Virus record (IMG/VR): IMGVR_UViG_3300005519_000020
Location: 1 to 20,958 of that record
Length of the DNA: 20,958 bases
From: a virus
Reading direction: 5' to 3' (one strand)
Numbering within the stretch: the stretch's first letter is position 1; the number at the start of each line of letters is the position of its first letter. Under the pieces are notes generated by a model. That model had not been told where the DNA came from. It worked only from the letters and a program-made list of their open reading frames with translations, and did no database searches. The position numbers were made by a program, and so were the translations under genes. This document shows, one piece after another, positions 1-20,958 of this stretch.

Positions 1-228
1 CTCAGTCTTCTTCAGCACCTTCCAGATGCGCTGCTGACCGTGGATGCCGTTAAAGCTGCCTTGGTGGCAGTCTTTGCAGAGCGGGATGCTTGTCCACCAC
101 ATGCCCTGTACCAGCTCGTGCGCGTCGCACGGCCCGGAGGCGCCGCAGCATCCGCAAGCCATTTTCTTGATGCGCACGATGTGCTCGCGCTCGGCCGCCG
201 TCGGCGCCTTCTTGTTCTTGCTCTGCAT
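1..228 (-). CDS. Ref-like HNH-type recombination nuclease, 3' end outside window
   Basis: 76 residues are visible before the window edge. A basic start (MQSKNKKAPTAAEREH) is followed by ACGCCGASGPCDAHE at about residues 24-38 and PLCKDCHQG at about 49-57, then NGIHG at 60-64. This spacing of a CxxC pair, a histidine, a second CxxCH and a GIHG motif resembles phage P1 Ref and related HNH-like nucleases, which nick DNA in concert with RecA. The usual HH pair reads as HE here. The start overlaps the stop of the preceding small gene (TGATG). It is the most distal visible gene of the leftward early operon. The family call is by motif resemblance; a DUF968-type HNH protein is the alternative. Confidence 0.6.
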   Translation of the reverse strand, partial: MQSKNKKAPTAAEREHIVRIKKMACGCCGASGPCDAHELVQGMWWTSIPLCKDCHQGSFNGIHGQQRIWKVLKKTE

Positions 229-359
229 CAGTCGCCCCGCAGCAGGCAGAGGATCACGCACACGTACAGCACCCAGCTGGACACCATCGCTTGATGCTTA
301 TTGAGGTGCGGGGCGCTGATGATGGACGCCATCAGAAGCAGAACTGTGCTCGTTTTCAT
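228..359 (-). CDS. Small hydrophobic membrane protein (43 aa)
   Basis: The ORF reads MKTSTVLLLMASIISAPH, then a second hydrophobic stretch VSSWVLYVCVILCLL ending RGD. It could be one or two membrane segments, or a signal-like segment plus one helix. It is supported as a gene by its packing: its ATG overlaps the stop of the DUF1367 gene (ATGA) and its stop overlaps the ATG of the Ref-like gene (TGATG). No family is recognised. Small membrane proteins of this kind are common in phage early operons. Confidence 0.6.
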   Translation of the reverse strand: MKTSTVLLLMASIISAPHLNKHQAMVSSWVLYVCVILCLLRGD

Positions 360-877
360 CGCTCAAAGCTCCGCAGCACCGATTCGATCGCCTCGTCGGC
401 CTGTTGCGGCGGCAACGCCGGCCAAAGGTAGCGCTGGGCGTGCCCGGTGCGCAGGAATGCCACCGCCGCTTCGTGGAAGTCGCGCATCTCGTCGTCCTCC
501 AGCTTTGCGTACGAGATCGACTTCGGCACCGGGAACACGCCGCCCTTGGGGCCCGGCATCCAATCCACGTGCCCGGCGCCCAGCTTCAGCCACAGCCGGA
601 ATTGCTCGAAATCGCCGATGCGCTCCTGCGCCTCAAACACACGCTGCTCGAGCGCCATGTGATAGCGATGGAAGGGCCCGCTGCGCGCCTTGTGCGTGAC
701 GATCTCCACCATCTCGCCCGGCTCCAGGTTGAACAGGCCGTTCACGAAGCGTCGCCACTGCTTTTTCCCCTTCTCGCCCAGCCCGTCGATGGCGCCGAAC
801 AGCACGCGGCGCGCGGCGGCGCGGTCCACCTCGGGGATTGCCACGGGCGCCTGCTTCACGAGGGTGATTTCGCTCAT
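356..877 (-). CDS. DUF1367-like phage protein
   Basis: 173 aa, cytoplasmic, no signal. The stretch FHRYHMALEQRVFEAQERI followed by WLKLGAGHV and GPKGGVFPVPKSISYAKL matches what I know of the DUF1367 family, phage early proteins of unknown role often encoded near NinB/NinG/RuvC-type recombination genes. The start is the ATG at 877, which overlaps the upstream stop as ATGA; the 3' end overlaps the small membrane protein gene. The position among resolvase and Ref-like genes suggests a link to DNA recombination or maturation, but this is inference. Confidence 0.72.
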   Translation of the reverse strand: MSEITLVKQAPVAIPEVDRAAARRVLFGAIDGLGEKGKKQWRRFVNGLFNLEPGEMVEIVTHKARSGPFHRYHMALEQRVFEAQERIGDFEQFRLWLKLGAGHVDWMPGPKGGVFPVPKSISYAKLEDDEMRDFHEAAVAFLRTGHAQRYLWPALPPQQADEAIESVLRSFER

Positions 878-1137
878 GCCGTCACCTCATTGGTTTGCTC
901 GTCGTGAACCGGTACGCCACTGATGGGGCGAAGACTGCTATCTCGACAATGGATTATTTTTTCAGCCTGAATGATCCCCTCAGGATTTAAAGCCTTCAGT
1001 GGAGTGCAAATTTCACAAATCCAGCCTTCATTTCCATTCCAAGAAGTCGCCGGTTCAATAACCTTCACCACCTTCCCAACGTTCTCGGAAAATAGTGAGC
1101 TAACGATGTAAGCCAAATCTCCAGGTTTGCAGTTCAT
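874..1137 (-). CDS. Hypothetical phage protein, possible SH3-like fold (87 aa)
   Basis: It begins MNCKPGDLAYIVSSLFSENVGKVVKV, a GDLA..V...N.GK.V.V pattern seen in small phage proteins that look like SH3-type beta barrels, and ends with a SSLRPISG motif. I do not recognise a defined family. It starts at the ATG at 1137, within an ATGA overlap with the preceding stop; the longer upstream reading frame is just an extension into the neighbouring gene. The base composition is visibly more AT-rich than its neighbours, especially 940-1100, which suggests recent acquisition. Confidence 0.7.
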   Translation of the reverse strand: MNCKPGDLAYIVSSLFSENVGKVVKVIEPATSWNGNEGWICEICTPLKALNPEGIIQAEKIIHCRDSSLRPISGVPVHDEQTNEVTA

Positions 1138-1619
1138 AGCCCCACCCCCTTCTCCGCCGGCGTGCGCCAGTATTCGCGCTCGACCAGGCGAGTTGCGGCG
1201 TCCACCTCGCCGACCGTGCAGATGCGCAGTTGCTGGCCCCACAGCTCGATTGCCTCGCGCACCGCCCGCAGTCCATCGCCGTCAAGCGCCACCTTGCCGA
1301 CCTTGCAGAACCGATCACCGGCACGGCGCATGGCATTCTCAGCTTCTGCGAGCGGCCCGATCACCTCCGAACCGATACCCTGGTTCGCCAACGTCCATGA
1401 ATGGTTGATAGCCCTGGCCACCGAATTCCATTCATTGGGCGTGCCGTGGCCGTGTGAAATCGCCTCTAACGCGCTCAGTACGACCAATTCCAGCTCTCCG
1501 GCATCGCCTTCTTCCATTGGCAGCCGCGCGACACCTGCACGGGTCAGCTTCATATAGCCGTCCAGTGGTGTGCACGCCTTCGGCCGGTACGCCTTGCGCG
1601 GACGTTTTGAGCGAGCCAT
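1134..1619 (-). CDS. Hypothetical phage protein (161 aa)
   Basis: It starts MARSKRPRKAYRPKA with a basic tail of the kind that contacts nucleic acid or simply caps phage proteins, followed by a mainly helical body (ELVVLSALEAISHG, AEAENAMRRAGDRF, VREAIELWGQQLRIC) and a C-terminal EREYWRTPAEKGVGL. The start at 1619 is chosen because it makes a TGATG overlap with the DUF4406 gene. The stop overlaps the next gene by ATGA. I recognise no family; the function is unknown. Confidence 0.7.
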   Translation of the reverse strand: MARSKRPRKAYRPKACTPLDGYMKLTRAGVARLPMEEGDAGELELVVLSALEAISHGHGTPNEWNSVARAINHSWTLANQGIGSEVIGPLAEAENAMRRAGDRFCKVGKVALDGDGLRAVREAIELWGQQLRICTVGEVDAATRLVEREYWRTPAEKGVGL

Positions 1620-1942
1620 CAAGCAGCCTCCAAACTCATTGACGTCGCCTCTTCCATCGTCATGACTTCGAAGCCCAGAGACTGCGCGATGTGGTGCTCC
1701 AGCGATGCGCCGCGCGATTTCTCCCAACCCGGCAGCAGGCAGATTGCCGTACACGACACCAACTCGCGGATGTCAGCGCGCATGCACTCGGCCCAGCCAG
1801 CCGACGGATCGACATTGATCTCGGCAGGGTTGACGACGTGGTGGCCAAGCGAGCGCAGGTGGGAGGCCATGGCGTGGAAGGCCGGGAAGTTGAGCCCGGG
1901 CAAACCGGACATAGGCCCAGAGATGTAGATGCGCTTGGTCAT
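1619..1942 (-). CDS. DUF4406 protein, nucleoside 2-deoxyribosyltransferase-like
   Basis: 107 aa, the usual size for the family. The N-terminal strand and loop KRIYISGPMSGLPGLNFPAF is diagnostic of DUF4406, a Rossmann-like relative of nucleoside 2-deoxyribosyltransferases. It is followed by HHVVNPAEIN and an MRADIREL motif, then LLPGWEKSRGASLEHHIA, which in the family forms the substrate pocket with an acidic catalytic residue. Phage copies are thought to act in nucleotide salvage or modification, but none is well characterised. The ATG at 1942 overlaps the upstream stop (ATGA). Confidence 0.85.
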   Translation of the reverse strand: MTKRIYISGPMSGLPGLNFPAFHAMASHLRSLGHHVVNPAEINVDPSAGWAECMRADIRELVSCTAICLLPGWEKSRGASLEHHIAQSLGFEVMTMEEATSMSLEAA

Positions 1943-2127
1943 ACCATCACCGCCTTCTCGGTCTGCACGCTCGGCTCAGTGATCGGTGTTGGCGAAGGCT
2001 TGTGGTAGTCGCAGTAATCACGGCCCTCATGCGTCCAATGCGCCTTGACGCGCGGGCCGAGCTTTCGACACACGCAACAATAGCGCCAGCCGCTGCGCTC
2101 GATCATGGCTTTGGTGATCCTGGTCAT
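1939..2127 (-). CDS. Small zinc-ribbon-like protein (62 aa)
   Basis: The sequence MTRITKAMIERSGWRYCCVCRKLG then HEGRDYCDYHKP offers CxxC and CxxH pairs at about residues 17-20 and 39-42, a likely single zinc site. The start at 2127 is chosen over longer frames because its ATG overlaps the stop of the preceding gene as ATGA. It lies in a run of three tiny Cys-rich genes (1939-2461) just downstream of the RuvC-like gene. The function is unknown. Confidence 0.65.
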   Translation of the reverse strand: MTRITKAMIERSGWRYCCVCRKLGPRVKAHWTHEGRDYCDYHKPSPTPITEPSVQTEKAVMV

Positions 2128-2249
2128 GATTTCACCCGCGCCAGCCGAACGCGATTCCATTGGCAGTTCGCCGGCCGATGGCCGAGGCCCCCGCAATACG
2201 AGCAATAACCGTCCCATTGCGCAGCGCGCGTACCCTTTTCTGCGTCCAT
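2124..2249 (-). CDS. CCHC zinc-knuckle microprotein (41 aa)
   Basis: The ORF reads MDAEKGTRAAQWDG, then CSYCGGLGHRPANC, a textbook CX2CX4HX4C zinc knuckle, then a basic tail (QWNRVRLARVKS). Zinc knuckles bind single-stranded nucleic acid. Such microproteins are seen in phage early regions but are usually unannotated. The start at 2249 forms a TGATG overlap with the gene before it; the stop overlaps the next ATG (ATGA). The longer frame upstream of this start is the shifted reading of the neighbouring gene. Confidence 0.65.
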   Translation of the reverse strand: MDAEKGTRAAQWDGYCSYCGGLGHRPANCQWNRVRLARVKS

Positions 2250-2461
2250 CACACGATCCCCTGTTTCCTCAGCCACTCGACCCGCGCATCGGCCACCTGT
2301 TCGATTGCCGCCACGAACTTCTTGCATGGCTTCTTGCGCAGAGCGTCGTAGCGCACCGACTTGATTTCCTCTTCCGCGCACTTGCCGCGCCCCATCAGCG
2401 CAGCGCCGCGGTCCTCCTGCAGCGAGAACTTGGCGCAGTCCTCGCAGCGAACGTCGCTCAT
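2249..2461 (-). CDS. Small Cys-rich phage protein (70 aa)
   Basis: It begins MSDVRCEDCAKFSL, continues GRGKCAEEE and KKPCKKFVAA, giving four cysteines in CxxC...C...C order that could hold one metal ion, and ends with a helix VADARVEWLRKQGIV. Similar proteins occur in betaproteobacterial phages next to RuvC-like genes, from memory; no named family. The start at 2461 overlaps the resolvase stop by ATGA, and the 3' end couples to the zinc-knuckle gene. Confidence 0.68.
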   Translation of the reverse strand: MSDVRCEDCAKFSLQEDRGAALMGRGKCAEEEIKSVRYDALRKKPCKKFVAAIEQVADARVEWLRKQGIV

Positions 2462-2979
2462 GCAGCCCTCCAAACTTCCTGATCGAGCGCACAAGCCAGC
2501 AGAGCAAGCGCATCCGCCGTGTCATCTTCATCGGCCGCGATCTTGAATCCGCGCCGCCGAGCTGCGGCGATCATCTCGGGCTTCTTGGCGTTGCCGCGGC
2601 CCGTCCATTTCTTTTTCGCCTGTCCAACGCCGATGCCGGTCATGAGCACGTTGTGCTGCTGGCAGACCATTTCGGTCATGGCCAAGTACCCGCCGTAGAC
2701 ATGCGCTGCCAGCGTGCCGGCGTGGCGCTTCACGTCCTCGAAGTACACGACGGTGATCTGCTTTTCGCGGATCAGCTCGGACAGCCACGCGCGATAGTTG
2801 GACCACCGAACACCCGGGTGCCACTTGTTGCGCTGCATGAAGTGTTCGGTGCCGCAGCTCACGCCACCGTCTTTGGTGGCGATGGCCCAGCCGCAATAAG
2901 TGCCAAGGTCCAGCGCCAACACGTTGGCATCACAGGAAGGCCGCAGGTGCAGCGCGAAGGTTTCTTCGCCGAGGCTCAT
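2458..2979 (-). CDS. RuvC-like Holliday junction resolvase
   Basis: 173 aa, the size of RuvC. The RNase H-fold signature is present: ALDLGTYCGWA (Asp24) in the first strand, VYFEDV (Glu81), and DEDDTADALALL (Asp153 and Asp156) in the last helix, matching the four acidic metal ligands of RuvC. The basic segment AKKKWTGRGNAKKPEM precedes the last motif, as in phage RuvC-like proteins. It would resolve four-way or branched DNA formed during phage recombination, next to the P-like loader gene. The start at 2979 overlaps the P-like stop (ATGA). Confidence 0.85.
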   Translation of the reverse strand: MSLGEETFALHLRPSCDANVLALDLGTYCGWAIATKDGGVSCGTEHFMQRNKWHPGVRWSNYRAWLSELIREKQITVVYFEDVKRHAGTLAAHVYGGYLAMTEMVCQQHNVLMTGIGVGQAKKKWTGRGNAKKPEMIAAARRRGFKIAADEDDTADALALLACALDQEVWRAA

Positions 2980-3701
2980 GCGGCCACCTGATCAGTCAGC
3001 CCGAGCGCGCGCTTTGCCATGTCGTGACAAGCAATGGGCACCTTCTCGCCCCTCTTCACTCGATCCAGGATCACCTTCGCCCAGTCCTTGTTTCCGGGCA
3101 CTTGCTGGATTGCTCGCACCTTCTCTACTGCTTGGCGCACGGCATCCGGGTTGGCCGAGCCACGGCCTGGCGCCGGAAGCGCAGGGGCCCGAGGAGGAAC
3201 AGGCGCTACATCACCCTGCAGAACTTCATCCAGCGCGGCAGAGAACCGCTTGATCAGCACGGAATGCCCGGTGTTCAGCATGTCGAACTCACCCACCTTG
3301 ATCGCTGCCCAGTAGATCGCCGGATTGCTCCACTGGTCGCGGCCCTCCGCGCGCAGGCGCAGTTGCTGGGTCGCTTCGTAGAGCGCTGCGTCGTAGTTGA
3401 TCGGCGGGCGGCATGCCTTCACGAACTCGGCGACAGATGGCGGCCAGTCGTAGCGCGAACGACACGCCCGCAGCCCGGCTTTGATGAGGTCAGGGGTTAG
3501 GCCTTCGTCGTCGAACGTCTCCGCCCACGACTCGCGCCAGTTGGCGATAGCCTGCTCGTTCACGAACGAGGCGCGCCAGCGGTTCGGATACGCGCCATCC
3601 AAGCGGTTGAACAGGTGATCCATCAACGAGATGCCGAGCGCCGGATGCGGCTCAAGCCACTGGCTTTGCTTCCACGTCGATGATGCTGTCAGGTTGGTCA
3701 T
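2976..3701 (-). CDS. Replication protein P-like (helicase loader family)
   Basis: 241 aa. The segment LFNRLDGAYPNRWRASF, then NWRESWAETFDDEGLTPDLIKAGL and DWPPSVAEFVKACRPP, is typical of phage lambda P-family proteins. Lambda P brings the host DnaB helicase to the O-bound origin. A proline-rich linker (PVPPRAPALPAPG) separates the N-terminal domain from a C-terminal helical tail. The gene follows the O-like gene and its start lies 50 bases inside it, the same O-P order as lambda. No ATPase motif is visible, so it is P-like rather than DnaC-like. Confidence 0.78.
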   Translation of the reverse strand: MTNLTASSTWKQSQWLEPHPALGISLMDHLFNRLDGAYPNRWRASFVNEQAIANWRESWAETFDDEGLTPDLIKAGLRACRSRYDWPPSVAEFVKACRPPINYDAALYEATQQLRLRAEGRDQWSNPAIYWAAIKVGEFDMLNTGHSVLIKRFSAALDEVLQGDVAPVPPRAPALPAPGRGSANPDAVRQAVEKVRAIQQVPGNKDWAKVILDRVKRGEKVPIACHDMAKRALGLTDQVAA

Positions 3702-4467
3702 TTCTCGGGCTCTGGCGGTTTCGGTTCACGTAGGCGACTGGATCAAACTTCTGCGGCGGTCCCGCGCGAGGCGGTCCGGCTTTCCTCGGCTCAAGCCATT
3801 CCGCTTTCAATCCCTGCCAGCCGCGCAGCACGCAGACCTTCATCGCATCATCCACCGTGTAGCCAAGGGCTGACGCTTGACGCAGTTGCTCGCCCATGGT
3901 TTCCATCACCGTGGCCGTCACTGGAGCGCGTTTTTGCTTGCGGAGGGCCAGCCAATCGGTGAAGACCTGATCGGCAGGCTCCGACGGCCACGATGAAAAA
4001 TCGAACTTCGAGAGGTCAGCCAGCGCGGATACGCGCTTTTGACGGTTGCCTTTATTGACGGTTACTGATGGTTCTTGACGGTTAGTGTCCGCCTCCCGGA
4101 CTTCGTCGTCCGCCTCCCGGACTTCGTCGTCCGCCTCCCGGACTAGTGCGCCGTCATACGGACTAGTTCGGCTCGCGGACTGGTTTGTCTCGCGGACTAG
4201 TCCGGTAGAGTTGTATCCATGGGGCGTGACGATGTATGTCGTGCGGTATCGGTCGCTTCGATCTGCCTTGATCGCGCCATGTGCCTCAAGCCATTTCACT
4301 GCCTCGATCACAGCCGTCCGACCGAAGCAAGTCCGCTCGCTGATCTTGGTCAGCGACGGCCAGCAGTGGCCCTGATCGTTCGCGTTGTCGGCGAGCGAGA
4401 TCAACACTGCCTTTGGCGTAGGAGGCATCTGCAACGGCCAACAGAGGGACATGATGATGGTGCTCAC
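3652..4467 (-). CDS. Replication initiator O-like, winged-helix DNA-binding protein
   Basis: 271 aa from a GTG at 4467, chosen because AGGGG lies 10 bases upstream; the ATG at 4452 has no such site. The N-terminal LCWPLQMPPTPKAVLISLADNAN...CWPSLTKISERTCFGRTAVIEAVKWLEAHGAI is a winged helix (HTH_36 type) of phage replication proteins. The middle is a repetitive acidic and arginine-rich linker (VREADDE repeated) encoded by the iteron DNA. The C-terminal half, with DWLALRKQKRAPVT, resembles phage initiator C-termini that contact the loader. By analogy with lambda O it would bind the iterons inside its own gene and recruit the P-like protein. Confidence 0.82.
   Translation of the reverse strand: MSTIIMSLCWPLQMPPTPKAVLISLADNANDQGHCWPSLTKISERTCFGRTAVIEAVKWLEAHGAIKADRSDRYRTTYIVTPHGYNSTGLVRETNQSASRTSPYDGALVREADDEVREADDEVREADTNRQEPSVTVNKGNRQKRVSALADLSKFDFSSWPSEPADQVFTDWLALRKQKRAPVTATVMETMGEQLRQASALGYTVDDAMKVCVLRGWQGLKAEWLEPRKAGPPRAGPPQKFDPVAYVNRNRQSPRNDQPDSIIDVEAKPVA
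4039..4198. other. Candidate phage replication origin: iterons inside the O-like gene
   Basis: CGGACT occurs six times, at 4097, 4118, 4139, 4159, 4176 and 4193, with spacings of 21, 21, 20, 17 and 17 bases. Most copies continue as CGGACTaGT or CGGACTtCGT. The first three sit in near-identical 21-base units. Beside them, on the downstream side of the gene, TTGACGGTT occurs at 4039, 4055 and 4075 in a more AT-rich stretch. A set of iterons next to a second repeat-bearing, meltable segment inside the initiator gene is the layout of the lambda origin. Function is inferred; no initiator binding is shown. Confidence 0.6.
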
Positions 4468-4498
4468 TGATTAACGCCCCTGATCCAGTTGCAGGCCA

Positions 4499-5731
4499 TT
4501 ACTGAAGCGCCTCCATCACGACTTCGCACCAGACTTGCGCCTGGATAGCATTGATCGCGTTTCCGTAGGCGCGCAGGCGTCCCACTCGGGCGGGAGCCCC
4601 ATGAGCCAGCGGGAATGTGCCGGGTTCAACTGGCCGCCACTTTCCATCCCGGCAGAGGAGCCAATCAGCATCTCGCCAGAAGCCGTTAGTCGGGCCGGGC
4701 CGCGCCAGTTCGAGTCGATCACATCCTGCATCGACCATTCGCATAAGCTGACCGTCTTGCGGCTGCTGTCGTTGTTCCCCGCAGGGTTGTTCCCGTTCTG
4801 CGCCGGAGTGCCCGCCATGGGCGTCGGCCATCCAGCCAACGGAGCGCACCCCGGCAGCCGATCCGTCCCCTGCGCTGGGCCGCCGTTTGGGCCGTCCTGC
4901 TGACATGGCGTCGGCCATCCAGCCAACGGAGCGCACCCCGGCAGCCGATCCGTCCCCTGCGCTGGGCCGCCGTTTGGGCCGTCCTGCTGACATGGCGTCG
5001 GCCACTCCGCCAACTGAGTGAATACCTCCTCGCTCAAAGGCTTGCCCTTGACCATTCGAGCCCTCGACGCCAGGAATTCCGGCGACGCGCTCGCGCTCTT
5101 CCAATCCCGTGCGGCCGGCGTCGGCCACGCGGCAAGCATCGAGAAGTCGTTGAGATTCGATCCGTGGCGGCTCTCGCCCATCGCGCGTTTCGCTTGCCCC
5201 ACCCCGCTGGCGTCCATAGCCTGCGGTGTGGGCCACCCAGTAAAGGCGGTCGCGGATGTGCGGGGCACCGATGCTCGCAGACGGGAACGGGACAGCCCCG
5301 AATCCGTATTCCACGGCTTCCATGTCAGCTTGTACAAGGTCGATCCAAGGATCTGCGTCCTTGCTCGCAACTTGTTCTCCAAGAACGACTGGAGGCCGGC
5401 GCTGCTGGATAAGCCAGTGAAAGGCAGGCCAGAGATGCCGCTCGTCAGCAAACGCAAGTCCTTTGCCTGCCGCGCTGAAAGGTTGGCAAGGACAGGAACC
5501 GGTCCAAACAGGTCGATCGTCGGACCAGCCTGCGCGTCGGAGTGCCAGCGACCAGACGCCGATTCCGGCGAAGAAGTGGCACTGTGTGTAGCCTCGGAGG
5601 TCGTCAGGTCGAACATCCTGAATGTCTCTCTCGTCGACGTCGCCCGGAGCAATGTGGCCCGCCGCAATCAGATTGCGCAGCCACTGGGCGGCGTATGGGT
5701 CGATCTCGTTGTAATAGGCGGCGGCAGACAT
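4499..5731 (-). CDS. C5-cytosine-specific DNA methyltransferase
   Basis: 410 aa from the ATG at 5731 (TGATG overlap with the HTH gene). Motif [18 protein letters not shown] lies at 53-69 and motif [14 protein letters not shown] at 78-89 with catalytic Cys82. Motif VI reads EQV (119-121) where most family members have ENV. Motif VIII is IRDRLYWVA (159-167) and motif X is [11 protein letters not shown] (388-398). The target-recognition region (about 168-350) contains a perfect 29-residue tandem duplication. It probably methylates phage DNA against host restriction; its target sequence cannot be read. A second long ORF overlaps it out of frame. Confidence 0.88.
4516..5616 (-). CDS. Possible overprinted ORF inside the methyltransferase gene (WPTP-repeat protein)
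   Basis: A 366-aa ORF in another frame on the same strand as the methyltransferase, open from ATG 5616 ([11 protein letters not shown]; an in-frame start at 5667 exists). It contains [20 protein letters not shown], five W-P-T-P motifs ([52 protein letters not shown]) and a C-terminal [21 protein letters not shown] recognise this motif set from phage proteins listed as hypothetical or methyltransferase-related. It may be a real overlapping gene, or those entries may be alternative-frame translations of methyltransferases. Both frames look conserved, so it is listed with moderate confidence. Confidence 0.4.
4821..4994. repeat. Perfect 87-bp tandem duplication within the methyltransferase gene
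   Basis: Positions 4821-4907 and 4908-4994 are identical over 87 bases, and a third copy starts at 4995 for about ten bases. The unit is 29 codons, so the methyltransferase frame is kept ([15 protein letters not shown]... twice), as is the overlapping frame ([14 protein letters not shown]... twice). The lack of any mismatch implies a recent duplication or an assembly artefact. Confidence 0.93.
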
Positions 5732-6027
5732 CACTGAAACAGGGAGCCCTGCTTCGCCGGCACCTTGACGCACTGCACGGTACGCAGCGTCACGGAACAC
5801 TTGCGCTCACCAGCCAGCACCAGGCGCCCCGCGGCGATGAGTTCGTTGCGCCGGCCCGAGACGCTGGATTTCTCCATATTCAAGAGAAACGCAATCTCGG
5901 CGATGGTGGCCGTTTCGACGGCTTCGACACATTCGACAATGCGGTCGCACTGCAGCTTGCCGACGTTGCGGCGGGTGCTGGAGTGGTAGGCGTCGATGGA
6001 AGTGTCTTGCACGTTGGTCAGCATCAT
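5731..6027 (-). CDS. Small winged-helix/HTH protein
   Basis: 98 aa from the ATG at 6027, which gives an ATGA overlap with the phosphatase stop and has GGGGGA upstream; ATG 6024 and 6039 are alternatives. The segment ECVEAVETATIAEIAFLLNMEKSSVSGRRNELIAAGRL is a winged-helix DNA-binding motif, with KSSVSGRRNELI as the likely recognition helix, followed by beta strands (SVTLRTVQCVKV). Phages of this type carry similar small wHTH proteins of unknown target. It may be a regulator or a replication accessory; the sequence does not decide. Confidence 0.68.
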   Translation of the reverse strand: MMLTNVQDTSIDAYHSSTRRNVGKLQCDRIVECVEAVETATIAEIAFLLNMEKSSVSGRRNELIAAGRLVLAGERKCSVTLRTVQCVKVPAKQGSLFQ

Positions 6028-6734
6028 TCCCCCTGCCAATCAAGAGCGACACGCAAGTCGACGGGCCGCAGCGTTTCCAGATCAAGGATCGTGAAATCGC
6101 GACCACGGAAGACGGCACCGGTGTCGATATAGATGACGTTGCCGAGGCTGGTCCAGCGATCGACCGGCGTATGGCCAACCACTGCCGCGCGAACGTCTGG
6201 GATCGCATCGGAGAGGCCCGCGCTGATCCGCGTGCGGCTCCATGTGCACAGATTGATGAAGGCGTCAGCGTTCTCGCCTTGCAGAGCTTCGCGCAGGTCT
6301 GCCCAAGTTCCGGTCGGCACATCGGCGTGCACCACACCAACAAGGCCAGCGGCCGTTTCGATCTCGATGGCAGTTGGAAGGCACTCGAACGCACTCACAT
6401 AAAGCGAGCGCTCGGCGGGAGTCATGCCAATGAACCAAGCACCGCCATTGGCCGCGTAGATGCCAACGTCGATCATGCCCAGATGGAAACCACAGGCCAT
6501 CAGTTCGTGATTGCCAGCCACCGCGTGGAACCACGGGCGCGATAGCCATTCCGTGCATAGGTGCGATTCAGGACCACGGTCCACGAGATCACCGACGCTG
6601 AAGAGGCGGTCGCACTTCGGATCGAAGCCGATGCGATCAAGGTGGGCTTGCAAGCGAGAGAAGCAGCCGTGGATGTCTCCAACGACGAAATCGCGGCCGG
6701 CCACGTTGCGCTCGAAATGCTGAATGGCGGTCAT
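6024..6734 (-). CDS. Lambda-type serine/threonine protein phosphatase
   Basis: 236 aa, close to the 221 aa of the lambda enzyme. All metallophosphatase motifs are in place: GDIHG (19-23), GDLVDRGP (48-55), GNHE (74-77), VVHADVP with His136, and VVGHTP with His188. These residues bind two divalent metals that activate water to hydrolyse phosphoesters, on phosphoproteins or on diadenosine polyphosphates (ApaH-like enzymes). In lambda the homologous gene lies in the nin region of the same operon. It starts at 6734 in a TGATG overlap with the upstream gene. Confidence 0.92.
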   Translation of the reverse strand: MTAIQHFERNVAGRDFVVGDIHGCFSRLQAHLDRIGFDPKCDRLFSVGDLVDRGPESHLCTEWLSRPWFHAVAGNHELMACGFHLGMIDVGIYAANGGAWFIGMTPAERSLYVSAFECLPTAIEIETAAGLVGVVHADVPTGTWADLREALQGENADAFINLCTWSRTRISAGLSDAIPDVRAAVVGHTPVDRWTSLGNVIYIDTGAVFRGRDFTILDLETLRPVDLRVALDWQGE

Positions 6735-7162
6735 CAGGCGGCCCTCCCCTGCAGGAGTTGCATCAGCAGCTCGACCTTCTTCTCGGCTTCTTGGCGGCGC
6801 TCGCGTTCAGCGTCGCGTTCGCGCTCAGCGTCCGACTTGATCTGCACCAGCGTGCAGCCGAGTTGATAGGCCAGCCATTCGGGATAGATGCGGTTGCCGA
6901 CGAGTTCGCAGAACGCGGCAACCTGATCGGCCTGCAGCGTTGCGTCGCCTTTCTTCATCCGGGAGAAATAGCCGGCGTCGAGTCCGAGAGCGATGTAGAT
7001 CTCTTTGTCTTCGAGGCCGGAAGACGAGCAGGCCAGCGTGAAAGCGGCGCCTGCAGTCTTCTGACGACGGACCATCTCGATGGGCATGTCGTTCGGCTCA
7101 GCGCGTCGCGACAACGTGAGTTCGCCTTGGTCGGCAACCGGGAACAATGCTTTTGACGCCAC
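6734..7162 (-). CDS. CII-position HTH regulatory protein with C-terminal coiled coil
   Basis: 142 aa from a GTG at 7162, with GAGGG 8 bases upstream. DKEIYIALGLDAGYFSRMKKGDATLQADQVAAFCELVGNRIYPEWLAYQLG is an XRE/CII-like helix-turn-helix (IALGLDAGYFSRMKKG). The C-terminal third is charged heptad-like sequence (SDAERERDAERERRQEAEKKVELLMQLLQ), a likely oligomerisation coiled coil. As the first gene after the terminator downstream of cro, it sits where lambda cII does, so an activator of repressor or integrase transcription is the natural guess. Sequence similarity to CII itself is weak. Confidence 0.65.
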   Translation of the reverse strand: MASKALFPVADQGELTLSRRAEPNDMPIEMVRRQKTAGAAFTLACSSSGLEDKEIYIALGLDAGYFSRMKKGDATLQADQVAAFCELVGNRIYPEWLAYQLGCTLVQIKSDAERERDAERERRQEAEKKVELLMQLLQGRAA

Positions 7163-7183
7163 TTGACTAACCCTCGGAGCTAT

Positions 7184-7209
7184 AAAAAAACGATGATCTG
7201 GTCATCGTT
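7184..7209 (-). terminator. Intrinsic terminator downstream of cro (tR1-like)
   Basis: Read on the minus strand, AACGATGA pairs with TCATCGTT across a 5-base loop (CCAGA) and runs directly into seven T residues (7190-7184). It lies between the cro-like gene and the CII-position gene, where lambda has tR1. Expression of the rest of the leftward operon would then need read-through or antitermination. A second palindromic hairpin (GGCGCC at 7212-7217 and 7225-7230) lies just before it. Confidence 0.82.
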
Positions 7210-7255
7210 GAGGCGCCTCTCTTGGGCGCCGCCGCACTATTGAAACCTGATGCCG

Positions 7256-7534
7256 CTACTTACTTTTCTTGCCCTTTGCTCGCCGCTGCCGTACACCACC
7301 GGTAGGCGGCTGCACGTCGTCGCTTGCGTCCTGGCTGTATCGGAATCCCTTGAGAAACAGAGCGGGATAAGCGAGCTTCACCGCCGGTGGAATGCCGCGA
7401 TCGCGCCAGTTGTGCACGCGCTGGACACCGCCTTTGCGGCTGTCATAGCCAAGGAGCTTGGCTACCGTTGCCGGACCGCCAAGGCTTTGGATGATTTGCC
7501 AGTCGGGATGGACGGCGGTTTGTTTAGGGCTCAT
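7256..7534 (-). CDS. Cro-like HTH repressor
   Basis: 92 aa from ATG 7534. WQIIQSLGGPATVAKLLGYDSRKGGVQRVHNWRDRGIPPAVKLAYPALF is a Cro/YdaS-type helix-turn-helix: a short helix, the VAKLLG turn, then a recognition helix around VQRVHNWRDRGIP. The tail is basic (VRQRRAKGKKSK). It is the first gene from the promoter at 7541-7569, divergent from the S24 repressor, as cro is in lambda. In-frame GTG codons at 7549 and 7552 are rejected because they overlap the -10 box and operator. The predicted transcription start coincides with the ATG. Confidence 0.85.
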   Translation of the reverse strand: MSPKQTAVHPDWQIIQSLGGPATVAKLLGYDSRKGGVQRVHNWRDRGIPPAVKLAYPALFLKGFRYSQDASDDVQPPTGGVRQRRAKGKKSK

Positions 7535-7540
7535 GCCCTG

Positions 7541-7569
7541 ATTAAACACCACGTTTAATCAGAAGTCAA
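7541..7569 (-). promoter_or_regulatory. PR-like promoter of the leftward early operon
   Basis: On the minus strand, TTGACT (7569-7564), a 17-base spacer and TTTAAT (7546-7541) form a near-consensus sigma-70 promoter. The expected start, 7 bases past the -10 box, is at 7534, the A of the cro ATG. Operators centred at 7550 and 7574 overlap the -10 and -35 boxes, so repressor binding would occlude the polymerase. Confidence 0.85.
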
Positions 7570-7595
7570 ACGCCATGTTTATCAACAGGTTGTTT
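7544..7595. promoter_or_regulatory. OR operator cluster (three AAAC-N5-GTTT sites)
   Basis: Three imperfect palindromes share half-sites AAAC and GTTT five bases apart: 7544-7556 (within the 17-base palindrome TTAAACACCACGTTTAA at 7542-7558), 7568-7580, and a weaker one at 7583-7595 (CAAC in place of AAAC). The centres are 24 and 15 bases apart. They lie between the divergent cro and repressor genes and are matched by the cluster at 9041-9110. Confidence 0.85.
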
Positions 7596-7607
7596 ACGTG
7601 TGAGACC

Positions 7608-8414
7608 ATGCCGCGCATGCACGAAACCATGGTTCGCCTCTACGAGGCCGCACGCACACTCAAGGGATTGACGACCCAAGCGGACGTCGCCAGAGCCTTC
7701 AACTTCTCTCAGCAGAGGATCAAAAACTGGGAAGCCAGGGGCATGTCGAAGGGCGGCATGTTGAAGGCCCAAGAGGTTTTTGGTTGCAGCGCGACTTGGC
7801 TGGAGACCGGCAAGCCGCCGATGAACACTGTCAAGCAAAAATCTGATGCAGATCAGATTGAAATAAGACTTAACGAGCACTCAGAACCACCCTCTTACAA
7901 TCCTCAACAATCACCTACAAGAACGCTCACAGGCGTCGCGGTGCGCCCGATTGTTACTTATGAGACCCTGGACGAACTCCCTAAGGAGTCAACGGTTCTC
8001 ATCACGAGGATTGACGTGAAGCTGTCTGCGGGGAATGGGAGAGAGACTTGGCACATCGAGGAAAGGGAACCGCTGCCGTTCCAAGCCGATTACATACGGA
8101 GCCTCGATTCCAAACCGAAAAACTTAGTCGCCGCCAAGGTCAATGGCGACAGCATGGAGCCACGGCTATTCGACAAAGACACGGTGGTCGTCGACACGGC
8201 CGATACGCGGGTGCCAGCTAACGGCGGCGTGTTTGCCTTGGTGTATGCCGGCGAGCTGCTGGTCAAGCGCCTGTTCAGACTGCCTGATGGCGGACTGAAG
8301 GTGGTCAGCGACAACCATGTGCGCTACGAACCCGTCACAGTCGCGCCGGAGCATGTCGACAACGTGAGCATCATCGGCCGGGTCAAGTACCGGTCCGGCA
8401 TGGGCGATTTTTGA
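7608..8414 (+). CDS. S24/LexA-type CI-like prophage repressor
   Basis: 268 aa from ATG 7608. The in-frame ATG at 7575 would add 11 residues but lies inside an operator, so 7608 is preferred; the Shine-Dalgarno is weak for both. The N-terminal HTH is LTTQADVARAFNFSQQRIKNWEARG. The C-terminal S24 peptidase domain has Ala141-Gly142 in KLSAGNG as likely self-cleavage site, Ser182 in NGDSMEP and Lys220 in ELLVKRL as catalytic dyad. RecA-stimulated self-cleavage would make the prophage SOS-inducible. It should bind both operator clusters and keep the lysogenic state. Confidence 0.93.
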   Translation: MPRMHETMVRLYEAARTLKGLTTQADVARAFNFSQQRIKNWEARGMSKGGMLKAQEVFGCSATWLETGKPPMNTVKQKSDADQIEIRLNEHSEPPSYNPQQSPTRTLTGVAVRPIVTYETLDELPKESTVLITRIDVKLSAGNGRETWHIEEREPLPFQADYIRSLDSKPKNLVAAKVNGDSMEPRLFDKDTVVVDTADTRVPANGGVFALVYAGELLVKRLFRLPDGGLKVVSDNHVRYEPVTVAPEHVDNVSIIGRVKYRSGMGDF

Positions 8415-8430
8415 AACTTCGGAGGGGAGC

Positions 8431-8964
8431 ATGAAAAAAGGCAGCGCCGCGGCGTTTGCTGCGCTCGCGCTTGCGGCATGTGGTGATGACGCCGGCCGCT
8501 CAACAGCAGAGAGGGCACCAGAATTGCCCGCGCGGTTTGCGTGCACCGAAGAAGGCGTAAGACCCTACCGTCACGACATGCTTTCGATCTCTGATGAGGT
8601 AGAGGTGTGCAATGCCATTCAGGCGTCCCAAGGCGACATCCCAACCGCCCGGTTCTTTCAGGACGTGTCGAAAGCTGTGGCAGCGTTCAAGCTCAAAGGT
8701 AGCAAGGACGACGCACGCGAGCTGTCTTACCAACTCATGAACATCATCGAGGCGCGCGGCCAGTCTGGAGCCGATGACGCCACGAAGTACCAGACCATCA
8801 ATATGGTCTTCAAGATGTTCAACGGTTGGAACGGTCGCATTACTCCGCGCGACGTGAACGTCTTCCTCCGCAATAGCGGACCGCTGGCCCACACGCTCAG
8901 CGATGATGGCCTGGTCCAATCCATGGCGATGGTGATGGAGAACAAGAAAGCCGCTGGCCTCTAG
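8431..8964 (+). CDS. Small lipoprotein co-expressed with the repressor; candidate superinfection-exclusion or conversion gene
   Basis: 177 aa, with GGAGGGGAGC before the ATG. The N-terminus MKKGSAAAFAALALAACGDD is a lipoprotein signal: basic residues, a hydrophobic core, and the lipobox LAAC with Cys17 as acylation site. The rest is a soluble, mainly helical domain (VSKAVAAFKLKG, ELSYQLMNIIEARG, YQTINMVFKMFNGWNG) containing two further cysteines. No family is recognised. It lies 16 bases after the repressor and before a terminator, the place of lambda rexA/rexB, so it should be expressed from the prophage. An envelope role such as blocking DNA entry of related phages is a positional inference. 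Confidence 0.75.
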   Translation: MKKGSAAAFAALALAACGDDAGRSTAERAPELPARFACTEEGVRPYRHDMLSISDEVEVCNAIQASQGDIPTARFFQDVSKAVAAFKLKGSKDDARELSYQLMNIIEARGQSGADDATKYQTINMVFKMFNGWNGRITPRDVNVFLRNSGPLAHTLSDDGLVQSMAMVMENKKAAGL

Positions 8965-9001
8965 CGCGCCCCATTTATACCTAAGCGTCACTTCCAACTA
9001 T

Positions 9002-9026
9002 AAAGCCCGCCTCGTGCGGGCTTTTT
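9002..9026 (+). terminator. Intrinsic terminator after the repressor-lipoprotein unit
   Basis: AAAGCCCGC pairs with GCGGGCTTT across the loop CTCGT and continues into five T residues (9022-9026). It ends the lysogenic transcript just before the OL/PL region. The A run before the stem would let it work weakly on the other strand too. Confidence 0.92.
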
Positions 9027-9040
9027 GTTGTCCAAAAACT

Positions 9041-9110
9041 ACACACCGCGTTTGCACACCGCCAAAGAAAATTAAACGCGGTGTTTGACAACAAACTAAA
9101 CATGGTGTTT
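9041..9110. promoter_or_regulatory. OL operator cluster
   Basis: Two full sites, 9074-9086 and 9098-9110, have AAAC-N5-GTTT half-sites with centres 24 bases apart, the same spacing as the first two OR sites. A weaker site (ACAC-N5-GTTT) lies at 9041-9053. Shared half-sites at both ends of the repressor region argue that one repressor controls both early promoters. Confidence 0.82.
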
Positions 9111-9113
9111 AAT
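9085..9113 (+). promoter_or_regulatory. PL-like promoter of the rightward early operon
   Basis: A perfect -35 box TTGACA (9085-9090), a 17-base spacer and TTTAAT (9108-9113) predict a start near 9120. The -35 box abuts one operator and the second operator covers the spacer and -10 box. The -10 hexamer is identical to that of the PR-like promoter. Confidence 0.88.
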
Positions 9114-9158
9114 GAACTCCATCGACGCACCACACGGTGCCAACAGATGGAGAGCGAG

Positions 9159-9362
9159 ATGACCACAACCAGATTGATCCACCACGGCGAGCCGATTGAG
9201 GTTCAAGTCCTGACGGTGGGCCAGGAGGTTTTCTGGAACGGTCATCGCTGCCGAGTTTCGATCGTCTACACCGATGGCGACGTTCTCCTGACTGAAGTCG
9301 GCACCGGCAACCAATTCATGGGGTTCTCTGGTTACTGCACGACGTTGGCGCAAGCCAGCTGA
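9159..9362 (+). CDS. First gene of the PL operon, hypothetical (67 aa)
   Basis: It starts MTTTRLIHHGEPIEVQVLTVGQEVFWNGHRCRV and looks like a small beta-rich protein (VEVQVLTVGQEVFWNGHRCRVSIVYTDGDVLLTEV). The ATG at 9159 is chosen for the GGAGAG 6 bases upstream; earlier in-frame ATGs lie in the promoter or lack a ribosome site. It occupies the position of lambda N but is not arginine-rich at the N-terminus, so an antiterminator role is not supported by sequence. Unknown function. Confidence 0.65.
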   Translation: MTTTRLIHHGEPIEVQVLTVGQEVFWNGHRCRVSIVYTDGDVLLTEVGTGNQFMGFSGYCTTLAQAS

Positions 9363-9376
9363 TCAAGGGGAACGAG

Positions 9377-9679
9377 ATGATCACCAAGACAAAGCAAAAC
9401 TGGCAGGTGGGCGCAACCGTGAAGGTTGGTTTCCTGACCCTCGTCGTCAAGGCTGCGGTGGCAACGCCGGGCGACTTCGCACCGGACGCCTACATCCTCG
9501 CCAACCAGGCCGGCACGCAGCTCTACAAGTTCGTCCCGCACAACGGCGTTCAGAAGATCGACGTCAGCGAAGCGCACGAACTGATGGCTGAAGCAAAGGC
9601 CTACGCCGCCCGTCTCGCTGACGCTGCCATCAAGAAGGCCGCAGCGACGAATGAAATCGACGCTCTGTTCGCTGCCTGA
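9377..9679 (+). CDS. Hypothetical phage early protein (100 aa)
   Basis: MITKTKQNWQVGATVKVGFLTLVVKAAVATPGD suggests a beta-barrel-like N-terminus (VGATVKVGFLTLVVKA), followed by a helical C-terminus rich in alanine (ELMAEAKAYAARLADAAIKKAAA). AAGGGGAACGAG precedes the ATG. It follows the first PL gene by 14 bases. No family is recognised, though proteins with this VG.TVKVGF start occur in related phages, from memory. Confidence 0.72.
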   Translation: MITKTKQNWQVGATVKVGFLTLVVKAAVATPGDFAPDAYILANQAGTQLYKFVPHNGVQKIDVSEAHELMAEAKAYAARLADAAIKKAAATNEIDALFAA

Positions 9680-9689
9680 GGTGGAAAAG

Positions 9690-9995
9690 ATGCCGCACAT
9701 CCTGACCACTACCGAGCAACACATCTGCGAGCAACTGATCGCTGACCCGCTGTACTGCAGCGATGAGATCGGCGCAGACCCGCAGGAATACATGCAGCCG
9801 ATTGCTGAGTTCTTGAAGCGCGGCGAAATCACTGATGCGGAAAAGATCCGCCTAGCCGATCAATTGATCTATCGCTTCTTCGGCGACATCAAGAACGCCG
9901 TGGCAGAGCAAGACGCGGCCGCCGACGCACTGATCGCCGAAGAGGAATCGCGCGGCCGGCTGGAGCGCTCGCTTGGCATGGGGATCGCCGCATGA
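9690..9995 (+). CDS. Hypothetical acidic helical protein (101 aa)
   Basis: Start ATG 9690 with GAGGTGG 6 bases upstream; the earlier in-frame ATG at 9651 lies inside the preceding gene. The protein is acidic and helical (EQHICEQLIADPLY, YMQPIAEFLKRG, DAEKIRLADQLIYRFFGDIKNAVAEQ). Its stop overlaps the next start (ATGA). No family or motif is recognised. Confidence 0.7.
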   Translation: MPHILTTTEQHICEQLIADPLYCSDEIGADPQEYMQPIAEFLKRGEITDAEKIRLADQLIYRFFGDIKNAVAEQDAAADALIAEEESRGRLERSLGMGIAA

Positions 9996-10147
9996 CCGTC
10001 GATGAACTAGTGAGGGCGGTGTGCATCGTCGTGTCTCTCACGGCCTACGCGGCTTGCTGCATCGGTCTCTCACGCATGGCCACGAAGATCCCTCTGAAGC
10101 GCGACGACGATCAAGACGACGAGCGCAGCCAGAAGCGGCGCTACTGA
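9992..10147 (+). CDS. Small single-pass membrane protein (51 aa)
   Basis: MTVDELVRAVCIVVSLTAYAACCIGLSRMATKIPLKRDDDQDDERSQKRRY: one transmembrane helix at about residues 9-27 followed by a highly charged tail. The arrangement predicts N-out, C-in by the positive-inside rule. The ATGA overlap with the preceding gene supports translation by coupling. Unknown function. Confidence 0.65.
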   Translation: MTVDELVRAVCIVVSLTAYAACCIGLSRMATKIPLKRDDDQDDERSQKRRY

Positions 10148-10160
10148 TGAGGGGATGACG

Positions 10161-10418
10161 ATGTTGAGCACTGACCAACGCCTCGGGCTCGCTATTTCGC
10201 TGCGCGGCAATAAGCCCGTCTTCTATCGCGACGAGGATGGAGTTTTCCACCAATGCACGCGAGTGCAATTCGGCTATGTCGCGCAAGATGAAGAGCCCGA
10301 AGATGCAGAGGACGTGGTTTGGTTGCGCACTAAAACGGACGGCATCACGCGTTGCGCAGCACTTAATAACGTATTGCCTGACGCCTTCTTTCACGGCGCG
10401 CCGTTGTTTGCCGCCTAA
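10161..10418 (+). CDS. Hypothetical phage protein (85 aa)
   Basis: MLSTDQRLGLAISLRGNKPVFYRDEDGVFHQC...DEEPEDAEDVVWLRTKTDGITRCAALNNVLP. It is compact, acidic, with two cysteines. ATG 10161 is preferred over ATG 10155 because GAGGGG ends 6 bases before the former but touches the latter. Unknown function. Confidence 0.65.
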   Translation: MLSTDQRLGLAISLRGNKPVFYRDEDGVFHQCTRVQFGYVAQDEEPEDAEDVVWLRTKTDGITRCAALNNVLPDAFFHGAPLFAA

Positions 10419-10451
10419 CCGCCGCCACTGAACAACCAGCAGGGGATAGAC

Positions 10452-10700
10452 ATGCACACGCGACGCATCTATTTCAACGAGATCGCCTGCAAAGCTACGG
10501 TGCGCTGGCGCGACCCGGTGACGGGCAAGGCGCGACAGATGACGAAGAAGTTCATGCAGACCTACAACCCGTTCAACAAGCGGTCTGACGGCCAGATCAA
10601 GTCACGCGACGAGATTCGTGCGGAAGTCGACCGCGATGCGCGCCTTTGGAAATTGCGCACCGAGAACGACATCCGAGACGGCAAATACCCGGGAGCCTGA
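10452..10700 (+). CDS. Small basic hypothetical protein (82 aa)
   Basis: MHTRRIYFNEIACKATVRWRDPVTGKARQMTKKFMQTYNPFNKRSDGQIKSRDEIRAEVDRDARLWK. The first half is very basic with a beta-strand pattern (ACKATVRWRDPVTGKARQ) resembling the arm-DNA-binding fold of integrases, a loose resemblance only. AGGGGATAGAC precedes the ATG. Possibly DNA-binding; no family is assigned. Confidence 0.68.
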   Translation: MHTRRIYFNEIACKATVRWRDPVTGKARQMTKKFMQTYNPFNKRSDGQIKSRDEIRAEVDRDARLWKLRTENDIRDGKYPGA

Positions 10701-10701
10701 C

Positions 10702-10908
10702 ATGCGTGTATCCGACACTGAAGCCGCGCAGCGCGTGGCAGACAACGACAACTTGGTGGGGGAGTTGGTGATTCACCTCCAGACCGTCACGCACATGCTG
10801 CACTCGACATGCATGGTGATTACCGATCCCGAAGCGCGCCGCTGGTTACTCACAGCTGTGCGCGATGCCAAGGCCGTCCTCGCCAAAGCCCAAGGAGCGC
10901 AGCAATGA
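10702..10908 (+). CDS. Hypothetical phage protein (68 aa)
   Basis: MRVSDTEAAQRVADNDNLVGELVIHLQTVTHMLHSTCMVITDPEARRWLLTAVRDAKAVLAKAQGAQQ, mostly helical. GGGAG lies 7 bases before ATG 10702, and the stop overlaps the next start by ATGA. No family is recognised. Confidence 0.65.
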   Translation: MRVSDTEAAQRVADNDNLVGELVIHLQTVTHMLHSTCMVITDPEARRWLLTAVRDAKAVLAKAQGAQQ

Positions 10909-11021
10909 CGCCGCTCGAACGCCTCGAATACCAGCGCCGCAACAGGCAGCGTCTGTATGCGATCTGCGCGGGCTTGGTTGTGGCCGTGCTGGTGCTGCGC
11001 ATTTTTCAAGGAGGTCTGTGA
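10905..11021 (+). CDS. Tiny membrane protein (38 aa)
   Basis: MTPLERLEYQRRNRQRLYAICAGLVVAVLVLRIFQGGL: a basic N-terminal helix followed by one transmembrane segment (YAICAGLVVAVLVLRIF). Overlaps both neighbours (ATGA before, TGATG after). The charge pattern predicts a cytoplasmic N-terminus. Unknown function. Confidence 0.62.
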   Translation: MTPLERLEYQRRNRQRLYAICAGLVVAVLVLRIFQGGL

Positions 11022-11212
11022 TGCGCGTGCCCACACCCGAGATCGTCGAATACCACGAATACCGCACGCTGGCCGAGGCATTCGGGCCAGGCTCGCAGCT
11101 CGCCACGCAGCCCACCTGGAAGGACTGGGCCGCAGCAATCGCCACCGGCATCGGTTGCGGTGCAGTAATGGCGTTTGTCGTCGGCTGTGCGGCCGGCGCC
11201 CTGATTCGATAA
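11021..11212 (+). CDS. Small membrane protein with C-terminal glycine-rich helix (63 aa)
   Basis: A soluble N-terminal half (VEYHEYRTLAEAFGPGSQLATQPTWKDW) is followed by AAAIATGIGCGAVMAFVVGCAAGALIR, one transmembrane helix rich in glycine and alanine. A strong AAGGAGGT lies upstream of ATG 11021, which overlaps the previous stop. Unknown function. Confidence 0.65.
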   Translation: MRVPTPEIVEYHEYRTLAEAFGPGSQLATQPTWKDWAAAIATGIGCGAVMAFVVGCAAGALIR

Positions 11213-11228
11213 CAACAAGGAGCACACC

Positions 11229-11504
11229 ATGACCAAGACCATCGACATGCAGACCGTGGATTCGTCTCAGATTCATGCAATCGGGCACGACGCCGCGACG
11301 AACACGCTCGCGATCCGCTTCAAGAACTACAAGGGCGAGGTCACCAGCCTCTACCACTACAGCAACTTCACTGCCGAAGACTTCGAAGCCTTCCGTACGG
11401 CGGAATCGATCGGCCGCCACTTCGGTGCATTCATCAAGCCGTTCGACCAGAAGTACCCGTTCAAGCGTATCGAAGACGCACCCGAGCAGAAACTCGCGGC
11501 CTAA
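11229..11504 (+). CDS. KTSC domain protein
   Basis: 91 aa. VDSSQIHAIGHDAATNTLAIRFKNYKGEVTSLYHYSNFTAEDFEAFRTAESIGRHFGAFIKPF matches the KTSC pattern (V.SS.I..IG.D....L.I.F...Y.Y.N...F..F..A.S.G..F...I). The family is widespread in phages and is named for a lysine-tRNA-synthetase-associated domain; its role is unresolved. AAGGAG precedes the ATG. It sits immediately before the recombination genes. Confidence 0.85.
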   Translation: MTKTIDMQTVDSSQIHAIGHDAATNTLAIRFKNYKGEVTSLYHYSNFTAEDFEAFRTAESIGRHFGAFIKPFDQKYPFKRIEDAPEQKLAA

Positions 11505-11575
11505 GCCGACAGTAATTCCACAAACGCAGCACTGGCGGCACCCGGCCGCCCTTTCCAACCTCCCAGGAGATCAAG

Positions 11576-12538
11576 ATGCTCCCAGCAAAACGCGAAGTAT
11601 CGGCTTTGCCGGCATTGCAGATGGATGAAGGCGAGCTGATGGCAGTCCTTCGCAATTCCCTCTATCCAGGTGCACGCGATGAGTCGATCAAGCTCGTGCT
11701 CGGCTACTGTCGCGCGGCAGCTCTGGATCCGATGCAAAAGCCGGTGCACATCGTGCCGATGTCGGTTTCCACCGGCCAGAAGGACAAGGACGGCTGGGAC
11801 ATCAAGGAAATGCGCGATGTCGTCATGCCAGGCATCGGCCTCTACCGCACGCAAGCAGCTCGCTCTGGCGAGTATGCAGGTGTCACTGAACCCGATTTCG
11901 GCGATGACGTCACCGAGAAGCTGGGCGACGCGACTGTTACGTACCCGAAGTGGTGCCGCGTCACGGTAAAGCGGCTGCTGAACGGCACCGTTGTGGAGTT
12001 CACTGCCAAAGAATATTGGCGCGAAAACTACGCGACGAAGAGCGCCCGCTCTGTCGAGCCCAACGCTATGTGGAAACGACGCCCCTATGGGCAACTCGCA
12101 AAGTGCGCAGAAGCGCAAGCGTTGCGCAAAGCCTTTCCCGAGTTTGGTGCCCAGCCGACTGCCGACGAAATGGAAGGTGCGATCGAGTTGGAGCAGTCCA
12201 ACGACGATCTTTCGCCTCCTACTGCCGGCGTGCCGATGCCGAAGTCACGCACCATAGCCCAGCAAGGCGGTGATGGCCAAGTCATCGACGTGCAGCCCAA
12301 GTCTGAAACGGACGCTGGCAGCGCCAAAAGCACCAGCACCGCCAAGAGGAAGGCCGACACGAGCGCCAATGACCTCGCATCCGAAGGCGAGCGCGCATGG
12401 ATCCGCCGCAAGTTGGAAGACCTGGGCGTTGAACTGCAAGCGGCCTGCGAGGAAGCCGGCATCAGCAACTTCGATGCGCTGACTTCTGACGGTTTCATTG
12501 CCCTGAAGGACCTCATCAATCGCTTGGAGCGCCAGTAA
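11576..12538 (+). CDS. bet: Bet/RecT-family single-strand annealing protein
   Basis: 320 aa. The annealase core is YCRAAALDPMQKPVHIVPM (44-62), VVMPGIGLYRTQAARSGEYAG (82-102), a KRLLNGTVVEFTAKEYW segment, and AMWKRRPYGQLAKCAEAQALRKAFPEF (164-190), the hallmark C-terminal motif of lambda Bet and RecT. These proteins anneal complementary single strands made by a 5'-3' exonuclease, here the adjacent gene. After about residue 215 follows a low-complexity Ser/Thr linker and a small helical tail. AGGAG lies 7 bases before the ATG. Confidence 0.92.
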   Translation: MLPAKREVSALPALQMDEGELMAVLRNSLYPGARDESIKLVLGYCRAAALDPMQKPVHIVPMSVSTGQKDKDGWDIKEMRDVVMPGIGLYRTQAARSGEYAGVTEPDFGDDVTEKLGDATVTYPKWCRVTVKRLLNGTVVEFTAKEYWRENYATKSARSVEPNAMWKRRPYGQLAKCAEAQALRKAFPEFGAQPTADEMEGAIELEQSNDDLSPPTAGVPMPKSRTIAQQGGDGQVIDVQPKSETDAGSAKSTSTAKRKADTSANDLASEGERAWIRRKLEDLGVELQAACEEAGISNFDALTSDGFIALKDLINRLERQ

Positions 12539-12540
12539 CC

Positions 12541-13119
12541 ATGCTGCTCTTCGAAGAGGCCACCCATACCTACCGTTTTGACGGCGCAGTCGTGCCTAGC
12601 GTGACGCAGATCCTGGCGCCGCTCAACGATCTGTCGTTCGTCGATCCGCAGGTGCTCGAGTACAAGCGCCAGCTCGGCACGGCCGTGCACAAGGCGACCG
12701 AGTTGTACGACCTGGGCGACCTCGACGAAGACAGCCTCGCACCAGTCATCAGGCCATACCTCGATGCTTGGATTCGCTTCCGGCGTGAGAAGCCGTTCGA
12801 GATCCTGGGCATGGAGCAGAAGGTCTACCACCCGCTCCATCGGTACGCCGGCACGTACGACCGAATGATCTCGATGGATGGTCGCCGCGGCCCCCTCGAC
12901 ATCAAGACCGGCGAGACGCTGCCGGGCTACGGCCCCCAGACCGCTGCATACAAAGCGGCATCCGAGGCCGAGACCGGTGAACGCCTGACCGGCCGCTGGA
13001 CGATTCAACTGCGCGATGACGGCACGTATCGCCTGCATACCAAGGCGGACGCAGACGACTGGCCCGTCTTCCTGAGCTGCCTGAACCTTTACCGCTTTCG
13101 CAACAAGCACGCCGCCTAA
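12541..13119 (+). CDS. PD-(D/E)XK exonuclease, partner of the annealase
   Basis: 192 aa. Motifs of the Cas4/RecB/YqaJ-like nuclease fold are in order: GTAVHKATELYD with His50, GMEQKVY with Glu92, GTYDRMI with Asp107, PLDIKTG with Asp120 and Lys122, and PQTAAYKAA with Gln133. Such enzymes resect double-strand ends to give the single strands on which Bet acts. The ATG is two bases after the Bet stop, so the two are made together. It is smaller than lambda Exo (226 aa) and closer to the Cas4-like branch. Confidence 0.88.
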   Translation: MLLFEEATHTYRFDGAVVPSVTQILAPLNDLSFVDPQVLEYKRQLGTAVHKATELYDLGDLDEDSLAPVIRPYLDAWIRFRREKPFEILGMEQKVYHPLHRYAGTYDRMISMDGRRGPLDIKTGETLPGYGPQTAAYKAASEAETGERLTGRWTIQLRDDGTYRLHTKADADDWPVFLSCLNLYRFRNKHAA

Positions 13120-13138
13120 CCGGCGGCTGGAGATCACG

Positions 13139-13957
13139 ATGAGCACTGCAACCCAAGGAACCATCGCATACGACGCCAGCGCCGCGCTGGTGCTGGTCAG
13201 CCAAGCCCAGAAGGCTCTCACGAATGCCGAAGCATACGTGATCGACAGCCCGGCCATGTACGAACTGGCCGCTGCCGACCTCCAGAGCGTGAAGGCGCTG
13301 CGCAAGCAGGTCGATGACAAGCGCACCGGCATCACGGGCCCACTCAATCAGGCATTGAAAGCCGTGAACGATCTGTTCCGGCCAGCCACGTCGTATCTCG
13401 ATGACGCCGAGGGAAAGCTCAAGGGTGCCCTGCTCGCGTACGACCAGGAGCAAGCCCGCAAGGCTGCGGAGGAACGCCGCCGGGCAGAAGAAGTCGCGCG
13501 ACTGGAGCGTGAACGCATCGAGCGCGAAGCGCGTGAAGCACAGGCGCGCGCCGAGGCCGAAGCCGAACGGATCCGCCAGGAAGCTGCAGCTGCTGCAGCG
13601 TCTGGCGACGAATCGAAGGCCAACGAACTGACGATGCAGGCCCAGCAGACCGCTGCCGCTGGTGCTGCCGAGGCCGAGCAGATCACCAGCACCGTCGATC
13701 TGATCACCGCCGCGCCGGTGCCCCTCGCATCGGCAGCGCCAAAGGTCAAAGGCCTGTCCACGCGCGAGAACTGGAAAGCGCAAGTCACCGACAAGATGAA
13801 GCTGCTGCAGCACATCGTCGCGCACCCCGAGTTCGAGAACCTGGTCGAGATCAATCAGAGCGCGCTCAACCAACTCGCCAAAGCGCAAAAGCAGGCGATG
13901 AAGCTCCCTGGCGTCGAGCCTTTCAACGACGCAATCCTGTCGGCCCGCGCCGCATAA
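13139..13957 (+). CDS. Coiled-coil phage protein of the recombination cluster
   Basis: 272 aa. An N-terminal helical domain is followed by a long charged coiled coil at about 95-150 (EQARKAAEERRRAEEVARLERERIEREAREAQ and onward), an alanine-rich stretch, and a compact C-terminal domain (LSTRENWKAQVTDKMKLLQHIVAHPEFENLVEINQSALNQLAKAQ). The coiled coil resembles TolA only through composition. Its place after Bet and the exonuclease suggests a Gam-like or DNA-end accessory role, unproven. GGAG lies 6 bases before the ATG. Confidence 0.75.
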   Translation: MSTATQGTIAYDASAALVLVSQAQKALTNAEAYVIDSPAMYELAAADLQSVKALRKQVDDKRTGITGPLNQALKAVNDLFRPATSYLDDAEGKLKGALLAYDQEQARKAAEERRRAEEVARLERERIEREAREAQARAEAEAERIRQEAAAAAASGDESKANELTMQAQQTAAAGAAEAEQITSTVDLITAAPVPLASAAPKVKGLSTRENWKAQVTDKMKLLQHIVAHPEFENLVEINQSALNQLAKAQKQAMKLPGVEPFNDAILSARAA

Positions 13958-14015
13958 CCAGCCCCGTTTGGCCGCAGCGTCCCGCGCGGTCCCTTTTATT
14001 TATCAGGAGAGATCC

Positions 14016-14519
14016 ATGCTCGACTTCGAATCCACCCTCGTGCGCGTCAAGCACATCAACAACCGTATCGAGAAGCACAGCGACGACAAGGTGCTGGGCG
14101 TGGATCTGCGTCTGGTAGTGCGTCTGTCGAACAACGAACTGGCGCAGTTCTCTCCGACGCTAAAGGCCAGCTTCTACCACAAGGATGACTCTGTGCAGGG
14201 TGACGTGGTCACAGACGCCAATCACCTGCCAAACCTCAAGAACCCGCAGATCGGCCCCATTAAGTGGGAAGGCGATTGGGAGCACCGCCGTCTGGCCATC
14301 CATCACGGCACGCGTGCGCAGGACGACATCGTGCTCGGCGACGCGAAGGTAAGCAAGGTGGTGCTGGATCTGCAGGAAGGCGGCACGGTGTTCGTGACCT
14401 TCCGCGTGCAGTGCCATCCCGACGAGAAGCAGGCGGCCAAGCTGCTGACGCTGCTCGACCAGGAAGTGCACATGTCCCTGTCCGTCGACGATGACGCCGA
14501 TCTGCCGATGGCGGCGTAG
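14016..14519 (+). CDS. Hypothetical protein with acidic C-terminal tail (167 aa)
   Basis: It starts MLDFESTLVRVKHINNRIEKHSDDKVLGVDLRLVVRLSNNELAQF, a beta-rich pattern, and ends with VDDDADLPMAA, an acidic tail like that of single-strand binding proteins. Its location after the annealase and exonuclease would suit an SSB-like or recombination accessory role, but no OB-fold motif is certain. ATG 14016 is chosen for AGGAGAG 5 bases upstream over an earlier in-frame ATG at 13968. It is the last gene before the noncoding element. Confidence 0.7.
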   Translation: MLDFESTLVRVKHINNRIEKHSDDKVLGVDLRLVVRLSNNELAQFSPTLKASFYHKDDSVQGDVVTDANHLPNLKNPQIGPIKWEGDWEHRRLAIHHGTRAQDDIVLGDAKVSKVVLDLQEGGTVFVTFRVQCHPDEKQAAKLLTLLDQEVHMSLSVDDDADLPMAA

Positions 14520-14520
14520 C

Positions 14521-14738
14521 GATCAGCGGGTGAAAGCAGATCCTGATCGACATCGATCGAGCGAAAAGCCCGTAGCCGGGAGATGCCGAGTCGATCGATA
14601 TGCGCGGTAGGCGGCGCAAGCAGCGGAGCGAGTAACCCACCCTTCAACGGGCGACTGCGGCGGGACATCGCCGAGTCCCAAAAAACACCGTGCGACGCCT
14701 CCTGGGTACCGGGCAGTCGCAGTTGCCCACCCATTTTT
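14521..14738 (+). ncRNA. Structured noncoding element upstream of the DGR (candidate sRNA or leader)
   Basis: The 262 bases between the preceding stop and the first DGR target hold no convincing gene but a series of inverted repeats. GATCAG (14521-14526) pairs with CTGATC (14543-14548). ATCGATCGA (14552-14560) pairs with TCGATCGAT (14591-14599) and encloses CCCG-TAGC-CGGG (14569-14580). GGG.GACT..GGCG pairs with CGCC.AGTCCC (14649-14679). A terminator hairpin follows. No sigma-70 promoter is evident, so it may be processed from the PL transcript. Class unknown; it matches no RNA family I know. Confidence 0.5.
14703..14738 (+). terminator. Intrinsic terminator before the DGR cassette
   Basis: TGGGT (14703-14707) and GGGCA (14711-14715) pair with TGCCC (14724-14728) and ACCCA (14729-14733), with a 3-base bulge and an 8-base loop, and five T residues follow (14734-14738). 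It would separate the PL recombination genes from the DGR unless read through by antitermination. Confidence 0.75.
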
Positions 14739-14781
14739 AAGCTGTAGCAGCACCCCGTTCATCCAACCCATAGGACACGAC

Positions 14782-15138
14782 ATGCAAATCCAACTTCCCC
14801 CGCTCGCTGAAGGCGAAACCTATCTCTTCGGTCGCGTCGACAAGAACGGTGACATCGAACACACCGTGGTCATCGCTGTGAACAACAGCGCGCTGTCCCG
14901 CGAGAAGCAACGCGAGTGGGCTAAGAGCATTGGCGGCGTGCTGATGAACCGCATCGAAGCCATCGAGATCTACAACAGCCACCGCGACCTCGTTGAGCCC
15001 GATTGGTACTGGACTGACGAAGACGTCGAATGGGATACCGCTTACGCCTGGTACCAGAACTTCAGCTACGGCTACCAGCTCAGCGACCCCAAGTGCGCCG
15101 CGCTGCGCGCGGTCGCTGTCCGCAGATTCAAAAATTGA
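14782..15138 (+). CDS. DGR target protein 1, DUF1566/C-type-lectin-like variable protein
   Basis: 118 aa, no signal peptide. The N-terminal MQIQLPPLAEGETYLFGRVDKNGDIEHTVVI and WAKSIGGVLMNRIEAIEIYN lead into DWYWTDEDVEWDTAYAWYQNF and the C-terminal ALRAVAVRRF, the DUF1566-type C-type-lectin-like fold found in many DGR targets. Residues 87-116 are encoded by VR1. Variable residues relative to the template reading NFNNGNQNNNHKS are S, Y, Y, L, S, D, P and C (eight changes). Such domains present a ligand-binding face. The ligand is unknown. AGGA lies 8 bases before the ATG. Confidence 0.88.
   Translation: MQIQLPPLAEGETYLFGRVDKNGDIEHTVVIAVNNSALSREKQREWAKSIGGVLMNRIEAIEIYNSHRDLVEPDWYWTDEDVEWDTAYAWYQNFSYGYQLSDPKCAALRAVAVRRFKN
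15038..15128 (+). repeat. Variable repeat VR1
   Basis: 91 bases aligned without gaps to TR 16201-16291. The first 20 bases and the last 43 or so are identical; 9 substitutions lie in between, and every one is at a template A (three to G, four to T and two to C, counted codon by codon). It lies at the 3' end of target gene 1 and is followed by CA where TR has GG. Confidence 0.97.
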
Positions 15139-15198
15139 CCCATCTCCTCATTCACTGAGCTGAACAACCCATCCCGTCCAACTCTGCAGGAGCACAGC

Positions 15199-15666
15199 AT
15201 GACCGCAGTCACCCTGGAGCACATCGAAGCGGAGCACGTGCGCATCGGCGAACTTATCAAGCGATTCAAGGAACAGCCGCGCGCCACGGAATACCGTGTC
15301 GATGCAGTCACGATCCCACTCGCGCCCGGCGAACGCCTCGCCGGTCCGATCTACGCCGAAGACGGCACGCTGGATTACTACCTGATCAAGCTGCCCGGCG
15401 ATGGTGGCGACCTCAGCCACTCCGATGCCATCGCGTATGCGGCCGGCCGTGGCGGCAAGGTTCCCAATCGCCGCGAAGGGCGCCTTCTGATGGCGAATCT
15501 AGGCGAGGAGTTCGACAAGGTCGCCTACTGGTTGGAAGACGACTACGAGCCGAACTCCGCTTACGCCTGGTACCAGTACTTCGACGGCGGCTACCAGATC
15601 ACCAACCACGAGAGCGCCGCGCTGCGCGCGGTCGCTGTCCGCAGATTCACCCCTTCCGTAATTTGA
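15199..15666 (+). CDS. DGR target protein 2, DUF1566/C-type-lectin-like variable protein
   Basis: 155 aa. A helical N-terminus (MTAVTLEHIEAEHVRIGELIKRFKEQ) not shared with target 1 precedes a DUF1566-like domain: GRGGKVPNRREGRLLMANL, AYWLEDDYEPNSAYAWYQYF and ALRAVAVRRF. VR2 covers residues 120-149. Seven residues differ from the template reading (Y, D, G, Y, I, T, E). The two targets share little outside the VR-coded end and the surrounding fold, so they are diverged paralogues or separate acquisitions fed by one TR. GGAG precedes the ATG by 6 bases. Confidence 0.9.
   Translation: MTAVTLEHIEAEHVRIGELIKRFKEQPRATEYRVDAVTIPLAPGERLAGPIYAEDGTLDYYLIKLPGDGGDLSHSDAIAYAAGRGGKVPNRREGRLLMANLGEEFDKVAYWLEDDYEPNSAYAWYQYFDGGYQITNHESAALRAVAVRRFTPSVI
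15557..15647 (+). repeat. Variable repeat VR2
   Basis: 91 bases aligned without gaps to TR 16201-16291, with 8 substitutions, all at template A. The same reading phase is used as in VR1. Its 3' flank CA equals that of VR1 and differs from TR (GG), consistent with the VR-side form of the homing-initiation region. Confidence 0.97.
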
Positions 15667-15680
15667 TCATTTGACACGCC

Positions 15681-16058
15681 ATGGCTCTGCACACTGAGCT
15701 CGACGTCTACAAGACCGGCTACGACCTGTTCGGCAAGGTGACCATGATCGTCGCGAACATGGAACGCACTTTCAAGCGCCTGATCGGCGAGGAGATCGTC
15801 CGCGAATCCTCGAAGCTTCTGATCTTGGTCTATCGCGCGAATGTCGCTGAAGACAAGGTGCCGCACCTCGCCAACTTGGTCGAGCGAGTAAAGCTCGTCG
15901 AGCTGTTGATCCGCCTCTCATTCGACATGAAGAAGGTCTCGCCTAAGCAGTACTGGGCGGTCACGAAGTTGACGGAGAGCATCAGCAAACAGGCCACGGC
16001 GTGGAAGAAGTACGCAGCCAAGCGCCCGTTTCATGGAGGTCAAGGCCACCATGACTGA
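15681..16058 (+). CDS. avd: Avd-like accessory variability determinant
   Basis: 125 aa, the normal size for Avd. It is all-helical and basic: LDVYKTGYDLFGKVTMIVANM, then FKRLIGEEIVRESSKLLILVYRAN, LANLVERVKLVELLIRLSFDM and YWAVTKLTESISKQATAWKKYAA, the four helices of the bundle fold. Avd forms a pentamer that binds the reverse transcriptase and the template RNA and is essential for mutagenic cDNA synthesis in the Bordetella phage system. It begins 14 bases after target 2 with little Shine-Dalgarno. Its end overlaps the reverse transcriptase start. Confidence 0.9.
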   Translation: MALHTELDVYKTGYDLFGKVTMIVANMERTFKRLIGEEIVRESSKLLILVYRANVAEDKVPHLANLVERVKLVELLIRLSFDMKKVSPKQYWAVTKLTESISKQATAWKKYAAKRPFHGGQGHHD

Positions 16059-17421
16059 GCGCCTTTTCAATCTGGTCGTGCCGCTGGCTCACAAGGCCAC
16101 CGCCATGCGCGTCACGGATACCGCCGGTTTCGACCGGGAAGCGTCCCGCGCAGTTTCCCATCTGAGCGATCGGACGGGCGACGTAGATAGCACGATTGGT
16201 CCGCTTACGCCTGGTACCAGAACTTCAACAACGGCAACCAGAACAACAACCACAAGAGCGCCGCGCTGCGCGCGGTCGCTGTCCGCAGATTGGAACGAAA
16301 CGGAAGGCTTCACGGGCGCCGAGTTGGTCAGAGCATACCGAGACTGCCGGCGCACGAAACGCAATACAGCAAGCGCGCTCGCCTTCGAAGCCAACCTCGA
16401 GCGCAACCTCTTCAAATTGCACGGCGAACTGGCCAGCGGCTGCTATGTGCCGGGCCCATCGAAGTGCTTTGTCATCGACCGGCCCAAGCATCGCGAAGTC
16501 TGGGCGGCCGCCTTCCGCGATCGAATCGTGCACCACTTGTTGTACAACCGCATTGGTCCGCGCTTCGAACGCACATTCATCGCCGATTCCTGCGCATGCA
16601 TCAAAGGGCGCGGCACGCTATACGCCGCCCAGCGCCTGGAATCGAAAGTGCGCTCGATTACCCAGAACTGGGCACGGCCAGCGCACTACCTGAAGTGCGA
16701 TCTGGCCAACTTCTTCGTCAGCATCGACAAGCGCGTACTCCTCGATCTACTGCTCGCGAAGATCTCCGAGCCATTCTGGCGCGCATTGACCGAGCTCGTG
16801 CTGATGCACGATCCACGGGAAAACTTCGTCTACCTTGGCGACCCTAGGATGATGGACCGCGTGCCGCCGCACAAGCGCTTGATGCAACAGCCGGCGCACC
16901 TCGGGCTGCCTATCGGCAACCTGTCGTCGCAGTTCTTCGCCAACGTCTACCTCAACGAGCTGGACCAGTTCGTGAAGCACGAACTGCGCTGCCGGCATTA
17001 CATCCGCTACGTCGACGACTTCGTGCTTATGCACGAGTCGCCTCAGTGGCTCAACGAGGCGCACGCTGCCGTCGCGGCATTCCTGCCGGCCCGGCTTGGT
17101 GCGCGCCTCAACCCAACGAAGACCATCCTGCAGCCGGTCGCACGCGGCATCGACTTCGTCGGCCAGGTGGTTCGCCCATGGGTGCGGCACACCCGCAAGC
17201 GGACGCTGAATAGCAGCATTCAGCGCGTTCGCGAAATGCCGGCACAGGACATCTATCAAGCCGCCAACAGCTACTTCGGCCTGCTGCGCCAAGCCACTGG
17301 CAGCCACACCGAGCGCGCCAAGCTCGCGAATGCCGCGCGCAAGCGTGGGCATGCCGTCAATCGACAACTCACGAAGGCCTACCGCGCCGCCCTCGATAAG
17401 CAGAAGGAGAAGCAACAATGA
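16051..17421 (+). CDS. DGR reverse transcriptase
   Basis: 456 aa from ATG 16051, which has GGAGGT 10 bases upstream; ATG 16033 is an alternative. The polymerase core includes YLKCDLANFFVSID with Asp217, GLPIGNLSSQFFANVYLNELD (285-305; the SQ in motif 4 is typical of DGR enzymes, where group II introns have QG), and RYVDDFVLM with Asp322-Asp323. The thumb is basic. There is no maturase or endonuclease domain. The first 80 or so residues, including a Thr/Arg-rich stretch translated from TR, precede the conserved core and are not typical. No in-frame ATG or GTG was found between TR and the core; TTG 16324 is the only candidate. Confidence 0.95.
   Translation: MTERLFNLVVPLAHKATAMRVTDTAGFDREASRAVSHLSDRTGDVDSTIGPLTPGTRTSTTATRTTTTRAPRCARSLSADWNETEGFTGAELVRAYRDCRRTKRNTASALAFEANLERNLFKLHGELASGCYVPGPSKCFVIDRPKHREVWAAAFRDRIVHHLLYNRIGPRFERTFIADSCACIKGRGTLYAAQRLESKVRSITQNWARPAHYLKCDLANFFVSIDKRVLLDLLLAKISEPFWRALTELVLMHDPRENFVYLGDPRMMDRVPPHKRLMQQPAHLGLPIGNLSSQFFANVYLNELDQFVKHELRCRHYIRYVDDFVLMHESPQWLNEAHAAVAAFLPARLGARLNPTKTILQPVARGIDFVGQVVRPWVRHTRKRTLNSSIQRVREMPAQDIYQAANSYFGLLRQATGSHTERAKLANAARKRGHAVNRQLTKAYRAALDKQKEKQQ
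16201..16291 (+). repeat. Template repeat TR
   Basis: 91 bases with AAC codons in the frame of the targets (reading NFNNGNQNNNHKS), the design that gives maximum diversity when A is randomised. It is identical to both variable repeats at every non-A position. It contains the GC-rich palindrome CCGCGC-TGC-GCGCGG at 16261-16275, present in both VRs too. It is flanked by GG at its 3' side. It lies inside the reverse transcriptase ORF. Confidence 0.97.
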
Positions 17422-18074
17422 CAGCCAAAACTATCGTAGGTCGCTTGGCTCCCAACGCATGGAGAACTGGCGATCCGTTGCCAGAGATTGGTTCTATCTG
17501 TCTTGTTTCAGGGGCGAACTGCGATGTCGAGAGCGACCAGCATCGAAGCTATATGTGGAGAAAAGTGGTTGGGTATGGCGACGGCGATATGTTCGTGTGT
17601 CTCCAAACTGAAGGCTGCTGGCCGACTGTCGAGCGCACCGAGAATTGCTGGTTTGCGGAAATCCCTGTTGGGCGCGTGCAGCAGACCGAGCCAGTGGGGG
17701 ATGAGCGCGCGGCGTTTGAGAACTTATACGAATCGCTGCCCGACCCTGTGAATCTAACTCGCCACGAATTGGCATGGCGCGCATGGCAAGCTCGCGCCGC
17801 CCAGTCCGGCCAGCGGGCGGGCGTGGCGGAGGGATGGTGCTTCTACTCGGCGGATTTCAGCATGAATGCAGCGAACCCAGCGCAACGAGGGACAGTCATG
17901 CTGATTCGAGACGATGCTGGCCGCAAATGGTGGCACGGCTTGGATGAGGACGAGCGAGAAAAAATTGCGCTCCTTGTCTCCGGCCATGGATTGACATTTG
18001 ACACTGCCATGCAAGCCGCGAATAGCAACGCCATCGCCGCCGCGCCCACACCGGCAGCGCAGGGAGGGGCGTGA
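17418..18074 (+). CDS. Hypothetical phage protein (218 aa)
   Basis: N-terminal PNAWRTGDPLPEIGSICLVSG...WRKVVGYGDGDMFVCLQTEGCWPTVERTENCWFAEI looks like a beta-rich domain. A segment AFENLYESLPDPVNLTRHELAWRAWQARAAQ follows, which I recognise from accessory phage proteins that share the AW.AWQARA motif. The C-terminal part has KWWHGLDEDEREKIALL. Starts at 17418, overlapping the reverse transcriptase stop by ATGA, so it may be transcribed with the DGR. Function unknown; less GC-rich than the DGR genes. Confidence 0.7.
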   Translation: MTAKTIVGRLAPNAWRTGDPLPEIGSICLVSGANCDVESDQHRSYMWRKVVGYGDGDMFVCLQTEGCWPTVERTENCWFAEIPVGRVQQTEPVGDERAAFENLYESLPDPVNLTRHELAWRAWQARAAQSGQRAGVAEGWCFYSADFSMNAANPAQRGTVMLIRDDAGRKWWHGLDEDEREKIALLVSGHGLTFDTAMQAANSNAIAAAPTPAAQGGA

Positions 18075-18262
18075 TGGAGCACGAATTCGAGGACTACAAA
18101 GAGTTCTTCTCCGCTGTGGGGGATTCTTATTTGCACCCCAAATTTTGCGGTGACTGTATCTGGCCTGTCACCATCGAGCAGATGTATCAAGCCTTCAAGG
18201 AGCGAATGGAGGCCGAGCAAGCGGCAGCACTAAAAGCACAGGGAGGGGATAGCCATGAGTGA
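18074..18262 (+). CDS. Hypothetical phage protein (62 aa)
   Basis: MEHEFEDYKEFFSAVGDSYLHPKFCGDCIWPVTIEQMYQAFKERMEAEQAAALKAQ. It holds one CGDC pair and a C-terminal helix. TGATG overlap with the previous gene and AGGGAGGGG before the start support it. No family is recognised. Confidence 0.66.
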   Translation: MEHEFEDYKEFFSAVGDSYLHPKFCGDCIWPVTIEQMYQAFKERMEAEQAAALKAQGGDSHE

Positions 18263-18602
18263 TAGAGAACTTCTCGAAATGGCAGCTAAAGCGGCTGGGT
18301 ACGACGATGCTAAGTTCCAGGACATGGAAGGATGGGGCGAAGTGCGCTACGGCCTGTCATGTGGCATCTGGTCAGAAAAGCATCTCGAAAATTATTGGAA
18401 TCCGTTAGTCAATGACGGCGACGCGCTGCGGCTGGCGGTAAAGCTTGGCATGCGATTGTGCATTGATAACCGTGTTGGATTTTCATGGGTCAAAGGCGTA
18501 GAGGGATCAGTGCCGCATGACGGTAACGCCAACGCGGCCACTCGCCGTGTCATCGTCCGCGCAGCGGCAGCACTAGCAGATGCGGGAGGGCGGGATGAGT
18601 GA
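18255..18602 (+). CDS. Hypothetical phage protein (115 aa)
   Basis: MSDRELLEMAAKAAGYD...WNPLVNDGDALRLAVKLGMRLCI...ATRRVIVRAAAALADAGGRDE. The WNPL.NDGDALRLAVKLG motif is common in small accessory proteins of betaproteobacterial and enterobacterial phages; role unknown. GGGAGGGG precedes ATG 18255, and it overlaps the next gene by 8 bases. Confidence 0.75.
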   Translation: MSDRELLEMAAKAAGYDDAKFQDMEGWGEVRYGLSCGIWSEKHLENYWNPLVNDGDALRLAVKLGMRLCIDNRVGFSWVKGVEGSVPHDGNANAATRRVIVRAAAALADAGGRDE

Positions 18603-18798
18603 GGAACGAACAATTAGCGTTGACGCCGATGCCTTGTATCGCGTTCTCAATGCATTGAATGGACCGGGCCACTACATCCGAGAACTGCAAGTTACGCGTG
18701 GCCCATTGTTTGAGAACCCTATCGATAAGCTTGTTACTCAGTACAACGAGTGGGCCGCTGCGCAGAAGGATGAGTCTGATGCCAATGCACAAGGGTGA
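18595..18798 (+). CDS. Hypothetical phage protein (67 aa)
   Basis: MSEERTISVDADALYRVLNALNGPGHYIRELQVTRGPLFENPIDKLVTQYNEWAAAQKD. One long helix-rich domain with the pattern V....L..VL.AL.GP.H.IRELQ, which I associate with short phage accessory proteins. GGGAGGGCGGG is directly upstream of ATG 18595. No function known. Confidence 0.7.
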   Translation: MSEERTISVDADALYRVLNALNGPGHYIRELQVTRGPLFENPIDKLVTQYNEWAAAQKDESDANAQG

Positions 18799-19009
18799 AT
18801 TTATCCCACATCCGCATTGCACTTCAGCAAGCGGTGATTGTTTCTATCAAGGCAAATGCTTGCGTGCGTGCACGGCGCAACAGAAAAAGTCGCACGATCA
18901 GCGCATCAAATCGCTTGAGCAACGCATCGTGCGACTAGAGCGAGCGCTATATGCGAAGCCGCCCGCAACGAGCGCGCCAACAACCAAGGACACTGGTGGG
19001 GAGGGGTGA
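18779..19009 (+). CDS. Cys/His-rich small protein (76 aa)
   Basis: MPMHKGEFIPHPHCTSASGDCFYQGKCLRACTAQQKKSHDQRIKSLEQRIVRLERALYAKPP. A possible metal site (HPHC, DC, KC, AC) is followed by a helix that could pair as a coiled coil. ATG 18779 is chosen for AAGGA 8 bases upstream; ATG 18770 is possible. It overlaps the previous gene by 20 bases. No family is recognised. Confidence 0.6.
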   Translation: MPMHKGEFIPHPHCTSASGDCFYQGKCLRACTAQQKKSHDQRIKSLEQRIVRLERALYAKPPATSAPTTKDTGGEG

Positions 19010-19260
19010 TGAAACCGCATATTCACGCCCCAGCGCCTATTGATGAGCGCTGTGTTGTGCTGGAGTGCCCAACGTGCCAAAGGCCGCGCCGCATGTTCTC
19101 TCGCTACTTCGAGTGGTATGGGGCAAGCCTGACTTGCGCAGGATGCGGTGAAGAGTGGGCAGACGATGAAATGCTCGAAAGGCCATTCATGCCCGGATGG
19201 CGGGATAAGAATCGGCGCTGGGCCATAGACCAATTGGCCCGGATAGGGATTCAAGCATGA
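19009..19260 (+). CDS. Zinc-ribbon phage protein (83 aa)
   Basis: CVVLECPTCQRPRRMF and SLTCAGCGEEWADDEML give two CxxC knuckles about 30 residues apart, a zinc ribbon. Its C-terminus WRDKNRRWAIDQLARIG is basic. TGATG overlap with the previous stop and GAGGGG before the start decide ATG 19009. Possibly nucleic-acid-binding; unknown target. Confidence 0.7.
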   Translation: MKPHIHAPAPIDERCVVLECPTCQRPRRMFSRYFEWYGASLTCAGCGEEWADDEMLERPFMPGWRDKNRRWAIDQLARIGIQA

Positions 19261-19304
19261 CCCAACAATCAGCCCTGAGCAGGATATTGGAGGCGACGCG
19301 GTGA
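19257..19304 (+). CDS. 15-codon coupling ORF (very small)
   Basis: MTQQSALSRILEATR. Its ATG overlaps the stop of the zinc-ribbon gene (ATGA) and its stop overlaps the GTG of the next gene (GTGA). The next gene's GGAGG (19289-19293) lies within it. It may serve as a translational coupler, not a functional peptide. Confidence 0.3.
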   Translation: MTQQSALSRILEATR

Positions 19305-19426
19305 CTAGTAACGAAGACGATTGGGACGAGCCGACGCCCGAATACGCAGACGAGAGCACCCCATGCAGACACGGCATCAGTCCGAAGTGGGATTGCGATT
19401 GGTGCCAGGAAGAGCAAGAACATTGA
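19301..19426 (+). CDS. Acidic Cys/His microprotein with GTG start (41 aa)
   Basis: MTSNEDDWDEPTPEYADESTPCRHGISPKWDCDWCQEEQEH (the first residue is encoded by GTG). GGAGG lies 7 bases before the start. The CxH...CxxC...H arrangement could bind one zinc. Similar tiny proteins occur just upstream of phage integrases in this group, from memory. Unknown function. Confidence 0.55.
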   Translation: MTSNEDDWDEPTPEYADESTPCRHGISPKWDCDWCQEEQEH

Positions 19427-19479
19427 AAGACGCAGCACAACGCATCATCGAAACAACCCGTCAGCAGTGGGAGAAAACC

Positions 19480-19689
19480 ATGCCGATACTGACGAATGAA
19501 GACTTGAAAGCCCTCACTGGCGGCCTTGTACAAGGGGCGGCCCAGTGTCGGTGGATCACCCGCGAGCTAGGCTTCAAGCCGCCCATGAAGATCGACGGCC
19601 ACCCGTCTATCACTTGGGAGCAGGTGAATCGCGGTCGCACATCTGGCGAGAAGCCGCGCACCGAGCCCCGGTGGAGTGTCGCAGCGTGA
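19480..19689 (+). CDS. DUF4224-like protein, excisionase position
   Basis: 69 aa. ILTNEDLKALTGGLVQGAAQCRWITRELGFKPPMKIDGHPSITWEQV fits the DUF4224 pattern (LT..EL..LTG......Q...L...G......DG.P...). The family is typically encoded directly before tyrosine integrases and is suspected to act as a recombination directionality factor. GGGAG lies 6 bases before ATG 19480. Its stop overlaps the integrase GTG. Confidence 0.78.
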   Translation: MPILTNEDLKALTGGLVQGAAQCRWITRELGFKPPMKIDGHPSITWEQVNRGRTSGEKPRTEPRWSVAA

Positions 19690-20732
19690 ACCGGCCACGT
19701 ACCGTCAAGCAGGCAAAAGGCCTGCTGGATCGCATGGAAGCGCGCCCGCGAAAAGACGGGCTCGTGACATATCGCTACCGGCCCGTCAATGGCAAGCCGA
19801 TCAACCTGGGAACTGACCGCCTGAAAGCAATTCAGCAGGTACTGGATATGCTTGGCCACGGCGACAACATCGGCACCATTGAGCGCTTGTGGGAGCAGTA
19901 CCAAGAGACGCCTGAGTGGAAGGCGCTCGCCAAAGGCACGCGCGACGACTACACGACATGCAGCAAGCCTTTGCTGGCAACGTTCGGGGAAGTCCGGGCC
20001 AGCGACATCAAGGCGCCCCACATTGCGCGATACCTGCGTGTGGAGCGAAAGAATGCCCCCATCCGGGCCAACCGGGAGGCCGCCCTACTCTCGAACCTCA
20101 TCAATCTGGCGATCGAGCGCGGGGAGGCAGAGGTCAACCCATGCCGCCAAGTACGACGCAATCCTGAGCAGCCCCGTACGCATGCCGTCGCTACGGAGAC
20201 GATAGCGGCGTTCGTTGGCTGGCTGATGGGGCAGACACCACAGCGCAAGATCATCGCGCTGGCGGCGGAATACGCTGCACTGGCGGGCAGCCGGAAGGCC
20301 GAGTTCTTGGACATCGTGCGCCCGCAGGTCGATACCACTGCCGGCGTCATTCGAACGAAACGCGCCAAGCAGCGCGGTGGCAAGCGCGACCAGGTCATCG
20401 AGGAAGTTGCTATCACCCCTCGCTTGGCCGATCTGTTGGCTCGCATTGATGCCGTGCACAAAGAGCAGGAGCGGGATTGCTTGTACCTGTTCCCGAACCG
20501 GCACGGCAACCACTACACCGCATCTGGCTTCAAAGCGATGTGGGGCAAACTGATGAATAAGGCGCTGGAGGGAAAGGTGATCGCCGAACGGTTCACCTTC
20601 CACGATCTGCGTGCCTACTACGCGACAACGCACAAGGCGGAGCGAGGAAACCTGCCAGACCTGCACGCCAATCCGGCCATCACGGCGCGTGTCTACGACC
20701 GCAGCAAGGTGGTCAAGCGCAAGGCGCTCTGA
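19686..20732 (+). CDS. int: Tyrosine-family phage integrase
   Basis: 348 aa from GTG 19686 (GTGA overlap with the DUF4224 stop); longer frames run into the preceding gene. The N-terminal arm-binding strand set is DGLVTYRYRPVNGKPINLG, the core-binding helices include TRDDYTTCSKPLLATFGEVRASDIKAPHIARYL, and the catalytic residues are Arg203 (AGSRKAEF), Lys225 (RTKRAK), His306 and Arg309 (FHDLRA), His327 and Tyr337 (VYDRS). It catalyses integration and excision, here at the adjacent tRNA-His. The Cterminal KVVKRKAL ends soon after the tyrosine, normal for the group. Confidence 0.95.
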   Translation: MNRPRTVKQAKGLLDRMEARPRKDGLVTYRYRPVNGKPINLGTDRLKAIQQVLDMLGHGDNIGTIERLWEQYQETPEWKALAKGTRDDYTTCSKPLLATFGEVRASDIKAPHIARYLRVERKNAPIRANREAALLSNLINLAIERGEAEVNPCRQVRRNPEQPRTHAVATETIAAFVGWLMGQTPQRKIIALAAEYAALAGSRKAEFLDIVRPQVDTTAGVIRTKRAKQRGGKRDQVIEEVAITPRLADLLARIDAVHKEQERDCLYLFPNRHGNHYTASGFKAMWGKLMNKALEGKVIAERFTFHDLRAYYATTHKAERGNLPDLHANPAITARVYDRSKVVKRKAL

Positions 20733-20737
20733 GCGCG

Positions 20738-20769
20738 AGTATTCCCGCGATGGGAATACTGCGGGAATA
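20738..20769. repeat. Interlocking inverted repeats between int and tRNA-His
   Basis: AGTATTCCC (20738-20746) and GGGAATACT (20752-20760) form a perfect 9-base inverted repeat with a 5-base loop. TATTCCCGC (20740-20748) also pairs perfectly with GCGGGAATA (20761-20769). GGGAATA therefore occurs twice in direct orientation and once inverted. With no T run after it, an integrase or excisionase binding array (arm-type sites) is more likely than a terminator. Confidence 0.5.
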
Positions 20770-20795
20770 TTTCACTGGATGGATATACAGAAACG

Positions 20796-20825
20796 AAAAC
20801 AGCGACTCGCATAAGTCGCTGTTTT
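20796..20825. terminator. Bidirectional terminator between int and tRNA-His
   Basis: AAAACAGCGACT (20796-20807) and AGTCGCTGTTTT (20814-20825) form a perfect 12-base stem with a 6-base loop. The T run follows the stem on both strands. It can end integrase transcripts from the left and tRNA transcripts from the right. Confidence 0.88.
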
Positions 20826-20840
20826 ATAAAGAAAATCTTT

Positions 20841-20917
20841 TGGGGTGACCGATGGGATTCGAACCCACGACAACCAGAATCACAATCTGGGACTCTACCA
20901 ACTGAGCTACGGCCACC
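20841..20917 (-). tRNA. tRNA-His (anticodon GTG), prophage integration site
   Basis: On the minus strand the sequence begins GGTGGCC, has TAGCTCAGTTGGTAGAG for the D arm, CCAGA-TTGTGAT-TCTGG for the anticodon arm with anticodon GTG, GTGGGTTCGAACCCCAT for the T arm, and ends GGTCACCCCA. The extra 5' G opposite C73 and the encoded CCA are typical of tRNA-His. All stems pair. Its 3' end faces the integrase gene, the usual arrangement when a phage uses the 3' end of a tRNA as attB and restores it on integration. Confidence 0.96.
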
Positions 20918-20958
20918 GTTGTACGAACAGCCTGAACTGACTGCTGCCCGACGAAAAA

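Follow-up and report, generated by a model that had tools for sequence, protein, structure and literature searches.

How a diversity-generating retroelement (DGR) primes its cDNA has been worked out in detail for a single system, that of Bordetella phage BPP-1, in which the primer is part of a spacer 3' of TR that also recruits RT-Avd. A large branch of DGRs is devoid of the BPP-1 3' spacer, which raises the question of how the members of this branch prime. The locus considered here belongs to that branch. It lies on a linear IMG/VR contig of 20,958 bases (60% G+C), analysed at full length and referred to below as the window; position 1 is its first letter. The following genes provide its context:

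7575..8414, plus strand: CI-like repressor with an S24 peptidase domain
11576..12538, plus strand: RecT single-strand annealing protein (PF03837, 4.4e-22)
12541..13119, plus strand: phage exonuclease (PHROG 298, 6.6e-30)
19545..20732, plus strand: tyrosine integrase (PF00589, 5.9e-9)

The DGR is thus flanked by the repressor, RecT and exonuclease genes on one side and by the integrase gene on the other. The opposite strand carries a lambda-P-like gene, an HTH replication-type gene and a C5 methylase gene, and no structural genes were recognised on the 20,958-base contig. The original prediction had spoken of a lambda-like prophage. The lambdoid temperate character stands; the contig is linear and has early genes only, so that "prophage" is to be read here as a temperate lambdoid fragment, of either a prophage or a free phage. 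The DGR itself comprises:

14782..15138, plus strand: target gene T1, 118 aa, minimal lectin-like protein with VR1 at its C-terminus (ORF; weak Lcl_C match)
15040..15128, plus strand: VR1, 9/9 mismatches to TR on TR adenines
15199..15666, plus strand: target gene T2, 155 aa, modelled as a C-type-lectin fold, VR2 at its C-terminus (AlphaFold model and Foldseek)
15559..15647, plus strand: VR2, 8/8 mismatches to TR on TR adenines
15681..16058, plus strand: avd, accessory variability determinant, 125 aa (PHROG 3206, 9.4e-21)
16203..16291, plus strand: TR, 89 nt with 24 A, loop of the template RNA (alignment to VR1 and VR2)
16294..17421, plus strand: DGR RT, conserved part, frame open from 15973 (PHROG 1423, 1.4e-113; PDB 8ub7, 7e-38; tree)

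These elements make up the complete plus-strand block that had been predicted, with its two targets, C-terminal VRs, Avd-like gene, TR and DGR-type RT approximately where they had been placed. The alignment that had been proposed as a check finds TR matching VR1 in T1 and VR2 in T2, with every mismatch falling on a TR adenine (hypergeometric probabilities of 2e-6 and 1e-5, respectively); two extra mismatches at 16292-16293 lie outside the repeat and were excluded from this count. The family matched by Avd carries the annotation "Avd protein of DGR"; weaker profile matches were obtained with DivGenRetAVD (4.5e-9, under the NCBI cut-off) and Pfam bAvd (2.8e-8, under the cut-off). The RT has the motifs IGNLSSQ (at 16912) and YVDD (at 17008). 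Its closest solved relative is a DGR enzyme, the Bordetella phage bRT (8ub7), and not a group II or retron RT, which would have spoken against the original prediction, the next PDB chains scoring 6e-10 or weaker, with group II and retron-type RTs among them. The Retron St85 model gives 43.9 bits against a cut-off of 235, and in an RT tree, the placement proposed as a second check, the protein groups with DGR RTs. An RT ORF had been listed from 16033; the RT is there, but this ORF crosses TR in another frame. The position of the RT start varies within the clade. A start at ATG 16051, preceded by GGAGGT, was considered and rejected: the GGAGGT is the variable stem of the first hairpin of an RNA described below and changes in relatives, hence it is no dependable ribosome site. 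Altogether, the data support a whole DGR with two targets in a lambda-like temperate phage fragment.

Natural variation indicates that this family of elements is active. Two relatives, L033 and L045, are identical in RT, TR and the 300-nt target flanks but differ at 14/30 and 13/30 of the TR-adenine positions in their two VRs, as compared to 0/74 other positions. The same pattern is seen in four more pairs (L029/L049, L028/L049, L039/L042 and L026/L027). Both targets have therefore been diversified in nature. Had VRs been invariant among close relatives, the original prediction would have failed; variation is in fact large and almost confined to TR-adenine positions. These comparisons show activity for relatives; the window's copy, whose nearest relative (L002) has 86% RT identity, may share it. 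Some members of the family are evidently broken: L003 and L004 have lost avd and part of the RNA described below, and in L038 the TR is overwritten by a mutated sequence. The window's copy could likewise be complete in sequence and no longer active. We find this rather improbable, because neither its frames nor the YVDD motif are disrupted, TR has retained its adenines, and the only departures of VR1 and VR2 from TR are at adenines, implying that no other change has accumulated in them.

The AlphaFold model of T2 (pLDDT 87) finds its best Foldseek matches in the Lcl C-terminal domain and C-type lectins (TMq 0.55, E 1.2e-3). The Foldseek E-values are modest (1.2e-3 being the best), yet nearly all of the top matches have the C-type lectin fold. 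T1 gives a weak match to Lcl_C (0.0066, below the cut-off) and is related to T2 by sequence alignment, on which its assignment as a lectin depends. T2 thus models as a C-type-lectin fold with its VR at the C-terminus, and T1 would be the same by alignment. T2 as the sole query for the target family retrieved 16 loci. This RT lies close by in 13 of them; the remaining three are partial and distant matches. A hairpin after the VR has been reported to be conserved in phage DGRs (PMC3240598); no clear DNA hairpin of the BPP-1 type was seen just after VR1 or VR2, where the folds are weak (-1.5 and -4.5 kcal/mol). In several DGR clades most viral targets are annotated as tail proteins (PMC8144416), and an altered host range was suggested for phage Magia (PMC7883833), so that T1 and T2 might be virion proteins that broaden host range as in BPP-1. 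The small size of the targets (118-155 aa), with nothing resembling a tail-like part, and their location make this unlikely. The same DGR occurs in the annotated phages Magia, QDWS, Cruim01 and Haboob, again in the repressor-to-integrase region, whereas the DGRs of phages with a 3' spacer (ACA1, ARM81mr, Vibrio 1F273_PE002, Lagaffe and BPP-1) lie among tail genes. From this location, T1 and T2 are most likely non-structural proteins of the early or lysogeny type.

The original prediction had assumed a standard cassette. This part did not hold, the template RNA being laid out differently, with a structured RNA of the RT-15 family placed before TR:

16020..16202, plus strand: RT-15 RNA (RF03018), structured 5' spacer of the template RNA (168.6 bits against a gathering score of 82, full model 1-192)
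16065..16074, plus strand: helix strand a1 (UUUCAAUCUG), unpaired in the Rfam model (covariation with a2)
16075, plus strand: G beside a1, at the junction with the RT-15 closing helix; candidate priming site (analogy with retron and BPP-1 priming)
16286..16295, plus strand: helix strand a2 (CAGAUUGGAA), TR 3' end and first bases beyond (covariation with a1)

RT-15 occupies the interval from the end of avd, which it overlaps, to TR, while TR abuts RT. The window thus has 144 nt before TR; BPP-1 has its TR directly after avd and 144 nt between TR and brt, an interval that corresponds to the Phage_DGR RNA of Rfam. A search placed RT-15 just before TR in every locus of the clade that it covered and did not detect it in any 3'-spacer phage. 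It scores above threshold in 30/400 Pseudomonas genomes, and each of the 35 RT-15 loci retrieved from bacterial genomes encodes an RT belonging to this clade. The opposite layout, with the spacer 3' of TR, is that of BPP-1 and nine other DGRs; in BalMu-1 an RT-14 RNA lies 3' of TR. We infer that RT-15, which Rfam names by its neighbour only, is the 5' scaffold of the DGR template RNA. The spacer between TR and brt in BPP-1 recruits RT and holds the primer (PMC12875486), and a similar spacer could be expected here, hidden in the 5' end of the RT coding sequence of an otherwise standard DGR to which RT-15 would be an extra. This seems very unlikely. No match to the Phage_DGR spacer RNA was obtained in the window, where TR abuts the RT core; the start of the RT coding sequence shows no excess of synonymous-site conservation over the rest and reveals no hidden 3' spacer; and in one relative, L059, which has kept RT-15, TR and the helix described next, TR and RT lie apart with another ORF (apparently a DNA methylase) between them.

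The TR 3' end and the bases that follow it form the complement of AAUCUGG, a conserved unpaired stretch of the Rfam model of RT-15. The resulting a1/a2 helix is continuous with the RT-15 closing helix (G16075 with U16196), making TR a loop with both ends at one junction; in the window the loop spans 16197-16285, about 90 nt, each end lying no more than about 6 nt from that of TR. Among 27 distinct sequences, 88.1% of cells are paired, as opposed to at most 42% when the strands are slid. Five pairs are altered on both sides, and one pair occurs as CG, GC, AU, UG and UA and is never broken; since extraction of a1 required TCTGG, the first four a1-side positions were hardly free to vary and the evidence comes from positions 5-9. 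RNAalifold, applied to the whole RNA of 22 members, returned the same helix unprompted, continuous with the RT-15 closing helix. Pairing is also kept in an independent Pseudomonas set of 18 distinct sequences, in which a1 was picked by a rule not using pairing (positions 4-7, 0/5000 permutations), and in L059, where GGATCTG pairs with CAGATCC. The minimum free energy fold of 8/26 independent RNAs does not include the helix, helix positions 4-6 are mismatched in parts of the clade, and the folding energy of the window's RNA does not exceed that of shuffled sequences (z -0.26).

It is conceivable that RT-15 regulates translation or transcription of RT and takes no part in priming, the helix serving to sequester the RT start. 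RT-15 does overlap the end of avd and precede RT, whose frame is open through RT-15. Such a role would leave unaccounted for the match of helix and TR ends, the conservation of the helix in L059, where another gene parts TR and RT, and the similar pairing of spacer with TR 3' end in some 3'-spacer DGRs; furthermore, the place of the RT start is not constant in the clade. We therefore attach little probability to it and favor a role of RT-15 and the helix in the template RNA itself.

A spacer before TR is found also in Bacteroides phage F2 and its relatives, whose spacers have no Rfam match at the gathering threshold. In this group the helices diverge yet still pair (CAGAT/ATCTG, ACGGAAA/TTTCCGT, GGGAAA/TTTCCC), and duplex energy is lower with a strand's own partner than with swapped partners (19/20,000 permutations as low). 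In a 44-row RT tree, rooted by midpoint, one branch (100/99) splits the 5'-spacer rows, namely the RT-15 clade, the F2 group and L062, from 15 3'-spacer rows; L062 was relabelled from 3'- to 5'-spacer after the first tree, on the basis of its 126-nt avd-TR gap and a CTCGAA/TTCGAG match, the other 43 labels remaining unchanged. A tree with DRT2 and retron outgroups was discarded, their very long branches having landed inside the clade. Some 3'-spacer systems, too, have a spacer strand (near position 50) able to pair with the TR 3' end, as judged by complementarity alone: AGGUGGU/AUCACCU in BPP-1, UGAUAAG/CUUAUCA in BalMu-1 and AAGGCAA/UUGCCUU in Lagaffe (spacer/TR 3' end). It thus seems that spacers on both sides of TR make use of one common pairing principle.

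The reading that we favor, with a probability of roughly three in four, is that of an intact DGR in which a "5'-spacer" template RNA, built on the RT-15 scaffold, self-primes its cDNA for retrohoming into VR1 and VR2. Its components, layout, helix covariation, VR hypervariation in relatives and the single RT-tree split come from comparisons; the priming residue, stop site, protein binding and role of the targets are extrapolated from them. RT-15 folds into a scaffold before TR, with a1 paired to a2 (the TR 3' end with the bases directly after it), and would be bound by RT and Avd. cDNA synthesis might then start at the a1/a2 end, self-primed from RT-15 at or next to G16075, and proceed from the 3' to the 5' end of TR with errors opposite adenines, presumably halting at RT-15. 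The product would replace VR1 or VR2, such adenine-mutagenic retrohoming rewriting the predicted C-terminal ligand-binding faces of two small C-type-lectin proteins. The choice of priming site is by analogy. In retrons the 5' end of msr forms a stem with the 3' end of msd, and the priming G lies within this stem or directly after it (PMC6868368); BPP-1 cDNA is primed by an adenine inside the 3' spacer (PMC12875486). A G directly follows a1 in the sequences examined, and is not within AGC. Comparison of this G with the retron G and the BPP-1 A suggests self-priming at or next to G16075. The priming adenine of BPP-1 is A56, and its sequence does have an A at this position, just 3' of the pairing strand. 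On a more general level, DGR RNAs might form two classes divided by one RT-tree split, with the present class using retron-like priming from an upstream structured RNA beside the closing stem and having both template ends set by one continuous helix. We regard this generalization as evenly balanced.

The RT-15 layout offers a testable answer to the priming question, predicting both cDNA ends. It gives a role to an orphan Rfam RNA and, if true, would link the DGR and retron mechanisms; it would also bear on the design of template RNAs for targeted mutagenesis. In addition, the findings point to small early-region proteins, rather than tail fibres, as targets of phage DGRs. The branch itself is already published, being represented by phage Magia (PMC7883833), so the presence of the element in the window would by itself merely add a new member; the new part is the template layout. 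No paper on RT-15, RF03018 or a 5' DGR spacer was found in the literature searched, and as far as that literature goes (work outside it may differ) the 5'-spacer, retron-like layout is undescribed.

Among known systems the closest is Magia, a Burkholderia cenocepacia phage (MT701587; PMC7883833) whose RT, Avd and T2 are 75%, 49% and 59% identical to those of the window. Magia shares the gene order, the RT-15 before TR and the early-region location. It is a different phage, and the published note (PMC7883833) gives its targets as genes 47 and 57 and is silent on RNA layout. BPP-1 resembles the window in its avd-TR-RT order, adenine-directed TR/VR change, C-terminal VR, Avd, related RT and a TR 3' end able to pair with the spacer, but has its Phage_DGR spacer 3' of TR, a TR that abuts avd and a tail protein as target. 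The DGRs of Bacteroides uniformis phages F2 and F4 and their relatives fall on the same side of the RT tree as the window and have a 5' spacer, a TR near RT and a co-varying a1/a2 helix; unlike RT-15, their spacer escapes Rfam at the gathering threshold, and their target adjoins genes annotated as capsid-like. The window differs from retrons in having a DGR RT, a TR template with VR copies and Avd, and in having no msd hairpin and no AGC priming motif. Yet the order of a retron such as Retron-Eco1 (a1-msr-msd-a2-RT), with its closing stem ending beside a G (PMC6868368), is that of the window: closing strand, structured RNA, template, closing strand and RT. The retron-like feature of the window is the a1/a2 helix.

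The reading frame of the reverse transcriptase (RT) is open through both RT-15, the Rfam RNA that forms the 5' spacer of the template RNA, and the template repeat (TR).

15973-17421, plus strand: RT frame of the window, open through RT-15 and TR

A search of the window for ATG, GTG and TTG codons between TR and the RT core found none except a TTG at 16324. The RT of related loci could start before, within or after TR. A Rubrivivax metagenome-assembled genome (L059:4740-7181) has an ORF resembling a DNA methylase between TR and RT; RT-15, TR and the helix pairing a strand within RT-15 with the 3' end of TR are all retained, and the RT has its own ATG near the conserved core. Two other cassettes, L003 and L004, are broken upstream of position 5001: the 5' part of RT-15 is missing, and no avd gene was found there. 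Their RT nonetheless shares 87% identity with the window's RT.

At L038:4884-4986, a mutated copy has replaced TR. Of 103 positions, 21 differ from a close relative's TR, and 18 of those 21 are adenines; the sequence equals the locus's own second variable repeat (VR2) save for one base. Overwriting has thus removed many adenines from the template. Several relatives carry a third VR, as far as 4.5 kb from the RT in the extreme case, so a single template may serve three targets.

L019:1902-2004, third VR, upstream of the others
L021:502-563, the same
L027:1286-1387, the same
L011, L012 and L013, the same

Elsewhere in the window lies a C5 DNA methylase gene in which a stretch of about 29 residues is duplicated.

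4499-5800, minus strand: C5 DNA methylase gene
4516-5667, minus strand: overlapping 383-aa ORF

The ORF, in a different frame, covers most of the methylase gene's length and is possibly an overlapping gene; it gave no Pfam match.

Two phage records share a length of 47,902, and their match statistics do not differ.

OK094664 and OP650936: Shewanella phage vB_Sb_QDWS and "Hujiaoplasma phage zrk29-1"

These are probably one phage, making one of the two host labels doubtful. In Bacillus phage BalMu-1 (L072:4786-4929), the 3' spacer of the diversity-generating retroelement is the Rfam RNA RT-14, which, like RT-15, takes its Rfam name solely from the adjoining gene.

Follow-up and report, generated by a model that had tools for sequence, protein, structure and literature searches.

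Two small variable DGR target proteins encoded away from the tail genes in a clade of temperate phages

Results

The virus record IMGVR_UViG_3300005519_000020, analysed over its whole 20,958 bases and referred to here as the window, is a fragment in which structural genes are absent. It carries a diversity-generating retroelement (DGR) whose two target genes lie directly upstream of the accessory gene Avd, the template repeat and the gene for the reverse transcriptase (RT), all on the + strand (Table 1). The original prediction had placed two variable open reading frames at this locus, and both are present: the C-terminus of each contains a copy of the template repeat, and all of the differences from the template fall at template adenines. 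The adenine-specific differences, the DGR-type RT and the Avd together confirm the two reading frames as DGR targets. The surroundings are also as first described, with Bet/RecT and exonuclease genes upstream and an integrase downstream. Elsewhere in the window, on the minus strand, a DNA-methylase-like gene contains a perfect, in-frame tandem duplication of 87 bases (4820-4993).

Table 1. Positions of the features discussed, numbered from the first base of the window
Feature	Position	Strand	Basis or remark
Two operator palindromes, between cro-like gene and repressor	7544..7580		AAAC-N5-GTTT
S24-type repressor-like gene	7575..8414	+	Sub-threshold S24/LexA-type matches; position between operators
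Two operator palindromes, head of + strand operon	9074..9110		AAAC-N5-GTTT
Recombination genes (Bet/RecT, exonuclease, exonuclease-associated)	11576..13957	+	Upstream of targets
Hairpin followed by T-run, possible attenuator	14711..14728	+	Upstream of protein 1
Target protein 1, 118 aa, single predicted C-type-lectin-fold domain	14782..15138	+	ORF; AlphaFold2 pLDDT 95.9; fold match
Variable region 1	15038..15128	+	9/9 differences from template at template adenines
Target protein 2, 155 aa, predicted coiled-coil neck and C-type-lectin-fold head	15199..15666	+	ORF; AlphaFold2 pLDDT 90.4
Coiled-coil neck, protein 2 residues 6-25	15214..15273	+	AlphaFold2 helix 6-25; a/d pattern in relatives
Variable region 2	15556..15647	+	8/8 differences from template at template adenines
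Avd accessory protein	15681..16058	+	phrog_3206 9.4e-21; bAvd 2.8e-8, slightly below Pfam cut-off
RT-15 structured RNA	16020..16202	+	RF03018, 168.6 bits vs Rfam threshold 82
Template repeat	16201..16291	+	GC-rich 3' part 16260-16286 identical in both targets
DGR reverse transcriptase	16324..17421	+	phrog_1423 1.4e-113; RVT_1; start codon uncertain, frame open from 16033
Tyrosine integrase	19545..20732	+	Phage_integrase 5.9e-9; start codon uncertain

The RT-15 RNA runs up to the 5' end of the template, and it is found at the same place in 5 relatives. Given this contact, the transcript that carries the DGR template probably includes RT-15, an orphan RNA family. Among relatives, 182 template/target pairs were compared: differences affect 2220 of the 4946 adenines in the templates (45%) against 0.3-0.8% of C, G and T positions, a bias that is therefore not due to chance. 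Up to about 9e12 variants are possible for each target of the window.

In phage pairs whose RTs and templates are the same or nearly so, differences within the variable regions fall almost exclusively on template adenines: 10/10 in protein 2 of L039/L040, 14/14 in L054/L055, 13/13 and 12/12 in LPPA56/L103 and 17/17 and 14/15 in L092/L099. Judging from these near-identical relatives, and not from the window phage itself, the DGR of this clade is active. For the most part the target bodies evolve under purifying selection, with dN/dS of 0.03-0.32 where it could be computed, and replacements are in excess in the variable regions in the same analysis. Two of the relatives carry further rearrangements. 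In L040 (8486-8848) the middle segment of protein 1 matches exactly the third target that this phage family carries further upstream, which suggests gene conversion between targets, and in L068 the spacing between the variable region of protein 1 and the template is 4 bases off that of the near-identical L070, leaving protein 1 out of frame, which suggests a homing event with an indel.

The heads of both proteins are predicted to adopt C-type-lectin folds, and protein 1 is modelled as such a head without a neck. The nearest solved folds among the matches listed are those of the Legionella Lcl and Bdellovibrio Bd2740 C-terminal domains, which belong to cellular proteins with 9-20% sequence identity to the targets; the model of protein 1 matches 8oks with Z 13.5 and 8q4e with Z 13.2, and the predicted model of protein 2 matches 8q4e with E 5.5e-4 and TM 0.57/0.67. 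Nothing is concluded from the fact that known DGR variable proteins such as Mtd, TvpA and the Thermus protein are not among the matches listed. The earlier description of the proteins as DUF1566-like is thus borne out by the predicted folds, which match the Lcl C-terminal domain, and falls short at the level of sequence, where Lcl_C / DUF1566 (PF07603) scores 17.2 and 15.0 bits, below the Pfam gathering cut-off of 34.9.

The neck of protein 2 has hydrophobic residues at a/d positions 6, 9, 16, 20 and 23 in 37 of 37 relatives of its type, and longer versions of the neck are longer by exactly 7 residues. The hydrophobic a/d positions and the seven-residue steps in length therefore identify it as a coiled coil, and the claim that neither protein has a trimerisation stalk is wrong for protein 2, which would oligomerise through this neck. 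Position 13 is His or Gln in 35 of the 37 relatives.

Neither target of the window has a visible signal peptide, lipobox or membrane segment, which is in keeping with the first reading of the sequence and extends it. Among 171 relatives a lipobox occurs in none, and a signal peptide or membrane anchor is likewise missing save for two borderline hydrophobic N-termini. It could be proposed that the targets are exported and alter the surface of the host cell, since the closest solved folds among the matches listed come from surface or secreted adhesins; with nearly all of the relatives devoid of any export or anchoring signal, this is very improbable. The targets gave no match to a defence system.

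All assignable genes downstream of the palindromes at the operon head, the recombination genes and the integrase included, are on the + strand. The palindrome AAAC-N5-GTTT occurs 4 times in the window against an expectation of 0.11, and the four copies flank the repressor region. The layout is that of a lambda pL operon, and repressor control of the operon is therefore well supported from the window itself. The DGR block lies within this pL-like operon, from which the targets would be produced early. A tRNA-His gene (20841-20916) follows the integrase and, by analogy with BPP-1, may be the attachment site.

The hairpin and T-run upstream of protein 1 have counterparts in relatives: 20 of 44 upstream regions contain such a signal, compared with 41 of 440 random windows, and the window's own copy falls outside the stricter rule of the script used for the relatives. 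The p-value of this enrichment (9e-9) is optimistic because many of the loci are close relatives. The signal lies mostly at about -48 to -16, its sequences differing, and terminator-like sites over the whole window are not above chance. This arrangement suggests an attenuation of transcripts that enter the block, which would then need antitermination. A second explanation for the targets arises here, namely lysogenic conversion, in which proteins made by the prophage act, for example, in the cytosol to exclude other phages that infect the lysogen. The block has a 262-base leader with its own hairpin and adjoins the integrase, where accessory genes are common. Nevertheless, it lies in a repressor-controlled operon with the hairpin between any upstream promoter and protein 1, and lysogenic conversion is accordingly held to be improbable.

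At least 80 loci in IMG/VR carry this RT clade, most with two targets directly upstream of Avd, and about 23 of the loci listed have additional targets at a distance of 2-10 kb upstream. Among 40 phage records of complete size, target-like proteins are confined to the DGR block and the stretch upstream of it on the same strand, and none lies near the tail genes, so that the stand-alone position noted for the window, away from structural genes, is a rule that the whole clade follows. Magia and QDWS, both isolated phages, have the full arrangement according to their own annotation. Baseplate_J is on the strand opposite to the DGR in 25 of the 25 records that have it, as are the terminase in 11 of 12 and Phage-tail_3 in 7 of 8, and the integrase is on the DGR strand in 32 of 36. 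One record, L078 (G024), is the sole one with both the terminase and Phage-tail_3 on the DGR strand. Baseplate_J and Phage-tail_3 are mutually exclusive in these records and the target pair is found with both; the pair therefore goes along with the early module, irrespective of tail type. The podovirus marker PF12236 gave no match anywhere, controls included. A fibre with the same attachment domain, named in the original prediction as the observation that would speak against it, was sought in 24 related genomes, the window having no structural genes, and none was found: in each of the 24 the neck is present a single time, in protein 2, even at E 1, and in no fibre. Attachment to a virion could nevertheless take place with no domain shared. 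In 20 host genomes, target homologues were found only at the known loci and at a second locus in two of the genomes.

Some relatives have lost the RT. The Pseudomonas phages Medea1 and Aurca01 carry a similar pair of targets in the cI-to-int operon with an HNH-type gene and a C-terminal scrap of the RT where the RT would be, another HNH-type gene has taken that position in the Paraburkholderia loci L108 and L115, and the RT is also lost from L118. Avd, template and RT have thus been replaced by at least two kinds of HNH-type endonuclease gene (L108:10366-11057, L115:10466-11055, L158:7593-8237), in each case with both targets intact beside the RT scrap, and the HNH-type gene seems to be a mobile gene that preys on this DGR. 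Between Medea1 and Aurca01 (L158:6268-7576, L159:6271-7579) the HNH genes are identical and the flanks near-identical, with the variable regions heavily different, which could reflect either diversification in trans or a recent arrival of the HNH gene in both phages. The RT-less relatives were considered as proof that the targets are needed without the DGR. This argument loses force, since selection still seems to act on the RT remnants and Medea1 and Aurca01 share identical HNH genes, which makes the loss recent or mobile; the loss therefore supports the operon slot and not a long-term need for frozen targets. Pseudomonas phage D3, which has no RT, carries orf68 (L157:6956-7516) as its first gene after cI; orf68 is related to the longer targets, diverges at its C-terminal end and may be what is left of a third target.

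Discussion

The arrangement of the window resembles that of the BPP-1 DGR (mtd-avd-TR-brt) in the order target, avd, template and RT, in adenine-directed variation, in a lectin-fold target and in residing in a temperate phage, whose attachment site is also a His-tRNA gene. The two differ in placement and in target: the BPP-1 cassette is on the late strand beside the tail genes and its target is a tail protein of 381 aa, whereas the window has its cassette in the early operon on the integrase strand, with two small targets. The 'VR2' of BPP-1, in the early gene bbp36, was rejected as a precedent, being a tandem-repeat region unrelated to the template.

DGRs, lectin-fold targets and one phage of this kind are already known. 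The DGR of Burkholderia phage Magia (NC_070954) belongs to the same clade and has the same arrangement, with two adjacent targets and one more near the repressor; the paper describing it noted the short reading frames 47 and 57 with a guess at host range, left the adjacent second target gp46 as hypothetical and did not discuss the early placement (PMC7883833). Two DGR targets each, some of unclear function, have been reported in the Faecalibacterium phages Lelie and CP11 and the Roseburia phage Shimadzu, which differ in that their targets are DUF6273 or tail-like (PMC11792537), and in a global survey the viral DGR targets of several clades were mostly tail proteins (PMC8144416). No paper on early-operon DGR targets as a class was found in a literature that excluded preprints and most subscription journals, and within that scope a clade-wide rule of early-operon placement seems not to have been described before. 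To our knowledge, all functionally characterised phage DGR targets are receptor-binding proteins.

The main rival to a role inside the cell is one in the virion, in which the proteins, made early, are assembled on the tail or capsid, with the lectin fold or the neck making the contacts, as decoration or receptor-binding tips, and diversification, as in BPP-1, alters host range or adhesion. The known phage DGR targets provide a precedent, and a neck with a lectin head resembles a small trimeric binder. However, the genes lie in an early operon on the strand opposite to the tail genes, and the same proteins accompany different types of tail with no attachment domain in common, so that a virion role is considered unlikely, at perhaps one chance in a handful or slightly better. 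Of the functions first proposed, decoration proteins made late fit poorly with an early operon headed by operators, and intracellular hypervariable binders would fit better.

Given the placement of the genes, the lack of export signals, the lack of a shared attachment domain and the independence of tail type, action inside the infected cell is favoured. In this reading the RT and Avd make a cDNA of the template repeat, misreading adenines as they do so, and this cDNA replaces the 3' ends of the two small genes just upstream. Both proteins would be made early after infection or induction and would stay in the cytosol, where their variable faces may bind proteins of the infected cell, most likely components of host defence or proteins of rival phages, and phages with a well-fitting variant would replicate better. 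Against this reading count the receptor-binding role of the characterised phage DGR targets, the fact that the tip of a fibre could equally well have a lectin fold and a short neck, and the ability of proteins made early to persist until assembly. Taken as a whole, an early-operon DGR that makes early, cytosolic, hypervariable intracellular binders is put at roughly equal odds of being right or wrong, with counter-defence or interference with rival phages as the presumed function. That a clade of temperate phages evolves cytosolic, antibody-like DGR binders against host defences or rival phages, and not receptor-binding fibres, is proposed more tentatively, as a possibility that somewhat fewer than half of the odds would favour.

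Were the targets to act within the cell, phages would possess intracellular binders whose repertoire keeps evolving, and the role of phage DGR targets that are not fibres would become testable in the isolated phages Magia, QDWS and LPPA56. A phage may thus diversify the tools that it uses inside its host, and not only the fibres with which it grabs it.

Follow-up and report, generated by a model that had tools for sequence, protein, structure and literature searches.

The window that we analyzed is a 20,958-base viral fragment, which makes up its entire IMG/VR record. It contains a cassette with the order VP1, VP2, Avd, RT-15 RNA, template repeat (TR), and reverse transcriptase (RT). These genes and elements were identified from open reading frames and from domain, PHROG, and Rfam matches, and all of them are on the plus strand. 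VP1 (positions 14782–15138; 118 amino acids) encodes a C-type-lectin-like target protein with a weak match to Lcl_C, and it contains VR1 (15038–15128), which aligns to TR. VP2 (15199–15666; 155 amino acids) contains a second such target site, VR2 (15557–15647). Our count of two VRs covers this fragment alone, and further VRs may be missing. Next is the accessory protein Avd (15681–16058; 125 amino acids), which matches phrog_3206 (“Avd protein of DGR”, E = 9.4e-21); in the domain search, it also matches bAvd with E = 2.8e-8, which is under the gathering cutoff. A structured RNA, RT-15 (RF03018; 16020–16202), is matched across its full length with a covariance-model score of 168.6 bits (E = 4.6e-42; the gathering score is 82 bits), and it abuts TR (16201–16291), which has 24 adenines. 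The RT (16300–17421) matches RVT_1 (E = 4.8e-14) and phrog_1423 (E = 1.5e-113). Its start is provisional: the open frame reaches 16033 or beyond. The sequence features of a diversity-generating retroelement (DGR) are found here, namely TR-VR differences at A only, an adjacent RT, Avd, and a C-type-lectin-like target with a C-terminal VR.

The cassette lies between phage recombination genes (RecT and exonuclease-like genes) and an integrase. RecT (11576–12538, plus strand) marks the phage recombination module that adjoins the DGR, and the tyrosine integrase (19545–20732, plus strand) is beside a tRNA-His (20841–20916). We found no plasmid match. The same kind of region houses the cassette in Magia, Haboob, Cruim01, and Shewanella phage QDWS, which are annotated relatives. 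No annotated tail gene is near the DGR in Haboob, Cruim01, or Magia; a minor tail gene of Shewanella phage QDWS is about 6 kb from the DGR, past the integrase. Burkholderia phage Magia (MT701587) has the same gene order, with RT, VP2, and VP1 proteins that are 75%, 59%, and 53% identical, and its DGR is also near RecT and an integrase.

The DGR of Bordetella phage BPP-1 (mtd-avd-TR-brt) is similar in its order of target, Avd, TR, and RT, in its adenine-only differences, in its C-type-lectin-like target, and in the GC-rich 3' end of its VR. BPP-1 also integrates at tRNA-His. Unlike the window, which has two small targets in a recombination/integrase region, BPP-1 has one target, and it is in the tail gene cluster.

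The PHROG match of the window's target protein is a family of unknown function. The AlphaFold2 model of VP2 (mean pLDDT 93.7) has an N-terminal helix and a C-type-lectin-like domain. Its best match in the PDB is the C-terminal domain of Legionella Lcl (8q4e; E = 1.1e-3 from Foldseek and E = 6.6e-7 from a profile search), followed by C-type lectins. The corresponding Pfam, Lcl_C (PF07603), matches 43 of 50 relatives in the target family. No other match of the VP2 family is better in structure or sequence than this domain, which is 20% identical to VP2. We know of no report of Lcl itself as a target of this type of DGR.

Two other features of the window are far from the cassette. There is an exact 87-base tandem duplication at 4820–4993, within a minus-strand frame (4499–5800) whose translation resembles a DNA methyltransferase. 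Also, 41-base inverted repeats with TTTAA-like cores (7541–7581 and 9073–9113), which are possibly operators, flank a repressor-like gene (7575–8414).

Adenine-only differences and the adenines that vary

TR and VR2 align without gaps across 91 bases, with eight mismatches. As the initial annotation had stated, all eight are at template adenines (A to T, G, G, G, T, T, C, and G). With 24 adenines among 91 bases and mismatches placed on random sites, this pattern would be improbable (hypergeometric P = 8.7e-6). VR1 has nine mismatches to TR, and these are also all at adenines (9/9, P = 1.7e-6). The same repeats were recovered by a blind repeat search that did not involve the DGR hypothesis (as its family D1). 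TR lacks A at positions 58–86, and both VRs match it there exactly. In VR2, these positions are the first 29 bases of an IMH-like, GC-rich 3' end (15614–15647) that is identical to TR throughout.

Related RTs are encoded in 72 loci from viruses and 23 from genomes. When these were scanned for direct repeats with an A bias, most of them yielded TR-VR pairs, and RTs that are 60–87% identical adjoin such pairs in about 65 of them. We kept 129 distinct pairs from 65 loci that had at least 85% of mismatches at A and at least 85 bases; three long pairs, from loci L022 and L078, were dropped by the A rule. Within the retained pairs, 1627 of 1648 mismatches are at a template A, which is partly by construction because the pairs were selected for at least 85% A mismatches. 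Many of these loci are related, and the counts across loci are not independent events. The 129 pairs allow variable and invariable adenines to be told apart.

The adenines in TTAC, GTACC, and CAG are unchanged in both VRs of the window, and the initial annotation took this as a hint of selection on structural residues. That idea survives for CAG only. Six VRs, from the window and from loci L004 and L010, have the same TR core, and among these the GTACC adenine is changed in 4/6, the TTAC adenine in 1/6, and both CAG adenines in 0/6. In the matching columns across the relatives, the GTACC adenine is changed in 67% of cases and the TTAC adenine in 43%. We therefore rejected a structural role for the adenines of TTAC and GTACC. 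Across codons in the relatives, the first A of AAC is changed 73% of the time, the second A of AAC 48%, the A of TAC 44%, and the A of CAG just 1% (3/243).

For the fixed CAG adenines, the A-before-G context is a confound for the structural reading. The first A of AGC is also changed in only 4 of 29 cases in the relatives, and the BPP-1 RT shows context effects as well (PMC12875486). Sequence context alone may thus account for fixed adenines before G, but both the CAA and the CAC contexts show an effect of position. Adenines in the CAA context are changed in 13/102 cases inside constrained codons and in 486/722 cases outside them (P = 1.6e-26). For CAC, the corresponding counts are 1/20 and 19/39 (P = 0.001). 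These P values are optimistic because the choice of constrained codons was itself based on these data. Since the same contexts change far less inside constrained codons, codon position counts.

In the VP2 protein, the changes in VR2 amount to N127Y, N129D, N130G, N132Y, N134I, N135T, and K138E. The last of these is in a codon whose first A seldom changes (5/95 in the relatives). The fixed residues W124, Q126, F128, G131, and Q133 alternate with the variable ones or border them. The products of the two targets, VP1 and VP2, are small and lectin-like, and their variable residues are interspersed with a fixed W, Q, F, G, and Q.

The RT-15 RNA beside the template

RT-15 ends 1–5 bases into TR in all 11 of the related DGR loci that were tested. 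Rfam lists RT-15 as an sRNA gene. Because it consistently abuts the template repeat, we infer from these sequences that the family is the 5' part of a putative DGR template RNA, which suggests what the RT-15 family belongs to. In three of these loci (L024, L049, and L088), TR and RT-15 are 0.6–1.2 kb away from the RT, with other sequence between them, so the RNA and the template seem to move as a unit.

In the window, the RT frame (16033–17421) is open through RT-15 and TR, and there is no clear start after TR. We considered whether the RT is translated through RT-15 and TR, and rejected this: many relatives share the open frame of the window, but others have a closed one. Also, a codon test gave 0.21/0.21/0.19 for the RT-15 stretch, with no third-position excess, versus 0.21/0.16/0.46 for the RT. 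Given the closed frames in some relatives and the lack of a third-position excess, there is no sign of coding in the RT-15 stretch.

Octamer rows after the VRs

Each VR in the window is followed by a row of similar octamers on the plus strand. The row after VR1 (15126–15157) is ATTCAAAA ATTGACCC ATCTCCTC ATTCACTG, which is degenerate and extends past the VP1 stop codon. The row after VR2 (15645–15676), a candidate target-site element, is ATTCACCC CTTCCGTA ATTTGATC ATTTGACA and spans the VP2 stop codon. Across the family, the rows are directly 3' of the VR ends and span the stop codon, with the consensus [AC]TT[CTG][AG]N[TC][CA] (or [AC]TTYRNYM). For 47 flanks clustered below 70% identity, the identity at a lag of 8 bases is 0.45, as compared to 0.27 in dinucleotide shuffles (z = 15.8), and the periodicity continues past the stop codon (0.37 versus 0.27). 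With TR flanks and shuffles as the controls, a chain of three octamers is found in 95/110 VR flanks, 0/52 TR flanks, and about 7/110 shuffles; these figures describe the pattern rather than test it blindly, because it was written after viewing the flanks. The row after VR1 in the window fails the strict chain pattern, while its counterpart in L004 passes.

Magia has octamer rows as well, and so does the alphaproteobacterial DGR in locus L094, which is 39% identical. The Bacteroidales and Bacilli DGRs that we looked at showed no octamer row, and neither did BPP-1. A target site like that of BPP-1 would have a GC-rich hairpin with a 4-nt loop, 4–34 bp after the VR; BPP-1 itself needs an 8-bp hairpin, GCGGGGCC-GAAA-GGCCCCGC (PMC3240598). 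The window has octamer rows instead: a scan of about 90 bases after VR1 and VR2 for hairpins of this type (a stem of at least 6 bp, at least 70% GC, and a loop of 3–6) found none, and the same scan did detect the BPP-1 hairpin. Among the relatives, GC-rich hairpins follow 36 of 129 VRs, versus 7.5% of random stretches.

By analogy with BPP-1, we tentatively propose that a row of three to four octamers after the VR could mark the target sites in this DGR lineage, instead of or besides a BPP-1 hairpin. If so, then the fact that TR has no octamers behind it would be part of the reason why the template escapes rewriting, and the octamer row would be a sequence rule for recognizing DGR targets outside the BPP-1 hairpin type.

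It is also quite possible that the rows are a feature of the transcripts of the VP genes or of their translation (for instance, an element at the 3' end of the mRNA, or a spacer ahead of the following gene), which would be compatible with the DGR reading. The rows straddle stop codons and often precede the start of the next gene. Furthermore, two scans of sequence collections found similar 8-base rows in phage contigs without a detected DGR, so we rejected the idea that the row is a DGR-only sequence. On the other hand, the family loci, which total 640 kb, have 103 strict chains, of which 96 are at VR ends; the remaining seven are near truncated target genes or at the ends of additional ones. 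The rows follow the VR ends of different VP types, and none follows TR. These observations speak against a transcript or translation feature. As a DGR-free control, we also tried EBPR siphovirus 1, which has a VP-like gene; this was uninformative, as the phage may have a DGR elsewhere.

Two targets and one template

VR2 is almost certainly the second target site of a DGR in a temperate phage. This is supported by the adenine-only differences, the identity to TR elsewhere, two anciently diverged targets, the presence of Avd, the RT, and the RNA element, and by the same DGR pattern in about 65 related loci. By analogy with BPP-1, the RT, together with Avd, would copy an RNA that spans RT-15 and TR and would misincorporate opposite template adenines. 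In mutagenic retrohoming, each separate event would then overwrite either VR1 or VR2 with the mutated cDNA. Marking of the target may be aided by the octamer row after each VR, where BPP-1 uses its hairpin, but the rest of this explanation does not depend on the octamers.

The lack of a clear start codon for the RT might indicate that the element is a relic, with a dead RT or Avd and with VRs that record old events. We consider this unlikely: the reading frames of RT, Avd, VP1, and VP2 are all intact, and the VRs match TR perfectly outside the adenines, even though TRs differ by 20% between loci. Across the relatives, VRs differ from their own TR at just 17 of 6557 non-A positions, but from the TRs of other loci at 20%, which points to template-driven homogenization. 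Since the VRs in the window equal TR outside the adenines despite this divergence of the templates, the last homing events were probably recent relative to that drift.

The initial annotation also proposed that the two targets were diversified separately from one template, and our comparison of VR1 and VR2, site by site, supports this. Its description of the sites in VR2 as “mostly different” from those in VR1 is loose: half of them (4/8) are also changed in VR1, although six of the eight substitutions do differ. The sites that are changed in both VRs are four of the 24 adenines (TR positions 30, 36, 43, and 46), where three would be expected by chance (P = 0.32 for four or more). At two of these four sites (36 and 43), both VRs have the same base, which is unremarkable (P = 0.51). 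VP1 and VP2 are 35% identical and so are old paralogs. In contrast, VP2 shares 85% identity with the VP2 of L004 and 43–57% with those of other phages, which implies that the gene pair is old and that each copy was rewritten on its own. It is extremely improbable that either VR is a plain duplicate of the other that drifted, without separate rewriting from TR: the proteins are paralogs and the VRs have two identical substitutions in common, but every difference of either VR from TR is at a TR adenine, the common sites and bases are at chance levels, and VP2 is far closer to the VP2 of other phages than to VP1.

A DGR with two targets is ordinary, as DGRs with several targets were already known from Burkholderia and Ralstonia in 2012. 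In the part of the DiGReF paper (2012) that we draw on, multi-VR DGRs have two to four paralogous targets that are independently diversified, and those listed include Burkholderia thailandensis, B. glumae, Ralstonia pickettii, and Pseudomonas fluorescens (PMC3521204). That part of the paper describes neither an octamer row nor an RNA element for them (PMC3521204). VR2 makes the cassette a further clean case of a DGR with two targets. Its added interest is the octamer row and the link to RT-15, and we found no earlier mention of either in the open-licence papers that we searched.

In the genome announcement for Magia, genes 47 and 57 are named as DGR targets (PMC7883833). The counterpart of VP2 in Magia is gene 46 (4894–5358 in locus L099), which is annotated as hypothetical, and all 11 of its mismatches to TR are at A. 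This pattern shows that gene 46 is a DGR target too, besides the two that were named by the authors. Locus L031 has five VRs for one template. Finally, in locus L061, two type II hammerhead ribozymes (1492–1572 and 2305–2370) are upstream of the target genes.

Follow-up and report, generated by a model that had tools for sequence, protein, structure and literature searches.

Probable translation of a phage reverse transcriptase through an RT-15 RNA and the template repeat of a diversity-generating retroelement

The retroelement and its closest described systems

In the diversity-generating retroelement (DGR) of BPP-1, which has the order avd-TR-brt, the template repeat (TR) and brt are separated by a structured RNA of the Rfam family Phage_DGR, beyond which brt begins. 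Retrons (msr-msd-ret) carry a structured RNA, a template and a reverse transcriptase (RT) gene in that order, and a 5' RNA strand pairs with the 3' end of the template. An overlap of TR and RT was catalogued in 2012 as structural group 3 of the DiGReF collection (PMC3521204). Group 3 is an annotation class; the arrangement was deemed irrelevant, and the TR and RT RNAs were considered to be separately transcribed.

We analyzed a virus record of 20,958 bases (hereafter the window, meaning the whole stretch of DNA). The window represents a phage early region with genes for a RecT-like annealing protein, exonucleases, a repressor-like protein and an integrase, as well as a tRNA-His at the right end, and the DGR sits among these genes. 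Several other features were observed in the same region. The minus-strand ORF 4499-5800, which is DNA methyltransferase-like, contains a perfect 87-nt tandem duplication (4820-4993; 29 codons, in frame). The repressor-like gene (7575-8414) is flanked by AAACACCATGTTTA-like inverted repeats (7541-7581 and 9073-9113) that are probable operators. The tRNA-His (20841-20916) lies beside the integrase and probably serves as an attachment site; the annotation of BPP-1 likewise names a tRNA-His as such.

All components of the DGR are encoded on the plus strand. Two target genes with weak matches to Lcl_C (14782-15138, 118 aa, and 15199-15666, 155 aa) contain the variable repeats VR1 (15038-15128) and VR2 (15556-15647), respectively. 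They are followed by avd, the accessory variability determinant (15681-16058), which was recognized by the PHROG 'Avd protein of DGR' (9.4e-21), while Avd models, among them PF22296 (2.8e-8), matched below their curated family cut-offs. The TR (16200-16291, 92 nt) is nearly identical to both repeats, with 9 mismatches to VR1 and 8 to VR2, and all 17 fall at TR adenines, the pattern that defines a DGR. From these differences we infer mutagenic retrohoming in this element. The RT catalytic core (16303-17418) is of the DGR type, matching RVT_1 (4.8e-14), the PHROG RT (1.4e-113) and PDB entry 8ub7 (8e-38), with the 8ub7-8ube RT set as the best PDB match; the ORF has YVDD at the active site and also LGLPIGNLSSQ. 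By these matches, the window contains a complete phage DGR with two targets, avd, TR and RT. Both targets are small and located in the early region rather than among tail genes. Cruciforms downstream of the VRs, as in BPP-1, were looked for and none were found.

Directly 5' of the TR, we identified a full-length match to the RT-15 structured RNA (Rfam RF03018; 16020-16202), which the sequence-only reading of this DNA had missed. The match covers model positions 1-192 with 168.6 bits against a gathering cut-off of 82 (E 4.8e-42), overlaps the 3' end of avd and the 5' end of the RT ORF, and has the TR as its 3' limit. The DGR of the window thus belongs to the RT-15 class. The family was found 5' of the TR in 16 of 16 relatives listed, including two (L071 and L083) in which another gene precedes the RT.

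The window resembles BPP-1 in the gene order avd, TR, RT, in adenine-specific differences between TR and VRs, and in its homologous RT (8ub7) and Avd. In contrast to BPP-1, its structured RNA lies 5' of the TR, and the TR abuts the RT core. Compared with the Rfam entry, the RT-15 RNA of the window is in addition coding. No Phage_DGR RNA (RF03022) was detected 3' of the TR, RT-15 being the only RNA found within 14501-17600 at E up to 1. The order of elements is reminiscent of retrons, from which the window differs by a DGR-type RT accompanied by avd, TR and VRs. As in DiGReF group 3 (PMC3521204), the TR overlaps the 5' end of the RT ORF; unlike in that catalogue, the frame can here be seen to be under selection and a start can be located by comparison. 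Within the literature searched, which did not extend to Weinberg 2017 (Rfam RT-15) and Wu 2018 (DGR classification), we found no earlier report of frame selection, of a start codon in RT-15 or of a helix between RT-15 and the TR, nor any paper connecting RT-15 with DGRs or examining the frame.

Selection on the reading frame across the template repeat

The RT-containing ORF is free of stops from 16033/16051 to 17421, with upstream in-frame ATGs at 16033 and 16051, and it is open for 330 nt 5' of the RT core. From ATG 16051, the start proposed below, it encodes 456 aa. The sequence-only reading had placed the TR within this frame, open from GGAGGT and ATG 16051 with neither ATG nor GTG between the TR and the catalytic core, and had the TR read as a Thr/Arg-rich segment in a frame other than that of the targets. 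Each of these statements was borne out, GGAGGT lying at 16035-16040 and the translated segment being PLTPGTRTSTTATRTTTTRAPRCARSLSAD. However, an open frame alone is weak evidence, because in BPP-1 it extends 729 nt upstream although the RT starts downstream of the TR.

The relatives compared were collected by RT similarity, by an RT-15 sequence pattern and from phage records, ignoring the frame, and 123 non-redundant loci had a recognizable RT-15 landmark 5' of the RT (in one, L228, the landmark is probably mis-set). We divided them by the presence of an in-frame ATG inside or after the TR, a criterion independent of the upstream frame, into 63 loci without and 60 loci with such an alternative ATG. 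Minimum numbers of length changes were counted on a tree of 118 RT cores, under a null model in which two thirds of changes alter the frame; this count replaced a paired-comparison sign test on the tree, which had too few informative pairs.

Among the loci without an alternative ATG, the RT frame is open across the TR in 62 of 63, compared with 3 and 7 for the remaining frames. In 59 of these loci, RT-15 and the core are spaced by a multiple of three. Among the loci with one, 30 of 60 contain stops and the distances fall into all three classes (29, 18 and 13). Stops or frameshifts upstream of the TR, which the sequence-only reading had named as an observation that would count against it, were thus confined to loci with another in-frame ATG in or after the TR, except for a single locus (L249). 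On the tree, the group without alternative ATG requires at least 34 length changes, only 4 of them frame-altering (P 4.8e-11), whereas 18 of the 29 changes needed in the other group alter the frame, as expected if length is free. Since length changes of the TR are multiples of three (the targets being coding), the count was repeated piecewise. With the TR excluded, one of 25 changes is frame-altering in the group without alternative ATG. For the distance between TR end and core, the proportion is 0 of 19 in this group and 2 of 16 in the other, and the true exceptions in this class have an ATG after the TR.

One reading that these data bear upon is that the RT starts downstream of the TR, at TTG 16324 or at the next codon, which is GTG in many relatives (core codon 9), and that the openness of the upstream frame is a chance product of GC-rich DNA. 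BPP-1, with its chance-open upstream frame and its own ATG after the TR, provides a precedent, and in four relatives (L164, L181, L216 and L242) the start lies immediately behind the TR. However, chance yields neither 62 of 63 open frames against 3 and 7 nor frame-neutral length changes at such a P value, and a start at the GTG would leave the conservation of the frame unexplained. TTG 16324, which the sequence-only reading had put forward as a start to be checked, encodes the L of a conserved 'ELV(x)AY', and starting there would cut off the first conserved residues of the core; the codon is TTG in only 5 of 63 relatives and mostly CTG. We consider a downstream start improbable.

A second reading has the RT start inside the TR in the window too, from a non-ATG codon, as it appears to in the ATG-bearing relatives (Pseudomonas phages). 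In 24 relatives, the upstream frame is broken and the sole ATG lies inside the TR, and the annotation of phage Cruim01 begins the RT there, while the GenBank annotation of Burkholderia phage Magia begins it within RT-15. Against this, the window has ACG at the position of the relatives' TR ATG, and the frame across RT-15 is kept in the absence of a TR ATG and lost in its presence: frame-altering changes of the internal length of RT-15 amount to 1 of 13 in the group without alternative ATG and 16 of 20 in the other. A start inside the TR of the window is thus very unlikely.

Where an ATG lies inside the TR, decay is confined to the frame upstream of that ATG, and where it lies after the TR, the frame breaks freely. 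Judging from these comparisons, the frame is maintained beginning with the first ATG available, whether in RT-15, in the TR or behind it, depending on where the last ATG sits. The comparison excludes chance and places the RT frame across the TR under selection in the relatives. Because 62 of the 63 relatives that lack a later ATG keep the frame, the window, too, is best explained by an RT that is translated through the TR, as far as sequence comparison can tell. If evolution keeps this frame open, the same RNA must act both as message and as template.

One relative, L071, is a natural gene trap. A DNA methyltransferase gene is inserted there between the TR and the RT, and its ORF (2147-2986) runs in frame through RT-15 and the TR; the methyltransferase match begins at residue 114, with no ATG between the TR and the conserved DPCCGS motif, and the RT has its own ATG just 5' of the core. 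In L083, another unrelated gene (1701-2234) separates the RT-15/TR unit from the RT, and the frame of the TR continues into this gene. In a Limnobacter relative (L009), the RT frame crosses the TR in the frame of the target, the frames of RT-15 and core being as usual.

In most of the distant DGRs with a TR near the RT, an ATG or GTG occurs between the TR and the core. A few of them (L027, L031 and L055) have no start there, and their RT frame passes through the TR, coinciding with the target's own frame to the extent that translation shows. This suggests that placement of the TR within the RT frame probably arose independently in these lineages.

Proposed start codon in RT-15, leader peptide and pairing with the template repeat

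As a correction to the sequence-only reading, the region upstream of the TR is more than a leader: it constitutes the RT-15 RNA, and the ribosome site and the ATG are paired in its first stem. This stem, P1 (16031-16054), is formed by 16031-16040 and 16045-16054 and includes both GGAGG (16035-16039), paired with 16046-16050, and ATG 16051, the A of which is paired with 16034. On average, 8.8 of 10 P1 pairs are kept across loci and 7.0 after exchange of arms between loci; hence the arms covary. The folding energy of the single sequence is uninformative (z about -1).

An ATG is present in the 3' arm of P1 in 57 of the 63 loci without alternative ATG and in 2 of 29 frame-broken loci (Fisher 3e-15), while P1 pairing is equal in the two sets (8.8 and 8.9 of 10). 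The avd stop codon overlaps this ATG as ATGACTGA, the form found in the window with avd ending at 16058, or overlaps, in the form ATGA, a second ATG located in the 5' arm. A recognizable ribosome site before the P1 ATG is missing in 9 of 63 loci. Taken together, these patterns point to ATG 16051, inside the first stem of RT-15, as the RT start. Since the ribosome site and the ATG are both buried in P1, RT initiation must depend on something; the overlap with avd suggests coupling to avd translation, which we assume here.

The peptide encoded by RT-15 and the TR shows no conservation at the protein level. Variation is flat across the three codon positions in RT-15 (0.56, 0.69 and 0.61 bits) and in the TR (0.52, 0.57 and 0.54), in contrast to the strong bias in the RT core (0.58, 0.40 and 1.15). 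AlphaFold modelling on 47 relatives yields pLDDT below 50 for residues 1-83, a predicted disorder, and the fold begins at about residue 84 (base 16300). Selection on the leader at the peptide level was rejected on these two grounds. The Thr/Arg-rich peptide noted from the sequence is therefore encoded but unconserved as protein; by codon statistics and structure prediction, selection acts on the frame, and the approximately 83 N-terminal residues are a by-product.

The unconserved leader also agrees with a further reading, in which translation through RT-15 and the TR only keeps ribosomes on the transcript, protecting it from Rho-dependent termination, and the RT is re-initiated further down. 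Retention of ribosomes needs no frame match to the RT core, yet the spacing between TR and core is frame-neutral in 19 of 19 changes, and we regard such re-initiation as extremely improbable. Translation of the RT itself from RT-15 through the TR remains the preferred reading.

Folding of RT-15 together with the TR predicted a long-range helix, absent from the Rfam RT-15 model, which stops at the TR. The 5' strand, UUCAAUCUG (16066-16074), pairs with 16286-16294, that is, with the last six bases of the TR and the next three. The helix was recovered by RNAalifold from 66 diverse loci, stacked on the closing helix of RT-15. It contains one strongly covarying pair, 16068/16292, of which 16292 immediately follows the TR. 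In 121 loci, this pair is standard in 97% against 42% expected (G-C 50, C-G 37, U-A 24, U-G 4), and among 1152 column pairs it shows the strongest coupling of changes along the tree (18 and 19 changes, 22 jointly). Its mutual information is 1.37 bits, compared with 0.63 for the next-best partner of 16068. The adjacent pair 16069/16291 is often A.C, and the five innermost pairs are uninformative because they are nearly invariant. By this covariation, a single strand of RT-15 can be taken to pair with the 3' end of the TR in this class. The RT-15 fold itself is likewise conserved across the loci compared.

A role of the helix in discriminating TR from VR is not general: VR copies can pair in 88 of 165 cases, compared with 97% for the TR, and the window's own VRs do not pair with the RT-15 strand. 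The existence of an equivalent of the BPP-1 spacer, as an RNA element concealed within the beginning of the RT core, was rejected, synonymous variation not being depressed at the core start (0.85-0.93 versus 0.81-1.02 elsewhere). Given no excess synonymous constraint there, the structured part of the DGR RNA appears to be situated 5' of the template, opposite to the arrangement in BPP-1.

A proposed message and template switch

We are fairly confident in the following explanation as a whole, which rests on comparison of sequences: the window carries an RT-15-class DGR whose RT is read from ATG 16051 through RT-15 and the TR into the core, a helix joins RT-15 to the TR, and each RNA is message or template, one at a time. 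Probably avd, the RT-15 RNA, the TR and the RT are all part of one transcript. In its template form, RT-15 would close into a domain, which presumably binds RT and Avd, and its single-stranded CAAUCUG would pair with CAGAUUG at the TR 3' end. The helix might thereby hold the end of the TR, where copying should begin, beside the structured domain. RT synthesis would need P1 to be opened, probably by the ribosomes that finish avd, which would couple it to avd translation, and a ribosome crossing RT-15 and the TR would melt the template fold. Because of these two requirements, one RNA molecule would do one job at a time. This anatomy makes plausible the suggestion of the sequence-only reading that translation could compete with reverse transcription.

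More tentatively, it can be speculated that RT-15-class DGRs in general follow a reversed RNA plan, in which a structured domain located 5' of the template binds RT and Avd and uses a long-range helix to clamp the 3' end of the template in a retron-like manner. As the RT is translated through both RT-15 and the TR, it would then depend on whether avd ribosomes re-start in the RT-15 stem if a given transcript acts as message or as template.

The proposed start would place the RT start codon in a structured RNA, which would explain why automatic RT annotations disagree. If the model is true, the question of how one RNA serves both as mRNA and as mutagenic template becomes testable, and swapping the pair 16068-16292 should control copying. 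The comparison also suggests that the priming architecture of DGRs may not always be that of BPP-1.
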